This document shows positions 1 to 64,000 of a stretch of 64,000 nucleotides of DNA, in pieces (the first letter of the stretch is position 1; each line of letters starts with the position of its first letter). The notes under the pieces were generated by a model. That model was not told the origin of the DNA, searched no databases, and was given only the letters and a program-made list of their open reading frames with translations. Origin of the DNA: an uncultured Sphingomonadaceae bacterium (GTDB lineage Bacteria > Pseudomonadota > Alphaproteobacteria > Sphingomonadales > Sphingomonadaceae); contig CANMFX010000002.1 of assembly GCA_947497315.1 (NCBI GenBank), positions 124,001 through 188,000 on the forward strand. Direction: 5' to 3'. The translations under genes and the position numbers were made by a program.

Positions 1-232
1 ATTGCATGCGGCTGGCAAATTTTTCCGGCGGCGGCAACATGTTTTCGACAGGGTTACTGGTATCTGTAAGCTCGCTGAGGTCCATGAAAACAGCGCCTGG
101 AATATGGCCAGCTTCATATTCAGCAGCAGGATCGCGCCCCGCATCGGGCATGAATTTGGTGGCATCAACAATGCGCAAATCCGATGCGCCCAGTTCATTT
201 GCAAGCCAGTCTGTTGTTACCAGCAATTCCAT
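1..232 (-). CDS. sseA: 3-mercaptopyruvate/thiosulfate sulfurtransferase, N-terminal part (runs off window)
   Basis: Only the first 77 residues lie in the window; the gene continues beyond base 1. The protein opens MELLVTTDWLANEL and contains LRIVDAT, GRDPAAEYEAGHIPGAVFMD and MLPPPEKFA, which match the first (non-catalytic) rhodanese domain of two-domain sulfurtransferases of the SseA type. These move sulfur from mercaptopyruvate or thiosulfate to an acceptor. The catalytic cysteine would be in the second domain, off the window. The start is well supported: AAGGAG lies about 7 bases upstream of the ATG on the minus strand. The choice between mercaptopyruvate and thiosulfate as substrate cannot be made from this part. 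Confidence 0.85.
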   Translation of the reverse strand, partial: MELLVTTDWLANELGASDLRIVDATKFMPDAGRDPAAEYEAGHIPGAVFMDLSELTDTSNPVENMLPPPEKFASRMQ

Positions 233-540
233 TTTATGCTCCTTATGCAAGCGGAGGATCAAATTGCCTCTGCTTCGAAATATCAACGTTTATCGATTCG
301 TGTTCAAGCCGTCGAGGCTATAACGCATTGAAGATGGAATCCACAGCTTATGTGGCTTTTCGGCAAATGATTGATTTATAACTGTTCCAGAAACTTTTTG
401 GCACTGGCGCGAAGCTGCTTCCGGGAATTGATATCATCATCAAGAGAATGCAAAGTTTGTGTTCCTAGTGAGGTATCAGAGGATAATCTATCACCGCATA
501 TGGGAAGCGGCTTTGTCATGCATTGTTAAGATGCTGCTTT
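233..540. other. Intergenic stretch, about 300 bp, between two leftward genes
   Basis: No convincing reading frame on either strand. The short frames that cross it have no recognisable protein and no start signal. It contains the leader and ribosome-binding site of the sulfurtransferase gene at its left edge. I see no clear terminator, repeat or RNA gene here. Confidence 0.5.
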
Positions 541-1965
541 TCAGACATTTAACGGGCGCTGTCCGACTGGGCTGAAATTCCGCGGTCCAAGATCAAGTCT
601 GAAGGGGGCCATTTTCGGGCGTGGTGGTTCATATTCCCGGCCTACGATAAACGATGCAGACTGCTCGTTCTCGACATCTTGATGGTCGGTATACTGAACC
701 ACAAATCGGGCGAGAGGTATAAACAACGCCTGTGATTTGAATGTGATCGGGCGGATGGCGCTGAGCGGCAGGCGTATATCTCCCTCGAGGGTCACGGTTT
801 CGCCGGCGGGCAGGCTTTGAGCCTTATGAAGCAGCTCATCCTTTTGTGCATCATGATTTCTGGCAATTTCGGAGTCTGCCTGCATCATCAGGCCGGATAG
901 GCAAATATCCCGCATATCTTCATCTGACATATTGGAGAGGGTGATTGCATAGTTGAGGACTGCGTTTAGCAGCGTGGAGGACGCTCCGGTGGCCGTAAAT
1001 TCTATTCGAAGATGATCGGATGAAACCTTTTTTGCTCCGCCTGTTGGTCTTAAGGTCGCTGGCGGAGGCAACGGGGCAGTTGGTGCTGCTCCGGGAGCAA
1101 TGCCTAGATTAGACACGATAAAACCGTTTGACGATATCGGTGATGGTTTCTCAGGCTCCGCTGGATTGGGCGGCGAATAGATTTTGGGCGTCGGCTTACG
1201 AGATGTCGGCTCGAGCACCGGCTGGGCCGCTGGCTCATGCTGCAGATCGTCAACAACTTCCTGTTCGTGGACGGGCATGGCTGCTTTGCGCCGCCAGAAA
1301 AATACTCCTAACCCGCCAAACAACAGAAGGGCTAAGCCTCCGGCGAGATAATGGAAGATATTAGCTTCAGAACCTGTTGCAGGAAGGGTCGCGGATGGGG
1401 CGGCCTCTGGAGCGATATCCGGAGCCGGTGCGTCTGACGGCAGCGGCTGACCGGGTAAATCGATTGTGAAACCGGGCTGTGGCTGATTTTCGTTTATGGA
1501 TGGCGCGCGAGGCGTCGGGGTAGCATTTGAATTGCTGTTTGGTTGCTGTGCTGATGTTACGGGCGGCACGGAACTGACTGGTGTGCTCGGGCGCGCATTT
1601 TCCTGCCGCGTTGACTGATTTGCATTGCTATTTGTCGGAGTGGTTCCGGTCTGTGGCAAGGGTGTGACGGGTACCGGTTGAGCATTCGGTGCAATGGTGC
1701 CGGGACTTGGCGTAGCCTGTGGCGCCGCCGCGTTTTCTTCGACCGGTCCCTCGGCCTGATTGCTGGCAGGCGTCTGATCGTCGCCAGGAGGCAATGAATA
1801 GTCGCTAACTGATGGGAGTTCGGGTAGCGGCTCCGGCGGTAATGACCGGGGTACGGCCTGACCTTGTGCGGATGGTGCATATACCGCAGACAGTCCAAGC
1901 ACACCGGCAATCATCAATGCCAGCGATCTTGCGCGCATCATTGGTTTCATGAAATTTATTGCCAT
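541..1965 (-). CDS. Bitopic membrane protein with proline-rich periplasmic region and internal LPATG motif; function unknown
   Basis: 474 residues. Residues about 12-37 look like a signal peptide or N-terminal anchor (ARSLALMIAGVLGL, then a PSAQGQA cleavage-like site). Residues 38-193 are low complexity, rich in Pro, Gln, Asn, Thr and Ser. Then come LPATG (194-198), a hydrophobic span of about 20 residues (204-224) and FWRRK (224-227), the layout of a sortase sorting signal. Here it sits mid-protein and is followed by about 245 more residues, including a second Pro-rich linker and a compact C-terminal domain from about 315, rich in predicted beta strands. I do not recognise a function. The likely topology is a periplasmic stalk with the C-terminal domain in the cytoplasm. 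M6 is a possible alternative start. Confidence 0.75.
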   Translation of the reverse strand: MAINFMKPMMRARSLALMIAGVLGLSAVYAPSAQGQAVPRSLPPEPLPELPSVSDYSLPPGDDQTPASNQAEGPVEENAAAPQATPSPGTIAPNAQPVPVTPLPQTGTTPTNSNANQSTRQENARPSTPVSSVPPVTSAQQPNSNSNATPTPRAPSINENQPQPGFTIDLPGQPLPSDAPAPDIAPEAAPSATLPATGSEANIFHYLAGGLALLLFGGLGVFFWRRKAAMPVHEQEVVDDLQHEPAAQPVLEPTSRKPTPKIYSPPNPAEPEKPSPISSNGFIVSNLGIAPGAAPTAPLPPPATLRPTGGAKKVSSDHLRIEFTATGASSTLLNAVLNYAITLSNMSDEDMRDICLSGLMMQADSEIARNHDAQKDELLHKAQSLPAGETVTLEGDIRLPLSAIRPITFKSQALFIPLARFVVQYTDHQDVENEQSASFIVGREYEPPRPKMAPFRLDLGPRNFSPVGQRPLNV

Positions 1966-2071
1966 CGCCCTTCGTGACCCTGAACCGCATTCTTACCGCT
2001 TCATTCGCTGAACCATCAATGAATATGCGAGCAGGGATGACATGAGCCGCCCCGTGCATTAGATGACCTGC

Positions 2072-2542
2072 ATGACAGATAATGACACGCCCGAAGTAGC
2101 GCCTCGTTTCCTGGGTCAGGACAGCGCGTTGCCAACGTCTCCCGAGGAAGCGGTTTTGGATTATGTCCCAAATCCGCGAGATGGAGAGCTCTATCTCACA
2201 CGCTTTGCTGCACCGGAATTCACCTCGCTTTGTCCGGTGACTGCACAGCCCGACTTTGCGCATCTTGTCATTGACTATGCGCCGGACAAGACGATTGTCG
2301 AATCAAAATCCCTCAAGCTTTTTTTGGGATCGTTCCGGAATCACGCGGCTTTTCATGAAGACTGCACAGTAGGCATTGGTCAGCGACTTTTCTCTGAAAT
2401 GAAGCCGAAATGGCTACGCATCGGTGGTTACTGGTATCCTAGAGGCGGCATTCCCATTGATGTTTTTTGGCAGTCGGGAGAACCCCCCAAGGGGCTCTGG
2501 ATTCCGGATCAGGGCGTTGCATCTTACAGAGGAAGGGGCTGA
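2072..2542 (+). CDS. queF: NADPH-dependent 7-cyano-7-deazaguanine reductase (QueF)
   Basis: Converts preQ0 to preQ1 in queuosine biosynthesis, a cytoplasmic NADPH-dependent nitrile reduction. Signatures visible in the 156-residue protein are FTSLCPVT with the nucleophilic cysteine (about residue 54), QPDFA with the proton-donor aspartate, the ESKSLKL QueF motif, SFRNH and FHEDC for substrate and NADPH binding, and [10 protein letters not shown] near the C-terminus. The length fits the short (YkvM-like) type. An upstream in-frame ATG at 2063 adds three residues; neither start has a clear ribosome-binding site. The stop codon is one base before the ATG of the next gene, so the two are probably co-transcribed. 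Confidence 0.93.
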
Positions 2543-2543
2543 T

Positions 2544-3632
2544 ATGACTCACAAATTATATGCGGCGCCGCTATCCCTCTATTCAGGCAAGGCCCGTGCC
2601 TATCTTGACTGGAAGGGCATAGACTATGAAGAAGTGCTTGCTTCGGGTGATGTCTACAAAAATATTATCGTTCCGAAAGTCGGCCGTCCTGTAATTCCAG
2701 TATTGGATACTGATGATGGCCGGACCATTCAGGATACGACCTGTATCATCGACCATTTTGAAGACGTTGCAGATGGCCCTTCTGTTTATCCAGATACTCC
2801 GAAACAACGATTGGTTGCTTTGTTGCTCGAGGCATATGGTGATGAATGGCTGGTGATCCCGGCTATGCATTATCGCTGGAACTATAATGAAGAGTGGGTT
2901 TACGGCGAATTTGGCGCATCTTCAGCACCCCATGCGAGCAAGGAGGAGCAGCTCGTTATCGGGCGAGGCGTAGGATCCAATTTTAAGGGCTTCTGTCCGG
3001 TCTTGGGGATTAACCCCGAAACTATACCTGCCATCGAGGTTAGTTATGAAGCGCTATTGGCTGACCTAGACACCCATTTTGCGGAGCATGATTACCTGTT
3101 GGGATCGCGACCGTCTATTGGGGATTATGGTCTAATCGGTCCACTTTATGCGCATCTTTATCGTGATCCGGCGTCGGGCGAGATTATGAAACGCCTCGCG
3201 CCGCGGGTTGCGGCATGGGTTGAACGCATGGTTGATGTCAAAGCGCCTTTATCTGGTGAATTCTTGCCGGGTGACGAAGTGCCAGATACATTGATCCCCG
3301 TGCTGGAACGGATGATGGGCGAGCAGATACCATTTTTGCAAACCACCGCCGATATGTTTGATGCATGGGCAGAGGCCAACAAAGGGGCTGAGATACCCCG
3401 CGTTGTCGGCATGGCGGATTTCACCGTAGAAGACGTGACGGCTCAGAGGATCGCACCGCCGTTTAGCTTGTGGATGCTGCAACGCGCGCTGGATTATTAT
3501 CAGGGATTGGATACAGCTGACGGATCGGCTGTGGATGAATTTCTATCCTCTATCAAAGGCGCACAAGGGTTTCAGAATTTTGCATTGGAACGATCCTTGG
3601 CGTTTGAAAATTTCAAACTGGCGCTAGCGTAG
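2544..3632 (+). CDS. Glutathione S-transferase family protein
   Basis: 362 residues. The N-terminal 80 residues have the thioredoxin-like GST fold (KLYAAPLSLYSGKARAYLDW, VGRPVIPVLDTDDGRTIQDT), followed by a helical C-terminal domain (LLGSRPSIGDYGLIGPLYAHL). The protein is longer than a typical GST of about 210 residues, because an extra 120-residue C-terminal extension follows. The reading frame is open upstream to 2424, but the ATG at 2544 is preceded by GAGGAAGGGG and follows the queF stop directly, so it is the chosen start. Substrate unknown; could be a dehalogenase-, isomerase- or binding-type GST. Confidence 0.8.
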   Translation: MTHKLYAAPLSLYSGKARAYLDWKGIDYEEVLASGDVYKNIIVPKVGRPVIPVLDTDDGRTIQDTTCIIDHFEDVADGPSVYPDTPKQRLVALLLEAYGDEWLVIPAMHYRWNYNEEWVYGEFGASSAPHASKEEQLVIGRGVGSNFKGFCPVLGINPETIPAIEVSYEALLADLDTHFAEHDYLLGSRPSIGDYGLIGPLYAHLYRDPASGEIMKRLAPRVAAWVERMVDVKAPLSGEFLPGDEVPDTLIPVLERMMGEQIPFLQTTADMFDAWAEANKGAEIPRVVGMADFTVEDVTAQRIAPPFSLWMLQRALDYYQGLDTADGSAVDEFLSSIKGAQGFQNFALERSLAFENFKLALA

Positions 3633-3648
3633 TTGGCAAAACCGGGCC

Positions 3649-4368
3649 TCAATGTTGGCGATCAGGGAACCATAAGGTGCCGCAACGTTGCACGTAGTGT
3701 TGAAAGTTAGAGTGTGATTTTGCAGCATCGAGCATCGGTCCGGGCAATTCCTCAATCAGGCTGTTGGCAATGATCGGATAGGCGATCGCATCGAGACTGC
3801 TCGGCTTGTCGCCTAACATAAAGGGTTTTTGACCCAATTGCGCCGATAAAGCCGCTAGATCAGCCGCGCCAAAGGCATAGATATCCTCCTCTGCATGCCG
3901 CCCTATGCCATGGGCCTGCAGTCCATTTTTCACCTGTTTTTGTGCAACAACCGGCACGATATTGCGGATGATCGGCGGCATACTACCGAACCAGAAGTCT
4001 TTGATGATCGGCCAGTTATGATCGTCGATCCATCGGCTGTAGAGCGTCACCCAATACAGCCGTTCTTCGATCATCCGCGCCATAGCATGGGAAATGGCGC
4101 GCTGCTCCTGCGTGAGACCGGCATCGAAATCGGCACCATATTTGTCCTCCAGATGGCGTTTGATCAATGTTGTATCGGCAACTTCGATGCCATTATCGAT
4201 CAGGAAAGGTAGCTTGCCCTTTGGCGCCTTGCGCGGATCGTCCATTATTTCTGTTACATATTCGATCCCCGCCATCTTCAGCAATATCTCTCCCTTCATG
4301 CAAAAGGGGCTGGGATTCGGTACGCCGAAACCCGATTGGAACTGTATATATTTAATGGCCATTTTCAT
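3649..4368 (-). CDS. Glutathione S-transferase family protein (Fax/metaxin-like)
   Basis: 239 residues from the chosen ATG, convergent with the preceding GST gene. The N-terminus has a GST thioredoxin-like domain in which NPSPFCMKGEILLKMAGI replaces the usual active-site region, then GKLPFLIDNG and VADTTLIKRHLE. The C-terminal part has YAFGAADLAALSAQLG and KPFMLGDKPSSLDA. This pattern is typical of the Fax/metaxin-like subgroup of GST proteins, whose substrates are mostly unknown. The frame is open to 4398, but the ATG at 4368 is preceded by GGGGA at good spacing; a further ATG at 4362 is possible. Confidence 0.8.
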   Translation of the reverse strand: MKMAIKYIQFQSGFGVPNPSPFCMKGEILLKMAGIEYVTEIMDDPRKAPKGKLPFLIDNGIEVADTTLIKRHLEDKYGADFDAGLTQEQRAISHAMARMIEERLYWVTLYSRWIDDHNWPIIKDFWFGSMPPIIRNIVPVVAQKQVKNGLQAHGIGRHAEEDIYAFGAADLAALSAQLGQKPFMLGDKPSSLDAIAYPIIANSLIEELPGPMLDAAKSHSNFQHYVQRCGTLWFPDRQH

Positions 4369-4478
4369 GTTCCCCGTCGTTTCATCCGCCAACGACATAT
4401 CATAAAAAATTGTTGCTATCCGGCATCATAATGCAACGTCATGTCGCTTTTTTGCTTTTGCCCTATCAATCGCCCGCC

Positions 4479-4496
4479 GCTAACATTATTGTTAGC
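4479..4496. promoter_or_regulatory. 18-bp inverted repeat next to the thioesterase start
   Basis: GCTAACA and TGTTAGC form a perfect 7-bp inverted repeat around TTAT. It ends three bases before the thioesterase ATG, in the short region between two divergent genes. The form is that of a TetR-type operator half-site pair, but no regulator gene is adjacent. It could instead be a small hairpin over the initiation region. Confidence 0.35.
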
Positions 4497-4499
4497 ACC

Positions 4500-4901
4500 A
4501 TGAGTAGCATCCCCCATCACTACAACATTGCCATAGAACCTGATGATATCGACTTCATGGGCCATGTGAACAATGCCAATTACCTGAAATGGGTACAGGA
4601 CGCTGTTGTCGCCCATTGGGAAAAAATCGCGCCGTCAGAGGCGGTGGCGACACATTTGTGGGTCGCGTTGAAACATGAGATAACCTACCGGAAACCGGCC
4701 TTTTTGGACGATGATGTGATTGCCGAAGTGCTGCTGGAAAAAGTCCATGGCGCGCGCGCTTTTTACAGCACGGTTATCCGTCGGGGCGAAGATGTGCTAG
4801 CTGAGGTGCAATCCAGCTGGTGCTGTGTTGACGCAGATACACTGCGTCCAATGCGAATCGCCAAGGATATTGCCGCCAATTTCTTTGGCAGCAAAGACTG
4901 A
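4500..4901 (+). CDS. Acyl-CoA thioesterase, hotdog fold (4-hydroxybenzoyl-CoA thioesterase / YbgC-like)
   Basis: 134 residues, a normal length for a single hotdog domain. The active-site segment DDIDFMGHVNNANYLKWVQD holds the conserved aspartate and the GHVNN turn of the 4HBT family; ITYRKPAFLDDDV follows as the second strand pair. It should hydrolyse an acyl-CoA (or acyl-ACP) thioester in the cytoplasm; the acyl group cannot be told. The frame extends to 4410 through a TTG, but the ATG at 4500 begins directly ahead of the domain and is preferred despite the lack of a clear ribosome-binding site. Confidence 0.85.
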   Translation: MSSIPHHYNIAIEPDDIDFMGHVNNANYLKWVQDAVVAHWEKIAPSEAVATHLWVALKHEITYRKPAFLDDDVIAEVLLEKVHGARAFYSTVIRRGEDVLAEVQSSWCCVDADTLRPMRIAKDIAANFFGSKD

Positions 4902-4910
4902 ATTGAACGC

Positions 4911-6491
4911 TTAGCGCATCAACCCGCCGATCAGATTGCGAACAAACCGTCCAGCTACCGGCCCAGCCAGATCGGTCGCAATCGAACCGACTGCCGACGT
5001 CACACCGGACCGCATCGGATTGGCGCGTGATTTCTTGCCGAGCATGGTTGAGGCGGCGATGCCTGCTGCGGACCCCATCGCGACTTTCGCGCCGCGACTA
5101 AACGCTTTTTCCCACATGCTCTTGCTTTTGCGCGGTTGCTTGCGGACTTCCTCTTCGCCCTTTTCCTCGACTTCTTTGGCGGTTTCGGTGGCGTCGATGA
5201 CTTTTTGCGCCAATATTTCCTCGGCACTGTTCCGGTCTATCTCCTCATCATATTTGCCATCATAGGGTGAAATAGACTGCATGATCGCGCGCTCTTTGGC
5301 GGTGATCGGTCCCAGACGGGAACGCGGCGGCTTGATCAATGTGCGTTGGACAATAGACGGTGCGCCATCTTCCATCAAAGTTGACACCAAAGCTTCACCG
5401 ACGCGCAGTTCGGTAATCGCTTCCTCCACATCCAGATCAGGATTGATCCGGAAGGTATCGGCCGCCGCCTTGATCGCTTTCTTGTCGCGCGGCGTGAAGG
5501 CGCGCAAGGCATGCTGCACACGATTACCCAGCTGTCCGGCGACATCCTCGGGAATATCGACAGGGTTCTGGGTGACAAAATAGACACCGACGCCTTTTGA
5601 CCGGATCAGCCGTACGACCTGTTCGATCTTGTCTTCCAGCGCCTTGGGCGCGTCTTCGAACAGCAGATGGGCCTCGTCAAAGAAGAAGACCAGTTTCGGT
5701 TTTTCCGGATCGCCGACTTCGGGCAGCGTTTCAAACAGTTCCGCAAGCAACCATAGCAGGAAGGTTGCATAGAGTTTCGGGCTGCGCATCAACTGGTCGG
5801 CGGCAAGCACGTTGATATAGCCGCGGCCTTGATCATCACATTTGATGAAATCATCAATTTCCAGAGCCGGTTCACCAAAAAATTGTCCTGCGCCTTGGCT
5901 GTCAAGTTGCAGCAACTGGCGCTGGATTGCACCGACACTGGCTTTGCTGACATTCCCGTATTTGGTCGATAGCTCTTTTGCATTTTCCGCCGTGTAGGCG
6001 AGCATTGATTGCAAGTCGTCAAGATTCAGCAGCAACAGCCCTTCTTCATCGGCAAAGCGAAAGACGATGTTAAGCACGCCTTCCTGCGTGTCATTAAGGT
6101 CCATCAATCGCGCCAGCAGCAGGGGACCCATTTCGGTAATGGTCGTTCGGATCGGATGGCCTTGCTTGCCATAAAGGTCCCAGAATATAGACGGATTGTC
6201 GGAATAGGCATAATCATCCATGCCCAGTTCCTTCGCCCGCCCTTCCAGCTTGTCGGCATGTTTGAAGGTGGAGGAGCCAGCCATTGAGACGCCGGCCAGA
6301 TCGCCTTTCACATCTGCGACAAAGACCGGAACACCATTGGCGGAGAAGCTTTCAGCCATGCCCTGCAGGGTCACGGTTTTACCGGTACCGGTGGCACCTG
6401 CGATAAGGCCATGGCGATTGGCGCGTTTGAGGTTGAGGCTTTGGCGTTCGTCGCCGCCCAATCCCAAAAATATCTCTGTTGCTGCAGCCAT
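4911..6491 (-). CDS. HerA-like ATPase of the DUF853 (YjgR) family
   Basis: 526 residues. Walker A GATGTGKT at about residues 32-39, Walker B in [14 protein letters not shown], and the long central motor domain typical of DUF853 proteins ([44 protein letters not shown]). The C-terminus is a charged segment, then a Gly/Ala-rich tail. Family members are predicted P-loop ATPases related to HerA/FtsK DNA translocases; their cellular role is not established. The ATG at 6491 has GAGGGG seven bases upstream and is preferred over the ATG at 6506. Confidence 0.88.
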
Positions 6492-6536
6492 AGCGAATCC
6501 CCTCAAATATCTGAGTTGGAAGGATATCCTTGACCT

Positions 6537-6568
6537 AGCAAAAAGGCCAGCGCGATGCGCTGGCCTTT
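6537..6568 (-). terminator. Rho-independent terminator of the DegP-type protease gene
   Basis: A 12-bp perfect stem (AAAGGCCAGCGC and its complement) with a three-base loop at 6542-6568. On the minus strand it is followed by TTTTTGC. It lies 28 bases past the protease stop and ahead of the HerA-like gene, so the two leftward genes are probably separate transcripts. Confidence 0.85.
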
Positions 6569-6595
6569 GGGTAATGTTACAATTTTGAACCTGCG

Positions 6596-8131
6596 TTATT
6601 CGTCATTCAGTCGAACACCAACAAATCTTGGATCACGGCTGCCTTGTCTGACTTGCAGTAATACAGCTTCACGGTTTGACCGTTTAGCGGCGCTGATCGC
6701 TTTGTCCAAATCCGATGCCGTATTAACCGGACGACGGTTTACACTGATAATAACCGTGGTGCGCCTGATCCCTTTGCGAGCGGCGTCGCTATTGGGGTCG
6801 ACCGTTGAGACAACAACACCTTTTTGTGAAGAGGGAACACGGATTTGACGCGCAATGGCGGGTGTTAGATCGACGACCGACAGTCCAAGCGCTTCGGCTG
6901 TTGCTTCGGCGCTAGCCCCATCTTCGTCCGTGCCCATCGGATCCTCGGCATCGGGATCAAAGCTACTCGCGGCCAATTCTTCTTCAGATGGTCTTTCACC
7001 AAGCGTCGCATTGACTTTTACCGTCTTGCCGTCGCGCAGCAACTCAATCGGAACTTTCGTGCCGACAGGCAGGTTGGCAACCAGATAGGACAGCGTCTGA
7101 TCCGGGGTAACAACCTGACCATTGACCTTCACGATAACATCGCCCGCCTGAATACCGGCTTTAGAGGCGCCTTCGCCAGGCTCAACGCGCTGCACAAATT
7201 CACCACGATTCTTCTGAAGACCCAGTGAGTCGGCCAGATCTTCGGTCAACGGGCTGATTTGTACCCCGAGATAGCCTCGCTCAACTTTTTCGCCTTTGCG
7301 CAAAGTGTTAACAATCGGAACAGCAACTTCTGCGGGGATGGCAAAGCCAATACCAACATTGCCGCCGGTTGGCGAGATAATGGCATTGTTGATACCGATC
7401 ACATTGCCGTTAAGGTCAAACATCGGCCCGCCGCTATTGCCGCGGTTGATGGATGCATCGGTCTGCAGGAAACGGTCATAGGCGCCGCCTTGTCCGGTGT
7501 TCCGGTGAATGGCTGACAAGATGCCGGTCGTCACAGTCCCACCCAAACCAAAAGGATTACCGATCGCGATGACCCAATCGCCCACGCGGGCACCATTGCT
7601 ATCGCCAAATTTGACAAAAGGCAGGTCTTTGTCTGCATTGATTTTCAGAACGGCAATATCAGATGCAGCATCCCGACCTACCAAGGTTGCTTCATATTCT
7701 GTTCGATCCGGCATGATGACGGTGATTGTTTCAATCGTCGCATTGCGGTTTCCGGGAGCGACCACATGATTATTCGTCACAACATAGCCGTCAGCGGAAA
7801 TGATAAAGCCGGAACCAAGGGATTGGGCCTGGCGGGTCTGTCCACCATTGTTTCCGCCGCGGCGGTTTCCGAACAGACCATCAAACGGCGTGCCGGCAAA
7901 TGGATTATTTCTTACCCGCACGCGCTGTGTGGTGGAAATGTTGACAACGGCTGGCTGCAATTGCTCGGTCAGGTCGGCAAAGCTCATCGGCGCGCCTGGG
8001 CGTGGCGCAGCGGCTCTCATGACCTGACTGTCATTGGCAGCGACCTGGGCACCGGCTGACCCGATGCCGGTTAACGCCGCTGCTCCTCCCGCCAAAAGCA
8101 AAGCTGCTGAAATTCCGTAAGCGTAACGCAC
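6596..8131 (-). CDS. degP: Periplasmic serine protease/chaperone, HtrA/DegP (Do) family
   Basis: 511 residues. An N-terminal signal sequence (residues 1-29, ending SAGAQ) is followed by the trypsin-like domain with the triad His122 (TNNHVV), Asp158 (ASDIAVLK) and Ser233 (RGNSGGPMF), then two PDZ domains ([17 protein letters not shown] and [17 protein letters not shown]). It degrades or refolds damaged envelope proteins. A Gly/Asn-rich insert (about residues 88-100) corresponds to the variable LA loop. A perfect inverted repeat lies in the upstream region. hflC and hflK lie just upstream, as in many proteobacteria, but here a small SnoaL-like gene and 299 bp separate them. Confidence 0.93.
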
Positions 8132-8154
8132 AATATATTCCTCTCAATTTGACG

Positions 8155-8180
8155 GTATCGACAATTAACATTCGATACCA
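8155..8180. promoter_or_regulatory. 8-bp perfect inverted repeat upstream of the DegP-type gene
   Basis: GGTATCGA and TCGATACC are separated by 10 bases, starting 24 bases upstream of the protease ATG. The spacing (18 bp centre to centre) suits a dimeric regulator on one face of the helix; a hairpin in the leader is the alternative. A sequence TTGAAG lies just upstream on the minus strand and could be a -35 element, but I cannot place a convincing -10. Confidence 0.4.
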
Positions 8181-8257
8181 AAATCCTTCAAGTTACATAA
8201 ATTATTGGCGCAAAATTTATGAACCGAATTTGAATGTTACCACAGTCGATCATTAAG

Positions 8258-8304
8258 ATCGCCTATAAGATAGGTGATTTTAGACCCCGTCCCAGATATC
8301 TGGG
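8258..8304. repeat. Two neighbouring dyads in the gap between SnoaL-like and protease genes
   Basis: At 8258-8278, ATCGCCTAT and ATAGGTGAT form a nine-base stem with one mismatch around AAG. At 8291-8304, CCCAGATATCTGGG is a 14-bp perfect palindrome. Neither is followed by a T-run on the minus strand, so a terminator is not supported. They may be operators of the protease promoter, or chance. Nothing else is seen between 8181 and 8430. Confidence 0.3.
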
Positions 8305-8430
8305 TGTGACAAACGGCATTCGCAAGCCAAAAATAGCCAATTTATCGAAAAACCTCGTCTTTCTGCAGAAAAAACGACAATTGTAGTCGTTGCCTCTCGG
8401 TTTGGCGGTATTTCTACTAATGAAAGGCCG

Positions 8431-8868
8431 TCACAACCTGAAGTCGCCATCGGTTTGGCAAGGCGGCTTACCAGTAAAATCCAGCGAATCATTCGCCAGC
8501 TGCGTGTCGAAAAATTCGTGAACGGACGCTATCCTGCCTTCGCGGAAAGTGAAAATATGGGCATAGCGTTGATCATAGCGCTTGCCATTTTTTGCAACGC
8601 CCCTGGCTTCCATGATTGCCGTCGTGCCATCGGGGCCGTCATTCATGATCTTCCAGTTTTCAGCAAACTGAAACTGTTCGAAATCGAGAGCGTCAAAAAT
8701 CAGTGGTAATATGGTTTTCAGTGCCTCGAAACTGTCATAACGGCCGGAGATAATAGTGTTGCCGGACACATTATAGATAACATCAGGATGATGAAGCGCT
8801 TCAAACGCGTCGACATCCAACCGGGCGAGCGCCTCGTAATAGGCGTTCACGATATCCCGGTTGGACAT
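8431..8868 (-). CDS. SnoaL-like / NTF2-fold protein
   Basis: 145 residues. It begins with the NTF2-like helix-rich start (NRDIVNAYYEALARLDVDAFEALHHPDVIYNVSG) and continues with strands ending in the typical YAHIFTFREGRIASVHEFFD. This fold serves as ketosteroid-isomerase-like enzymes or as small-ligand binding proteins; no catalytic residue set can be named. It follows hflC on the same strand with a nine-base gap, so it is probably the last gene of an hflK-hflC transcript. Confidence 0.78.
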   Translation of the reverse strand: MSNRDIVNAYYEALARLDVDAFEALHHPDVIYNVSGNTIISGRYDSFEALKTILPLIFDALDFEQFQFAENWKIMNDGPDGTTAIMEARGVAKNGKRYDQRYAHIFTFREGRIASVHEFFDTQLANDSLDFTGKPPCQTDGDFRL

Positions 8869-8877
8869 TAAAGTCGT

Positions 8878-9729
8878 TTACCTGCCGCGGAACTGGCGGA
8901 GATATTCATTGTCCGGTGAAAGGACGAAAGACGAATTGGGATCGCCTTCCTGACCTCTGCGGAAAGTGGTTTCGTAGCTTTTCATGGCACGGTAGAAATC
9001 ATAGAAGTCCGCGTCCTTGCCAAAGCTTTCCGCATAAGTCCGGGCGGCACTCGCATCTGCTTCTGCGCGGATGATCTGGGCCTGCTTTGCGCCTTGCGCC
9101 TTGATTGTGCGGGCTTCCTGTTCACGCGCTGTCCGCATTCGCTGATAGGCACTTTCAAGCGGCGTTCCGTCCGGCAGATCGGCACGTTTGATCCGTACAT
9201 CTACAATTTCCGCTCCATATTGGCGGGCGACGCGGTTCAGGCCGGTACGGATATTGTCCATCACCTGACCCCGCTCAGGGCTCAGAAGGGCAGCGAAGGG
9301 ACGTTTGCCGAGCTCGTTACGCAATGCAGAACCGAGGATCGGACGCAGTTCATCAGCCACGCGGGCTTCGTTGCCGGCCGCGATGAACATCCGCAACGGA
9401 TCGGTGATCCTAAAGCGGGCAAAGGCATCAACCTGCAAACGCAACTGGTCGGTAGAGAGCACTTGTTGCTGTTCCATCTCAACGTCGAGAATGCGCTTGT
9501 CTATCCATTCCACCTGTTCGATGAAAGGGAATTTGGGCAGCAGTCCTGCGCCGGTCTGACCGAAAGGGGTATTGTCCTGGTAGCGATTGATGATCCGTAC
9601 GGGTTCACCAAAGCGCACCACGACACCCTGACGGGTTTCCGGTACTATGATGAGTGTGTTCACTAGCACCAGAAGCAAACCGAAAACGATGATGCTAAGC
9701 GCGACTGGATTTTTCATAATGTTGCTCAT
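8878..9729 (-). CDS. hflC: HflC, SPFH-domain regulator of the FtsH protease
   Basis: 283 residues. An N-terminal membrane anchor (NPVALSIIVFGLLLVLVNTL) is followed by the SPFH/band-7 domain (ETRQGVVVRFGEPVRI, DKRILDVEMEQQQVLSTD, LRNELGKRPFAALLS) and an Ala/Glu-rich coiled coil (REQEARTIKAQGAKQAQIIR). HflC and HflK form a large inner-membrane cage on the periplasmic side that controls access to FtsH. Its ATG shares one base with the hflK stop (TAATG), indicating translational coupling. Confidence 0.95.
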   Translation of the reverse strand: MSNIMKNPVALSIIVFGLLLVLVNTLIIVPETRQGVVVRFGEPVRIINRYQDNTPFGQTGAGLLPKFPFIEQVEWIDKRILDVEMEQQQVLSTDQLRLQVDAFARFRITDPLRMFIAAGNEARVADELRPILGSALRNELGKRPFAALLSPERGQVMDNIRTGLNRVARQYGAEIVDVRIKRADLPDGTPLESAYQRMRTAREQEARTIKAQGAKQAQIIRAEADASAARTYAESFGKDADFYDFYRAMKSYETTFRRGQEGDPNSSFVLSPDNEYLRQFRGR

Positions 9730-10820
9730 TATTTCGCCTCCACAACTTGGGGCGCTGCTGCTTGAGCCCGTTTCTTGATTTCCGGGAGTGGCAGATAAGG
9801 CGTCACGCCGTCTGCCTCGATAATGGTTTTGTCGACTTGCGACAATACGCGCTCCATCGTTTCATAATACATGCGCTGTCGCGTCACGCGCGGTGCGAGG
9901 CGATATTCTTCGTAAACCTTGTCAAAGGCCGCCGATTCACCTTGCGCTTGCGCTGTCAATTGCTGCGCATAGGCGCGCGCTTCGTTGAGATAAGTCTGAG
10001 CGGTCTGTTGCGCGGCCGACACCTCCTTAAACGCATCGTTCACAGCGGCGGGCGGATCGGCTTTCTTGATTGCGATACCACGGATCACGACGCCAGCTCC
10101 ATAACCATCGAGCAGGGCCTGCATATTCTGTTCGACCTGCTGTTCGATCTCGGTACGCTCTGAGCCGATAGTATCATCGAGCGTGAAATTGGCGACCGCT
10201 GCCCGCATGGCGGATTCAGCGACTTCCTTGATCGTTTCTTCCTGTTCGGCAATCTGGAACAGGAATAGTTCCGGCGACTTGATGTTCCAGCGTACGGAAT
10301 AGGCGAGATCGACGATATTCTGATCACCGGTCAGGATCAGCTTTTCTGATTCACCAGTGGGAATATCGATAGTCCGGATTTCTTCCACATCGAGCTTCAT
10401 CACTTGCTCCAGCGGGGCAGGCAGTGAGAAATGCAAGCCTGGCTGCATGGTCCGTGAATAGGAACCGAAAAACGTCACAACGCCCCGTTCCTGAGGGCTC
10501 ACCCGGTGGATAGAAGTCAATAAAGCCCACAAAATAATGAAGCCGATCAAGATGATCGGCCACCAAGGACGGCCGCCCGGCCGTTTCGGGATACCGCCTT
10601 TAAAGCCGCCGCCAGTGCCTTTTTTGAAAAGTTCCTCGAGCGAAGCGGATCCGCCCTTGCCGCCACCGCCAGAAGATCCGCCCGAAGGACTACCCCACGG
10701 ATTGCGCGGACCACTGCCTTTGCCGTCGTCTCCGCCGCCATTGCCCCAAGGGCTAGCCATGTTCAGTATAGAACCCAAGAACGTTTTTTGGGCCGCTTGC
10801 CCGTCAATTTTTTTATCCAT
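9729..10820 (-). CDS. hflK: HflK, SPFH-domain regulator of the FtsH protease
   Basis: 363 residues. A cytoplasmic Gly/Ser-rich N-terminus (residues about 22-85, typical of HflK) precedes a single membrane span (WWPIILIGFIILWALLTSI). The SPFH domain (VSPQERGVVTFFGSYSRTMQPG, LTGDQNIVDLAYSVRW) and a helical coiled-coil tail follow. Partner of HflC in the FtsH-associated complex. The start has no strong ribosome-binding site; a later ATG (residue 21) is possible. The gene is divergent from the Mrp-type ATPase gene with 71 bp between them. Confidence 0.95.
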   Translation of the reverse strand: MDKKIDGQAAQKTFLGSILNMASPWGNGGGDDGKGSGPRNPWGSPSGGSSGGGGKGGSASLEELFKKGTGGGFKGGIPKRPGGRPWWPIILIGFIILWALLTSIHRVSPQERGVVTFFGSYSRTMQPGLHFSLPAPLEQVMKLDVEEIRTIDIPTGESEKLILTGDQNIVDLAYSVRWNIKSPELFLFQIAEQEETIKEVAESAMRAAVANFTLDDTIGSERTEIEQQVEQNMQALLDGYGAGVVIRGIAIKKADPPAAVNDAFKEVSAAQQTAQTYLNEARAYAQQLTAQAQGESAAFDKVYEEYRLAPRVTRQRMYYETMERVLSQVDKTIIEADGVTPYLPLPEIKKRAQAAAPQVVEAK

Positions 10821-10891
10821 GATTTCATTATAGGTAGCGTGGTGTCAGAAAAACAGTGTCAATCGGATAAAAGTGTAACTATGCGGAACAA

Positions 10892-11854
10892 ATGACCGAT
10901 ATTTCTAACATAGAAGCGGCCCTTGAAGAGGTCGCAAGCGGAAGATTTAGCGCTGTTCGTCTGGAAGAAGGGCGCGTTTCGCTAGTATTAAATGTCAGTG
11001 GACTTGACGTCCGGGAACGCGGACAGATTGAGATTGCCGTAAAAGGCAAGCTATTGGAACTGGATGTCGTCGAAAAGGTCGACATCGTGATGACGGCCGA
11101 AAAAGTTCAGCGCCGCCTAATCGCTGTGGGTAGTGGCAAAGGCGGGGTTGGCAAGTCCACATTGTCCACGAATCTCGCCATTGCACTGAAAGCAATTGGG
11201 CACAAAGTTGGTATGGTCGATGCCGATATTTACGGCCCGTCCCAGCCGCGTCTTTTGAATTGCGAAGGCCGCAAACCCGAGGCCGAAGGCAAGCAGCTAA
11301 TCCCTGTTCGGAATGAATATGATATTCCGGTGCTGTCTATGGGACATCTCGCCAAGCCCGGTCAGGCAATTGCGTGGCGCGGCCCGATGGCGGGCAAGGC
11401 GCTGGAGCAATTGATTGATGCCCATTGGGGCGATACGGAGCTTTTGATCGTCGACATGCCTCCGGGCACCGGAGATGTGCAATTATCGATGATGCAAAAT
11501 CATAAGCCAGTAGGTGCATTGATAGTATCGACACCGCAGGATCTTGCGTTGATGGATGCGGTGCGTGCGGTGGACCTGTTCGAGCAGGCGAAAATACCGA
11601 TCATAGGCATGATTGAAAATATGGCGGGTTATATTTGTCCGCATTGCGGTGAAGTTAGCGACCCCTTTGGTGTCGGCGGCGCCGAAGCAGCAGCGAAGAC
11701 AATGGGCATGGCATTTATGGGGCGGGTACCTTTGGACATCGAAATTCGCAAATCCAGCGATGGGGGAACCCCACCAGCCTATTCAGACAGTCTGCAAGGA
11801 AAGGCTTTCCACGATATTGCCAAAAGGCTCGCGAAATGGTTGGATGAACAATAA
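10892..11854 (+). CDS. mrp: Mrp/NBP35 (ApbC) family P-loop ATPase, iron-sulfur cluster carrier
   Basis: 320 residues. A short N-terminal domain of about 75 residues precedes the deviant Walker A motif GSGKGGVGKS (80-89) of the Mrp/MinD group. VDADIYGPSQPRLL, DMPPGTGDVQLSM and the CPHC pair (YICPHCGE) follow; the cysteines bind a bridging [4Fe-4S] cluster between protomers. It hands clusters to apoproteins in the cytoplasm. Confidence 0.93.
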   Translation: MTDISNIEAALEEVASGRFSAVRLEEGRVSLVLNVSGLDVRERGQIEIAVKGKLLELDVVEKVDIVMTAEKVQRRLIAVGSGKGGVGKSTLSTNLAIALKAIGHKVGMVDADIYGPSQPRLLNCEGRKPEAEGKQLIPVRNEYDIPVLSMGHLAKPGQAIAWRGPMAGKALEQLIDAHWGDTELLIVDMPPGTGDVQLSMMQNHKPVGALIVSTPQDLALMDAVRAVDLFEQAKIPIIGMIENMAGYICPHCGEVSDPFGVGGAEAAAKTMGMAFMGRVPLDIEIRKSSDGGTPPAYSDSLQGKAFHDIAKRLAKWLDEQ

Positions 11855-11883
11855 GTCGTTTACTGTGAAGGGAAAGGTCGGCC

Positions 11884-12321
11884 ATGCTTTTGGAAACTGA
11901 TGAAGACATCGCCCGTCTATTGACCGAAATCAAACATATTGCTCTTGTCGGCGCATCAGCCAAGCCGGAGCGCGCAAGTAATCGTATCCTCAAATTCCTT
12001 CTCGATCAGGGCTACGATGTAACGCCGGTCAATCCGGGACTGGCTGGTCAGGAATTGCATGGGGTAGAGGTCGCGCCGTCTCTAGAAGCCATCGAGGGGT
12101 CGATCGATATGGTCGATATCTTCCGCAACTCGAATGCGGCGGGCGGCGTCGTGGATGAAGCCATAGCGGTGGGCGCCAAATCCGTATGGATGCAACTCAA
12201 CGTGATCAACAGACCGGCAGTTGAACGCGCTGAAGAAGCGGGACTTGATGTTGTTATGGATCGCTGCCCCAAAATAGAAATTCCCCGGCTCGGATTGTTG
12301 AAGAGTGGCGATGGCGGTTAA
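11884..12321 (+). CDS. CoA-binding domain protein (YccU-like)
   Basis: 145 residues, essentially one Rossmann-like CoA-binding domain: [20 protein letters not shown] near the start, [27 protein letters not shown], and [11 protein letters not shown] near the end. The family is conserved, but its physiological role is unknown. It lies 29 bp after mrp and overlaps the next gene by 11 bp, so it belongs to the same run. Confidence 0.87.
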
Positions 12322-14611
12322 GCAGGACCCAGGACCAGAATCGAACGAAGAGGAAAAGCGCGGTGCGGTGTTTACGCGTCGCAATTTCCTGATCGGTGGA
12401 GGAGCAGCGGCCGGGCTGATCGTCGCCTGGGCCATCTGGCCACGTGCTTATGAGCCCAATATTAGCGCCGCCGAGAATGAAGAAATCTTTGGGGCCTACC
12501 TCAAAATTTCAAAAGAGGGGCGAATCACAGTTGTCGTACCCCAAAGTGAAATGGGACAGGGCGTTTACACGGTTTTGCCGCAAATTTTGGCCGACGAACT
12601 GGGTGCTGACTGGCGGACGATCGCTGTCGAACCAGCGCCGATCAATCCGTTGTACGCCAACGACTTGCTGGCTCAGCAATGGGCCGAGACATTACTGCCG
12701 CCTGGAGCTGCCAAGTTAACCGAGAAAGAAGCGGCAAGCTGGGCCGCCAAGAACATCGCGACCCGCAATGATTTTATTGTAACGGCTGATTCCTCGTCGG
12801 TTCCTGCTTATTCCGACAGCTTTCGCGAAGCCGGTGCAGCAGCGCGCATTTTGCTCAGCAAGGCGGCGGCTGAAAAATGGGATGTCGAATGGGAAACCTG
12901 TATCGCTGAAAATGGATTTATCTCCAATGGTGATAACAAGATGCGCTTTGGCGAACTGGTTGCCAGTGCGCTCAAACAGGATCTGCCTGATCCGGTACCG
13001 CTGCGTTCCGATCCGGTCAACAATCTGGTCGGTCAGGATATTCCGCGGCTTGATTTGCCGGCAAAACTTGATGGTTCGGCCAATTTTGCGGGCGATGTGA
13101 GACTGCCTGACATGGTCTTTGCCTCTATCCGTCAGGGGCCCATTGGAGCGACGCGCCTCAAGTCGTTTAACCGTGAAGGGGCCGACAAGATCATCGGTCT
13201 GGTTGATGTAGTTGAGCATGACCAATGGATTGCCGCTGTTGCGACAAACTGGTGGGCTGCCAATGACGCACTCGATAAAATGAGCCCGATGTTTGAAACG
13301 ACCGGACTGCTGCCAGACAGCGACAAGATGGATGTGGCCTTGGAAGAGGCTTTGGAAGATGGGCCGGGCGTCCGGTTTGCCAGTCGCGGAGAGACACAGC
13401 CGGCTTTTGATGAATATAAGACGATACGTTCGCGTTATCAGGTTGATGCGGCGGTGCACGCGCCGATTGAGACGCGCACGGCAGCGGCTGACTATAAAGA
13501 TGGTCGGCTGGAGCTCTGGCTGGCGACACAGGCACCTGCCTCGGCTGTGCAGGCCGCTGCCAAGGCGATCGGCATCGCTACAGACCGCGTAACGCTTTAT
13601 CCAATGCTGGCGGGGGGCTCATTCGGCCGCAACCTTGACAGTAAAATTGCGGCACAAGTGGCTATTATAGCAGAAAAAATGGGTCGCCCGGTGCAGCTGA
13701 TGTGGTCGCGCGCAGAAGAAATGATGCACGATCACTATCGTGCGCCCGCCTATGCCCGGCTTGACGCGGCGACCGATAAAGCGGGACGCATACAAGCCTT
13801 GCAGGTCAAGATTGCAGCTCCCGCGTCAGCGAGGGAACAAAGCAAACGTATCGTGCGCGGCATGGATGATATTGCCGCCATGCGGGCCTCGATTGATGAG
13901 GCGGATGTAAAAGCGGTCGAAGGGGCGGATGTGCAATATAATATCGCCAATTTCTCGCTCGACCATCACCCTGCCTATATTGGCGCGCCAACCGGTAACT
14001 GGCGTAGCAATGCCCATAGCTACAATGCTTTTTTTGTTGAATCCTTCATCGACGAACTCGCATCAAAAGCAGGAATCGAGCCGTTGTCATACCGGATGCC
14101 GATGATGACGGATCGGCCGCGCCTGGCGCGCTGTCTGACCGGGGTGGCCGCTATGGCCGGTTGGGACGGCGGGCTGGATGGCAGTGGCATGGGCCTTGCC
14201 TGTCATTCCATGCGTGGCGGCCATATTGCAGTCATTGTCAGTGCCAGTCGCGGCGAAGGTGGACTGCGGGTTAGCCGGATTTCAGCCACGGTTGATGTTG
14301 GACGGATCATTCACCCTGAAATCGCCAGGCAACAGATTGAGGGCGGCATTGTTTACGGCCTTGCCATGGCCCTGGGATCGTCAACCCGTTTTAATCACGG
14401 TATTGCCAGTGCCCGGCGATTGAGCGATCTGGCGTTACCGAGATTATCGGAAATTCCGTCCATACAGGTTGAATTTATTCGCAGCGAAGAGGAACCGATG
14501 GGCGTTGAGGAAATCGGTGTGCCGGCTGTGGCTCCAGCCATTGCCAACGCCTTATTTTCCGCAACCGGCGTTCGTTTTCGCCAGCTACCGCTTTTTTCAG
14601 AGGCGTCTTAA
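12311..14611 (+). CDS. Tat-exported molybdenum hydroxylase large subunit (xanthine dehydrogenase family, IorB-like)
   Basis: 766 residues. A twin-arginine signal ([19 protein letters not shown], near residue 22) is followed by the molybdopterin-binding modules of the aldehyde/isoquinoline oxidoreductase beta type: [86 protein letters not shown] near the C-terminus holds the catalytic-type glutamate. It should hydroxylate an aldehyde or N-heterocycle in the periplasm. Odd point: no [2Fe-2S] small subunit is adjacent. The ATG at 12311 is preferred to the in-frame GTG at 12305. Confidence 0.85.
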
Positions 14612-14613
14612 TT

Positions 14614-15624
14614 ATGCAGATTCTTGATAACCTGCCTGAGAGGCATCCACCGGTCGCCACCGGAAAAGTTGGTCTGTTGCTGATCAATCTCGGAACACCC
14701 GATGCGCCAGACAAAAAGGCAGTTAAACGCTATCTGAAGGAATTTTTGTCGGATAAGCGCGTGGTCGAGATACCCGATATCCTCTGGCAGCCGATATTAC
14801 GTGGGATCATATTGAACACCCGGCCCAAAAAATCGGCCCATGCTTATGGTCTAGTCTGGACGGATGAAGGATCGCCGCTTGCCGTATATACACGGCGTCA
14901 AGCAGAGGCGTTGGCTGCGAAATATGGTGATGATGTCCATGTTGATTGGGCCATGCGTTATGGCAATCCCGGTATTGCAAGTCGGTTGCAGGCAATGAAG
15001 GATGCAGGCTGTGATCGCATCCTTATAGCTCCGCTCTATCCGCAATATAGCGGAGCAACGACGGCCAGTGTGCATGATGCGGTGTTTGATGCGGTCAAAT
15101 CGATGCGCTGGCATCCGGCTATCCGCACGCTGCCACCATATCATGATGATCCCGCTTATATTGCAGCGTTAAGATCCAGTGTCGAAGCTGGCTTGGCTGC
15201 GCTCGATTTTGAACCGGATGCGGTGATTGCAAGTTTCCACGGTATGCCGAAGCGGACATTGGAGTTGGGCGACCCCTATCATTGCCATTGTCAGAAAACC
15301 GCCCGTTTGCTGTCCGAAGCGATGGGGCGCGATCTGACCATCGCGTTCCAGTCGCGCTTTGGCCCGGCAAAATGGCTGGAGCCCGCCACGGACCTGACGC
15401 TGGAGGAGCTCGCAAAAGCGGGCAAGAAAAAGGTTGCGATTTTCGCACCAGGTTTCTCCAGCGACTGCCTAGAAACATGCGAAGAACTGGCGATCCGTGG
15501 CAAGGAAGATTTTGAGGAAGCAGGTGGTGAGCGCTTTGCCTATATCCCTTGTCTCAACGACAGTGATACTGGCATTGATCTGCTCGATACGCTGATGGGC
15601 CGGGAATTGGCCGGATGGATTTAG
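14614..15624 (+). CDS. hemH: Ferrochelatase
   Basis: 336 residues, full length. Inserts Fe2+ into protoporphyrin IX, the last step of haem synthesis. It shows LLINLGTPDAPD at the start, APLYPQYSGATTAS, the metal-binding histidine in IASFHGMPKRTLELGDPYHCHC, FQSRFGPAKWLEP, and the glutamate in FSSDCLETCEELAIRG. It begins two bases after the preceding stop and overlaps the next gene by 10 bp. The gene is well placed to supply haem for the cytochromes encoded further right, though that link is only proximity. Confidence 0.96.
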   Translation: MQILDNLPERHPPVATGKVGLLLINLGTPDAPDKKAVKRYLKEFLSDKRVVEIPDILWQPILRGIILNTRPKKSAHAYGLVWTDEGSPLAVYTRRQAEALAAKYGDDVHVDWAMRYGNPGIASRLQAMKDAGCDRILIAPLYPQYSGATTASVHDAVFDAVKSMRWHPAIRTLPPYHDDPAYIAALRSSVEAGLAALDFEPDAVIASFHGMPKRTLELGDPYHCHCQKTARLLSEAMGRDLTIAFQSRFGPAKWLEPATDLTLEELAKAGKKKVAIFAPGFSSDCLETCEELAIRGKEDFEEAGGERFAYIPCLNDSDTGIDLLDTLMGRELAGWI

Positions 15625-15878
15625 AACCGGATGATATTTTTCATCCGCCGGTGAAGCGCAGCATCACAATCGCTGGGCACCAGACATCAATCACCCTGGA
15701 GCCTCTGTTCTGGGAGCTGCTCCGCTCGGCATCGGAAAAACGGGCGCTGCCCATTAATGCTTTGGTCGCGCAAATTGATGTGCAACGGCTGGATGCGGAC
15801 GAGCCACCGGGGCTGGCGACAGCAATCCGCTTGTGGTTGACGCATGATCTGCTTGGAAATTCTGTCCAAGCCGACTAA
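15615..15878 (+). CDS. Ribbon-helix-helix domain protein (RHH_4 type)
   Basis: 87 residues. The strand KRSITIAGHQTSITLEPLFW followed by two helices (ELLRSASEKRALPINALVAQ and GLATAIRLWLTHDLL) is the pattern of the alphaproteobacterial ribbon-helix-helix family that Pfam calls RHH_4. Such folds bind DNA as dimers, but targets of this family are not known. It overlaps hemH by 10 bp and so is co-translated with it. Confidence 0.82.
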   Translation: MDLEPDDIFHPPVKRSITIAGHQTSITLEPLFWELLRSASEKRALPINALVAQIDVQRLDADEPPGLATAIRLWLTHDLLGNSVQAD

Positions 15879-15888
15879 GGCTGCCTGC

Positions 15889-16266
15889 ATGAACGCAACC
15901 CTTCTTGTCATGGCTGGCGGCGCGGTTGGTGCGGCCGCGCGCTATAATCTGGGGCGACTGGTTTTCCATTGGGGTGGAACGGGCCTGCCTTATGGCACGT
16001 TGATCGCCAATCTATTGGGCGGGTTGTTAATGGGTGTGCTGGCTGGAGTGCTGGCGCGCAGTGATTTTGTCGATGAACCGTGGCGGTTGCTGCTCGGTGT
16101 CGGTTTGCTGGGTGGTTTTACGACCTTTTCGGCTTTTAGTTTGGAAGTTTTGAATATGATTGAGCGCGGAAATTGGGGCATTGCTTTGGGCTATGCATTG
16201 CTATCCGTGGTCGGATCAGTGCTTGCGCTTTTTGCTGGACTTATGGCGGTGAGGGCAATGGCATGA
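15889..16266 (+). CDS. crcB: Fluoride ion channel, FluC/CrcB family
   Basis: 125 residues, four predicted membrane spans, usual length. Exports fluoride as a dual-topology dimer. Signatures: GGAVGAAARYNLGR, the GTLIANLLGG motif in helix 2 and GGFTTFSAFSLEV in helix 3 with the ion-coordinating Phe and Thr residues. The frame is open from 15844, but the ATG at 15889 begins the first helix. I see no fluoride riboswitch ahead of it, and the gene is embedded in the hemH run. Confidence 0.93.
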   Translation: MNATLLVMAGGAVGAAARYNLGRLVFHWGGTGLPYGTLIANLLGGLLMGVLAGVLARSDFVDEPWRLLLGVGLLGGFTTFSAFSLEVLNMIERGNWGIALGYALLSVVGSVLALFAGLMAVRAMA

Positions 16267-17546
16267 CCGGTTTTGATCCCACTGCCGACAGCGGTTCCGA
16301 AGAGGAGAAGCCACAAGGGCAGGGCAAGCTCAAGGAACAGAAGCAGGCATTGAAGGTTCTGGATGTCCGGCAGTTTACGGTGTCCGCTGATGATGATGAT
16401 ATTCGGCTGGATCGCTGGTTCAAAAGGCATATGGAAGATGTGCCATTCAACGTTGTGTCGCGCTGGTCGCGCACCGGCCAATTGCGGCTGGACGGCAAGC
16501 GGGTGAGTCCCGGTGACCGGATCAATGAAGGTCAGGTCATTCGCGTACCACCTGCCGAGATTGAACGACCGGGCCGGATTGCCAAGCCGCGGACTGAGCT
16601 TTCGCCAGACCAGATTGATTTTGTGCAAGAGCTGGTAATTCACAAGGACAAGGCCGCGATCGTGGTCAACAAACCACCTGGACTGGCGACACAGGGTGGA
16701 AGCAAGACAACAACCCATCTGGACGGGCTGCTCGATGCGCTCACCTATGATGCAAAGGGCCGGCCCAAGCTGGTCCACCGGCTCGACAAGGATACGAGTG
16801 GCGCGATCCTGCTGGCGCGGTCACCGGGCGCTGCTTCGTTTTTCTCGAAACGCTTTTCCGGACGCACCGCGCGCAAAGTTTACTGGGCGCTGGTCATGGG
16901 TGTTCCGGAAATTGCCGATGGTATGATCGACCTGCCGTTATCCAAGCAACCTGGTTCCGGCGGCGAAAAAATGCATGTTGATGAGGAAAACGGACAGGCG
17001 GCCAAATCGCGCTACCGGATCATCGAACGCGCTGGCAACCGCGCTTGTTGGGTCGAATTGCAGCCATTTACCGGGCGCACCCATCAGCTTCGTGTGCATA
17101 TGGCAGCAATTGGTCATCCGATTATCGGAGATGGCAAATATGGCGGAAAAGATGCGTTCCTGACCGGTTCGATCAGCCGCAAGATGCACCTGCATGCAAG
17201 ACGGCTGCGGATTGAACATCCCGATGGGCACAAGCTGGATGTGAAAGCCGACCTGCCGCCTCATTTCGCAGAGACGATTGAAGGATTGGGACTTGATCTC
17301 AGCCTTGGCGATCTGCCGCTCGATGAGAAGAAACCAGGCGGCAAAGCAGTGCGAAAAAAACAAGGCCGTGCCCATGCCAAGCAAATCCGCAAGGATAAAC
17401 GCGGCGAACGGCGGGGGCGGGGCGAGACGGATGGTAAACCGGCGAAAGTCGGCAAACCCACCAAACGGGAGCGCCCGAATGCCGGCAAGGCGACACATAA
17501 GAAAAACATGCCGCACAAGGCTAAAGTCAAACAAAAGGGCCGTTAA
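16263..17546 (+). CDS. rluC: RluC-type 23S rRNA pseudouridine synthase with long basic C-terminal tail
   Basis: 427 residues. An S4 RNA-binding domain (IRLDRWFKRHMEDVPFNVVS, GQLRLDGKRVSPGDRI) precedes the RluA-family catalytic domain, with HRLDKDTSGAILLAR carrying the catalytic aspartate, and FTGRTHQLRVHMAAIGHPI. The last 85 residues or so are a Lys/Arg/Gly-rich tail not found in the enzyme core. The start overlaps the crcB stop as ATGA. Assignment to RluC rather than RluD rests on the S4 domain and overall similarity, so the exact modified position is inferred. Confidence 0.88.
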   Translation: MTGFDPTADSGSEEEKPQGQGKLKEQKQALKVLDVRQFTVSADDDDIRLDRWFKRHMEDVPFNVVSRWSRTGQLRLDGKRVSPGDRINEGQVIRVPPAEIERPGRIAKPRTELSPDQIDFVQELVIHKDKAAIVVNKPPGLATQGGSKTTTHLDGLLDALTYDAKGRPKLVHRLDKDTSGAILLARSPGAASFFSKRFSGRTARKVYWALVMGVPEIADGMIDLPLSKQPGSGGEKMHVDEENGQAAKSRYRIIERAGNRACWVELQPFTGRTHQLRVHMAAIGHPIIGDGKYGGKDAFLTGSISRKMHLHARRLRIEHPDGHKLDVKADLPPHFAETIEGLGLDLSLGDLPLDEKKPGGKAVRKKQGRAHAKQIRKDKRGERRGRGETDGKPAKVGKPTKRERPNAGKATHKKNMPHKAKVKQKGR

Positions 17547-18181
17547 TGCATCCTGATCCTGCGTTTCGATGGCCCAAGTCGGGCAATGACCATGCTGATG
17601 CCGATGAGCGCGCCGCGCTCGAAGCACTGATTGCCCAAATTGGTTTCGGCATGATTTTCGCGACCACACCGGATGGACCGCGCGTGGCGCATGTGCCGGT
17701 TTTTTCAACCGGCGACGGGGCACTGCAATTCCATCTCTCACGCGGCAATGCGCTGACCAAGCACCTGTCAGGGATGACTGCTTTATGCGTTATCAATGGG
17801 CCAGATGCTTATATCAGTCCTGACTGGTACGGCGTGGATGACCAGGTTCCGACCTGGAATTACCTGTCATTGGAATTGGAAGGTTCGGTTCGCGAGATGG
17901 AGCGTGAGGGCCTTGTGGCTCTGCTGGATGATCTCGCCGAGCAGAATGAAGCAAAACTGGCACCGAAGAAGCCGTGGCACCGCGACAAAATGGATGCGGG
18001 TAAATTTAACAAAATGGTTGATGCGATTGTCGGTTTCGAAATGGAAATCGTGGCTTGGCGCCCGACAGCGAAGTTTAGCCAGAATAAACCCGCTGTGGCT
18101 CGCGATAATGCCGCTGATGCACTAGATGCCATGGGTCGCCGGGCTGTTGCGCATATGATGCGGGAGTTTAGTCCAAAATGA
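17546..18181 (+). CDS. PaiB-family FMN-binding protein (putative negative transcriptional regulator)
   Basis: 211 residues. The split-barrel flavin-binding fold of the PaiB family is shown by HVPVFSTGDGALQFHLSRGN, DAYISPDWYGVDDQVPTWNY, VGFEMEIVAWRPTAKFSQNK and the following Asn/Asp-rich helix. In Bacillus PaiB represses sporulation and protease genes; in proteobacteria the role is undefined and may be a heme or flavin-linked activity. Its ATG shares a base with the preceding stop (TAATG). Confidence 0.86.
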   Translation: MHPDPAFRWPKSGNDHADADERAALEALIAQIGFGMIFATTPDGPRVAHVPVFSTGDGALQFHLSRGNALTKHLSGMTALCVINGPDAYISPDWYGVDDQVPTWNYLSLELEGSVREMEREGLVALLDDLAEQNEAKLAPKKPWHRDKMDAGKFNKMVDAIVGFEMEIVAWRPTAKFSQNKPAVARDNAADALDAMGRRAVAHMMREFSPK

Positions 18182-18843
18182 GCAGTGGCATGAACAAGTT
18201 GGCTCTGTTCGATTGCGATGGCACAATGGTCGATAGCCAGGCGAATATCTGTGCTTCGATGGATCAGGCTTTCCTTGCGCACGGTTTGACCCCACCGGAC
18301 CATCACAAGACGCGCCGAATTGTTGGTCTGAGCCTGCAGGAAGCTGTTCGTCAGCTATTGCCGGATCAGGAAGATGCCTTGGTTGCTGCTGTCACTCAGT
18401 CTTACCGCGATGGCTTTTTCAAGATGCGGGAGGATGGCGCAGTACAGGAACCGCTTTATGAGGGCCTGATCGGATTGATCGACCGACTTGAAAGCGATGG
18501 CTGGATGCTCGGCGTGGCGACCGGAAAATCCGATCGGGGACTTAACCATGTTCTGGAAGTGCATGGGCTGATGGACCGGTTTGTGACTTTGCAGACCGCC
18601 GACCGACATCCTTCCAAACCGCACCCTGCCATGGTGGAGCTTGCCATATCCGAAGCCGGCGCCGCAGCGGAAACCACGGCTATGATCGGCGATACGAGCT
18701 TCGACATGGAAATGGGTGTTAACGCTGGCGTGCGTCCAATTGGTGTGGACTGGGGCTATCATGACAGTCATGAATTGCTGACAGCAGGCGCTCATATCGT
18801 GGCCGAGACGATGGATGAACTATACGAGACTTTGAGCCAATGA
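18178..18843 (+). CDS. HAD-superfamily phosphatase, phosphoglycolate-phosphatase-like
   Basis: 221 residues, HAD-IA type. The nucleophile motif is FDCDGTMVDS near the N-terminus, motif II ATGKSDRG, motif III lysine in KPHPAMVELA, and motif IV IGDTSFDMEMGVNAG. The alpha-helical cap lies between motifs I and II. Likely substrates are small phosphate esters such as phosphoglycolate, or a pyrimidine nucleotide; the exact one cannot be called. It overlaps the PaiB-like gene as ATGA. Confidence 0.88.
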   Translation: MSSGMNKLALFDCDGTMVDSQANICASMDQAFLAHGLTPPDHHKTRRIVGLSLQEAVRQLLPDQEDALVAAVTQSYRDGFFKMREDGAVQEPLYEGLIGLIDRLESDGWMLGVATGKSDRGLNHVLEVHGLMDRFVTLQTADRHPSKPHPAMVELAISEAGAAAETTAMIGDTSFDMEMGVNAGVRPIGVDWGYHDSHELLTAGAHIVAETMDELYETLSQ

Positions 18844-19145
18844 CCAAGCCACCGGAAAAATATGACGATCCGATTTATGTCGCTGATCCGGAAAAGGAAA
18901 AGCAGGCCAAGACGCTGCATTTCATGGTCAGTATCATTCGCTTGCTTGGCATTGCGATATTGATGTTGGGCATTGCCATCGCGCTGGGCAGACTGGCCGG
19001 CATTCCAGCCCCGGCTGGCTATGTGCTGATAGTTCTGGGGCTTGCGCAAACCTGGGTGATCCCGTTTGTAATGGTGCGGTCTTTCGTCAAGCGGCAGGTT
19101 ACTGAGGAAGCCGAGAAAGAAGCGGCGGATGAAAAAATTCTATAA
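18840..19145 (+). CDS. Small membrane protein with two spans, unknown function
   Basis: 101 residues. Two hydrophobic spans (MVSIIRLLGIAILMLGIAIA and GYVLIVLGLAQTWVIPFVMV) lie between a charged N-terminus and a charged tail. I do not recognise a family. It overlaps both neighbours (ATGA with the HAD gene, 17 bp with the ATP12 gene), which supports it being translated. Confidence 0.75.
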   Translation: MTKPPEKYDDPIYVADPEKEKQAKTLHFMVSIIRLLGIAILMLGIAIALGRLAGIPAPAGYVLIVLGLAQTWVIPFVMVRSFVKRQVTEEAEKEAADEKIL

Positions 19146-19827
19146 GCAGGCTGCTAGCGTCGCGGTCGATGGCGGTTTTGTAATCCACTTGGACGGTCGC
19201 CCGGTTAAAACCCCGGCGCGCAACCCGCTCCATCTTCCCACTTCGCAACTGGCTGAAGCGATTGCGGAGGAATGGGCTGTACAAGGCGAAGAGATTGATC
19301 CAGCGACAATGCCTTTCACTGCGCTGGCTCAGGGTGCGCTGGACCAGGTCACCCACGAACGGGAGCGTATTGTTGGACGCATCGCCGCTTTTTCGGACAG
19401 TGACATGCTCTATTATCGCGGCGATGATAGCCAGCAGGCATTGGCTGATCATCAGGCCGAAAAGTGGGACCCGCTACTCGATTGGGCACGGACCCGTTAT
19501 GATATCAGTTTTGTTCTGACCCGCGGGATAATGCATAAGTCACAGTCAGAGCAAACCATCGCCCGGTTGTCTGAGGCGGTTGATGTGCAGGATGATTTTA
19601 CGCTTGCCGCCATGCTTTCGCTGGTGGGGCTTGCCGGTTCGCTGGTTGCAATTTTGGCATTAGTCGAAGGCGCATATGACACGGATGCTCTTTGGCCGCT
19701 GATGAATCTCGAAGAACTTTGGCAGGAAGAGCAATGGGGCAAGGATGATCTTGCGACCCAAAACCGGGCAATCAAAGAGGCCGAATTCCTGGCTGCCGCC
19801 CAATTTCTTGCACTTTCCCGCACTTAG
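19129..19827 (+). CDS. ATP12-family F1-ATPase assembly chaperone
   Basis: 232 residues. The start KKFYKQAASVAVDGGFVIHLDGRPVKTPAR and the middle PFTALAQGALDQV, DMLYYRG and WDPLLDWARTRYDI match the ATP12 family, found in mitochondria and alphaproteobacteria. The mitochondrial protein binds the F1 alpha subunit before hexamer assembly; the bacterial role is inferred from that. It ends a chain of overlapping genes. Confidence 0.93.
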   Translation: MKKFYKQAASVAVDGGFVIHLDGRPVKTPARNPLHLPTSQLAEAIAEEWAVQGEEIDPATMPFTALAQGALDQVTHERERIVGRIAAFSDSDMLYYRGDDSQQALADHQAEKWDPLLDWARTRYDISFVLTRGIMHKSQSEQTIARLSEAVDVQDDFTLAAMLSLVGLAGSLVAILALVEGAYDTDALWPLMNLEELWQEEQWGKDDLATQNRAIKEAEFLAAAQFLALSRT

Positions 19828-19883
19828 TTTTTCCCTTTTCCGCAATTTTCCGCTACAGGCCCGTAACTGTAAACGGAGACTAC

Positions 19884-21341
19884 ATGACAACTTCTTCCCC
19901 ACGCCAATCCTTGGCGCTATGCGACAGCCCGGCAGAGGCCGTCGCTCTTCTCGAAAAACTCTACCAAGAACAAATTGATCTGATCACCGCGCGTTTTGCT
20001 CGCTATGCGAAAGGCGATTTGTCTGACGGCGACCGCGAACAGGGCGTTTACCCGATGATCTCGGTGGAGATTCCAGCCGATCAAGCGACCGAAACCAGCA
20101 ATCTGGCATCGGGTCGGATTTCCGACATAAATTGCTACAGCACGACGATTAGTCAGCCGAAACTCTATCGCCGCTATCTGCTCGATCAGCTGGAGCGGAT
20201 CAATCGCATCTTTACCGCGAAAATCCATGTTGGACTGTCCGACACACCGATTCCATTGGCCTTCGCCATTGAAAATGCTGCTGGCGGGCTGGACCGGGAT
20301 CGCAAAGATGCGTTGCCCAACCATTTCCACACGCCAAATCTGGTCAAGACTAATGACGAAATCGTCGATGGTGGACAGATTTTCCAGGATCATGTCGACA
20401 GCGCGCTGTCCCTCTTCACCGCCGAGCGGGTGGACTATTCGCTTCACCGTATCCGCCATTATTGCGCGACCGATCCGGAATATTTCCAGCCCTTCATATT
20501 ATTCACCAACTATCAGCGCTACGTGGACGAGTTTATCGAATTTGGCCTGGAAGAGGTGAAGTCCGGTAAAGCAGAAATGCTGGTCGAGCCAGGCAACCGT
20601 ATCACTGGAGCAGATGGTAAGCCATCTTGTCCGCCAATTGCCAAGCCGCCGCAAATGCCGGCCTATCATCTGGTCCGGAAAGATGGCCGCCCTGGAGTTA
20701 CTTTAGTCAATATGGGTGTCGGTCCGTCCAATGCCAAAACGATCACCGATCATCTGGCTGTCCTGCGCCCGCACGTCTGGCTGATGATCGGTCACTGCGG
20801 CGCGCTGCGCCGGACGCAGCGACTGGGCGACTATGTTCTCGCTCATGCTTATTTGCGCGATGATAATGTCCTCGATGATGTTTTGCCGCCAAGTATTCCA
20901 TTACCAACCATCGCTGAAGTGCAACTCGCACTGACCAAGGCGGTGCAGGAAGAAACCGGCATTGACCAGTCGCAGCTCAAACAGCATTTGCGCACCGGGA
21001 CAGTCGTTACCACCGGCGACCGCAACTGGGAGCTGCGCTTTGAGCAGATTGCCAAACGTCTGAACCAGTCCCGCGCGATCGCTATCGATATGGAGTCCGC
21101 GACCGTGGCAGCCAATGGCTATCGCTACCGCGTGCCTTATGGAACTTTGCTTTGTGCGTCGGACAAGCCTCTCCACGGGGAAATAAAACTCCCGGGTATG
21201 GCAGATGCTTTCTACCAGGAACGGGTCGGGCAGCATCTGGCCATTGGTCTGCGGACGATTGACCTGTTGGCGCAAGAAGCCGACGCAGGCACTTTGCATA
21301 GCCGCAAACTGCGCAGCTTTGGCGAGCCTCTGTTCCGGTAG
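19884..21341 (+). CDS. amn: AMP nucleosidase
   Basis: 485 residues, usual length. Hydrolyses AMP to adenine and ribose 5-phosphate. The N-terminal regulatory domain (QEQIDLITARFARYAKGD, FCY-like INCYSTTISQPKLYRRYL) is followed by a nucleoside-phosphorylase-type catalytic domain (NMGVGPSNAKTITDHLAVLR, VWLMIGHCGALRRTQRLGDY, AIDMESATVAANGYRYRVPY). GGAGA lies eight bases ahead of the ATG. Confidence 0.95.
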   Translation: MTTSSPRQSLALCDSPAEAVALLEKLYQEQIDLITARFARYAKGDLSDGDREQGVYPMISVEIPADQATETSNLASGRISDINCYSTTISQPKLYRRYLLDQLERINRIFTAKIHVGLSDTPIPLAFAIENAAGGLDRDRKDALPNHFHTPNLVKTNDEIVDGGQIFQDHVDSALSLFTAERVDYSLHRIRHYCATDPEYFQPFILFTNYQRYVDEFIEFGLEEVKSGKAEMLVEPGNRITGADGKPSCPPIAKPPQMPAYHLVRKDGRPGVTLVNMGVGPSNAKTITDHLAVLRPHVWLMIGHCGALRRTQRLGDYVLAHAYLRDDNVLDDVLPPSIPLPTIAEVQLALTKAVQEETGIDQSQLKQHLRTGTVVTTGDRNWELRFEQIAKRLNQSRAIAIDMESATVAANGYRYRVPYGTLLCASDKPLHGEIKLPGMADAFYQERVGQHLAIGLRTIDLLAQEADAGTLHSRKLRSFGEPLFR

Positions 21342-21349
21342 GCACAACC

Positions 21350-21374
21350 CTCCTCTCCCTCAAGGGGAGAGGAG
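21350..21374. repeat. Hairpin after amn
   Basis: CTCCTCTCCC and GGGAGAGGAG form a 10-bp perfect stem around a five-base loop, nine bases past the amn stop. No T-run follows on either strand, so it resembles a dispersed extragenic palindrome more than an intrinsic terminator, though it may still end transcription or protect the 3' end. Confidence 0.5.
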
Positions 21375-21392
21375 TAATCCACTAAATTCCAA

Positions 21393-21600
21393 CGAAGTTT
21401 ACAAACTTCACAAGCCCCTTTGGGCTGTCTCATCATGCAATAAAATTCCAAAGTTCACACAAATCACATAGCGTCGCATTTCAAGCTGTATGTGACGAAG
21501 TTTACAATGTGCACACAGTCCTTTTGGGCATTTTTCGCCGCGCAAGAAAATTGTAAAGTTCACACAAGTCTCACCCCCCCCTTCATGCGGATTGTGAGGA
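21393..21600. repeat. Two diverged tandem units of about 103 bp
   Basis: CGAAGTTTACAA recurs at 21393 and 21496. Both units continue in parallel: a CACA segment, CCTTTTGGGC or CCCTTTGGGC, then AAAATT-nn-AAAGTTCACACAA. Conserved blocks and variable spacers suggest an old duplication of an extragenic element. A small hairpin (GCTGTG / CACAGC, 21624-21642) and further A/T-rich DNA follow up to the OmpW gene. No protein is encoded in 21342-21782. Confidence 0.6.
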
Positions 21601-21686
21601 TATATTCAACTGTCAAAGAGCCAGCTGTGACAATGCCACAGCAGGTTACCTGTAGGACAGCAAAATAACCTAAAAACTCAGGAAGA

Positions 21687-21700
21687 TTGACCCAGATCAA
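21687..21700. promoter_or_regulatory. FNR/FixK-type box upstream of the OmpW-family gene
   Basis: TTGACCCAGATCAA is a 14-bp match to the TTGAT-n4-ATCAA consensus with one changed base, and its complement TTGATCTGGGTCAA is the common alphaproteobacterial FixK/FNR form. It lies 82 bases ahead of the OmpW start codon. This predicts oxygen-responsive control. Confidence 0.7.
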
Positions 21701-21782
21701 AGATATTGTTGCGATGGATCAATGCAGGTCCTTCTGGCTCTCCCTAACCACCATTGGGGACTAAGTAAGAAGGATTTTTCCA

Positions 21783-22451
21783 ATGCGTAAGACAGTGAAA
21801 TTTTTGGCGCTGGCAGCGGTATCGGGCATGGCTATCAGCTCTGTGCCGGCCTTTGCTGAACAGGGTGACATAATAGTCCGCGTCCGGGCGATCAACGTAA
21901 TGCCCAGTGAGGAAAGCGGTTCGATTTTGCCCGCCTTTCCCGGTGAGCAGGTGAGCGTGGATAACAGTCCCGCACCGGAAGTTGATATTACCTATATGGC
22001 GACCGACAATATCGGTTTCGAGTTGATCGCGGCGACCACCAAGCACAGTGCAAGCGGTGTTTCGGGAACGACCGGCGGTATCGGGCGTCTGGCATCGACC
22101 TGGGTGCTGCCGCCAACCCTGACGGCACAATATCATTTTGCGCCTGATGCAGCGATCCGTCCCTATATCGGGGCCGGCATCAACTACACGATGTTCTACA
22201 ACGAAAATGCTTCGGATGCGCTGGAAGCGGCGGTGGGTGAAACGGATGTCAGCCTGAAAAGCAGCTTCGGTTATGCGCTGCAGGCCGGTTTCGATATTCC
22301 CATCAATGATCGATTTACGTTCAATGTTGACGTTAAATATCTTGACGTTGACACCACAGCGACGCTGCGGACAACCGCTGCGGGAGAGCAGCGGGTAAAG
22401 ATCAATCTTGACCCGATCGTGGTCGGTGTTGGTTTGGGTATCAAGCTATAG
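21783..22451 (+). CDS. OmpW-family outer membrane protein
   Basis: 222 residues. Signal peptide ending SSVPAFA, then an eight-strand barrel of the OmpW type: DIIVRVRAINVMP, PEVDITYMATDNIGFELIAA, LPPTLTAQYHFAPDAAIRPY, GAGINYT, DRFTFNVDVKYLDVDT, and the C-terminal strand NLDPIVVGVGLGIKL. OmpW proteins form small hydrophobic channels in the outer membrane, often FNR-controlled, consistent with the box upstream. AGAAGGA gives a ribosome-binding site. Confidence 0.92.
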   Translation: MRKTVKFLALAAVSGMAISSVPAFAEQGDIIVRVRAINVMPSEESGSILPAFPGEQVSVDNSPAPEVDITYMATDNIGFELIAATTKHSASGVSGTTGGIGRLASTWVLPPTLTAQYHFAPDAAIRPYIGAGINYTMFYNENASDALEAAVGETDVSLKSSFGYALQAGFDIPINDRFTFNVDVKYLDVDTTATLRTTAAGEQRVKINLDPIVVGVGLGIKL

Positions 22452-22593
22452 CGGTGAACTAGCGTTATAGTTTCGGGAGGGAGATCACGTGAAGATACAC
22501 GGTCGCCGAGGAGGGACAACTTGGCGGCTTGGTATCTTTGCGTGATCTTTTTTGCAATCGTGATGCTGAACGGAATTGTTTGTCAAAAACGGA

Positions 22594-22620
22594 CGTCATT
22601 CCAGCGAAAGCTGGGATCTC
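22594..22620. repeat. Single copy of the palindromic element also found at 26400
   Basis: CGTCATTCCAGCGAAAGCTG and the following GGATCTC match, with one base changed, the left arm of the paired element at 26400-26477. CCAGC-GAAA-GCTGG is a tetraloop hairpin. Its presence twice in 4 kb suggests a dispersed extragenic family in this genome. Confidence 0.65.
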
Positions 22621-22647
22621 CTGTAGGACGCCATTGGCTAAGAAAGC

Positions 22648-23643
22648 CTAACCCCCAACGCCCAGGGCCATTCCCGCTTCGCGGATCCGTTTGGCCTCTG
22701 CGCCGTCATTTTTGAAGGCGGCCAGTCCGTCGGCCAGTGCCTTTTTGGCCTTGGCGGTTTGACCCAGTTGCATGCGGCTGCGCATCAGCATGATCCAGCC
22801 ATTGGCGTCATTGGGATTGGATTGCAGTCGTTGATCAAGGCCATCCACCATATTCGCGATCATCGCTTCCTGCTGACCGGCGGGCAAGGCAGCAGCTTCC
22901 TGCATTTGCTGGCGGCTAGGGCCGGGGATAGCTGCGGTAGCAACTTGCGGACCGTCGGTGGAGATGCCGCCTGTGGGCGCCGCTGGCGTAACCTTTGCGA
23001 GCCGCGCGGCCACGTCGATCTTTTCCTTTTCGGCAACCTGTCCGATCACCCGGCGGATATCTGCGGCATAAGGTGCATCTGCCGGCGTGTCTTCAAGCAA
23101 CGCGAACCAGTCATTAATTGCGCCGCGATGATCGCCGGAAATATCCTTTTGCACGGCCAGGAAATAGCGCGCACGTGGGTCGCTCTTGTCAATGGCCAGC
23201 GCCTTTCTAAAAGCATCTGCGGCATCGCCGGGGACTTGCTGCCCGTCGCTGGACATGACCAGCGCCTCACCCAGCATTGACCAATATTCAGCGTTGTCGG
23301 GATCAAGCGTTGTTGCGCGTTTCATCGCCGTGGCGGATTCGGCAAATTTCTGGGTTTCGAAATAACTCCAGCCCAGCATACGCCAGCTTTCCGCGTCTTC
23401 GGGATCATCCTGAAGCTTTTTTTCAAGGCCAGCTATGACTTCATCAACACTGGGCGCGGCCTGGTTTTCGCCAGCCGCCACCTCGGCGCCTGCGCCGCTG
23501 CCTGAACTTTCTGTATCCATGCCGCGATAAACCTGAACACCGACCGCTGCAATGGCCAGGACCGCGGCTGATATCAGAGCAATACGGCTGATGTTGCCGC
23601 CCGATTTCTTGCCGGATGCTGCAATTTCTTCTGGCTCGCTCAT
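22648..23643 (-). CDS. Membrane-anchored TPR protein, CcmI/NrfG-like (cytochrome c assembly candidate)
   Basis: 331 residues from the chosen ATG. One membrane span near the N-terminus (RIALISAAVLAIAAVGVQVY) is followed by TPR units (ESWRMLGWSYFETQKFAESATAMKRAT, AEYWSMLGEALV, ARYFLAVQKDISGDHRGAI) and a C-terminal region (DANGWIMLMRSRMQLGQTAKAKKAL). This layout matches periplasmic TPR factors such as NrfG and the C-terminal part of CcmI/CycH, which present apocytochrome c to the haem lyase. The family link is similarity of layout, not proof. It is divergent from the decahaem cytochrome set, which would need such a factor. The frame runs open to 23760, but M at 23643 starts a normal protein. Confidence 0.72.
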   Translation of the reverse strand: MSEPEEIAASGKKSGGNISRIALISAAVLAIAAVGVQVYRGMDTESSGSGAGAEVAAGENQAAPSVDEVIAGLEKKLQDDPEDAESWRMLGWSYFETQKFAESATAMKRATTLDPDNAEYWSMLGEALVMSSDGQQVPGDAADAFRKALAIDKSDPRARYFLAVQKDISGDHRGAINDWFALLEDTPADAPYAADIRRVIGQVAEKEKIDVAARLAKVTPAAPTGGISTDGPQVATAAIPGPSRQQMQEAAALPAGQQEAMIANMVDGLDQRLQSNPNDANGWIMLMRSRMQLGQTAKAKKALADGLAAFKNDGAEAKRIREAGMALGVGG

Positions 23644-23705
23644 GTCTAAAACCCGTTTCTCAATTGGTGCGACCCCGTTGATAGCTTCGCATTGTCGTAA
23701 ACTGT

Positions 23706-23756
23706 ACCGCTTTGACAAGTAATTTGTTTCAGATTTTCGATAGTGACCAAAGCGGT
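23706..23756. promoter_or_regulatory. 9-bp inverted repeat in the divergent promoter region
   Basis: ACCGCTTTG (23706-23714) and CAAAGCGGT (23748-23756) are perfect complements 33 bases apart, between the TPR gene and the oxidoreductase fusion gene. A direct repeat of TGGTAAG at 23797 and 23808 (11-bp period) lies nearer the fusion gene. Either could bind a regulator of the divergent pair. I could not place a clear -35/-10 pair. Confidence 0.4.
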
Positions 23757-23919
23757 TCAAACTGTGATATTTTCCACTGGCATATCAAAAGCTTTTTGGT
23801 AAGATGCTGGTAAGTTAAGTCTTTTGGGGTCGCGCTAGAGCCGGAAAAGTTGCTGCATTGGTCCGTTAAAACGCATGAGGGAGCGTTGGGTCAAAAAGGG
23901 CAAAAGGGGGAAGAAGCGC

Positions 23920-26370
23920 GTGGCGGACAAGTTTCGAGTGGTGATCGTGGGATCAGGACCAGCGGGCATGAGTGCCGCCGGTCGTGCTGCACAATTGAAA
24001 CTGAAACATGTGCTCTTGGAAAAGACCGACCACCTTTCTGACACCATCTACAAATATCAAAAGGGCAAGCATGTCATGGCGACGCCGAGCCAGCTGGTGC
24101 TGCGTTCGGATATGGATTTTGACGCGGGCAAGCGTGAAGCGATCCTGGAAATCTGGGACAAGCAAACCGAAGCTTGTGCGGTCAATGTCCAATATAATGC
24201 TGAACCGGTAAAGATCGAAGGCGAAGAAGGCAATTTTACTATCACGTTGAAAAACGGTGATAAAGTAATGGCCGAGACGATTGTTATGGCGATCGGGACG
24301 CAGGGTAATCCCAACCTGATGCGCTGCCCGGGTGGTGATAACAAACTGGTGCAATATCAGCTCGATGATCCCGGCGAATATTATGACGAGCATATCACCG
24401 TCATCGGTTCCGGAGATGCGGGGATTGAAAATGCGCTCGGTCTCGCGGCTGATGCGGCGCAGAATAATATTGTCACGATCCTCAATCGCTCGCCGGAATT
24501 TGCGCGTGCAAAAAAGGCTAACGTAAAGCTGCTGATGGAAGCCGGCGAGCAGGGCAAGGTAGATGTCCGTACCGAGACGACTCCGGCCGAAGTGAAAGAT
24601 GGCGAGCTGGTACTCGAAACCCGCGATGGTCAGGAAACAATCAAGTGCGACCGGATTATTGCACGCATGGGCTCCGCACCGCCGCGCAAATTTGTCGAGC
24701 AATGCGGAATTGAATTTACCAGCGAAGACCGGGAGGCTTATCCCAAGCTGAGCCCGGCTTTCGAAAGCACGAAGAAGGGTATTTATGTCATCGGTGCGCT
24801 GGCCGGCTATCCGCTGATCAAGCACTGTATGAACCAGGGCTATGACGTCATTGAATTTATCAACGGCAACAAGGACCTGAAGCCGGCTGATGAGCCAATT
24901 CTCGAGAAGAAATTCGCGGGCCTGCCCGGTAGCAAGTCGGTCGATGAATGGCTCGAATTTTTTCGCGAGAAGGTCACTATTCTCAATGACCTGTCACCCT
25001 TGCAGATGCGCGAATTCATGCTCGACAGCGAGCCGCGCCGCTATCGTCACGGCGAGGTGGTATTTGAAAAGAATGAACCGGGCTCATCCCTGTTCGCCAT
25101 TGCCGAGGGTTCGGTTGCGGTGGAGATTAATCCCGATGATCCGTCAATCACGGTTCCGATTGAGGAAGGATCGATCTTCGGCGAGGTCGGCCTGATATCC
25201 GGTCGCCGCCGCGGTGCCACCATCAACGCGGCCGAAGACCTGATCGTCGTCGAAATTTCTCGCACGGCGGCGTTGAAATTGCAGGCCTCGGTGCCAGCTG
25301 CCAAGCGCGCCATCACGCGTATCTCCACGGAACGCCAGTTGCTGCAGATGTTTGGTTCCGGCCTGACCAAAGACGATATCTCCGAGGTCGTCGAGAGCAG
25401 CGAGATCATGAATGTCAGGGCAGGCGAAGCGATTATCGAGGAAGGCAGCGAGGGCAATGACATCTACGTCATTCGCGTCGGATCGATGGTGGTGGAAAAG
25501 GAAATTGGCGGCAAGCCGGTGTTCCTGTCCTATCTGCCAGCCGGTTCCTATGTCGGGGAAATGACTCTTATCGCGGGCGGCATGCGGACCGCCACTGTAA
25601 AGGCGGCGATCAAGTCGGAAGTCATCAAGATCAACGGCGATGCCTTCAAGAAGGTGCTCGACAAGCATCCCGACCTGATGCGCAAGGCGAAGCAGGAAAT
25701 GGCTTCCCGTCAGGATATCAATGCCTTTGTCGAGGCCAAGAAAGACAGCTTTTCCGGCGTTGTCGATATGTATTCCGGCGTTGCCAATTTCCTCGTCGAC
25801 AATGGCATCGGCGAAGCAACCGACGTGTTGCTGATCGACGAGAATCTCTGCGTGGGCTGCGACAATTGCGAGAAAGCCTGCGCCGACAGTCATGAAGGTC
25901 TGTCCCGTCTCGACCGTGAAGCGGGCCGGACCTATGCGCATCTGCACGTCCCAACCAGCTGTCGCCACTGCGAGCATCCGCACTGCATGTCCGATTGCCC
26001 GCCCGATGCGATCCATCGCGGTCCAGACGGGGAGGTCTTCATCGATGACACTTGCATCGGCTGCGGCAATTGCCAGCGTTATTGCCCCTATGGCGTGATC
26101 CGCATGGACAAGGTGCCGCCGAAGAAACCTGGTCTGCTGAGCTGGCTGTTCTTCGGTAGCGGGCCGGGGCCCGGTGAGCCCGACAAGCAATGGGCCGCGG
26201 AAAATAGCGATCCCGATGTCGAGAAACCCAAGAAAGCAATCAAATGTGATATGTGCGCCGGTATCAACGGCGGCCCGGCCTGTGTCCGTGCCTGTCCGAC
26301 CGGTGCCGCGATCCGCGTCGCGCCAGAAGAGTTCCTCACTGTCGCCAAGCTAGAGCAGGAGGACGCGTGA
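23920..26370 (+). CDS. Fusion protein: flavin/NAD(P) oxidoreductase + two cyclic-nucleotide-binding domains + four-cluster ferredoxin
   Basis: 816 residues from the GTG at 23920, which has AGGGGGAAG upstream; an ATG at 23875 lacks such a site. Domains: (1) residues about 5-320, two-dinucleotide-fold oxidoreductase with VGSGPAGMSAAG (FAD) and IGSGDAGIENA (NAD(P)), like thioredoxin reductase but with no CxxC disulfide; (2) about 355-470 and 475-600, two CRP-type cNMP-binding domains with phosphate-cassette segments FGEVGLISGRRRGAT and VGEMTLIAGGMRTAT, both keeping the Glu and Arg that bind the nucleotide; (3) about 635-800, sixteen cysteines in CVGCDNCEKAC, CRHCEHPHCMSDC, CIGCGNCQRYC and CDMC-x8-CVRAC, for four [4Fe-4S] clusters as in HybA/DmsB proteins. 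I infer NAD(P)H-to-FeS electron transfer gated by cyclic nucleotide. It has no signal peptide, so it is cytoplasmic. Confidence 0.88.
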   Translation: MADKFRVVIVGSGPAGMSAAGRAAQLKLKHVLLEKTDHLSDTIYKYQKGKHVMATPSQLVLRSDMDFDAGKREAILEIWDKQTEACAVNVQYNAEPVKIEGEEGNFTITLKNGDKVMAETIVMAIGTQGNPNLMRCPGGDNKLVQYQLDDPGEYYDEHITVIGSGDAGIENALGLAADAAQNNIVTILNRSPEFARAKKANVKLLMEAGEQGKVDVRTETTPAEVKDGELVLETRDGQETIKCDRIIARMGSAPPRKFVEQCGIEFTSEDREAYPKLSPAFESTKKGIYVIGALAGYPLIKHCMNQGYDVIEFINGNKDLKPADEPILEKKFAGLPGSKSVDEWLEFFREKVTILNDLSPLQMREFMLDSEPRRYRHGEVVFEKNEPGSSLFAIAEGSVAVEINPDDPSITVPIEEGSIFGEVGLISGRRRGATINAAEDLIVVEISRTAALKLQASVPAAKRAITRISTERQLLQMFGSGLTKDDISEVVESSEIMNVRAGEAIIEEGSEGNDIYVIRVGSMVVEKEIGGKPVFLSYLPAGSYVGEMTLIAGGMRTATVKAAIKSEVIKINGDAFKKVLDKHPDLMRKAKQEMASRQDINAFVEAKKDSFSGVVDMYSGVANFLVDNGIGEATDVLLIDENLCVGCDNCEKACADSHEGLSRLDREAGRTYAHLHVPTSCRHCEHPHCMSDCPPDAIHRGPDGEVFIDDTCIGCGNCQRYCPYGVIRMDKVPPKKPGLLSWLFFGSGPGPGEPDKQWAAENSDPDVEKPKKAIKCDMCAGINGGPACVRACPTGAAIRVAPEEFLTVAKLEQEDA

Positions 26371-26399
26371 TGAGGAGCCTGTTTTCTGATACTTCACAC

Positions 26400-26477
26400 C
26401 GTCATCCCAGCGAAAGCTGGGATCTCCTCAAGGAGAGCGGTAAACTTAGGGAGATCCCAGCTTTCGCTGGGATGACG
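26400..26477. repeat. Perfect 28-bp inverted repeat (paired extragenic palindrome) inside the redox gene set
   Basis: Left arm 26400-26427 and right arm 26450-26477 are exact complements; each arm itself contains the CCAGC-GAAA-GCTGG hairpin. The 22-base spacer includes AAGGAGAGCGG. It lies between the fusion gene and the membrane protein gene and does not interrupt either. A long RNA hairpin here could set the ratio of upstream to downstream product, or act as a partial terminator. Confidence 0.75.
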
Positions 26478-26500
26478 ATCGCTATGGGAGGGCATGCATA

Positions 26501-27382
26501 ATGGCCTCTGTTCCAGTTCCCGGCGGCGTCTCGAAAAAGAAAGTCGCCATGCATGACGGCTTTCTCAAACATGCCGGCTATAAATGGCTTAAAATCGCTT
26601 CCTTCATCATGTTGGTCTGCATCGTAAGCTATCTCTTTATCGACGTATCTCCGCGCCACAACGGCGGTAGCTGGTATGGCTATACGCTCGGCACAATTGG
26701 CGCGGGCCTGATCCTTTGGCTGACCATGCTTGGTGTCCGCAAGAGGGCAATGACCCCGGGCAAATGGTCGCTCAAGGCTTGGACCTCGGCGCATATCTAT
26801 CTCGGCCTCAGTCTGATTGTCATCGGTACTTTGCATACCGGTTTCCAGTTTGGCTGGAATGTTCATACAGCCGCCTATGCCTTCATGATGATCGTGATCA
26901 TCTCTGGCATTGTCGGCATCTATTTCTACGCCACCATTCCGCAGGCGCTGTCCAACAATCGCGACGAGATGACCGAGACGCAGATGCTTGAAAGTCTGCG
27001 TTCGCTCGACCGGCAATTGCATGAAGCGGCACAACCCCTGTCAGCAGAACATGCAGCGCTTGTGCTGCAATCGCTGGAGCAGGATCCCTTTGGTGGCGGT
27101 TTTCTGAAACGGGTATCCGGCAAATATCCCAATTGCGCTACCCGCGCTGCGCAGGCTGATTTGCGGCGGGAACGCGCATATCAGCCTCGCATGGGCGGAG
27201 ATGATCCGCTCGACAAGGTTGATGCGCTGCTTGAGAAGAAAGAGGCGACGCTCGCGCGCGTCCGCCGCCATCTTCGGCTGAAAGCGCTGCTGCAGGTCTG
27301 GCTGTTCATCCATGTGCCGATGACCTTCGCCCTGATCGCGTCACTGTCGGCGCATATCATCAGCGTTTTCTTTTATTGGTAG
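26501..27382 (+). CDS. Membrane protein with two His-x13-His pairs, predicted di-haem cytochrome b
   Basis: 293 residues, five predicted spans: about 31-49, 60-79, 97-115, 122-143 and 264-291, with a cytoplasmic-looking charged region between the last two. Span 3 has His98 and His112, span 5 has His271 and His285, each pair with thirteen residues between. This His-x13-His spacing in two helices is the haem-ligating pattern of bc1-type cytochrome b, so two stacked b haems are predicted. I do not recognise a named family. GGGAGGG lies eight bases ahead of the ATG. It would link the cytoplasmic ferredoxin fusion to the periplasmic multihaem protein encoded next, or exchange electrons with quinone. 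Confidence 0.75.
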   Translation: MASVPVPGGVSKKKVAMHDGFLKHAGYKWLKIASFIMLVCIVSYLFIDVSPRHNGGSWYGYTLGTIGAGLILWLTMLGVRKRAMTPGKWSLKAWTSAHIYLGLSLIVIGTLHTGFQFGWNVHTAAYAFMMIVIISGIVGIYFYATIPQALSNNRDEMTETQMLESLRSLDRQLHEAAQPLSAEHAALVLQSLEQDPFGGGFLKRVSGKYPNCATRAAQADLRRERAYQPRMGGDDPLDKVDALLEKKEATLARVRRHLRLKALLQVWLFIHVPMTFALIASLSAHIISVFFYW

Positions 27383-27397
27383 GCGGGAGATAGCAGC

Positions 27398-29266
27398 ATG
27401 ACCTTTATCGTTCGCCAGATTGCCGTCACCGCCGATGGCCGCGAGATTATCCGCTCCAATCCGTTCACCGATGCTGAAATCGGGATCGGCCGTAATACGG
27501 CAAATGCGATCCATCTGCCTGACCTTGCCGTCAATCCCGACCATGCGGTCATTCGCCAGCTTGAAGACGGGCAGATAGAGATTGAGAGCATTTCAGGCCA
27601 GAAATTCTCGGTTGATGGCAGGGATCAGATGTCCGCAACCATTGATCCCGGCGCCGGTGCTGAAATTGGTTTTGGCGGCCATGTCATAGCGGTCAGCCAA
27701 GGCGAAGAAGGTGTGACCCTGACCGTCAAACGGGTCGAGGCGCTTTCTGATTCCGCAGAAGAGCGGGAAGAGGGCGCGCTTTATACGCTGAAAGGACTGC
27801 TGCCCGGCAAACGGATCAGCGCATGGGGCTTTGTCGGACTTATGCTTGCGGCGTTCCTGATCTGGCCGATCTATACCTGGGCCACTTATCGCGGTGTTGA
27901 AGAACGGCCCGAGGGTTTCCACGCTGACACGATGTGGACATCCGGCGCGCTCAGTGACGCGCATCATAGTCTGGAAGGCGATTGTCAGGCCTGCCACGTC
28001 GATGCTTTTGTGACGGTGACAGATAAAACCTGTCTCAACTGCCATGAAGATGATGCGCATGATCATGCCAAGAAAGATCGCCTGCTGACCGCCATGGGAG
28101 AGCCCGAGGGATTTGAAAAAGTCGGTGCGGCTTTTGCCTCGGCCTTTAACAAGCCACCTGGCAGGTGTGTCGAATGTCACACCGAGCATGAGGGGGCAGG
28201 TGCTATGGAACCTACTGCGCAAAAATTCTGCGCAGACTGTCACGAGGGAATGGACGGACGTTTGACCGATACAGAGCTTGAAAATGCGTCGGATTTCGGG
28301 ATTTCACACCCGCAATTCCGCCCTGCTTTGCTGGTCCAGCCCGGCGGTAAAAATCCACCTCGTAGGCGGGTTTCACTCGATGAGAAGCCGACCGAATATA
28401 ATGGTCTGAAATTCCCGCATGATGTGCATATGTCAAAAACTGGCGGGGTCGCGCAAATGGGACGGCGGCTGTCGGCGAAATTTGGTTTTGGCGATTCGCT
28501 GGTCTGTGCAGACTGCCATACGCCGGATTCGAACGGTGTTCGGTTTGAGCCCGTGGACATGGAAGAAGATTGCGCGATGTGCCACAGTCTTGCTTTTGAA
28601 GAGATTGGCAGCACGGTCCGTACTTTGCGGCACGGCGAGCCCGATATGGTGCGCGCTGACCTGCGCGCTTATTATCGGTCCACTGGTCCTTCGCGGCCAA
28701 TTAATCTTGGCGGTATGAAGCGGCGGCGTCCGGGTGCAGAAAATGACAACAGGGTGGCAAGCGATTATGCGCGTGCTGTCCAGTTCAGGCCAAGCCGCGC
28801 AAATCTGGCGATCCAGCAGGTATTTTCACGCGGTGGTGCCTGTTTCGATTGCCATGGCGTGACGCCGCCGACGGCGCGCGGACGGGTTGACTATGGTATC
28901 AAACCGGTAACGCAGACTGATCGTTATATGCACAAGGGCTGGTTCAGCCATGAAGCGCATAATGACGAGGATTGCACCTCCTGCCATGCAGCGACGACAT
29001 CAGACAACGCGCGCGACCTGCTGTTGCCCGGCATCAAAACCTGTCGTGAATGTCATGGCGGCGAGTTCCAGAAAAGCTCCGATGTTCCTTCGAGCTGCGC
29101 CATGTGTCATGATTACCATGCCGATGACGGCGCGCCCTGGCTGATCAAGGAGCAGCAGAAGGACAAGCGGAAAAAGCCTGACAAGATGGCGAATGATAAT
29201 GAGGCGCTTAAGCCTTCCGACAAGCTGACAGTTAAGATAAGAAAGCAGAAAATTGCCAGTCGTTAG
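27398..29266 (+). CDS. FHA-like domain + membrane span + periplasmic decahaem cytochrome c
   Basis: 622 residues. Residues 1-110 form an FHA-like domain (IGIGRNTANAIHLPDLAVNP with DHAVI after it); the phosphothreonine-contacting Ser is Asn here, and the late Asn is missing, so binding may be altered. A single span (about 140-163, KRI before it) gives a cytoplasmic N-terminus and periplasmic C-terminus. The rest has ten CxxCH haem sites: C196, C212, C257, C278, C370, C392, C482, C526, C549 and C567 (first Cys of each). FPHDVH and FSHEAH supply likely distal ligands as in c3/c7-type cytochromes. No export signal other than the span. It starts 15 bases after the cytochrome b-like gene and presumably receives its electrons. 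Confidence 0.85.
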   Translation: MTFIVRQIAVTADGREIIRSNPFTDAEIGIGRNTANAIHLPDLAVNPDHAVIRQLEDGQIEIESISGQKFSVDGRDQMSATIDPGAGAEIGFGGHVIAVSQGEEGVTLTVKRVEALSDSAEEREEGALYTLKGLLPGKRISAWGFVGLMLAAFLIWPIYTWATYRGVEERPEGFHADTMWTSGALSDAHHSLEGDCQACHVDAFVTVTDKTCLNCHEDDAHDHAKKDRLLTAMGEPEGFEKVGAAFASAFNKPPGRCVECHTEHEGAGAMEPTAQKFCADCHEGMDGRLTDTELENASDFGISHPQFRPALLVQPGGKNPPRRRVSLDEKPTEYNGLKFPHDVHMSKTGGVAQMGRRLSAKFGFGDSLVCADCHTPDSNGVRFEPVDMEEDCAMCHSLAFEEIGSTVRTLRHGEPDMVRADLRAYYRSTGPSRPINLGGMKRRRPGAENDNRVASDYARAVQFRPSRANLAIQQVFSRGGACFDCHGVTPPTARGRVDYGIKPVTQTDRYMHKGWFSHEAHNDEDCTSCHAATTSDNARDLLLPGIKTCRECHGGEFQKSSDVPSSCAMCHDYHADDGAPWLIKEQQKDKRKKPDKMANDNEALKPSDKLTVKIRKQKIASR

Positions 29267-29293
29267 CGGCGACATAACAGAGAGGAAGCGCCC

Positions 29294-30142
29294 ATGATCT
29301 TGGCGCAGGTAACGGATATCCATCTCGGTTTTGACCCGGATAATCCGTCGGAATTTAACCGCAAGCGCCTTGATCAGGCGCTCAAGGTCCTGTGCGAGAT
29401 GACGCCGCGACCTGACGCTCTGCTCGCTACGGGCGACTTGGTCGATCGCGGTGATCAGGATAGTTACATGCGGCTGGAGCAGGCTTTTTCCGACTTGCCG
29501 TTTCCTGTCTATATGTGCCTGGGCAACCATGATCTGCGGGCACCATTTCAGAAACAGTTTCCCGATGTGCCCTCGGCAGATGGCTTTGTCCAATATGAGA
29601 TTGACGATGGCCCGCTGCGCCTGCTGTTTCTGGATACGCTGGAAGAGGGGCGTCACGGGGGTGCCTTTTGCGAAGTTCGGGCGCGATGGTTGTCTGAAAA
29701 ACTTGCCGAAAAACAGGACAAACCGACTTTGCTCATCATGCATCATCCTCCTGTGGAATCGGGTATTGCATGGATGAATACCGATCCGCGCGAGCCATGG
29801 GTGTCGGTGCTGGCCGAAACGATTGCAGGGCATGACCAGATCAAGGGTATGATTACTGGCCACCTGCACCGGAATATTTCAACGTCTTTTGAAGGCACAA
29901 ACCTCTCGATTTGTGCGTCCACTGCACCGCAAGTCGCGTTTGACCTGGAACCGATTGATCCTGAAAACCCTGATGGCCGCAATATGATTGTAGCGGACCC
30001 GCCGGCCATTGCACTGCACTGGTGGAATGGCAAACAGCTCGTCAGTCATTTCGAGACGGCCGAAGAGCATGTGATGCTCGCCCGCTATGACGAGAATCTG
30101 CAGCCACTGGTGCGAGCCTTGCTTGCTGAGCGACCTGATTAG
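29294..30142 (+). CDS. cpdA: Class III cyclic-nucleotide phosphodiesterase (CpdA-like metallophosphoesterase)
   Basis: 282 residues. The full metallophosphoesterase motif set of the CpdA group is present: D8-x-H10 (VTDIHLG), GD48 in TGDLVDRGD, GN78-H79-D80, H150 in MHHPPVESG and GH190-L-H192-R. These bind two metals that cleave the cyclic phosphodiester of 3',5'-cAMP. GAGAGGAAG gives a ribosome-binding site, 27 bases after the decahaem stop. The placement beside a protein with two cNMP-binding domains suggests it removes the ligand that controls that protein. Specificity for cAMP over other phosphodiesters is inferred. Confidence 0.85.
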   Translation: MILAQVTDIHLGFDPDNPSEFNRKRLDQALKVLCEMTPRPDALLATGDLVDRGDQDSYMRLEQAFSDLPFPVYMCLGNHDLRAPFQKQFPDVPSADGFVQYEIDDGPLRLLFLDTLEEGRHGGAFCEVRARWLSEKLAEKQDKPTLLIMHHPPVESGIAWMNTDPREPWVSVLAETIAGHDQIKGMITGHLHRNISTSFEGTNLSICASTAPQVAFDLEPIDPENPDGRNMIVADPPAIALHWWNGKQLVSHFETAEEHVMLARYDENLQPLVRALLAERPD

Positions 30143-30228
30143 AGACATCGCTTCGATAAAGTTCCTCTTTTGCCATGCCAAATTGTCCGCGCTTGTCGCC
30201 ATTGACAACGCGGACTATGGAAGGTCGC

Positions 30229-31224
30229 ATGAATATAGTGAATGAAACGCTCGACCTGATCGGTAACACTCCGCTCGTTCATCTTGCTGGCCCCAGCGCG
30301 GAGGCAGGATGCGACATCTACGGCAAATGCGAATTCGCCAATCCTGGCGCGTCGGTAAAAGACCGTGCTGCTTTGTTCATCGTGCAGGATGCCGAGGAAC
30401 GCGGGTTGCTCAAACCCGGCGGCATGATCGTCGAAGGGACGGCCGGTAATACCGGGATCGGTATTGCGCTCGTCGCCAATGCCAAAGGTTACAAGACCAC
30501 CATTGTCATGCCGGAGACGCAAAGCCGGGAAAAAATGGATACACTGCGCGCCTTGGGAGCCAGGTTGGTTCTGGTTCCTGCGGCGCCCTATGCCAATCCG
30601 GGGCATTTTGTTCATACCAGCCGCCGCCTGGCCGAAGAAACAGAAGGTGCGGTTTGGGCAAACCAGTTTGACAATGTCGCCAACCGCCGTGCGCATATTG
30701 AAACGACTGCGGAAGAAATCTGGGAACAGCTTGATGGCAAGGTCGATGGCTTTGTTTGCGCAGCGGGGACCGGCGGGACGATCGCTGGTGTCGGCATGGG
30801 CCTGAAAGCCAAGAATGAAAAAGTGAAGATCGGATTGGCTGATCCTCATGGCGCGGCCCTGTACAACTATTATGCCCATGGTGAATTGAAATCCGAAGGC
30901 AGCAGTGTTGCAGAAGGGATTGGACAGGGACGGATTACAGGCAATCTGGAAGACGCGCCGATTGATACGCAATATCGGATCAGTGATGAAGAAGGGATGA
31001 AATGGGTCGAGCGCCTGTTGCAGGAAGAAGGACTATGCCTCGGTCTCTCATCCGGGATTAATGTAGCTGGTGCTATTGCTCTTGGCAAAGAGCTTGGTCC
31101 TGGAAGCAAGGTCGCCACGATATTGTGCGACACCGGTTTTCGCTATCTGTCCTCGCTCTACAATGCCGATTGGTTAAGAGAGAAAGGGTTGCCGGTTTTC
31201 CCGTGGCTTGAAGACGATGATTGA
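30229..31224 (+). CDS. cysK: Cysteine synthase A (O-acetylserine sulfhydrylase)
   Basis: 331 residues. PLP enzyme forming cysteine from O-acetylserine and sulfide. Lys44 in NPGASVKDRAAL binds PLP, GTAGNTGIGIA is the substrate loop, and GTGGTIAGVG is the phosphate-binding loop. The ATG at 30229 has GGAAGG four bases upstream; the upstream in-frame ATGs at 30217 and 30175 are less well placed. It may be a CysM or cystathionine-type relative, but the motifs fit CysK best. Confidence 0.93.
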   Translation: MNIVNETLDLIGNTPLVHLAGPSAEAGCDIYGKCEFANPGASVKDRAALFIVQDAEERGLLKPGGMIVEGTAGNTGIGIALVANAKGYKTTIVMPETQSREKMDTLRALGARLVLVPAAPYANPGHFVHTSRRLAEETEGAVWANQFDNVANRRAHIETTAEEIWEQLDGKVDGFVCAAGTGGTIAGVGMGLKAKNEKVKIGLADPHGAALYNYYAHGELKSEGSSVAEGIGQGRITGNLEDAPIDTQYRISDEEGMKWVERLLQEEGLCLGLSSGINVAGAIALGKELGPGSKVATILCDTGFRYLSSLYNADWLREKGLPVFPWLEDDD

Positions 31225-31597
31225 GGAACAAAAAGATACTGGTAACCGACAAGATACCGTTCAGCGTATCCAGGTGGGTGTTGTAGGTTTGGTGGCTGTT
31301 CTTTTGCTCGTCAGCGTCGCCAATTTTGTGTTACAGCGCGCCAGTGATGAACAATCCGCAATAGAGGAAATTCAAGCTGAAGCGGCCGATAGGTCAAGGG
31401 AAATGGTTCAGGAAGTTGCACCTGTACCGACACCTGCGCCGGCCGAACCACTGGCGGAACTGGGTATTACCCCGGCGCCCGTGCCGGAAGATGAAGTAGT
31501 CCAGCCAGTGCCGACCGTACCGGGTTCCCGGGCACAGGTCGTTCCTGATCTGGAACCAGACCCCAAACTGGAAGCGCCGATGGACCAGGAGCGATAA
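31217..31597 (+). CDS. Single-span membrane protein with proline-rich tail, unknown function
   Basis: 126 residues. A cytoplasmic N-terminus of about 15 residues, one hydrophobic span (VGVVGLVAVLLLVSVANFVL), then a charged stretch and a Pro/Glu/Val-rich periplasmic tail (APVPTPAPAEPL, APVPEDEVVQPVPTVPG). It overlaps the cysK stop by eight bases. I do not recognise a family. It may work with the next gene, which follows after three bases. Confidence 0.65.
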   Translation: MIEEQKDTGNRQDTVQRIQVGVVGLVAVLLLVSVANFVLQRASDEQSAIEEIQAEAADRSREMVQEVAPVPTPAPAEPLAELGITPAPVPEDEVVQPVPTVPGSRAQVVPDLEPDPKLEAPMDQER

Positions 31598-31600
31598 TCA

Positions 31601-32371
31601 TTGGTGCGGAAAGCTGCTTTGTGCTTGGCCCTTGCGGTGATCATGGGGGTGTTTTCGCAGTGTAGTCCGGCAGCCACGAATTTGCAGAATGAGGATTCGG
31701 CCCCCGCCAAAATTCAGTTGATGACCAGTCTTCCGATTGTCTGGGGCGAGGGCGCTTCGATGGAGAGCATCGTTTCCGGGGAGACATCCCCGGCTCCCAT
31801 TTATGCGCATTGGCAGCGGTACCATGACATTAGTGCGGTGGACAGTTTTGCGGGACTGGAAAACTCCGATGCCGATTTGATCTTGCTGGCCCAGCCCCCG
31901 GCGATGGACCCGGCCGATATCGCCGCAGTTGACGCTTGGGTGCGGGCAGGCGGCAAGGCAATTATCCTGACCGATCCGATGCTGGTATGGCACACGGAAT
32001 TTCCCATTGGTGACAATCGCAGACCACTGGCGTCTGGTTTACTGTCTCCTTTACTGGGGCACTGGGGTTTAGAATTGCTGGCACCTGATGGCGAAGGAGC
32101 GGGCGGCGTAGAGCTGGAATTCTCCAGTGCCAAGATCTCAACTGTAGGTATCGGGACTTTCAAAGCCGCGGCAGAGCGTGAAGACAGTCATGCCGACTGT
32201 GCGTTCAGCACCGGCAATGTGATGGCACGCTGTTCCGTCGGCAAGGGGGCAGTGATTATCGTCGCTGACGCTGATTTTCTGAATGATGCTCTATGGTCAA
32301 ATCAGGCCGGGAAAGACACAGGCGATGCTCGGGAATTGACGGACAGTTTGATCGCTGATTTGCAAAAATAG
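31601..32371 (+). CDS. Exported protein with GldG/DUF4350-like segment, unknown function
   Basis: 256 residues. Hydrophobic N-terminus (LCLALAVIMGVFSQC) that could be a signal peptide; the FSQC is a poor lipobox. The middle part (DADLILLAQPPAMDPADIAAVDAWVRAGGKAIILTDPML) resembles the glutamine-amidotransferase-like fold of GldG-type proteins that accompany ABC transporters. KGAVIIVADADFLND near the end fits too. No transporter is adjacent. The start is TTG at 31601 or GTG at 31604, after AGGAG. Confidence 0.6.
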   Translation: MVRKAALCLALAVIMGVFSQCSPAATNLQNEDSAPAKIQLMTSLPIVWGEGASMESIVSGETSPAPIYAHWQRYHDISAVDSFAGLENSDADLILLAQPPAMDPADIAAVDAWVRAGGKAIILTDPMLVWHTEFPIGDNRRPLASGLLSPLLGHWGLELLAPDGEGAGGVELEFSSAKISTVGIGTFKAAAEREDSHADCAFSTGNVMARCSVGKGAVIIVADADFLNDALWSNQAGKDTGDARELTDSLIADLQK

Positions 32372-32510
32372 ACTCGATTCTGGCTTCGCACCTGCTCTGA
32401 AGTCCATTTATTTGCCGTGTTTCCAACAACTAATCCGAGTTTTGGTGACGTCTACCGAAAGGAGTGTAAAATAAAAGTCAATTAAATCAAATAGATAGAG
32501 AAAATACTCC

Positions 32511-32570
32511 GTAAATTCCCGCAAAATCCCGTAAAATCCCCTTCCATCCCTAGCTCTCCCCTGTTAACCC
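32511..32570. promoter_or_regulatory. Six 10-bp repeats ahead of mraZ, probable extended MraZ-binding array
   Basis: From 32511 to 32570 the sequence divides into six 10-mers that all end in CCC: GTAAATTCCC, GCAAAATCCC, GTAAAATCCC, CTTCCATCCC, TAGCTCTCCC, CTGTTAACCC. On the other strand this is a GGG every 10 bases, the spacing of MraZ boxes (TGGGN units every 10 bp). The first three are near-identical. The rest of the 316-bp gap (32372-32687) is A/T-rich with no gene; a promoter for the cluster must lie here, but I cannot place it with confidence. Confidence 0.7.
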
Positions 32571-32687
32571 TGTTCCGTTATCGGGGTAAATTTCCTGTCC
32601 GGAATTCTGGTTTTTCGGGAGTGGTTCGTTGCGCGCTTCTCCACACGGGAAAGATTTGCCTTTCGATAGTGTTGAGGGATTGAGGCT

Positions 32688-33176
32688 GTGTCAGGCAATT
32701 ACGCTTATTCAGGATCGGGAATTTCCGCGATAGACGATAAAGGTCGTCTGTCCGTTCCTGCATTCCTGCGTAAAGACCTGATTGCCAGTAGCGACGGCCG
32801 CGTTCTGTGCCTTGGCAAACATGAAAAATGGGATTGCCTGGTCGGTTTTGGCCTCAGCCGCAAAATCGACATGCTCGCGGAAATCGACAAGGAAGAAGAA
32901 ATCGCCATCGCGCGTTCTGAACCTTATGACCGTGATGCCGCTGGCGCTCGTAAATTCTCGACCCTGCAGGAGCTCAGCTTTGACGCGAGTGGCCGTTTTG
33001 TTCTACCGCCTATGTTGCAAGCGATTGGCGGCCTGAAAGACAATGTTCTCTTTCACGGTATCGGCAAGACATTTTGCCTTTGGGCGCCACAGGCACTGCT
33101 CGACACAACCAACGACGTGCCAGTGGACAAGCGTCTGGTGGAATTTCATCTCAGCGAATTGGGGAAAAAGAAATGA
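32688..33176 (+). CDS. mraZ: MraZ, transcriptional regulator of the dcw cluster
   Basis: 162 residues. Two SpoVT-AbrB-like repeats, first [17 protein letters not shown], second [20 protein letters not shown], each with the DxxGR motif. MraZ binds TGGGN repeats ahead of its own gene and controls the dcw operon. GTG start with GAGG nearby. Its stop overlaps the rsmH start as ATGA. Confidence 0.95.
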
Positions 33177-34138
33177 CCCCAAATGAAGCGATGCCCCAGA
33201 CCAAACCTCATATTCCCGTCCTGCTTGACGAAGTCATCGATGCGCTCGCCATTACCCCGGGCGAAACGCATGTCGATGGCACGTTCGGTGCCGGTGGATA
33301 CAGCATGGCGATGATCGCTGCCGGCGCTAAAGTACATGGCTTTGATCAGGATCCTGATGCTATTGCTGGCGGAGCAGCATTGGTCGAAGCCTCCGACGGC
33401 CAGCTGGTTTTGCACCATGGCTATTATTCGCAAATGGCGGATGTCTTGGAAGGCGAAGATGTTGACGGCGTCACGCTGGACATCGGTGTCTCGTCAATGC
33501 AGCTGGATCAGGCGGAGCGTGGATTTTCTTTCCAGAAGGACGGTCCACTCGACATGCGTATGTCGCAAGATGGCCCCAGCGCTGCAGACTTTTTGAACGA
33601 AGCGGATGAAGAAGAGATTGCCGATGTCATCTATCGCTATGGTGAAGAACGGCGTTCGCGGAAAATTGCCAAGGCGATAGTCAATGCGCGCCCGCTAACC
33701 CGCACTTCCGAACTGGCTAGTGTCGTTCGCAAAGCTCTGGGGCAAAAGCCTGGCGACAAGAAAGATCCGGCAACCCGGACCTTTCAGGCCATTCGCATCC
33801 ATATCAATCGAGAGCTTGGTGAACTGGAAGATGGTTTGGTCGCTGCGGAGCGACTGCTGAAACCAGGTGGCCGTCTTGCCATCGTGACCTTTCACAGCCT
33901 TGAAGATCGTATCGTCAAAAATTTCCTGCGTGATCGCAGCGGCCAAAAATCCGCTGGTTCACGCCATCTACCTCAAGTTTCCGAAACACGGCCGGCACCC
34001 ACCTTTCATAAACCAGCCAAACTGGTGCGTCCGGCCGGGGCGGAGCAGGTCTCTAATCCCCGAGCCCGCTCCGCCACCCTCAGATCAGCGGTGCGTTCCG
34101 ATGCGCCAAGTCATGCGAAGATAGGAGGCGTGCAATGA
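33173..34138 (+). CDS. rsmH: 16S rRNA m4C1402 methyltransferase
   Basis: 321 residues. SAM-dependent N4-methylation of C1402. It has [24 protein letters not shown] (SAM motif I), [46 protein letters not shown] and [12 protein letters not shown]. The ATG at 33173 overlaps the mraZ stop. Confidence 0.97.
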
Positions 34139-34737
34139 AACTGGCAGTGAAACGTCTTGAAGGTATCGGGTGGCTGGCGCTGGTTTTTCTCGTCGCGATC
34201 CTGCTCTATCCCTTGTCTCTCAGCGTCGCCACTTTACGCAGTGATCTTGCGCGGACCGATAGCAAGATTGTGTCGGTCAAAAAAGAGATCCGCTATCTAG
34301 AAACAGAGTTCAGCGCGCGGGCCAATTTGCGGCAGCTGGAGCACTGGAACAAACTCGAATATGGTTATGTATCTCCCAACGCCTCGCAATATCTGGATGG
34401 AGAGCGGGCGCTCGCCAATCTGGGTGGCAAGGATTTGCGCAAGCCTGTTAAAGTGGCTGTCATCAGCACCATGGACAAGGTTCCGCCAGCGGGCATAATC
34501 GGTTCGGTCTTTCCAACGGCATCAGCCAAGGTGCGCGATAGTGAGAGCAATGATGCGTCGCCCGTCGCGATAAACGGAGAAGATGACAATATCGGAGAAG
34601 AACCCACAGCGGCTGAATTGCGCGAAACGAAAACCGCGCGCGTCGCTGATATGGAGGACAAGCTGCTCGATGACGGGTTGATCAAACAGCTCGCGGCAAG
34701 GGCGGATACCGAACAAGCGGGGAGCCGCGCTCAATGA
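34135..34737 (+). CDS. ftsL: FtsL-like division protein
   Basis: 200 residues. One membrane span ([20 protein letters not shown]) followed by a coiled coil ([25 protein letters not shown]). It fits the FtsL position between rsmH and ftsI; the sequence family varies strongly, so position carries weight. The tail after residue 110 is long and acidic, an addition to a typical FtsL of 90-120 residues. Overlaps both neighbours as ATGA. Confidence 0.82.
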
Positions 34738-36422
34738 CCACTCTTCTGGCAAGCAGCAGAAAGATGCAGTTTTCCGGGAAGAGTAAGGAGGTAGCAGCCA
34801 GCGCCCACTTTCGCTTGATGGTGTTGCTGCTGGTGTTTCTGGCGATTTTCACGATCGTTGTCGGGCGACTGATAAGCTTCAGCATATTGGAAGATGCCAA
34901 GCCGACACGCATGTCGAGCTCTGCTTTTGTTCCGGCGCGCGGTGATATTGTGGATCGCAACGGTGTTCCGTTGGCTCGTACGATGAAGGGCTATGCTATC
35001 CGCGTGGTGCCAGAACGGGTGTTGGGCGACAAGGAGTTGCTGGCGCGCCAACTGGCCGATCTGTTTCCTGATACGACAGCGGCAGAATTTCTTTCCAAGC
35101 TAAACGGCTCTCGGCCGACTTACCTTCGCCGCCGGGCTTTGCCCAATGAGGTTCGGCAGGTCCATGCACTCGGTGAGATCGGCATAGAATTTCCACGAGA
35201 GAATGAACGGCTTTATCCGCAGCGCGATTTGGCAGCCCATGTTTTGGGTTATGTGAATGCCGATAGCGAAGGCGTGATGGGCATGGAACGTGTACTCAAT
35301 GACCGCCTGAAGGACAAAAGTCTTCGCGGGAAACCGGCCGTGCTATCGATTGATAGCCGGGTTCAGGCGGCACTCGAAAGCGAATTAATGGTCGCGATGA
35401 CGGCTCACGAAGCGCGCGGTGCCGCCGGTATCATCCTTGATGTCCATACCGGTGAAGTAATGGCGCTTGCATCGTTGCCGGTATTTGATCCGAACAAGAT
35501 CCGCAAAGAGACGATGAAATATCAGATCAACGAAGTCACGCAGAGCGTGTTTGAACTGGGATCGACTTTCAAACCACTGACGGTTGCTGCTGCGCTTGAT
35601 GCCGGAACGGTTACCGATCTGGCTGTGCGTTATAATGCTACAGAACCGATTAAGGTTGCCGGCTTTACGATCAAGGATGATCATGGCCAAAACCGCTATC
35701 TCAACGTCCCGGAAACGCTGGTACACAGTTCCAATATTGTCACCGCGCGGCTCGCGGACAATCTTGGCAAGGAAGGCATGGAGCATATGATCCGGCGGCT
35801 CGGCTTTGACGAGCGGCCGCATATCGAACTGGCGGAGCGTGGCAGGCCGCTTTGGCCGCAAAGCTGGGGCCGTGTGACCAATATGACAGTGGCTTATGGT
35901 CACGGCATTGCCGTAACCCCGCTTCATTTGGCAAGCGCTTATGCTGCTTTGGTCAATGGCGGCATCTGGCGTCCGGCAACGCTGCTTAAGGTGGAGTCTG
36001 GCGAAGAGGCGGAAGGGCGCCGCGTGTTCAAGGCGGCAACCAGCGCCCGGATGCGCCAGCTGCTGCGGATGATTGTGTCCAACGGAACGGGGCGCAAGGC
36101 GGATGCACCCGGTTATCGCATTGGCGGCAAAACAGGTTCGGCAGAGAAGCCCGCAGATGGTGGCTATAACAAGACGTCGCTTGTTTCGACATTTGCCGCC
36201 GCCTTCCCGATGGACAACCCGCGCTATGTTATGATCGCTATGCTGGACGAACCCAAGGGTAATGCGGAAACCAGCTTTCAGCGGACCGCCGGCTGGACAG
36301 CGGCGCCGGTTGTGCGCAAGGTTGTACCCCGGGTCGGACCAATGCTGGGCGTCGTCCCGGATGAGCATCGCGATGTTGATGTATCGGAGCTAACACCGCT
36401 TCTCTGGTCGCCGAAAGGATAG
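34734..36422 (+). CDS. ftsI: Division-specific transpeptidase FtsI (PBP3)
   Basis: 562 residues. N-terminal membrane anchor (LMVLLLVFLAIFTIVVGRL), PBP dimerisation domain, and transpeptidase domain with the SxxK motif in ELGSTFKPLT, SxN in VHSSNIVTARL and KTG in GGKTGSAEKP. It cross-links septal peptidoglycan. Follows ftsL with an ATGA overlap. Confidence 0.96.
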   Translation: MTTLLASSRKMQFSGKSKEVAASAHFRLMVLLLVFLAIFTIVVGRLISFSILEDAKPTRMSSSAFVPARGDIVDRNGVPLARTMKGYAIRVVPERVLGDKELLARQLADLFPDTTAAEFLSKLNGSRPTYLRRRALPNEVRQVHALGEIGIEFPRENERLYPQRDLAAHVLGYVNADSEGVMGMERVLNDRLKDKSLRGKPAVLSIDSRVQAALESELMVAMTAHEARGAAGIILDVHTGEVMALASLPVFDPNKIRKETMKYQINEVTQSVFELGSTFKPLTVAAALDAGTVTDLAVRYNATEPIKVAGFTIKDDHGQNRYLNVPETLVHSSNIVTARLADNLGKEGMEHMIRRLGFDERPHIELAERGRPLWPQSWGRVTNMTVAYGHGIAVTPLHLASAYAALVNGGIWRPATLLKVESGEEAEGRRVFKAATSARMRQLLRMIVSNGTGRKADAPGYRIGGKTGSAEKPADGGYNKTSLVSTFAAAFPMDNPRYVMIAMLDEPKGNAETSFQRTAGWTAAPVVRKVVPRVGPMLGVVPDEHRDVDVSELTPLLWSPKG

Positions 36423-36425
36423 GCG

Positions 36426-37916
36426 ATGAAATTATCTGCTCTTATCGCCGGGCTGAATGACGCGGCATTGGAAAGCGAAGAAGGTGAGGCTCATGTCACC
36501 GGTTTTGCGATTGACCATCGCAAGATCGCGTCGGGAAATATATTCGGGGCCTTTCAAGGCACCAGGGTCAACGGTGAGGATTTTATCGAAGATGCAGTCT
36601 CTGCCGGTGCGCTAGCCATTGTGGCGCATCCTGATGCTGAGGTTGAAGGCGCTGTCCATATTGCTGCCGAAGAACCGCGACGTGTTTTTGCATTGATCGC
36701 GGCCCGTTACTTTACCCCGACACCGCAATATGTTGCAGCAGTTACCGGCACGAATGGCAAGACATCTACTGCGGAAATGACCCGTCAGTTATGGCGTATG
36801 GCCGGTTTGAACAGCGCGTCGATCGGCACGCTGGGGGTCACGACAGCAGATGAACAGGTCAAGACCGGGCTCACGACACCCGACATCGTAACTTTTCTGT
36901 CCAACATGTCTGGCCTGGCCCGCGAGGGCGTTAGCCATGCGATATTCGAAGCGTCCAGTCATGGCCTTTCCCAATATCGCACCGAAGGTTTGCCTGTGCA
37001 TGTCGGTGTGTTCACCAATCTTAGCCGCGATCATCTAGACTATCATGGTGATATGGATAGCTATTTCGAAGCCAAGATGCGGTTGTTTGATGAGGTAGTG
37101 GAGGACGCTGGTACTGCGGTTATTTGGGCGGATGATGAGTGGTCGGGTCCGGTTATCAAGCGTGCTATGGATCGCGGACTGTCTCTCTTTACCGTTGGCG
37201 AACAAGGTACATCACTGCGCCTGTTGTCACGCACGCCAACCCAATTGGGCCAGGTGTTGATGGTCAAGGCGCAGGGAAATACTCACCGGATATCGCTGCC
37301 GCTGATTGGTGCCTATCAAGCGGCTAATGTGCTTTGTGCTGCAGGCGTTATTCTGTCCACCGGTGGAGCACTGGACGATGTGATTGACCATCTCCAGCGG
37401 GTGCAGCCGGTGCGTGGCCGGCTGGAACGCGCTGTCATTACAAAAATCGGTGCGCCTGTTTACGTTGATTACGCTCACACGCCTGATGGTTTGCGTGCCG
37501 CAATTGATGCACTGCGGCCCCATGTCAAAGGGAAGTTGATTACGATCTTCGGGGCTGGTGGTGACCGAGACAAAGGGAAACGGCCTGAAATGGGCGAGGT
37601 GGCAGCGGAACTGTCCGATATTGCCATCGTGACTGATGATAATCCGCGTGGTGAGGATCCTGCCGCCATCCGGGCTGATATCATGGCGGGTGCACCGGGT
37701 GCCCAGGAAGTTGGCGACCGTCGTGCGGCCATTGCCCATGCCATTGGTCTGGCGGGAGCGGATGATATCATATTGTTGGCAGGCAAGGGGCACGAGCAGG
37801 GTCAAATCATTGGGGATCGCGTCATTCCTTTTGACGATGTCGAGGTTGCCCGGGAATGTGCCCGCGAAGACAGCAATGAAGGCAATGGCGCTTCGCAACC
37901 GGAGGCGACCGCATGA
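36426..37916 (+). CDS. murE: UDP-MurNAc-tripeptide synthetase MurE (meso-diaminopimelate-adding)
   Basis: 496 residues. ATP site TGTNGKTSTAEMTRQLW; the motif TDDNPRGEDP (DNPR) is characteristic of enzymes adding meso-diaminopimelate, so the cell wall should be the A1-gamma type. The protein follows ftsI after a three-base gap and overlaps murF as ATGA. Confidence 0.96.
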   Translation: MKLSALIAGLNDAALESEEGEAHVTGFAIDHRKIASGNIFGAFQGTRVNGEDFIEDAVSAGALAIVAHPDAEVEGAVHIAAEEPRRVFALIAARYFTPTPQYVAAVTGTNGKTSTAEMTRQLWRMAGLNSASIGTLGVTTADEQVKTGLTTPDIVTFLSNMSGLAREGVSHAIFEASSHGLSQYRTEGLPVHVGVFTNLSRDHLDYHGDMDSYFEAKMRLFDEVVEDAGTAVIWADDEWSGPVIKRAMDRGLSLFTVGEQGTSLRLLSRTPTQLGQVLMVKAQGNTHRISLPLIGAYQAANVLCAAGVILSTGGALDDVIDHLQRVQPVRGRLERAVITKIGAPVYVDYAHTPDGLRAAIDALRPHVKGKLITIFGAGGDRDKGKRPEMGEVAAELSDIAIVTDDNPRGEDPAAIRADIMAGAPGAQEVGDRRAAIAHAIGLAGADDIILLAGKGHEQGQIIGDRVIPFDDVEVARECAREDSNEGNGASQPEATA

Positions 37917-39334
37917 CTGCCTTATGGACATCTTCTGCTATTGCCGAAGCGATCGGCGGACAGGCTAGCGCTGATTTTGAAGTCAACGGCGTGGCCTTTG
38001 ATTCCCGCGAAATCGGTTCCGGCGATCTGTTCTTTGCGCTGAAAGGCGAGCGGAGCGATGGGCATCTTTATGTTGACGATATCTATGCGGCTGGCGGAGC
38101 AGGTGCGGTCGTCAGCCAGCCGGTCGACGGCCCTCACATATTGGTGCCGGACACCACAAAGGCGCTGAACGATCTGGCTATCGCATCGCGGGCCCGCACA
38201 GATGCGAAGATTATTGGAGTTACGGGGTCGGTAGGCAAGACCGGCACCAAAGAAGCACTTTTTGCAGCCTTGAACCGTGCGTCCATGGGAAAGTCCCATC
38301 GGTCGGTGAAAAGCTACAATAACCATGTTGGCGTTCCGCTGAGCCTGTCGCGTATGCCGGCGGGATGCCAATATGGAATTTTTGAAATGGGTATGAACCA
38401 TGCGGGTGAACTGTCGCAGCTCACTCGGCTGGTGCGGCCGGATGTTGCGATCATCACCGCGATTGCACCGGCCCATATCGGTCATTTTTCCGGTGTTGAA
38501 GCGATAGCCGATGCCAAGGCCGAAATTCTCCAGGGCCTAACTCATGAGGGGACTGCTGTCATTCCCCGCGACAGCGATCATTTTCAGCGGCTTCATAAAG
38601 CTGCCCTGCGTTGCACCAAAAAGATCGTGACTTTCGGCTTTGATGAACAGGCCGATGTGCGCGCTATAGATGTTGTCCCGGCCCAAGGCAGTGGTTCGCT
38701 GGTAACGGCCAGTTTTAGCGACGATGGCGACGGGGACCGCAGCCTGTGCTTCACCGTTGCAGAGCCGGGCAAGCACTGGGTGTCCAATGCGCTGGCCATA
38801 TTGGCAGCGGTGCGTGCAGTTGGAGGTGATTTGGCGGCGGCGGGTCTGGCGCTGGCAGAGCTACAAGGGCTCGACGGTCGCGGCAGACGTCATCAGATTG
38901 AACTTAAAGGCGGCGGGCGAGCGCTGTTGATTGACGAGAGTTACAACGCGAATCCCGTGTCAATGAAAGCCACTTTGGGGCAGTTGGCGCGCGAAAATTG
39001 TCGTGGCAAAAAAATCGTCATTCTGGGCGCAATGGGCGAGTTGGGAGACAAGGCGCAGGCTTATCACGAGGCGCTGGCGGAGGACATCATCGCCTCTGGT
39101 GCACAGGCCATCATACTGGTTGGCGACGAGATGGCCCATACGCAAGCTCGGTTGGAACAATTATCGTCGGAAAAACTTGATCACGCTCTCAAAATATCTC
39201 ATGTCGCGGGTTCTTCGGAAGCGCTGGCTGCTGTCGCAGGGGAAATCAGCGACGAAGACATCCTTCTTATCAAGGGATCAAATTATCTGGGGCTTTCCAA
39301 GGTCGTATCGGCTTTGGTGAGCGAGGAGTTTTAA
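37913..39334 (+). CDS. murF: UDP-MurNAc-pentapeptide synthetase MurF
   Basis: 473 residues. Adds D-Ala-D-Ala to the UDP-MurNAc-tripeptide. Mur ligase ATP motif [19 protein letters not shown]-terminal domain [20 protein letters not shown], and the later [16 protein letters not shown] typical of MurF. Shares one base with mraY (TAATG). Confidence 0.96.
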
Positions 39335-40404
39335 TGTTTTATCTATTGGCACAATGGCTTGAATTTGAAGGCATATTAAATGTCTTTCGCTATTTGAGTT
39401 TCCGTTCAGGCGCAGCGGTTGCAACCGCACTGTTCATTGGCATGTTGATTGGACCAAGATTTATCAACATGCTGCGGATGAAACAGGGCAAGGGTCAGCC
39501 TATCCGTGAGGACGGGCCGATTACTCACTTGAAAAAAGCAGGCACGCCGACCATGGGCGGCCTCATGATTTTGCTTTCAGTGGTTATCTCCACTTTGCTT
39601 TGGATGGATCTGAGTAATATTTTTGTCTGGGTCTGCATCTTCGTGACGCTGGGTTTTGGAGCGATAGGCTTCATGGATGACTACGACAAAGTGAGCAAAG
39701 CCAGCCACAAAGGTGTTCCCGGGCGTGTCCGGTTGTTGATGGAATTTGTCGTTGCCGGTTTTGCAACGTGGATCATTGTCCAACAGGTTGGCACCAATCT
39801 CTATGTTCCGTTTTTCAACGATGTGCAGGTCAATCTCGGGTGGTTCTATTTCCCCTTTGCCATGTTTGTCATCGTCGGCTCGGGCAACGCGGTGAATCTG
39901 ACTGATGGGCTTGATGGTCTGGCGACAATGCCGGTGGCGATCGCAAGTGCGACCTTTTTGATTCTCGTATACATGTCGGGCAACGCGGTATTCTCGGAAT
40001 ATCTCGGTATTCCTTTTGTAGCGGGTGCGGGTGAGCTCGCCATTTTCTGTGCCTGTATCATAGGCGCCTGTCTGGCCTTTCTCTGGTTTAACGCACCGCC
40101 AGCTGCCGTGTTTATGGGCGATACCGGCAGCCTCGCTCTAGGCGGGGCATTGGGCGCTATTGCTGTTTCGATCCATCATGAAATTGTCCTCGCCATTGTT
40201 GGCGGGCTTTTTGTGCTCGAGGCGGTCTCAGTGATCGTTCAGGTCTTCTTCTTCAAACGGACCGGCAAGCGGGTTTTCCGCATGGCGCCGATCCATCACC
40301 ATTTCGAACAGCTTGGCTGGTCTGAGTCCACAGTCGTGATCCGTTTCTGGATCATCAGCCTGGTTCTGGCGCTTGCCGGCCTTGCAACACTCAAACTCAG
40401 ATGA
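39334..40404 (+). CDS. mraY: Phospho-MurNAc-pentapeptide translocase MraY
   Basis: 356 residues, about ten membrane spans. Makes lipid I on the inner face. Signatures: [15 protein letters not shown], the Asp-rich [18 protein letters not shown] and [13 protein letters not shown], then the [11 protein letters not shown] loop that carries the three-histidine motif. Confidence 0.97.
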
Positions 40405-41735
40405 TGCGTTCGTCCGCCTTTGCCAACAAAAGCTATGCCATTTTGGGCCTGGCGCGATCCGGCATGGCGACACTTGATGCACTGCATGCGAGCGGTGCAA
40501 GAATATTGGCTTGGGATGCGCGCGAAGATCTGCGCAAAGCGGCGAATGACAAGGCGATAATCGCTGATCCCATGGAAGCAGACCTTAGTGATTATGACGC
40601 GATTGTCGTGTCACCTGGAGTGCCGCTGAACACGCATCCGATCCGTGATAAGGCCGCCGACGACGGCGTGCAGATCATCGGAGATATCGAGTTGTTCGCG
40701 CAGGCGCGGCGGTCTTTGCCGCCGCATCGCGTGGTCGGAATTACTGGCACGAATGGTAAGTCCACAACCACGGCGCTGTTGCATCATATCATCCAAAGTG
40801 CGGCGTTGCCGACCCATATGGGCGGGAATATCGGTTTGCCGATTCTGTCACAGGAACCGCTGGCAGCAGGCGGCGTCTATGTACTGGAACTGTCCAGTTA
40901 TCAGATTGATCTGACACACAACCTGGATTGCGATGTAGCGATGCTTCTGAACATAAGCCCGGACCATCTTGATCGCTATGACAGCTATGATGCTTATGCC
41001 GCGGCGAAAGTGCGCCTGTTTGACATGATGAGCCCAGACCATGTCGCGATTTTCGGCAGCAAGGATGAAAAGACTCAGCTTGCCTTGGAATTTATCCGTG
41101 CGGAAGGCCGGGTGAAAAATATCATGGATAGCAGCGATTTTTTCCTGGAAGGACAGGAGAATTGGCCATCCTTACAGGGACCGCATAATCTGGAAAATGC
41201 GGTCGCCGCAGTAGTTGCCGCAGAAGTGCTGGGCATCAAGGAACATCAATGGCGTCCGGCATTGGCAAGTTTTAAAGGTTTGCCGCACCGGATGGAGCGG
41301 ATGGCCGAGGCAGGCGGTGTCTTGTTTGTGAATGACAGCAAGGCAACCAACCCGGCCTCCACCGGCCCGGCCCTTGGTGCCTATCCCAAAATCCACTGGA
41401 TCGTCGGGGGATTGCCCAAGAGCAATAATCTTGAAGAGTGTGAACCCTATTTTGCTAACGTGGTCCAGGCTTACACAATTGGTGATGCCGGACAGATGTT
41501 CGGTGAATTGCTTGCCCCGCATATGCCCGTTGATCCTTGCGAGATGATCCTGACCGCAGTGCAGCATGCAGCCGCCAACGCCAAACCGGGGGAAGTGGTT
41601 TTGCTATCACCGGCCTGTGCCTCATTCGACCAGTTCAAGGATTTTGAAGCGCGCGGCGAATGTTTCCGCAACGCGGTAGAGAGTGTCATCGAAAATAATC
41701 TAATCGGAACAGCGACTGGGGGCAGTATAGAATGA
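40401..41735 (+). CDS. murD: UDP-MurNAc-L-alanine:D-glutamate ligase MurD
   Basis: 444 residues. ATP motif [18 protein letters not shown], then [22 protein letters not shown] and the [20 protein letters not shown] motif typical of MurD. Overlaps mraY and ftsW as ATGA. Confidence 0.96.
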
Positions 41736-42970
41736 CCGATGGAACAACCTCCAAGGGTCCGTTGCCGGAAATTGCGGCAGGCCTGAAAAAGAAACGTTTC
41801 CAACTGGAATCGCGTCTGGGGCGCAGCGACCGTTCGCCATTGGCAATCTGGTTCTGGGAACTGGACCGGGTTTTGCTGGCCTTGATGTTGACGTTGATTG
41901 CTATTGGCCTGATCGCCGTCGCGGCTGCATCGCCGGTATCTGCGTTGAAGCACAGCACCGCAGCGGTTTCGCTTGATCCGCTTTATTATTTCTATCGCCA
42001 GCTTGGCTGGGTGATTGTCGGCATTCCGATTATGCTGGTTGTTTCAATGCTGCCGAAGGAACAGGCGCGGCGCTTTGCGATTATCGCGGCCGTGGCCGCC
42101 TTTGCCCTGCTGTTTCTGGTTCCGATTTTTGGTAAGACGGTTAACGGAGCGCAGCGCTGGATCGGCTATGGTTTCGCCACGATCCAGCCGGGAGAGTTTC
42201 TCAAACCCTTTTATGCCGTTTCGCTGGCCTGGTTGCTTTCCTTGCGGGTCAAGGATCCTTCGCTTCCAGTAATATCGCTGTCTTTCGTACTGACCGGGGT
42301 GATTGCTCTGCTCTTGATGATGCAGCCAAATCTTGGCCAAACGCTGATTTTTTGCGGCATCTGGTTTGTGTTGATGATGATTTCCGGCCTCTCGGCGCGT
42401 CTGATTGCGGCGATCAGTATGGGCGGGATCGGCGGACTGGTCGGGGCCTATTTTCTCTATCCGGTGGCGACCCAGCGGATCAATACCTGGCTGTTCGGGG
42501 GCGATGAATTTGATCAGGTGATGCTCGCGCACAAGGCGCTCACCGGTGGCGGCCTGCTAGGCACAGGCCCCGGTCTTGGCACTGCGAAGTTCAAACTGCC
42601 CGAAGCGCATACCGATTATATTTTCTCCGTCATTGGCGAGGAATTCGGGCTGCTCGCCTGCGTTGCCATTGCGCTGGTCTATCTTGCCATTATTGTACGC
42701 GTGTTCCTGCGCCTGCTGGATGAAGAGGATAATTTTATCATCCTCGCCGTTGCCGGTCTGACCGCGCAATTTGGTGGACAGGCATTGATCAACATGGCGG
42801 TGAACCTGCAGCTCTTTCCTTCCAAGGGCATGACTTTGCCGCTAATCAGCTATGGCGGCTCTTCGTTCCTCGCCCTGTCGCTCGGCGTCGGACTGTTGCT
42901 GGCATTCACGCGCAGAAACCCCTATTTAGATCGCTCACTTTATGTCACAAATGGGATGGTGACCAAATGA
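41732..42970 (+). CDS. ftsW: Septal peptidoglycan polymerase FtsW (SEDS family)
   Basis: 412 residues, ten predicted spans. SEDS signatures NGAQRWIGYGFATIQPGEFLKPF, MMQPNLGQTLIF, ALTGGGLLGTGPG, and ISYGGSSFLALSLGVGLLLA. Works with FtsI as polymerase-transpeptidase pair. A 50-residue N-terminal extension, charged and then hydrophobic, precedes the first core span. Confidence 0.95.
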   Translation: MTDGTTSKGPLPEIAAGLKKKRFQLESRLGRSDRSPLAIWFWELDRVLLALMLTLIAIGLIAVAAASPVSALKHSTAAVSLDPLYYFYRQLGWVIVGIPIMLVVSMLPKEQARRFAIIAAVAAFALLFLVPIFGKTVNGAQRWIGYGFATIQPGEFLKPFYAVSLAWLLSLRVKDPSLPVISLSFVLTGVIALLLMMQPNLGQTLIFCGIWFVLMMISGLSARLIAAISMGGIGGLVGAYFLYPVATQRINTWLFGGDEFDQVMLAHKALTGGGLLGTGPGLGTAKFKLPEAHTDYIFSVIGEEFGLLACVAIALVYLAIIVRVFLRLLDEEDNFIILAVAGLTAQFGGQALINMAVNLQLFPSKGMTLPLISYGGSSFLALSLGVGLLLAFTRRNPYLDRSLYVTNGMVTK

Positions 42971-44166
42971 GTTTTACGAAACATTATGTCCTCGCCGCCG
43001 GCGGTACAGGCGGCCACATGATTCCGGCTTATGCATTGGGCAAGGAACTGGTGCAGCGCGGGCACCGTGTTGCCCTGATCACAGACGAGCGCGGCGAGAA
43101 AATTCCCGGTATGGTTGATGACGGACAGGTGCATGTGCTGCCCGCCGGTCGGATAACCAAGGACCCGCGCGGTTGGCTATCGGGCGCACGCGCGATCCTG
43201 AAGGGTCGCAAGATGGCGATGCAGCTTTATGATACTTTTGAGCCGTCCGCCGTTATCGGCTTTGGCGGCTATCCGGCCTTTCCGGCGCTGTTGGCGGCAA
43301 ATCGCAAGAATATCCCCACGATCATCCATGAACAAAATGCTGTGCTGGGACGGGTCAATCGGTTGGCAGCGCGCTCGGTTAATGCGATTGCCACGTCCTA
43401 TCCCGATATCCTGAAGCTGAAACCGAAATATGAGGAAAAGGTCCATCTGGTCGGGAACCCGGTACGTGAAGAGGTTATCGCGCTGCGCGAGGAGCCCTAT
43501 CCGCCGCTGACGGAGGAGGGCATTTTCCGCGTGCTGGTCACCGGTGGCAGTCAGGGGGCGACCATTCTTTCGGATGTCGTGCCGGATGGACTGGCTCTGT
43601 TGCCGATGCATCTGCGCCGCCGGCTGCAGGTTACCCAGCAATGCCGCGAGCAGGATATAGAGCGGGTCCGCGAAAAATATGCCGAGCATGATATTCCGGC
43701 TGAACTGGCTACTTATCTGCCAGACCTGCCGCAGCGCCTTGGTTGGTCGCATCTGGTGATCGGACGGGCAGGGGCGTCGACCATCGCCGAGCTAACAACG
43801 GCAGGACGTCCGGCGATCCTTATCCCGCTGCCGATTGCGACAGATGACCATCAGACCCAGAATGTTCGCGAAATGGTGGCCGCTGGCGGTGCGCGATCCA
43901 TAGCACAGCCGCAATTCACTGCGAAAGAACTGGCCAAGCAGATGCAGAAAATGGCCCTTGGCCCGGATGCACTTCAAAATGCGGCGCGTTTTGCCCGGAA
44001 ATGCGGTCGGCCCGATGCGGTCAGTGATCTGGCTGATCTGGTTGAAAGTATTGGAACATCGCCGCTTTCCAAAACGCTGAAGGTGAAGAGGGAAAAACTC
44101 CAGCTGGCTCCTAATCCGGGTCCAGCACTTGCAAGGGACAATCTCGCGAAAGAAAGCATGCGATGA
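42967..44166 (+). CDS. murG: MurG, lipid I N-acetylglucosaminyltransferase
   Basis: 399 residues. Converts lipid I to lipid II at the membrane. GT-B signatures: [64 protein letters not shown] and [19 protein letters not shown]. The C-terminal 35 residues are a basic tail beyond the usual core. Confidence 0.96.
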
Positions 44167-45569
44167 AGGGTGTCGGTACAGATATTGGCACGATCCACTT
44201 TGTCGGTATAGGCGGCATCGGCATGTCCGGCATTGCCGAGGTCATGCATAATCTTGGCTATCAGGTGCAGGGCTCTGACATAGCCGAAAGCTATATCGTC
44301 GAAGGGCTGCGCTCCAAGGGCATCAAGGTTATGATCGGCCAGAATGGCGATAACGTCGTCGGGACGGCCGTGGTAGTCACTTCAACCGCCGTGAAACGCG
44401 GCAATCCCGAAGTCGAAAAAGCACTTGAAGACCGTATCCCCTTGGTCCGGCGTGCGGAAATGCTGGCTGAACTGATGCGGCTGAAGCGAACCATCGCGAT
44501 TGCGGGCACCCATGGCAAGACCACGACAACCTCAATGGTCGCGGCGATGCTGGATGCAGGCGGGATTGATCCGACCGTGATCAATGGCGGTATCATCAAC
44601 AGCTATGGCTCCAATGCGCGTCTGGGTGACAGCGAATGGATGGTGGTCGAAGCGGATGAAAGCGACGGCAGCTTCCTGCGTCTCGATGGCACGATTGCGG
44701 TGGTCACCAATATCGATCCCGAACATCTCGATCATTATGGCAGTTTTGACAAGATCAAGGATAGCTTCGTCGAATTTATCGAGAATGTGCCCTTTTATGG
44801 TGCCGCGATCCTCTGTCTAGATCATCCCGAAGTACAGGCGATCCTGCCACGCATTCGTGACCGGCGGCTGATCACCTATGGTTTTTCGGCTCAGGCAGAC
44901 GTGAAGGGCATCAATGTCACGCCAATACCCGGTGGTAACCGCTTTGATGTGGCCATTCGCGACCGCGATGGTGAGACGCGGACGATTGAAGGCATCACAC
45001 TGCCCATGCCGGGGCGTCACAATGTCGAGAATGCGATCGCAGCGGTCGCAGTCGGCCTCGAAATGGGCATGAGCGATGAACAGATTGCCAGCGGCTTTGA
45101 CCATTTTGGCGGCGTCAAACGGCGTTTTACCAAAGTGGGCGAAGTGGACGGCGTATCGATCATCGACGATTACGGTCATCACCCGGTCGAAATCCGCGCC
45201 GTGCTTTCCGCAGCTCGCGAAGGCGCAGAGGGTCGCGTCATTGCGGTGGTCCAGCCGCATCGCTTCACCCGGCTGCGCGATCATATGGAGGATTTTCAGC
45301 AAGCGTTTAATGACGCTGACATGGTCTATGTCACGCCGGTTTTCGTTGCCGGTGAAGAACCGATTGAAGGCGTGGATAGCGAAGCCCTTGCCGCCGGACT
45401 GCGCAAACGCGGACATAGGGTTGCCGAAACCGTTGCAGATGAAGCGGATTTGACGGCGCGGCTTGCCGAGGTGGCGGAAGACAAGGACATGATTGTCTGC
45501 CTCGGCGCCGGAGATATTACCAAATGGGCTGCAGGATTGGCCGATGGTATGAAAGCAGCAAGATCATGA
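44163..45569 (+). CDS. murC: UDP-MurNAc:L-alanine ligase MurC
   Basis: 468 residues. First ligase of stem-peptide synthesis. N-terminal [21 protein letters not shown] motif [16 protein letters not shown], then [12 protein letters not shown] and [14 protein letters not shown]. Confidence 0.97.
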
Positions 45570-46483
45570 CGGTCGTGACAGCCCTTCCCGAAACCCGTGG
45601 CAAGCTGACGGCCGAAGCGCCGCTGGCACCGCTAGTCTGGTTCAAAAGCGGCGGTCCCGCTGAGTGGTTGTTCGCACCCAAAGATGTGGAAGACTTGCAG
45701 CAATTTCTTCGCGACCTCGATCCCGCCATTCCCGTCTGGCCCTTGGGATTGGGATCCAACCTCATCATTCGAGATGGCGGAAAGCGCGGCGTGACGATCC
45801 GTTTGGGCAAGGCCTTTGCCGGGATTGAAACCGTTGGCAAGGGGCGGTTCGGAATTGACAATGCGCTGATTTGTGGTGCCGGTGCCCCCGGTATCTCGGC
45901 GGCGAGCATGGCGCGCGATCACGGTATCGCGGATTTGGAATTTTTGCGCGGGATACCGGGCACTATTGGCGGTGCCGTGCGCATGAATGCCGGCGCTTAT
46001 GGCCGGGAAGTCTGCGATATATTGGAAAGCGCGGACGTCGTCCTGCGTACAGGTGAGCTGCAAACCATTGCGCTTGCGGACATGGGATATACCTATCGTC
46101 ATTCCGAGTTGCCGGAAGGGGCCATCGTGGTCAGTGCAACGCTGCGCGGAACCGACGGAGACCCGGAAATCATTGGTGCAGAAATGAAACGCATTGCCGA
46201 TGAGCGTGAAGCGTCCCAGCCGCTGCGTTCCAAAACCGGCGGCTCAACTTTCAAGAATCCCGAAGGCCACAAGGCATGGCAACTGGTCGATGAAGCGGGC
46301 TGCCGCGGTCTGCAAATCGGGCAGGCGCAAGTATCGGAAAAACACTGCAATTTCCTGCTCAATCTGGGCGGTGCGACCTCGTCAGATATCGAAGCTTTGG
46401 GGGAAGAAGTACGCCGACGGGTGAAGGATCATAGCGGCGTCGAACTGCAATGGGAGATACAGCGCGTGGGGGATGAGGTATGA
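45566..46483 (+). CDS. murB: UDP-N-acetylenolpyruvoylglucosamine reductase MurB
   Basis: 305 residues from the ATG at 45566, which overlaps the murC stop as ATGA; the frame is open further upstream inside murC but no protein signal is there. FAD-dependent reductase. Key segments: [48 protein letters not shown] and [20 protein letters not shown]. Confidence 0.96.
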
Positions 46484-46968
46484 GTGAGTCCCTAACAGAG
46501 TTGGAGCAGTCCATTCTCGACAATGTCGAGCAATACGGATGCCACCTGAACGGAGTTTTTGATCCTGACGGTAAAGAACCCGATTTTTGTTATTCGACGG
46601 GCTTCACATCTTCGGTTGATCAGCCGGAGGTCATCATGTTCGGACTTGAACTAACCCTAATGCAAACCTTGCTCAACGACACGCTTGAGCTATGTAGACA
46701 GGGTTTTGACATTACCGATAATGCTCAAACCGACGAGTTGATTGACGGGTATTCTTGTGTCTTTCGTCGGGTGCTTCCCGAATGGATCACACCGGAATTT
46801 TGGGGCTCTGCAATTTGGTATAATTGTAATCATCTCAGACGAGGTTTAGATCATGCCGTGCAGTTGGTCTGGCCGGACGAAAGCAACCGTTTCCCTTGGG
46901 AAGAGGGTGTAAGCGACGGCTATGTCGATGCTCAACCAGCACTATACGAACCGAGGCTAGCGGCATGA
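46480..46968 (+). CDS. DUF4262 protein inserted between murB and ddl
   Basis: 162 residues. The start LEQSILDNVEQYGCHLNGVF, then FCYSTGFT, PEVIMFGLELTLMQTLLNDT and the closing LVWPDESNRFPWEEG match the DUF4262 family, small cytoplasmic proteins of unknown role. It overlaps murB and ddl each as ATGA, so it is fully built into the operon. The base use is more A/T-rich than the neighbours (for example around 46810-46850), hinting at later arrival. No known dcw gene belongs here. Confidence 0.85.
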   Translation: MSESLTELEQSILDNVEQYGCHLNGVFDPDGKEPDFCYSTGFTSSVDQPEVIMFGLELTLMQTLLNDTLELCRQGFDITDNAQTDELIDGYSCVFRRVLPEWITPEFWGSAIWYNCNHLRRGLDHAVQLVWPDESNRFPWEEGVSDGYVDAQPALYEPRLAA

Positions 46969-47888
46969 GCGATAAACTCCACGTAGCAGTATTGATGGGC
47001 GGTTGGTCCGCCGAACGCGAAGTTTCGCTGATGAGCGGTAACGGCGTGGCCGATGCGCTTGAGAAAAATGGCCATAAGGTGACTCGCATCGATATGGATC
47101 GCAATCTGGCGATGGTGTTGGACGCGGTAAAGCCAGATGTCGTGTTCAACGCGCTACATGGTTGTCCGGGTGAGGACGGCACGGTGCAGGGCATGCTCGA
47201 TCTTATGCAGATTCCCTACACGCATAGTGGCCGGGTAACCTCCGTCATTGCCATTGATAAGGAGCTGACCAAGCAGCAACTGGTTCCGGCCGGTATCCCG
47301 ATGCCACAAGGCAAAATGGTAAAGAGCAAGGATGTTTTTGAAGCCGATCCACTGCCGCGGCCTTATGTACTGAAACCGGTCAACGAAGGCTCGTCCGTGG
47401 GCGTGGCGATCGTCACCGATCAAGGGAATTACGGCAATCCGATTGGCCGCGACGTATCCGGCCCGTGGCAAGAATTTGACGAGCTGCTCGCCGAACCTTT
47501 TATCAAGGGGCGCGAGCTGACGACCGCGGTTGTTGGCGGCAAGGCATTATGCGTAACTGAGTTGAAACCCAAAGCCGGTTTCTACGATTACGATGCCAAA
47601 TATACCGAAGGCCTGACGGAGCATATCTGTCCGGCGGAAATTCCGGCGGAGATTGAAAAACTCTGTCTCGATTATGCATTGCGCGCTCACCAGGTTCTGG
47701 GTTGCAAGGGAACGTCGCGGACGGACTATCGCTGGGACGACGAATTGGGTGCGGACGGCTTGTTTGTACTGGAGACCAATACCCAGCCCGGGATGACACC
47801 GCTCAGTCTCGTGCCGGAACAGGCCAAGCAAATGGGCATAAGCTATGAAGAACTGGTCGAAATAATTGTGAGGGAAGCCCTGAAATGA
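46965..47888 (+). CDS. ddl: D-alanine:D-alanine ligase
   Basis: 307 residues from the ATG at 46965, which overlaps the preceding stop. ATP-grasp enzyme joining two D-alanines. It shows VAVLMGGWSAEREVSLMSG, NALHGCPGEDGTVQGMLD, YVLKPVNEGSSVGVAIV, SRTDYRW and LETNTQPGMTPLSLVPEQA. The dcw location suggests DdlB. Confidence 0.96.
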   Translation: MSDKLHVAVLMGGWSAEREVSLMSGNGVADALEKNGHKVTRIDMDRNLAMVLDAVKPDVVFNALHGCPGEDGTVQGMLDLMQIPYTHSGRVTSVIAIDKELTKQQLVPAGIPMPQGKMVKSKDVFEADPLPRPYVLKPVNEGSSVGVAIVTDQGNYGNPIGRDVSGPWQEFDELLAEPFIKGRELTTAVVGGKALCVTELKPKAGFYDYDAKYTEGLTEHICPAEIPAEIEKLCLDYALRAHQVLGCKGTSRTDYRWDDELGADGLFVLETNTQPGMTPLSLVPEQAKQMGISYEELVEIIVREALK

Positions 47889-47898
47889 GGAAAAGGCG

Positions 47899-48786
47899 AT
47901 GACAGCAGCATCAGTCAGGCGGACAAATAAAAAGTCCAAGGGTAAACCCCGCAAGGTGAACAAGAAAAAAGTCCGCCAAGTGTCGATCTTTGACAAGATC
48001 CTCCGCGCCATGCCGGTGACCGAGGCACAGGTACAGAAAGGTCTGACCTGGGGTCTGATCGGGGTGTTTGTTTTGGGCGCCTATAGCGTTGCCCATTATA
48101 CCGGCATCAACGAACGGATCAGCAGCCAGGTTGCAACCACTGTCGGCGCTGCCGGATTTGAAGTGAAGCGCGTTGAAGTCACCGGCGTCAACCGGATCGA
48201 CGAACTGAAAGTCTATGAAATTACATTGGCACAGAAAGACCGTTCCATGATGCTGGTCGATATTGATCAGGTGCGCGATGATCTTATGGGTAACGGCTGG
48301 ATCAAGGACGCGCGGATTTCGCGCCGCTTGCCCGACACGTTGGTGGTGGAGATTGTTGAGCGCGAACCGGCCGCCGTGTGGCAGCGCGATGGCAAATTGT
48401 CATTGATCGACAAAACCGGTTATCCGCTGCAGCAGATACAAAGGGAAGAAATTCCAGACCTGCCGGTGATTGTTGGCAAGAAAGCCAATGAAAAGGTGCC
48501 GGAGTTGACCAAATTGCTTGACGTTGCACCAGCACTCAGCCCGATGGTGACAGGCGCTACCTGGATCGGTAATCGGCGCTGGAACCTGGAATTTGACAGT
48601 GGTGAAACGCTTGCGCTTCCAGAAGGGGAGGAGACAGCAGCGGCGGCATTGCTGAATTTTGCCCGGATGGACGGGGTAAACCGCCTGCTCGGGCGCGGGG
48701 TGGTGCATTTTGATCTGCGTGATTCAGAGCGCGCTTATCTTCGGATGCCGCCAAAGGTCGAGACATCTGTAGAACCAGAGGGTTAA
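47899..48786 (+). CDS. ftsQ: Division protein FtsQ
   Basis: 295 residues. Basic cytoplasmic N-terminus (KSKGKPRKVNKKKVRQ), one span (GLTWGLIGVFVLGAYSVAHY), POTRA domain (FEVKRVEVTGVNRIDELKVY, DARISRRLPDTLVVEIVERE) and C-terminal beta domain. It bridges FtsL/B/I-W and the Z-ring proteins. AGGAAAAGG precedes the ATG. Confidence 0.94.
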   Translation: MTAASVRRTNKKSKGKPRKVNKKKVRQVSIFDKILRAMPVTEAQVQKGLTWGLIGVFVLGAYSVAHYTGINERISSQVATTVGAAGFEVKRVEVTGVNRIDELKVYEITLAQKDRSMMLVDIDQVRDDLMGNGWIKDARISRRLPDTLVVEIVEREPAAVWQRDGKLSLIDKTGYPLQQIQREEIPDLPVIVGKKANEKVPELTKLLDVAPALSPMVTGATWIGNRRWNLEFDSGETLALPEGEETAAAALLNFARMDGVNRLLGRGVVHFDLRDSERAYLRMPPKVETSVEPEG

Positions 48787-48847
48787 ACAACACGCTATCG
48801 ATTGGGGGCACCATGAGGCAGCAAAAAGGATATAAGGGAACAGGTAA

Positions 48848-50107
48848 ATGGCAGCACGGGTAGAAAAGATTTTTACCGCTTTGGATATCGGGTCGTCCAA
48901 GATTACAGCGATGATCGCTGGCCGGATGGACAATGGTGATATCACCGTGCTGGGAACCGGGCAGCGCGCCAGCAAAGGCGTGAAGCGTGGTTATATTGCC
49001 GATACCGAACGCACCGAACTGGATGTCCGCGATGCGGTGGAGCAGGCCGAACGTATTGCCGGAACCAATATTGACGATGTCTGGGTGAGCTTTTCGGCTG
49101 GTGGTCTGACCAGCATGCTGACGTCTGTTGAAACGGAACTGGGCGGCCACCGCATTGAGCAGGAAGATATTGATCACTTGCTCAAAGCCGGACGCAGCAG
49201 CATCGACCCACAAGGCAAAATGGTTCTGCACGCGCAGCCTGCGCTTTATACAATTGACGGTCTGGCCGGAGTGAAAAAGCCCAAAGGTCTGCATGCCGAC
49301 CGTTTGGGCGTCGATATCCATGTGATCCTTGCCGACGCATCGCCGGTGCGTAATATCGATATGAGTGTGCGCGGCGCGCATCTTAACGTGAAATCCATTA
49401 TCGCATCCCCGATTGCTGCTGGTACCGCCTGTCTGTCGAAAGAGGAGCGCGAGCTGGGCGTCGCGATGGTGGAACTGGGCGCAGAGGTTACCAATGTTTC
49501 CCTTTTTGCAGGCGGCATGTTGGTCGGGCTCGCCACTTTGCCTTACGGTGCAGCGGATATTACCGATGATATCGCATCATCCTTCGGCCTGCGACGTGCA
49601 CAGGCCGAGCGGATCAAATGTTTTCACGGATCGGCAACCACCAGTCCGCGTGACAATCATGACGTAATTGATCTGCAACTCGATAAAGTGGGGCCGGAAG
49701 CGGACGAAGATGGTCGTATCACCAAGGCGCAGCTTATCGGCGTGATCCGTCAGCGACTGGATCATCTGATGGGTGAGATTGGGCAGACGCTAAAAGGACT
49801 GGGCTTTACCGGGCCGGTCGGACGGCAGGTTGTGCTCACCGGCGGTGGTGCGGAACTGAAAGGCATTGCGGATTATGCGCAATCAGCGCTGGGTCAAACC
49901 GTGCGGATCGGTCGCCCCACCGGACTGACAGCTTTACCCGATGCACATAGTGGTCCGGGCTTTGCCGGTTTGGCGGGTCTGGCGCTTTATGCGGCGCAGG
50001 AACCTGTCGACCTCAGATCGCTTTCCAGCAGCCATCAAAACGTTCACAAATATGCCGGTTCTGCGGTAATTGGACGGTTGATGTCGGCAATCCGGGGGAA
50101 TTTTTAA
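48848..50107 (+). CDS. ftsA: FtsA, Z-ring membrane tether
   Basis: 419 residues. Actin-like: TALDIGSSKITAMIAGRMD, SHS2-type inserted domain, VELGAEVTNVSLFAGGMLVG, GLRRAQAERIKC and VVLTGGGAELKGIADYA. The C-terminal amphipathic helix is VIGRLMSAIRGNF, the membrane-targeting sequence. Upstream AAGGGAACAGG is its ribosome-binding region. Confidence 0.96.
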   Translation: MAARVEKIFTALDIGSSKITAMIAGRMDNGDITVLGTGQRASKGVKRGYIADTERTELDVRDAVEQAERIAGTNIDDVWVSFSAGGLTSMLTSVETELGGHRIEQEDIDHLLKAGRSSIDPQGKMVLHAQPALYTIDGLAGVKKPKGLHADRLGVDIHVILADASPVRNIDMSVRGAHLNVKSIIASPIAAGTACLSKEERELGVAMVELGAEVTNVSLFAGGMLVGLATLPYGAADITDDIASSFGLRRAQAERIKCFHGSATTSPRDNHDVIDLQLDKVGPEADEDGRITKAQLIGVIRQRLDHLMGEIGQTLKGLGFTGPVGRQVVLTGGGAELKGIADYAQSALGQTVRIGRPTGLTALPDAHSGPGFAGLAGLALYAAQEPVDLRSLSSSHQNVHKYAGSAVIGRLMSAIRGNF

Positions 50108-50211
50108 GAATTTACGAAAAAAATTAACTTTTGGGGTGATTCCAACATCAAATTTGTGCAAAGCGTTACCCAAATGTTACACATCGAGTTTTTGTCTGGG
50201 GAGACAGTAAA

Positions 50212-51756
50212 ATGAGCATCAATATTGGCCCACCTGAAGTGGAAGAGTTGAAACCACGGATCGCCGTTATTGGCGTTGGCGGTGCAGGCGGCAATGCGAT
50301 TGCAAATATGATCGCAGCAAAGGTGGAAGGCGTTGATTTCATCGTCAGTAACACCGACGCACAATCGCTCAACAGCTCTCCCGCAGAACAGCGCATTCAG
50401 CTTGGACCCGAGATTACCCAAGGTCTTGGTGCTGGTTCTCGTCCGGAAGTGGGACGCGCAGCAGCGGAAGAAACGCTGGAGCTTGTCGAAAAGGCACTGG
50501 ACGGCGCGCATATGTGCTTTATCGCTGCCGGCATGGGCGGCGGCACCGGTACCGGCGCAGCTCCGGTTATTGCCAAGGCGGCGCGTGACAAGGGCATTTT
50601 GACGGTGGGCGTTGTTACCAAGCCGTTCACGTTTGAAGGCACACGGCGCATGAAATCGGCCAATGCCGGTATCGAAGAGCTGCAGAAAAACGTGGATACT
50701 CTGATCATTATCCCCAATCAGAACCTGTTCCTCGTCGCCAATCCCAACACGACTTTCAAAGAAGCGTTTTTGCTGGCCGACGAAGTGCTTCAGCAAGGCG
50801 TTCGCGGCATTACCGACCTGATGGTCATGCCCGGGCTGATCAACCTCGATTTTGCTGACGTTCGCTCCGTGATGCACGAAATGGGCAAGGCGATGATGGG
50901 TACCGGCGAAGCTGAAGGCGACGGCCGTGCTCTGGAAGCGGCTGAAAAAGCTATTGCCAACCCGCTGCTCGACGGCGTGTCGATGCAGGGCGCGAAGGGC
51001 GTCATCGTTTCGATCACCGGTGGTGAAGATATGCGCCTGATGGAAGTCGATGAAGCGGCCAATCACATTCGCGAGCTGGTTGATCCTGATGCCAATATCA
51101 TCTGGGGCAGTGCGTTTAACGAAAATCTCGATGGCCGCATCCGCGTGTCTGTCGTTGCGACCGGCATTGACAGCGACGGTTCTGTGGCAGCGCCATCGAC
51201 AGCTTCGTCCTTTGCGATGAGCAGTCCGGCGCCGGCCGCATCTTCCTTCGCATCCAGTATTCCTGCAGAAGAGGAAGAGCCTGAAGTTGAAGAGGTTGCA
51301 GAAGCCCAGGAAGAACCCATTCTTGACATGGCAGAAAGCCTTGAGACTTCTGAGGCGGAAATGGTCGTTGAACCAGAGCCCGCTCCAGAACCGGAGCCAG
51401 AACCAGAGATTGCTCCTGCTCCGACGGCTACTTATTCGGATGATGATGAGCTGGAAGACGAAACCGCTGCTGCTCCATCTTTCGCGTCCCTGACGCCCGG
51501 TATGGTCAGTGATGACGAACCGGAAGAGGAAGAGCTTGTACTCGGCGGTGATGCCATGCAGCCTGTGGAAGAAGATGCACCGGCATCGACTGAGCCAGCA
51601 CCTCGGGTAGCCAGCGGCGGTGGTACATTGTTTGAGCGGATGTCCAACCTGACACGCGGAAATAATAAAGCCGATGAAGAAGGCGAAGAAGGCGACGAGG
51701 AATCACGCGATCCGCTCGATATTCCGCGCTTCCTGAACCGCCAGAACAACCAATAA
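50212..51756 (+). CDS. ftsZ: FtsZ, tubulin-like division GTPase
   Basis: 514 residues. GTP-binding signature [17 protein letters not shown] (about 108-124), T7-type [11 protein letters not shown]. After the core (about residue 320) comes a long Glu/Pro/Ala/Ser-rich linker of about 170 residues and the conserved C-terminal peptide [12 protein letters not shown], which binds FtsA and other partners. A 104-bp gap separates it from ftsA; GGGGAGAC precedes the ATG. Long linkers are usual in alphaproteobacteria. Confidence 0.97.
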
Positions 51757-51909
51757 GGGCGTCGGCAGCAATGTGTTGCTCGTAACTGCCTTGAACTCAT
51801 CCCATGGTCTCGGTTTCTTGACCGGCCTTTTGGTTTGTCTTTTGGTGGGGGCGACTGGCCTTGCAATCTATTTTCTGTGCTTGATTTCAGCGCGGTCAAA
51901 TCGTTTAAT

Positions 51910-53664
51910 ATGCCGGTGAAAACGATCTCGAAATATTTGATTCTTGCGGCCTTGCCACTGGCCGGTTTCGCCTTGCCTGTACCCCAGGCCCAGGCCCAAA
52001 AAAGTGCGCAATCCAGCAACACTGATCTGCAGGATGCGCTGCGCCGTATCGCCCGTAATTCCAACGATTCTTCGGCGCTGGCAGATGCGGGATTGGCGGC
52101 GCTGGAGCTTGGTGATACGCGTGCCGCCATCGGCTTTCTGGCTAGGGCAAACGAAATTTATCCCCGCAGTGGCCGCGTAAAAGCTGGTCTCGCGCGGTCT
52201 CTGTTGCTTGAGCAAAATCCCTTCGGCGCGATCCGCTATTTTGATGAAGCGACGGCCAATGGTATCGCAGCAAAAGACATCGCGATTGATCGCGGTCTTG
52301 CTTATGATCTGATCGGGCGAAATGCCGATGCGCAAAAAGACTATCAGCTGGCTTTAAGTCATGGCCGGAGTGACAAGCTGTTGAAACGTTATGCGATCTC
52401 GCTGGGGATCATCGGCGATGTCGAAGGCGCTGAGGCTCAGTTAAACCCTCTGCTACAAAAAAGCGACCGGGATGCTTGGCGTAACCGGGCTTTCATTCTG
52501 GCGATGAACGGTCAGGAAAAAGAGGCCAACAAGATTGCGCGTCAGACCATGCAGAAACAAATGGCGAAAGCGATCAAACCGTTTTTCGATCGGATGCCGA
52601 AGCTGACTGCAGCGCAAAAGGCGGCCGCAGTACATTTTGGCCATTTCCCGGCCAGTGAAAATATCGGTGTCGATGTCGCCTCGGTGCGCTTCGCGTCCCG
52701 CAACGCGGTGCGCGACGGTGATGGTGCTGATGCGGGATTGATTCCCATCGGTGAACCGTTGGGGCAGAATGTCGAAAAACCAAAAGTGCTGGCAATGCCT
52801 GATACCTCCCCGCGGCGCCGACCCGGTTCCAAGAGTAGCGACAAGAAAACGACGCCAAATGCCAATCGCACAGGCGCAGACAACAAAACCGTGCTGGCAC
52901 AAAATAACCTACCGACACCAAAGAGCGCGAGGCCGCTGGTGAAGCCTGCGGTAGCGCGGCCCAATGATCCCGTGACAAAAAATACGGCGAAGGAAGACAA
53001 GTCATCGCCATCTCCCGGATTTGAGACGGCTGTTGGAGGTTCTGCAAAAAAAGCACCCTTGGTATCCGAAACCGTGGCCAGAAAAGTGGATATCGGTGGG
53101 GTAAAAGCGCCGGCCAAATCAAGTGACGAAAAATCCAAAAAACCGGTCCAACTGGTGAACTTTGACCTTGCAAAGGCAGGATCATCAGGACCATCGCCGA
53201 TTGTGTCGGGAACGCCCGGTGACAGTGCGTCCGGGGCCACGCCGCGCCGGCCTTTGTCAGACATTATCGGTTCTATAGCGATTCCGGATTCTGAGAAAAA
53301 AGCGGCGGTTGTGCCGGTGGATTTAGCCGCAATAACACCCGCCAAGCCAAAGCCGGTCTTAACTAAGGTGGAAGCTGAACCCAAACCACCGGAACACCCC
53401 AAACGCTATTGGGTCCAGATAGCGACCGGATCCGATCTCAAGGCGCTGAAATATGACTATCGCCGGATGTCGAAGAAAAATGCTGATCTGTTCGCGGCCA
53501 CCAGTGGATGGACGTCGCCATGGGGGAAAACAAAACGGCTGGTGGTCGGTCCGTTTGACGATTTGAGTGCAGCGAAAAAGTTTGAAGCGGGTTTCCGCAA
53601 AGGCGGCGGCGATGGCTTTGCCTGGGTCAGTGCTGATGGCACGAAAGTGAACAAGCTGAACTAA
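51910..53664 (+). CDS. Exported TPR and SPOR-domain protein, probable septal cell-wall factor
   Basis: 584 residues from the ATG at 51910. Signal peptide [25 protein letters not shown]-like region (about residues 35-200), a long low-complexity middle part rich in Lys, Pro, Ala, Ser and Thr, and a C-terminal SPOR domain ([39 protein letters not shown]). SPOR domains bind denuded septal peptidoglycan, so a role at the division site is likely, fitting the place after ftsZ. The frame is open from 51835 but the signal peptide sets the start. Confidence 0.82.
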
Positions 53665-54824
53665 TGGCAAAAAAAGCGAGCTATGCTAGCGACCCGCGTC
53701 AAAGCCGCGGTAGGCGCCATGATGAAGGGCGTTCTGAAAGCGATGGCAGCATTCGTGGACCGCGCGATGACTTTCAACGCGACCGCGACCGCATCATCCA
53801 CTCGATATCCTTTCGCCGATTGCGTCATAAAACGCAGGTTTTTGTTGCTCCCGACGGTGATCATTTCCGCGTTCGCCTCACCCACAGTCTCGAAGTGGCG
53901 CAGATTGGCCGGACTATTGCGCGCTCTTTAGGGCTTAATGAAGATCTGACCGAAGCATTGTGTCTGGCGCATGATATCGGTCATCCGCCCTTCGGTCACG
54001 CTGGAGAGGATGCGCTGGAAGACGCATTGGCTGATCATGGTGGTTTTGATCATAATGCACAGACAATAAGGACATTGACCAAGTTGGAGCGCCCCTATCC
54101 GCGCTGGGATGGCTTGAACCTGACATGGGAAATGCTCGAAGGTCTGGCCAAGCATAATGGCCCGATAGCGCGGCCCACCTGGGCCATGGCCGAAGCCAAT
54201 GCCGGGATGCCGCTTGATCTGAACAGCTGGCCGTCGCTGGAGGCGCAAATCGCGGCGGTTGCGGATGATATCGCTTATGACAATCACGATATTGACGATG
54301 GCATCAGGGCAGGCTTGTTGAGCATAGACCAGTTGCTGACACTACCGTTCATCGCGGAGCGCTGGAGTGATATCTGCACGCGCTTTCCGGATGTTGAGCG
54401 GGATCGTCTGGTGCCCGAGCTGATCCGCGATCAAATTGGTCTGATGGTCAACAATGTGATCGAAACAACCGTCGCACGGATCAAGGAACATGGCATCGAA
54501 ACAGTGGATGATGTACGCGGTGCCGGCGTTATGATTGGCGGTTTTTCTGATGACATGGCTGCAAAAGAGCGGACGCTCAAAAAATTCATGTATGCCAATT
54601 TGTATAACCATCCCGAGCAGATGGCGGCGGCGGACAATGCACGGGTTGTTGTCGCTGATCTGGTGGGTGCCTATCGGGACAAGCCGGTTCTGATGCCGGA
54701 AAGCTGGGTGGCGGCGCTGCCGTCGGCGGAACCGGACCGTATCCGTCATATTGCCGATTTCATGGCCGGTATGACGGATCGCTATGCTAGCAACAGCCAT
54801 AGTGAGATTTTTGGGGACACATGA
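53664..54824 (+). CDS. Deoxyguanosinetriphosphate triphosphohydrolase-like protein
   Basis: 386 residues. HD-domain phosphohydrolase that splits dNTP into nucleoside and triphosphate. Motifs: [20 protein letters not shown] near the start, HRL-type, [13 protein letters not shown], the HD pair in [15 protein letters not shown], and [18 protein letters not shown]. It shares one base with the preceding stop (TAATG). Length fits the short dGTPase family; the nucleotide preference is not certain. Confidence 0.92.
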
Positions 54825-55498
54825 TGGCCGAGCCCGTTTTGATTGTTGGAGCAACTGGTCTGATCGGTAACTTGCTTGTCCGAAAGCTCATTGCGGATGG
54901 ACGCGATGAAGGGCTTCACTTGCTGGTTCGTAAGCCGCTTGACGGCGACTATGGTGCGGCCACCATCCATGTGGCGCCTACAGAGCAATGGCCTGATGTC
55001 ATTGCCAACATCAAAGCCGTGCGAACAGTCTCCTGCCTTGGGTCCACCATGAAAAAGGCCGGGTCGAAAGAGGCTTTTGCTGCGGTTGACAGAGATCTGG
55101 TTGGAGCGGTTGCAAAAGCCGCCAAGGCTGCGGGGGCAAGGCAGTTCATTGCCGTATCCTCGACAATGGCAAATGCTCAGGCCTCGCAATTTTACCTGAA
55201 AGTCAAAGGGCAGGCCGAAGAGTTGATGCGCGCACAGCAATTTGACCGGTTGGATATTATCAGACCGGGCTTGTTGCGCGGAGAACGGACCAATGATGCG
55301 CGGCTAGGCGAAAGTCTGGCCATTATCGCCAGTCCGCTGATGGACCGGCTTTTGCACGGTTCCTTGCGGCGCTATCGGTCAATTGACGGGCGGGAAGTGG
55401 CGGCAGCGATCGCGGCTCTGCTCACCGAAGATGCGGTTGGCGACAATATCTACGAAAATGATGCGATATGGAAATGGGCGGATCGCGAAACAGCGTAA
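54821..55498 (+). CDS. NAD(P)-binding Rossmann protein (atypical SDR, NAD(P)H-binding family)
   Basis: 225 residues. [18 protein letters not shown] at the N-terminus binds the dinucleotide, followed by [17 protein letters not shown], a helix with [12 protein letters not shown], and [11 protein letters not shown]. This resembles the HTATIP2-like atypical SDR group. Catalytic function unknown. It overlaps the dGTPase gene as ATGA. Confidence 0.82.
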
Positions 55499-55602
55499 AA
55501 TTTTTACAGCCCTTCGACCTATCGAATCATTGACTCCCAAGGCCTGCTCGGTCACGCTTTCGGCTGCTTTTGATTGCCGCCTTGCAGGCACAGATCACGA
55601 AG

Positions 55603-55810
55603 CGATGCGGGAGAGCGCCAAACTCCATAAAAAGCTTGGCCGCCGAAGGAGCAACCGCCCCGGAAACTCTCAGGCCGATGGACCGTATCAGCTTCACAAG
55701 CACTCTGGAAAGAGCCCACCGTTGCTAAAGCTATGGCGGGCCACCGAAGGGGTAAGTGGCCATTAATTGAGTGCCATGAAACTCTCAGGTTCCGTGACAG
55801 AGGGGGCAGT
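55603..55810 (+). ncRNA. Tandem glycine riboswitch upstream of gcvT
   Basis: Two aptamers occur in series. The first has GCGGGAGAG, GCCGCCGAAGGAGCAACC, GGAAACTCTCAGG and GACCG, ending with CACTCTGG. The second has GGCCACCGAAGGGGTAAG, GAAACTCTCAGGTTCCGTGA and CAGAGGGGG. The CCGAAGG and AAACTCTCAGG blocks are glycine-aptamer hallmarks. The leader reaches gcvT about 50 bases later; no clear terminator stem is seen, so translational control or a downstream hairpin is possible. The rest of the 362-bp gap holds no gene. Confidence 0.93.
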
Positions 55811-55860
55811 TTTACAGGCTTTTGCTGTGAGCTGTACCTTTTGCATGGGCGGAATTTTTA

Positions 55861-57006
55861 ATGAGTGATGATAAAACCGAGACATTGAAGAAGCTGCCAC
55901 TCGATAGCTGGCACCGTGACCATGGCGGGCGGATGGTGCCGTTTGCGGGTTATGAAATGCCGGTGCAATATGAAGGCGTGATGGCTGAACATCTGTGGAC
56001 CCGCGAAAATGCCGGCTTGTTTGATGTCAGCCATATGGGGCAGGTGCAATTGGAAGGTGAAGGCGCGGCAGATGCGCTGGAGGCGATTGTTCCTGGCAAC
56101 ATTTCTGCCCTGGGTGCCGGCAAAATCCGTTATACACTGCTGCTGGCGCAGGATGGGGGGATATTGGACGACCTCATGGTGACCAATACCAGCCGCAATC
56201 TCTATCTGGTGGTCAATGGTGCAACCAAGCATGACGACATAGCCTATTTTAATGCGCAACTGTCATCCGATGTTACGTTGAAGCATCTGGAAGATCAGGC
56301 ATTGCTGGCATTGCAGGGGCCGAAAGCGAGCGAAGCGCTGGCAAAGCTGAACATAAGCCCGATGCAGCCCGACTGGCCGGTGCCAACGGATCTCTATTTC
56401 ATGGAAGCCGGGCCCTTTATGTGGGGTGATATCCCATTGGGCATCAGCCGCTCCGGCTATACCGGCGAAGATGGCTTCGAGATTAGCGTTCCGGCGGGGC
56501 ATGCCGAAAAGCTGGCAGCGGCTTTATGCGCGCTCGAAGAAGTGAAGCCCATCGGTCTCGGCGCGCGCGACAGTTTGCGGCTGGAGGCCGGTCTGCCGCT
56601 CTATGGCCATGATATGGATGCGGATATCCTGCCGGTCGAAGCGAATTTGAACTTTGCGCTATCCAAAGCGCGCCGGGAGGAGGGAAATTTTGCCGGTGCT
56701 GAGCGGGTATTGGCTCAATATCCGGACAAAGCCGATAAAAAGCGCGTGGGGCTTTTCATCAATGGCCGCCAGCCGATCCGTGAGGGCGCCAGCGTGGTCG
56801 ATGCCGATGGCAACAGCATTGGCGCTGTCACCAGCGGTGGTTTCTCGCCGACGCTGCAGAAGCCTATCGCGATGGCTTATGTACCGACAGCACTGGTCGA
56901 AACGGGCACCGAAATTACCGTGGAGCAGCGCGGCAAAGCGATATCCTGCACCGTCGCAGACATGCCCTTTGTGCCGCATAATTATCACCGCAAACCGAAA
57001 TTATAG
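55861..57006 (+). CDS. gcvT: Aminomethyltransferase (glycine cleavage T protein)
   Basis: 381 residues. Transfers the methylene group from lipoyl GcvH to tetrahydrofolate. HRDHGGRMVPFAGYEMPVQY, AGLFDVSHMGQVQLEG, GISRSGYTGEDGFEI and ARDSLRLEAGLPLYGHD are characteristic. First gene under the riboswitch. Confidence 0.96.
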   Translation: MSDDKTETLKKLPLDSWHRDHGGRMVPFAGYEMPVQYEGVMAEHLWTRENAGLFDVSHMGQVQLEGEGAADALEAIVPGNISALGAGKIRYTLLLAQDGGILDDLMVTNTSRNLYLVVNGATKHDDIAYFNAQLSSDVTLKHLEDQALLALQGPKASEALAKLNISPMQPDWPVPTDLYFMEAGPFMWGDIPLGISRSGYTGEDGFEISVPAGHAEKLAAALCALEEVKPIGLGARDSLRLEAGLPLYGHDMDADILPVEANLNFALSKARREEGNFAGAERVLAQYPDKADKKRVGLFINGRQPIREGASVVDADGNSIGAVTSGGFSPTLQKPIAMAYVPTALVETGTEITVEQRGKAISCTVADMPFVPHNYHRKPKL

Positions 57007-57035
57007 ACGATTAGAAGAGGGAAAAGGACGAAATT

Positions 57036-57407
57036 ATGAGCCGATATTATACGGATGAACATGAATGGGTCGATGTCGAGGGTGAAACCGCGACCGTCGG
57101 CATTACCGATTATGCGCAGGAGCAATTGGGTGACATTGTGTTCGTCGAAACGCCTGAAATTGGTGCAGAGCTCGAGCAAGGTGATGATGCCGCAGTGGTC
57201 GAGTCTGTAAAAGCTGCGTCCGATGTCTATGCCGCGGTTTCGGGAACCGTGGTCGAAGTGAATGATGCACTGGAAGACGAACCGGCGCTGGTGAACAGCT
57301 CGGCCGAGGAAGATGGCTGGTTTTTCCGCCTGACCCTTTCCGACACATCGGAGCTCGACGATTTGATGGATGAAAAGGCCTATAAAGCCTTTGTCGACGG
57401 ACTTTAA
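57036..57407 (+). CDS. gcvH: Glycine cleavage H protein
   Basis: 123 residues. Carries the lipoyl arm on the Lys in [17 protein letters not shown]. Other signs: [43 protein letters not shown]. Shuttles intermediates between the P, T and L proteins. Confidence 0.97.
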
Positions 57408-57422
57408 AATCAGGAACTTACC

Positions 57423-58781
57423 ATGCGTTATCTACCCCTAACTCCCCATGATCGACAGGATATGCTGGCGACCATTGGCGCCGCTTCCGTGGACGACCTG
57501 TTCGTCGATGTGCCCAAAGAGGTGCAGCTTGACGGCCCGATCCGGGACTTGCCGATGCATGCCGGGGAAATGGCGGTTGAAGCGCATATGAAGAAGCTGG
57601 CCAAGAATAATTCGGCGGCCGGTGACATGCCGTTCTTTCTGGGGGCAGGGGCCTATCGCCACCATGTTCCGTCCAGTGTCGATCATATCATTCAGCGCGG
57701 CGAATTTCTGACCGCCTATACGCCTTATCAGCCGGAAATTGCGCAGGGGACGTTACAGACCTTGTTCGAATTCCAGACACAGGTTGCGCGGCTATTCGGC
57801 GTCGATGTCGCCAATGCATCCATGTATGATGGTTCCACTGCCTGCTGGGAAGCGATTGTCATGGCGCGGCGGATTACCAAGCGGGGCAAGGCGGTCCTCT
57901 CTTCCGGCCTGCATCCCCACTATGTGTCCGTCGCAAAGACCATGGCGCGTTTCACCAAAGACCAGTTGGTGACCAATGCTCCCGTTTTGGACGCGGCGAC
58001 CGATGGCGCGGATCTGCTCGACCAGATTGATGACGATACGAGCTGCGTCGTGGTGCAATATCCTGATATTTTGGGGCGCATATCCGATATGTCCGCGATT
58101 GCGGAAAAAGCCCATGCGCACAAGGCCTTACTGATCGCTGTTGTGACCGAACCTGTCGCATTGGGCGCGATCAAGGCGCCGGGTCAGATGGATGCGGACA
58201 TCGTGGTTGGCGAGGGTCAGTCGCTCGGCGTCGGCCTGCAATTTGGCGGGCCTTATGTGGGTCTGTTTGGCTGCAAACAGAAATATGTGCGTCAGATGCC
58301 AGGACGTCTGTGCGGCGAGACGGTCGATGCAGAAGGCAAGCGCGGTTTCGTGCTGACCTTGTCGACGCGTGAGCAACATATTCGCCGCGAGAAAGCGACA
58401 TCCAACATCTGCACCAATAGCGGACTATGTGCGCTGGCCTTTACGGCGCACATGACTTTGCTGGGTGAAAAAGGTTTACGTGACCTCGCGATGCTCAATC
58501 ACAAAAAGGCCGTTGTTGCTGCAGATCGCTTAGCGCAGATCAAGGGCGTTTCGCTTTTGAATGACAGCTTTTTCAATGAGTTCACACTGGTTCTTGATAA
58601 GGATACACGGCCGATTGTCCGCAGGTTGGCGGATCAGAAAGTCCTGGCCGGCGTTTCTCTCGGCCGTCTCTATCCCGATGAAAGCGGGTTGGCCCACGGA
58701 CTTGTTGTCGCCGTGACGGAAACGACCAGCGACGAGGATGTCGAAGCGCTGGCGACTGCGCTGGAAGGAGAATTGGCATGA
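57423..58781 (+). CDS. gcvPA: Glycine decarboxylase subunit 1 (GcvPA)
   Basis: 452 residues. N-terminal half of the split P protein: [52 protein letters not shown], and [19 protein letters not shown] near the end. Forms a dimer of dimers with GcvPB. The split form fits alphaproteobacteria. Overlaps gcvPB as ATGA. Confidence 0.96.
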
Positions 58782-60361
58782 ACATGCTGACCGAAGGCCG
58801 TCCGACCAAACAGGAAGAAAATATCATCACTCCAGCGCAAGGCACGGTTCAGACCCATACTGGCAACCGCGCGTTGATGGTGGATGAGCCGCTGATTTTC
58901 GAAACCGGATCGCCGGATCGCAGTGGCGTTGATCTGCCCGAAGCGCCAGCGGTGGAGAGCCGCCTCGGCGGTCTCGACCGGGACGAACCCATCAGCATTC
59001 CCGGGCTGTCCGAAGCAGAGGCTGTGCGCCATTATACCCGGCTTAGCCGCCAAAATTATGCCATTGATGTCGGCCTGTTCCCTCTGGGCAGTTGCACGAT
59101 GAAGCATAACCCGCGCCTCAATGAGAAAATGGCGCGTTTGAAAGGCTTTTCGGATATCCACCCGCTGCAGCCCGTGGACAGTGTGCAGGGCGCGCTGGAA
59201 ACCATCTATCAGCTGGCGGAATGGCTCAAAACGCTAACCGGCATGCCTGCGGTTGCGATGAGCCCCAAGGCGGGTGCGCATGGCGAACTATGTGGTATCC
59301 TTGCGATTCGCTCGGCGCTGGAAGCGCGCGGCGATGCACGGGAAGTCATCCTGGTGCCGGAAAGCGCCCATGGTACCAATCCTGCGACGGCTGCTTTTGC
59401 AGGCTATAAGGTTGAGGATATCCCCGCCAATGCCGACGGCCGTGTCGATCTTGATGCGCTGAAAGCACGCCTCGGCCCGGATGTGGCTGGCGTGATGATT
59501 ACGAATCCCAACACCTGCGGGCTGTTTGAACCGGATATGAAAGCCATTTCCGACGCGGTGCATGATGCAGGCGGTCTGGTCTATTGTGACGGTGCGAACT
59601 TCAATGCGATAGTGGGCCGCGTGCGGCCGGGCGATCTTGGCATTGATGCGATGCATATCAATTTGCACAAGACCTTCTCCACCCCCCATGGCGGCGGCGG
59701 ACCGGGTTCCGGGCCGGTGGTCTTTTCCGAAGCGCTGGCACCTTTTGCGCCTTTGCCGTTTGTCGAGAAAACGGAAGCGGGCCATTTCCATCTGGTCGAG
59801 GAAGAAACCGCCGAAGACCATCACGAAAGCAGCTTTGGCCGGATGGTCGCTTTCCACGGACAGATGGGCATGTTTACGCGGGCTTTGACCTATATGCTCA
59901 GCCATGGTGCCGACGGCCTCAAACAGGTGTCCGAGGATGCTGTATTGAACGCGAACTATGTCCTGCGCAGCATGGAAGATTTGCTGGAAGCACCCTTCGC
60001 CAAATCCGGGCCGTGCATGCATGAGGCTTTGTTCTCGGACAATGGTTTCGCCAACGGCCTGACCACGCTTGATCTCGCAAAGGGTCTGATTGATGAAGGC
60101 TATCACCCGATGACCATGTATTTCCCGCTGGTGGTGCATGGCGCGATGCTAGTCGAGCCAACGGAAACCGAAAGCAAGGCAGCAATTGACCAGTTTATCG
60201 GCGCCCTCCGGTCGGTGGCAGAGCGGGCCAAGGCCGGCGATGAGCTGCTGAAATCTGCGCCGCATTTTGCACCGCGCAGGCGTCTCGACGAGACCCAGGC
60301 GGCCCGCAAACCGATTTTGGTCTGGCAAGAACCGGAGGAATATGCTGAAGCAGCCGAGTAA
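58778..60361 (+). CDS. gcvPB: Glycine decarboxylase subunit 2 (GcvPB)
   Basis: 527 residues. C-terminal, PLP-carrying half: the lysine in [20 protein letters not shown] binds PLP. Other motifs: [31 protein letters not shown]. Decarboxylates glycine and loads GcvH. Confidence 0.96.
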
Positions 60362-60362
60362 A

Positions 60363-60383
60363 GGCTGACTGACAGCCGGTTTT
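60363..60383 (+). terminator. Short hairpin after gcvPB, possible weak terminator
   Basis: GGCTG and CAGCC form a five-base stem around ACTGA, followed by GGTTTT, directly after the gcvPB stop. It is weak and the next gene starts only 31 bases after that stop, so it may allow read-through. Confidence 0.35.
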
Positions 60384-60392
60384 GGGGGCAAT

Positions 60393-61379
60393 ATGATACA
60401 GCGTTTAACAAACCTGTTTGCGCTGTGGACTGTCCTCGGCACCGCTTGGGCGTGGTTCATACCGGAACATTTTCTCTGGGTGGTGGACGGCCGTTTCCGG
60501 CCATTGGGCCAGCCGCTGATCAGTGTGATGCTGGGCCTTATCATGCTCGGTATGGGCCTGACGCTGTCCTTTGATGATTTCAAGCGGATCGCCCGCATTC
60601 CGAAATGTGTAGCGGCAGGCGTGGCGTTGCAGTTCACCGTCATGCCGCTAGCGGGAATAGCCATTGCGATGTTGACCAATTTGGAAACCGGACTGGCGGT
60701 TGGACTGATCCTTGTATCCTGTTGTCCGGGCGGCACGGCATCCAATGTCGTGGCCTATCTCGCCAATGCCAATCTCGCGCTTTCCGTGACGATGACCATG
60801 GCTTCGACACTGATCGCCGTTGTCGCCACGCCGCTGCTTACCGGCTGGCTGGCTGGAAAATTTGTCGAGATTGACCAGTGGAACCTGTTCATCAACATGG
60901 TCTCGATCGTGCTATTGCCGGTGATCGCGGGCGTGCTGCTCAATCGCTATTTTCCCAAAGCGACGGCAAAAATTGCAATAGTCTCGCCACTCGCATCGGT
61001 GATAGTGATTGTGTTGATTGTCGGCGCTATCATCGCCAATTCTAAAGCCCTGATACAGGAACATTTTGGTATATTGATGTTGGCGGTGCTGATGCTTCAC
61101 GTATTCGGGTTTGGGCTGGGTTATATCCTGACCCGGGCTTTGGGCTTTGGTGTCGGAGAGCGGCGGACAATCAGTATTGAGGTCGGAATGCAAAATAGCG
61201 GTCTGGGTTCCAGTCTTGCATCGACGCCCGCCTTCGCTGCGCAATTTGCTAATCCTATGCAGGCGGCTCTCGCGCCGGTTCCCAGCGCGATCTCAGCGGT
61301 CTATCATGTGGTCATTGGCAGTTTTCTTGCCGCGATCTGGCGGCGGCAACCTATCGAGGAGCGCTTTGATGACAAATGA
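60393..61379 (+). CDS. Bile acid:sodium symporter family (BASS) transporter
   Basis: 328 residues, about nine to ten spans. MLGLIMLGMGLTLSFDDFKR, SCCPGGTASNVVAYLANANL and ISIEVGMQNSGLGSSLA are BASS family hallmarks. Substrates range from bile acids to pantothenate and keto acids; no specific one can be named. Position just after gcvPB hints at co-transcription, unproven. Confidence 0.9.
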   Translation: MIQRLTNLFALWTVLGTAWAWFIPEHFLWVVDGRFRPLGQPLISVMLGLIMLGMGLTLSFDDFKRIARIPKCVAAGVALQFTVMPLAGIAIAMLTNLETGLAVGLILVSCCPGGTASNVVAYLANANLALSVTMTMASTLIAVVATPLLTGWLAGKFVEIDQWNLFINMVSIVLLPVIAGVLLNRYFPKATAKIAIVSPLASVIVIVLIVGAIIANSKALIQEHFGILMLAVLMLHVFGFGLGYILTRALGFGVGERRTISIEVGMQNSGLGSSLASTPAFAAQFANPMQAALAPVPSAISAVYHVVIGSFLAAIWRRQPIEERFDDK

Positions 61380-62016
61380 AGGTGATTCCGCCCCATGGTT
61401 CCGCGATCAAGCGGGTCCGCAGGATGAAAAACACGCCCCCGCCACCCTGCGCAACCGCGATGCGATCGTTGCGCTGTTGCAGAATTTCTTGCCGGATACT
61501 GGCACCGTGCTGGAAATTGCGAGCGGCACGGGCGAACATGTGGTTTATTTTGGCGAGAAATTTCCGGGCCTGACATGGCAGCCCAGCGATCCTGACCCAG
61601 ATGGTTGCCGTTCCATCGCCGCATGGACGAAGCGGGCAGGGGTGGGCAATGTCCTGCCGCCGCTGCAACTTGATGCGCTGGCCTCTGGATGGGAAATCGA
61701 AAAACCAACTGCGATCCTGTGCATCAACATGGTCCATATCGCACCATGGGAGGCGTCTATCGGGCTGTTTGAGAAGGCTGCGCTCCTACTGGAGCAGGGT
61801 AGTGGTTTCTATCTCTATGGCCCATATTTTCGCGGTGATGCACCAACGGCACAGGGCAATCTCGACTTTGATCGCAGCCTTAAAAGTCGCAATTTGCGCT
61901 GGGGCATCCGCGAAGTCGCTGACATGGACGCCTTGGCCGATAAAAACGGGTTTACGCGCACCGACCTCGTTGAAATGCCAGCCAATAACCTGTCACTAAT
62001 TTATCGGCGCGACTGA
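61369..62016 (+). CDS. DUF938 SAM-dependent methyltransferase-like protein
   Basis: 215 residues from the ATG at 61369, after GAGGAGC; the frame runs open upstream inside the transporter. KHAPATLRNRDAIVALLQNF, VLEIASGTGEHVVYFGEKFP (SAM motif), AILCINMVHIAPWEA, GPYFRGDAPTAQGNLDFDRS are typical of DUF938. Substrate unknown. Overlaps the transporter by 11 bp. Confidence 0.87.
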   Translation: MTNEGDSAPWFRDQAGPQDEKHAPATLRNRDAIVALLQNFLPDTGTVLEIASGTGEHVVYFGEKFPGLTWQPSDPDPDGCRSIAAWTKRAGVGNVLPPLQLDALASGWEIEKPTAILCINMVHIAPWEASIGLFEKAALLLEQGSGFYLYGPYFRGDAPTAQGNLDFDRSLKSRNLRWGIREVADMDALADKNGFTRTDLVEMPANNLSLIYRRD

Positions 62017-62096
62017 CCTTGTTGCCGTAGCGTCAACGCTCTTGCCTTGATTTAAGCGACCGCTTAACGTCGCGCAAAAGAGACTAAGGAGTGGGC

Positions 62097-63683
62097 ATGT
62101 CAAACGAAACGCCAGAAATTCGCCGGTGCATGGGATCATCCATCGCCTATTGGGCAGAGCGCCTGCCAGATAATATCGCGCTGGATGATGCCGCGGGGGT
62201 GGTGACCTATGCGGAGCTCGACCGGATTGTCACCGATTATGCACGAGCCTTTACCGGTTCTGGCCTCAATAAAGGCGATCGCATCTGCTGGCTTGGCAAG
62301 AATAGCGCGCTTTACTTCACGCTATTTGCTGCCGCTAGCCGGGCAGGCGCTGTCATCGCACCGATTGGATGGCGACTAGCCGCGCCGGAAGTTGCCTATG
62401 TATTGAAAGATTCGCAGGCAGCGCTGGTGATTTGCGAACCGGAATTTGCCGAAACCGCGACACAGGCTGCGGCCGAAGCGGGCAGTGTCAAGATGATATT
62501 GGTTGCTGGTGAGGCGGACGGCCTGCAAGCACTAGATGAGTGGTTGGTTAAGACCCAGCCCGGCGATCTACCGGCCACCAATCCCTCTGAGGGCGTGTTG
62601 CAACTCTACACATCTGGCACCACCGGCAATCCAAAGGGCGTGGTGCTTACCAATGACAATCTGTTCAAAATGCGCCCGCTGGTCGAGAATAAGCCGGAAC
62701 ATGCGTGGATTGATATCGGTCCGGACGACAGCACGCTGGCGGTAATGCCCTGCGCACATATTGCCGGGTCCGGCATTGGCCCCATCGCCTTTTACAATGG
62801 CGCCACGATGATGGTCATTCCCGAATTTCATCCCGACACGGTGCTCGATTGCGTGGACAAGGGGTTGAACCAGTTTTTCCTGGTACCGACCGCGCTGCAA
62901 ATGCTGGTCAACTGGCCGCGCGCCAAGGACACGGATTTTTCAAGCGTGCGGTCCGTGACCTATGGTGCAGCACCAATCCCGCTGGAATTGCTGCGCCAGT
63001 GTATCCAGACCATGCCCCAAGCCCTGTTCTGTCAGCAATATGGCATGACCGAAACTACCGGTACGGTGTGCATCCTGCCGCCGGAAGATCATGATCCGGC
63101 AGGAAATGACCGGATGCGCGGTATCGGTATCCCGTTGCCCGGCGTTGAGCTGCGCATTGTGGACGAGCAGCATAAGGAAGTTCCACCAAATACTATCGGA
63201 GAAATTGCCACACGATCCGGCCTTAACATGCTGCATTACTTCAATAATCCTGAAAAGACCGCCGAGACTGTTGATAGCAACGGCTGGCTCTACACCGGCG
63301 ACGCTGCGATCATGGACGAAGATGGCTATTTTTACATCAAGGACCGGGTGAAGGACATGATCATCTCCGGCGGTGAGAATGTCTATCCAGCGGAGGTTGA
63401 AAACGCGATTTTCGGCCACCCGCAGGTCAACGAAGTCGCAGTGATCGGTATCCCCGATGAGAAATGGGGCGAAGCGGTAAAAGCCGTCGTCTCTCCCAAG
63501 CCCGATGCAGGCGAAATTGATGCGGACAGCGTGATAAGCTGGGCGAGAGAGCGGATTGCCGGGTTCAAGGTACCGAAATCGGTCGATGTGATCCCGGAAT
63601 TGCCCCGCAATGCGAGCGGCAAGATATTACGCCGCGAATTGCGCGCCCCTTATTGGGAGGGCAAAGACCGCGGTGTGAATTGA
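62097..63683 (+). CDS. Acyl-CoA synthetase (AMP-forming ligase)
   Basis: 528 residues. ANL-family ligase: P-loop LYTSGTTGNPKGVVLTND, QQYGMTETTGTV, GWLYTGDAAIMDEDGYFYI, KDRVKDMIISGGENVYPAEV, and the C-terminal NASGKILRRELR with the catalytic lysine. Activates a carboxylate to acyl-CoA; fatty acid or aromatic acid cannot be told. AAGGAG six bases ahead supports the ATG at 62097. Confidence 0.92.
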   Translation: MSNETPEIRRCMGSSIAYWAERLPDNIALDDAAGVVTYAELDRIVTDYARAFTGSGLNKGDRICWLGKNSALYFTLFAAASRAGAVIAPIGWRLAAPEVAYVLKDSQAALVICEPEFAETATQAAAEAGSVKMILVAGEADGLQALDEWLVKTQPGDLPATNPSEGVLQLYTSGTTGNPKGVVLTNDNLFKMRPLVENKPEHAWIDIGPDDSTLAVMPCAHIAGSGIGPIAFYNGATMMVIPEFHPDTVLDCVDKGLNQFFLVPTALQMLVNWPRAKDTDFSSVRSVTYGAAPIPLELLRQCIQTMPQALFCQQYGMTETTGTVCILPPEDHDPAGNDRMRGIGIPLPGVELRIVDEQHKEVPPNTIGEIATRSGLNMLHYFNNPEKTAETVDSNGWLYTGDAAIMDEDGYFYIKDRVKDMIISGGENVYPAEVENAIFGHPQVNEVAVIGIPDEKWGEAVKAVVSPKPDAGEIDADSVISWARERIAGFKVPKSVDVIPELPRNASGKILRRELRAPYWEGKDRGVN

Positions 63684-63712
63684 GGGGCTGTTGAACAATA
63701 ATGTCCCGCTCA

Positions 63713-63739
63713 TGTCCGCTTTGGGCGCAAAAGCGGACA
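63713..63739. repeat. 10-bp stem hairpin after the acyl-CoA ligase gene
   Basis: TGTCCGCTTT and AAAGCGGACA are perfect complements around GGGCGCA. It lies between convergent genes. No T-run follows, so it may be a dispersed extragenic palindrome rather than a classic terminator. Confidence 0.5.
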
Positions 63740-63757
63740 CTCCGATTTAGAAATGAT

Positions 63758-63988
63758 CTATTGCCTGCGTCTGATGCGTCCAGTCATCCGAAGTCCGTCT
63801 CTCGTGTTCAATCCCATCAGTGTCAGGTTTAGTGCACCAGCAATCAGTTCAATGGCCTGCACGGTATAGAAGGCGCTGTCGAATTCTCCAGCGTTCGCCT
63901 TTGATGCCAGAAAGAATGCGGAAGGTATCAGGACCAGAATTCCGTTCAGACCAATGATCGGCATCCGCTTCTTTTTGGCTTGGGACAT
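63758..63988 (-). CDS. Small two-span membrane protein, unknown function
   Basis: 76 residues. Spans LNGILVLIPSAFFLA and AIELIAGALNLTLMGLNT, with basic residues at both ends (SQAKKKR, GRIRRRQ). No family recognised. No strong ribosome-binding site is visible, so the call rests on the hydrophobic pattern and the lack of an alternative. Confidence 0.55.
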   Translation of the reverse strand: MSQAKKKRMPIIGLNGILVLIPSAFFLASKANAGEFDSAFYTVQAIELIAGALNLTLMGLNTRDGLRMTGRIRRRQ

Positions 63989-64000
63989 TGGGTCTTTGCG

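What the first reader, a model, noticed from the sequence alone, without database searches (positions are those of the whole stretch)
23920..30142. Candidate new system: cyclic-nucleotide-gated trans-membrane electron conduit with its own phosphodiesterase
Four same-strand genes, with gaps of 130 (a repeat), 15 and 27 bases, encode a coherent set: a flavin/NAD(P) oxidoreductase fused to two cNMP-binding domains and a 4x[4Fe-4S] ferredoxin; a membrane protein with two His-x13-His pairs; an FHA-like/span/decahaem cytochrome c; and a CpdA-type phosphodiesterase. Together they suggest NAD(P)H to FeS to b haems to periplasmic c haems, with cAMP or cGMP binding as the switch and the phosphodiesterase clearing it. 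Domain calls come from visible motifs; the circuit is inference. I know of no described complex with this combination, but I could not search.
Basis: partly seen in the sequence, partly recalled or inferred. Interest (0 to 1): 0.93.

Follow-up and report, generated by a model that had tools for sequence, protein, structure and literature searches.

The report
Cyclic-nucleotide-linked trans-envelope electron conduit
Four neighbouring genes look like the inner half of a wire that carries electrons from inside the bacterium towards its surface, apparently switched by a cyclic-nucleotide messenger, and related genomes keep the matching outer half and a messenger-making enzyme with it.

Summary
A (NAD(P)H/FAD oxidoreductase, two CNB domains, four [4Fe-4S]), B (membrane protein, two invariant His-x13-His pairs), C (FHA-like, one span, ten haems c) and D (metallophosphoesterase) form a conserved operon: 74 of 80 fetched relatives hold all four; six are cut by contig ends. 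ABC recurs in other alphaproteobacterial families and beyond, usually followed by a double-HbpS protein, an AlgE-like barrel and a decahaem/LVIVD protein. In the window's genome these outer parts, with a tetrahaem cytochrome, lie on another contig. Across 147 Sphingomonadales genomes the same 25 carry C and the decahaem protein, and all 25 carry a class III cyclase; in 19 of 25 a cyclase lies within 30 kb of one of them. Cassette Glu and Arg of both CNB domains persist among 89 aligned A proteins, the CNB2 Glu at 90% or more. Best reading: a cAMP-gated trans-envelope electron conduit. Gating, direction and external partner are inferred. Ten paper searches found no description of it.

The parts
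23920..26370 (+). Gene A: cytoplasmic fusion of FAD/NAD(P) oxidoreductase, CNB1, CNB2 and a 4x[4Fe-4S] ferredoxin (ORF open from 23875)
23932..24840 (+). A: flavoprotein domain (Pyr_redox_2, residues 20-322; YpdA/TrxR-like, no CxxC)
25036..25299 (+). A: first cyclic-nucleotide-binding domain (approximate limits); cassette FGE..R.AT
25357..25719 (+). A: second cyclic-nucleotide-binding domain (approximate limits); cassette GE..RTAT
25834..26349 (+). A: DmsB/HydN-like ferredoxin part with 16 cysteines (four [4Fe-4S])
26400..26477 (.). Inverted repeat (33-nt arms) between A and B; absent at this junction in the close relatives shown
26501..27382 (+). Gene B: membrane protein, candidate dihaem cytochrome b (His98, His112, His271, His285); probably five spans, judged by eye from the model
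27398..29266 (+). Gene C: FHA-like domain (about 1-115), one span (about 140-163, by eye), ten-haem c domain with ten candidate distal His
29294..30142 (+). Gene D: calcineurin-like phosphoesterase, CpdA/SpdA-like

Best explanation
ABC is the inner-membrane half of a trans-envelope electron conduit. NAD(P)H is oxidised by the flavoprotein domain of A; electrons pass through four [4Fe-4S] clusters of A to two haems b held by the His-x13-His pairs of B, then to the ten haems c of membrane-anchored C on the periplasmic side. From there a decahaem/LVIVD protein and often a C554-type tetrahaem cytochrome take them to or across the outer membrane with help of an AlgE-like barrel and a double-HbpS protein (a lipoprotein here, judging by its lipobox). 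In the window's genome these outer parts are encoded on another contig. Binding of a cyclic nucleotide, most likely cAMP made by the CHASE2 cyclase, to the tandem CNB domains of A switches flow; in Sphingomonadaceae D lowers the messenger. Shown by sequence: the parts, the conserved linkage, joint presence and absence, conserved ligand and cassette residues. Inferred: haem loading, NAD(P)H as donor, outward direction, cNMP binding, gating, D's substrate, extracellular acceptor.
For: All four genes in 74 of 80 named relatives, the other six cut by contig ends. In the 25 Sphingomonadales genomes with C, D lies directly after C in 24 and beside a cyclase in the 25th, G105. B: four His invariant over 45 sequences. 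C: ten CxxCH in 76 of 76 near and 27 of 29 far sequences; of ten candidate distal His, nine are kept in 76 of 76 near and one in 71. CNB1: Glu and Arg invariant in 66 near and 22 far A; CNB2: Arg invariant in both sets, Glu invariant in far and at least 90% in near (13 of 79 near and 4 of 26 far A were left out because they were cut or my start choice failed). Of 28 far loci with a strong B match, 19 carry HbpS and barrel after C on the same strand and a 20th ends in HbpS. Decahaem protein: identical set of 25 of 147 genomes; in the class, 25 of 25 genomes with a strong decahaem match also have strong B, 25 of 32 the other way. Cyclase: 25 of 25 against 25 of 122 without C; a cyclase within 30 kb of C or decahaem in 19 of 25, about 1.35 expected; 15 of the 18 fetched, the window genome's included, are full-length orthologues (44-61% to the latter). 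Barrel model: 18 strands, best fold AlgE.
Against: No biochemistry. Cyclases are common outside the order: 34 of 34 non-sphingomonad carriers have one, so the link is telling only inside Sphingomonadales, and none was found beside the far loci. The cyclase may travel with the island without acting on A. Six of 25 genomes have no cyclase within 30 kb, and three of the 18 fetched neighbours are not orthologous. C and the decahaem gene are within 30 kb of each other in only 15 of 25 genomes, not in the window's. Seven of 32 class genomes with strong B lack the decahaem protein. Sphingomonads are mostly aerobes (recalled), so an extracellular acceptor is not obvious. B's model has no clear cytochrome match and haem loading is assumed. 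D is below both NCBIfam cut-offs and nearer the 2',3'-cNMP enzyme SpdA. Genomes share ancestry, so the p-values overstate independence.
Confidence: 0.52

Rival explanations
1. Same conduit, opposite direction: electrons enter from an extracellular donor through the outer haem proteins and C, B, A and reduce NAD(P)+ or quinone.
For: Multihaem chains can work both ways (recalled); sphingomonads are mostly aerobic (recalled), so uptake of electrons is as conceivable as disposal; the ferredoxin part resembles relays of several enzymes running in different directions (directions recalled).
Against: Reducing NAD(P)+ from haem c needs a low-potential donor or an energy input (recalled), and no energy-coupling subunit was recognised among the neighbouring proteins scanned.
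Confidence: 0.2
2. Ungated conduit: the CNB domains are structural or bind another ligand, and cyclase and D serve other targets carried by the same island.
For: CNB folds often bind no cNMP (recalled); D scores higher against a 2',3'-cNMP enzyme than against CpdA; in the distant A' of L182 the second cassette looks degenerate (by eye).
Against: Both cassettes keep Glu and Arg in 89 aligned A proteins, the CNB2 Glu at 90% or more in the near set; cyclase present in 25 of 25 carriers and absent in the six listed non-carriers of the same genera.
Confidence: 0.2
3. Not a route to the outside: ABC supplies periplasmic reductant (for haem or thiol chemistry, or a quinone link) and the barrel and HbpS proteins form a haem or polymer transport system.
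For: HbpS-like domains are named as haem-degrading; the barrel's best fold is the alginate exporter AlgE.
Against: A decahaem gene lies next to the barrel in 18 of 18 near loci with a barrel and in 16 of 19 far loci, the other three stretches ending in or just after the barrel; a tetrahaem gene is often beside them.
Confidence: 0.15

Closest known systems
Porin-cytochrome conduits (MtrCAB of Shewanella, Pcc of Geobacter; recalled)
   Same: Outer-membrane barrel encoded with multihaem c proteins, linked to an inner-membrane feeder.
   Different: Barrel has 18 predicted strands and an AlgE-like fold and no MtrB-type Pfam match; inner module is a NAD(P)H/CNB/ferredoxin fusion with B and C instead of a quinol-oxidising CymA (recalled); cyclase and phosphodiesterase in the island.
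ext selenite/tellurite cluster extHIJKLMNOPQS of Geobacter (PMC5877670, passages seen)
   Same: Porin, several multihaem cytochromes, cytochrome b and an Fe-S protein in one cluster; the decahaem/LVIVD protein has weak NCBIfam similarity to ExtM (67.7 bits against cut-off 800).
   Different: ext has a Rieske protein, cytochrome b of bc type, a rhodanese and a selenoprotein; no such match is among the families shown for A-D (for A the best 25 of 29 Pfam and 25 of 145 NCBIfam families are shown). The terms cyclic and LVIVD do not occur in that paper's main text.
cNMP-binding proteins: CRP, PKA regulatory subunit, SthK channel, mycobacterial acetyltransferase Pat
   Same: CNB domains of A match these by sequence, with cassette Glu and Arg.
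   Different: None is a redox enzyme (recalled); here CNB domains sit between flavin and Fe-S domains.
YpdA/thioredoxin reductase and AegA/HydN/DmsB families
   Same: Flavoprotein domain (TIGR04018, 126.5 bits) and ferredoxin part.
   Different: Below their curated cut-offs; no CxxC in the flavin domain; fused with CNB domains.

Membership tests
MtrCAB-type porin-cytochrome complex | MtrB/PioB-family barrel (26 strands, recalled) | tested here: not met
   No Pfam match at all for the window genome's barrel or L230's; relative L166 reaches PF13372 Alginate_exp at its cut-off; model shows 18 strands, best fold AlgE (mean pLDDT 64.8, residues 1-201 and 562-593 mostly low)
MtrCAB-type porin-cytochrome complex | multihaem c proteins encoded with the barrel | tested here: met
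   decahaem/LVIVD directly next to the barrel, tetrahaem nearby
MtrCAB-type porin-cytochrome complex | electron transfer to extracellular acceptors | not testable with these tools
   needs experiment
ext selenite/tellurite cluster | Rieske ExtO with bc-type ExtP, selenoprotein ExtKL and rhodanese ExtH | tested here: not met
   cluster as described in the passages; no such match among the families shown for A-D (part of A's list hidden) or for the outer operon (ExtM, ExtO and ExtN hits all lie in the decahaem protein, far below cut-offs)
Cyclic-nucleotide-binding domain proteins | PF00027 over cut-off | tested here: met
   110 bits against 27.5, two stretches
Cyclic-nucleotide-binding domain proteins | cassette Glu and Arg (their role is recalled) | tested here: met
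   CNB1 both invariant; CNB2 Arg invariant, Glu at least 90% near and invariant far
Cyclic-nucleotide-binding domain proteins | measured cNMP binding and response | not testable with these tools
   needs experiment
CpdA 3',5'-cAMP phosphodiesterase | NCBIfam equivalog cut-off | tested here: not met
   80.9 bits against 225; SpdA 138.3 against 400
FHA phosphothreonine readers | conserved Gly-Arg and the Ser of the Ser-x-x-His motif (recalled) | tested here: not met
   Gly31 in all 105 and Arg32 in 104 of 105, but the Ser position is Asn/Glu/Asp and others
Thioredoxin reductase / YpdA | redox CxxC (TrxR, recalled) and NCBIfam cut-off (YpdA) | tested here: not met
   no CxxC in the flavin domain; YpdA 126.5 bits against 339.9
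Dihaem cytochrome b | two invariant His pairs in predicted membrane helices | tested here: met
Dihaem cytochrome b | fold match to a known cytochrome b | tested here: inconclusive

The most novel reading that the evidence does not exclude
A dedicated second-messenger circuit gates electron export: a CHASE2 cyclase senses an envelope signal and makes cAMP, cAMP binding to tandem CNB domains inside a flavin-ferredoxin enzyme opens flow from NAD(P)H through haems b and twenty or more haems c to the cell surface, and a dedicated phosphodiesterase closes it. It would be an electron counterpart of a cyclic-nucleotide-gated channel.
Probability: 0.35. Interest if true: 0.95.

Novelty: new variant of a known kind. 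Interest (0 to 1): 0.85.

Why it matters
If right, it is an undescribed trans-envelope electron route, widespread in sphingomonads and present in other Alphaproteobacteria, and a redox chain controlled post-translationally by a cyclic nucleotide. It gives a defined gene set, with cyclase and phosphodiesterase, for testing how bacteria turn such routes on and off, and it would explain genes now annotated as hypothetical, cyclic nucleotide-binding, or multiheme cytochrome proteins.

Tried and rejected
ABC as only a local four-gene oddity: rejected. Phosphodiesterase as a core part: not supported outside Sphingomonadaceae within the fetched stretches. Outer part encoded beside ABC in the window: no second reading frame with two or more CxxCH in the 64 kb; it is on contig C3. 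Cyclase beside far loci: none found with 18 sphingomonad cyclases as queries. Fold searches with B: Foldseek and VIA-align gave helical bundles without clear relatives; cytochrome b families are not excluded by that. PDB sequence searches: no match for the decahaem protein, one unrelated match at E 1.2 for B's profile, weak haem and FHA matches for C. A whole-genome CxxCH pattern search gave 408 matches (124 for the reversed-pattern control), only the first ones listed, and was not informative. L179-L182 and L184-L190 are distant versions: A' with CNB domains and/or ferredoxin but no flavoprotein match, B' and, in most, a ten-haem protein, with a separate FAD/NAD/2Fe-2S reductase seen in the two scanned, L181 and L182; noted, not pursued. 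Rows dropped from counts: weak matches (G136, G086, nine weak B hits, five weak decahaem hits); 13 of 79 near and 4 of 26 far A proteins (cut, or my start choice failed); 3 of 78 short near C; nine A-B gaps of 2453-2599 bases, an artefact of my start-codon choice. ORF calls are greedy and include false ORFs. Paper searches.
Full report
OBSERVATION. The four genes are present as described. A is 23920-26370 (a longer frame opens at 23875), B 26501-27382, C 27398-29266, D 29294-30142, with gaps of 130, 15 and 27 bases. Pfam confirms the flavin/NAD(P) domains, two cNMP-binding stretches and 4Fe-4S domains in A, Cytochrome_C7 and c3-type domains in C and Metallophos in D; B has only a sub-threshold cytochrome b561 match, and FHA in C is just below its cut-off.

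CONSERVED LINKAGE. Of 147 Sphingomonadales genomes drawn evenly, 25 carry a strong relative of C, and a 26th, G136, has a weak stretch with two stops. In all 25, B and (as far as the flanks reach) the C-terminal part of A lie before C; D follows C in 24, and in the 25th, G105, D lies beside a cyclase and the decahaem gene. B-C gaps have a median of 10.5 bases (78 loci) and C-D gaps of 27 (75 loci). In the class, 41 of 337 genomes match B, 32 of them strongly (E below 1e-70); in a sample of 349 genomes of the phylum 15 match, four of the strong ones being outside the class (G479, G504, G611, G612).

ANATOMY. B: His98, His112, His271 and His285 are invariant in 45 aligned sequences (window, 12 of 80 near, 32 of 36 far) down to 18% identity. 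The AlphaFold model (pLDDT 90, pTM 0.81) puts the first pair in helix 91-113 and the second in helix 236-291. C: ten CxxCH in 76 of 76 near and 27 of 29 far sequences, and ten further conserved His, enough for bis-His ligation of all ten haems; ligation itself is inferred. The phosphothreonine-contacting Ser of FHA domains (recalled) is not conserved, so the FHA-like part is more likely a docking module. A: of 89 aligned proteins (window, 66 near, 22 far; 13 of 79 near and 4 of 26 far left out), CNB1 keeps the cassette Glu and Arg without exception and CNB2 its Arg; the CNB2 Glu is invariant in far and at 90% or more in near. That pattern is what cNMP binding would need (recalled); binding was not tested. 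The flavin domain has no CxxC, so it is unlikely to be a thioredoxin-reductase-type disulfide reductase. D is a metallophosphoesterase scoring 138 bits for SpdA (2',3'-cNMP) and 81 for CpdA (3',5'-cAMP), both far below cut-offs, so its substrate is open.

THE MISSING OUTER HALF. Wider stretches were fetched around 40 class and phylum matches. Among the 28 loci with strong B matches (L155-L178, L191-L194), 19 carry, on the same strand after C, a protein with HbpS-like domains and a barrel; a 20th, L161, ends inside HbpS. In 16 of the 19 a decahaem gene follows; the other three stretches end in or just after the barrel. The only D match in the 40 stretches is in L174, about 5 kb after C, cut by the end of the stretch. 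In Sphingomonadaceae the decahaem gene lies within the fetched stretch in 18 of 80 genome-contig loci, and within 30 kb of C in 15 of the 25 order genomes. It is about 1350 residues with ten CxxCH and LVIVD repeats. The window's genome has a 74% identical copy of L129's on another contig, G000:C3:173174-177205, in a run of genes with barrel, HbpS-like protein (with a lipobox, by eye) and a C554-type tetrahaem cytochrome. The barrel model has 18 strands and matches AlgE best (E 4e-17); its mean pLDDT is 64.8, residues 1-201 and 562-593 being mostly low.

CO-OCCURRENCE. Strong decahaem matches occur in 25 of 147 order genomes, the same 25 as C (set equality checked). In the class, all 25 genomes with a strong decahaem match have a strong B match, and 25 of 32 with strong B have the decahaem protein. 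Four of the seven without it (G197, G205, G250, G265) have a C554-type cytochrome near ABC instead; G170, G368 and G401 were not examined further.

CYCLASE. PF00211 is found in 50 of 147 order genomes, in all 25 with C and in 25 of the 122 without. In the window's own family the genomes without C but with a cyclase are four, all of genus g13. Genera g3, g4, g6, g7 and g16 each contain genomes with and without C, and the listed ones without C (G091, G025, G088, G050, G124, G117) have no cyclase. A cyclase lies within 30 kb of C or of the decahaem gene in 19 of 25, where about 1.35 is expected by chance. Of 18 such cyclases fetched, 15 including the window genome's are full-length orthologues (44-61% identity to it); three are not. 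Both of the two scanned have CHASE2 and cyclase domains, and catalytic motifs are conserved in the 15. In seven genomes (L230, L232-L237) one island of about 20 kb reads cyclase, tetrahaem, HbpS, barrel, decahaem, then convergently D, C, B, A; in four of them (L230, L232, L233, L236) the stretch ends inside A. In the window's genome the cyclase is 23 kb from the decahaem gene. Sphingobium herbicidovorans carries the set on plasmid pMSHV (typed conjugative in PLSDB) with an annotated CHASE2 protein, not compared by sequence here, about 9 kb from the tetrahaem gene; A, B and C are annotated there as cyclic nucleotide-binding, hypothetical and cytochrome c3 family. Limits: shared ancestry inflates the statistics; cyclases are abundant outside this order (34 of 34 carriers) and none was found beside the far loci.

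MECHANISM. The best reading is NAD(P)H to FAD to four [4Fe-4S] to two haems b to ten haems c to the outer haem proteins and barrel, gated through the CNB domains by a cyclic nucleotide, with D as the off-switch in sphingomonads. Donor, direction, haem loading, gating and the external partner are inferred. The cyclase motif looks adenylyl-type (recalled rule; sequence), so cAMP is favoured. In L177 and L178 A and B share one frame of about 1120 residues, which fits direct electron transfer from A to B.

KNOWN SYSTEMS. It works like a porin-cytochrome conduit but its barrel is not of MtrB type by Pfam or model, and its inner module differs. It is not the Geobacter ext cluster, which has Rieske, rhodanese and selenoprotein members (passages of PMC5877670), although the decahaem protein is weakly ExtM-like. 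Of cable-bacteria paper PMC11976967 only passages were seen. Ten paper searches, of which only listings were seen otherwise, gave no description of this gene set; most subscription papers and all bioRxiv preprints are outside that library.

VERDICT. It is filed as a new variant of a known kind, trans-envelope conduits, with possibly unprecedented gating.

Noticed in passing
window 26371-26500: A palindromic repeat (33-nt arms) separates A from B; an 18-base core of it has 7 exact matches in the genome, its own two arms included. In close relatives shown (L075-L077, L079, L082, L085, L092) the stop of A overlaps the start of B, and L086/L090 carry a different palindrome (by eye) at the same junction.
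   Followed up: partly
window 22648-23760 (-): Divergent TPR protein with weak similarity to the haem-lyase subunit NrfG (41 bits against 306); an annotated TPR gene lies at the same place in Sphingobium herbicidovorans. Possibly a cytochrome c maturation (CcmI-like) factor.
   Followed up: partly
L182 4903-9811; also L181, L185-L190: Distant relatives: CNB-ferredoxin fusion without flavin domain, B-like protein, ten-haem protein; L181 and L182 also hold a separate FAD/NAD/2Fe-2S reductase, and several a C554-like cytochrome.
   Followed up: partly
L177 3052-6420; L178 4350-7703: A and B lie in one open frame of about 1120 residues.
   Followed up: no
G136:C2:60413-60730: Weak C-like stretch with two stops in a genome without decahaem or cyclase match; may be a remnant of a lost island.
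   Followed up: no
L252 841-14950: On plasmid pMSHV the CHASE2 protein sits between a CHAT-domain protein and a hypothetical gene, followed by an ShlB/FhaC-type transporter and a 2092-residue hypothetical protein next to the tetrahaem gene.
   Followed up: no
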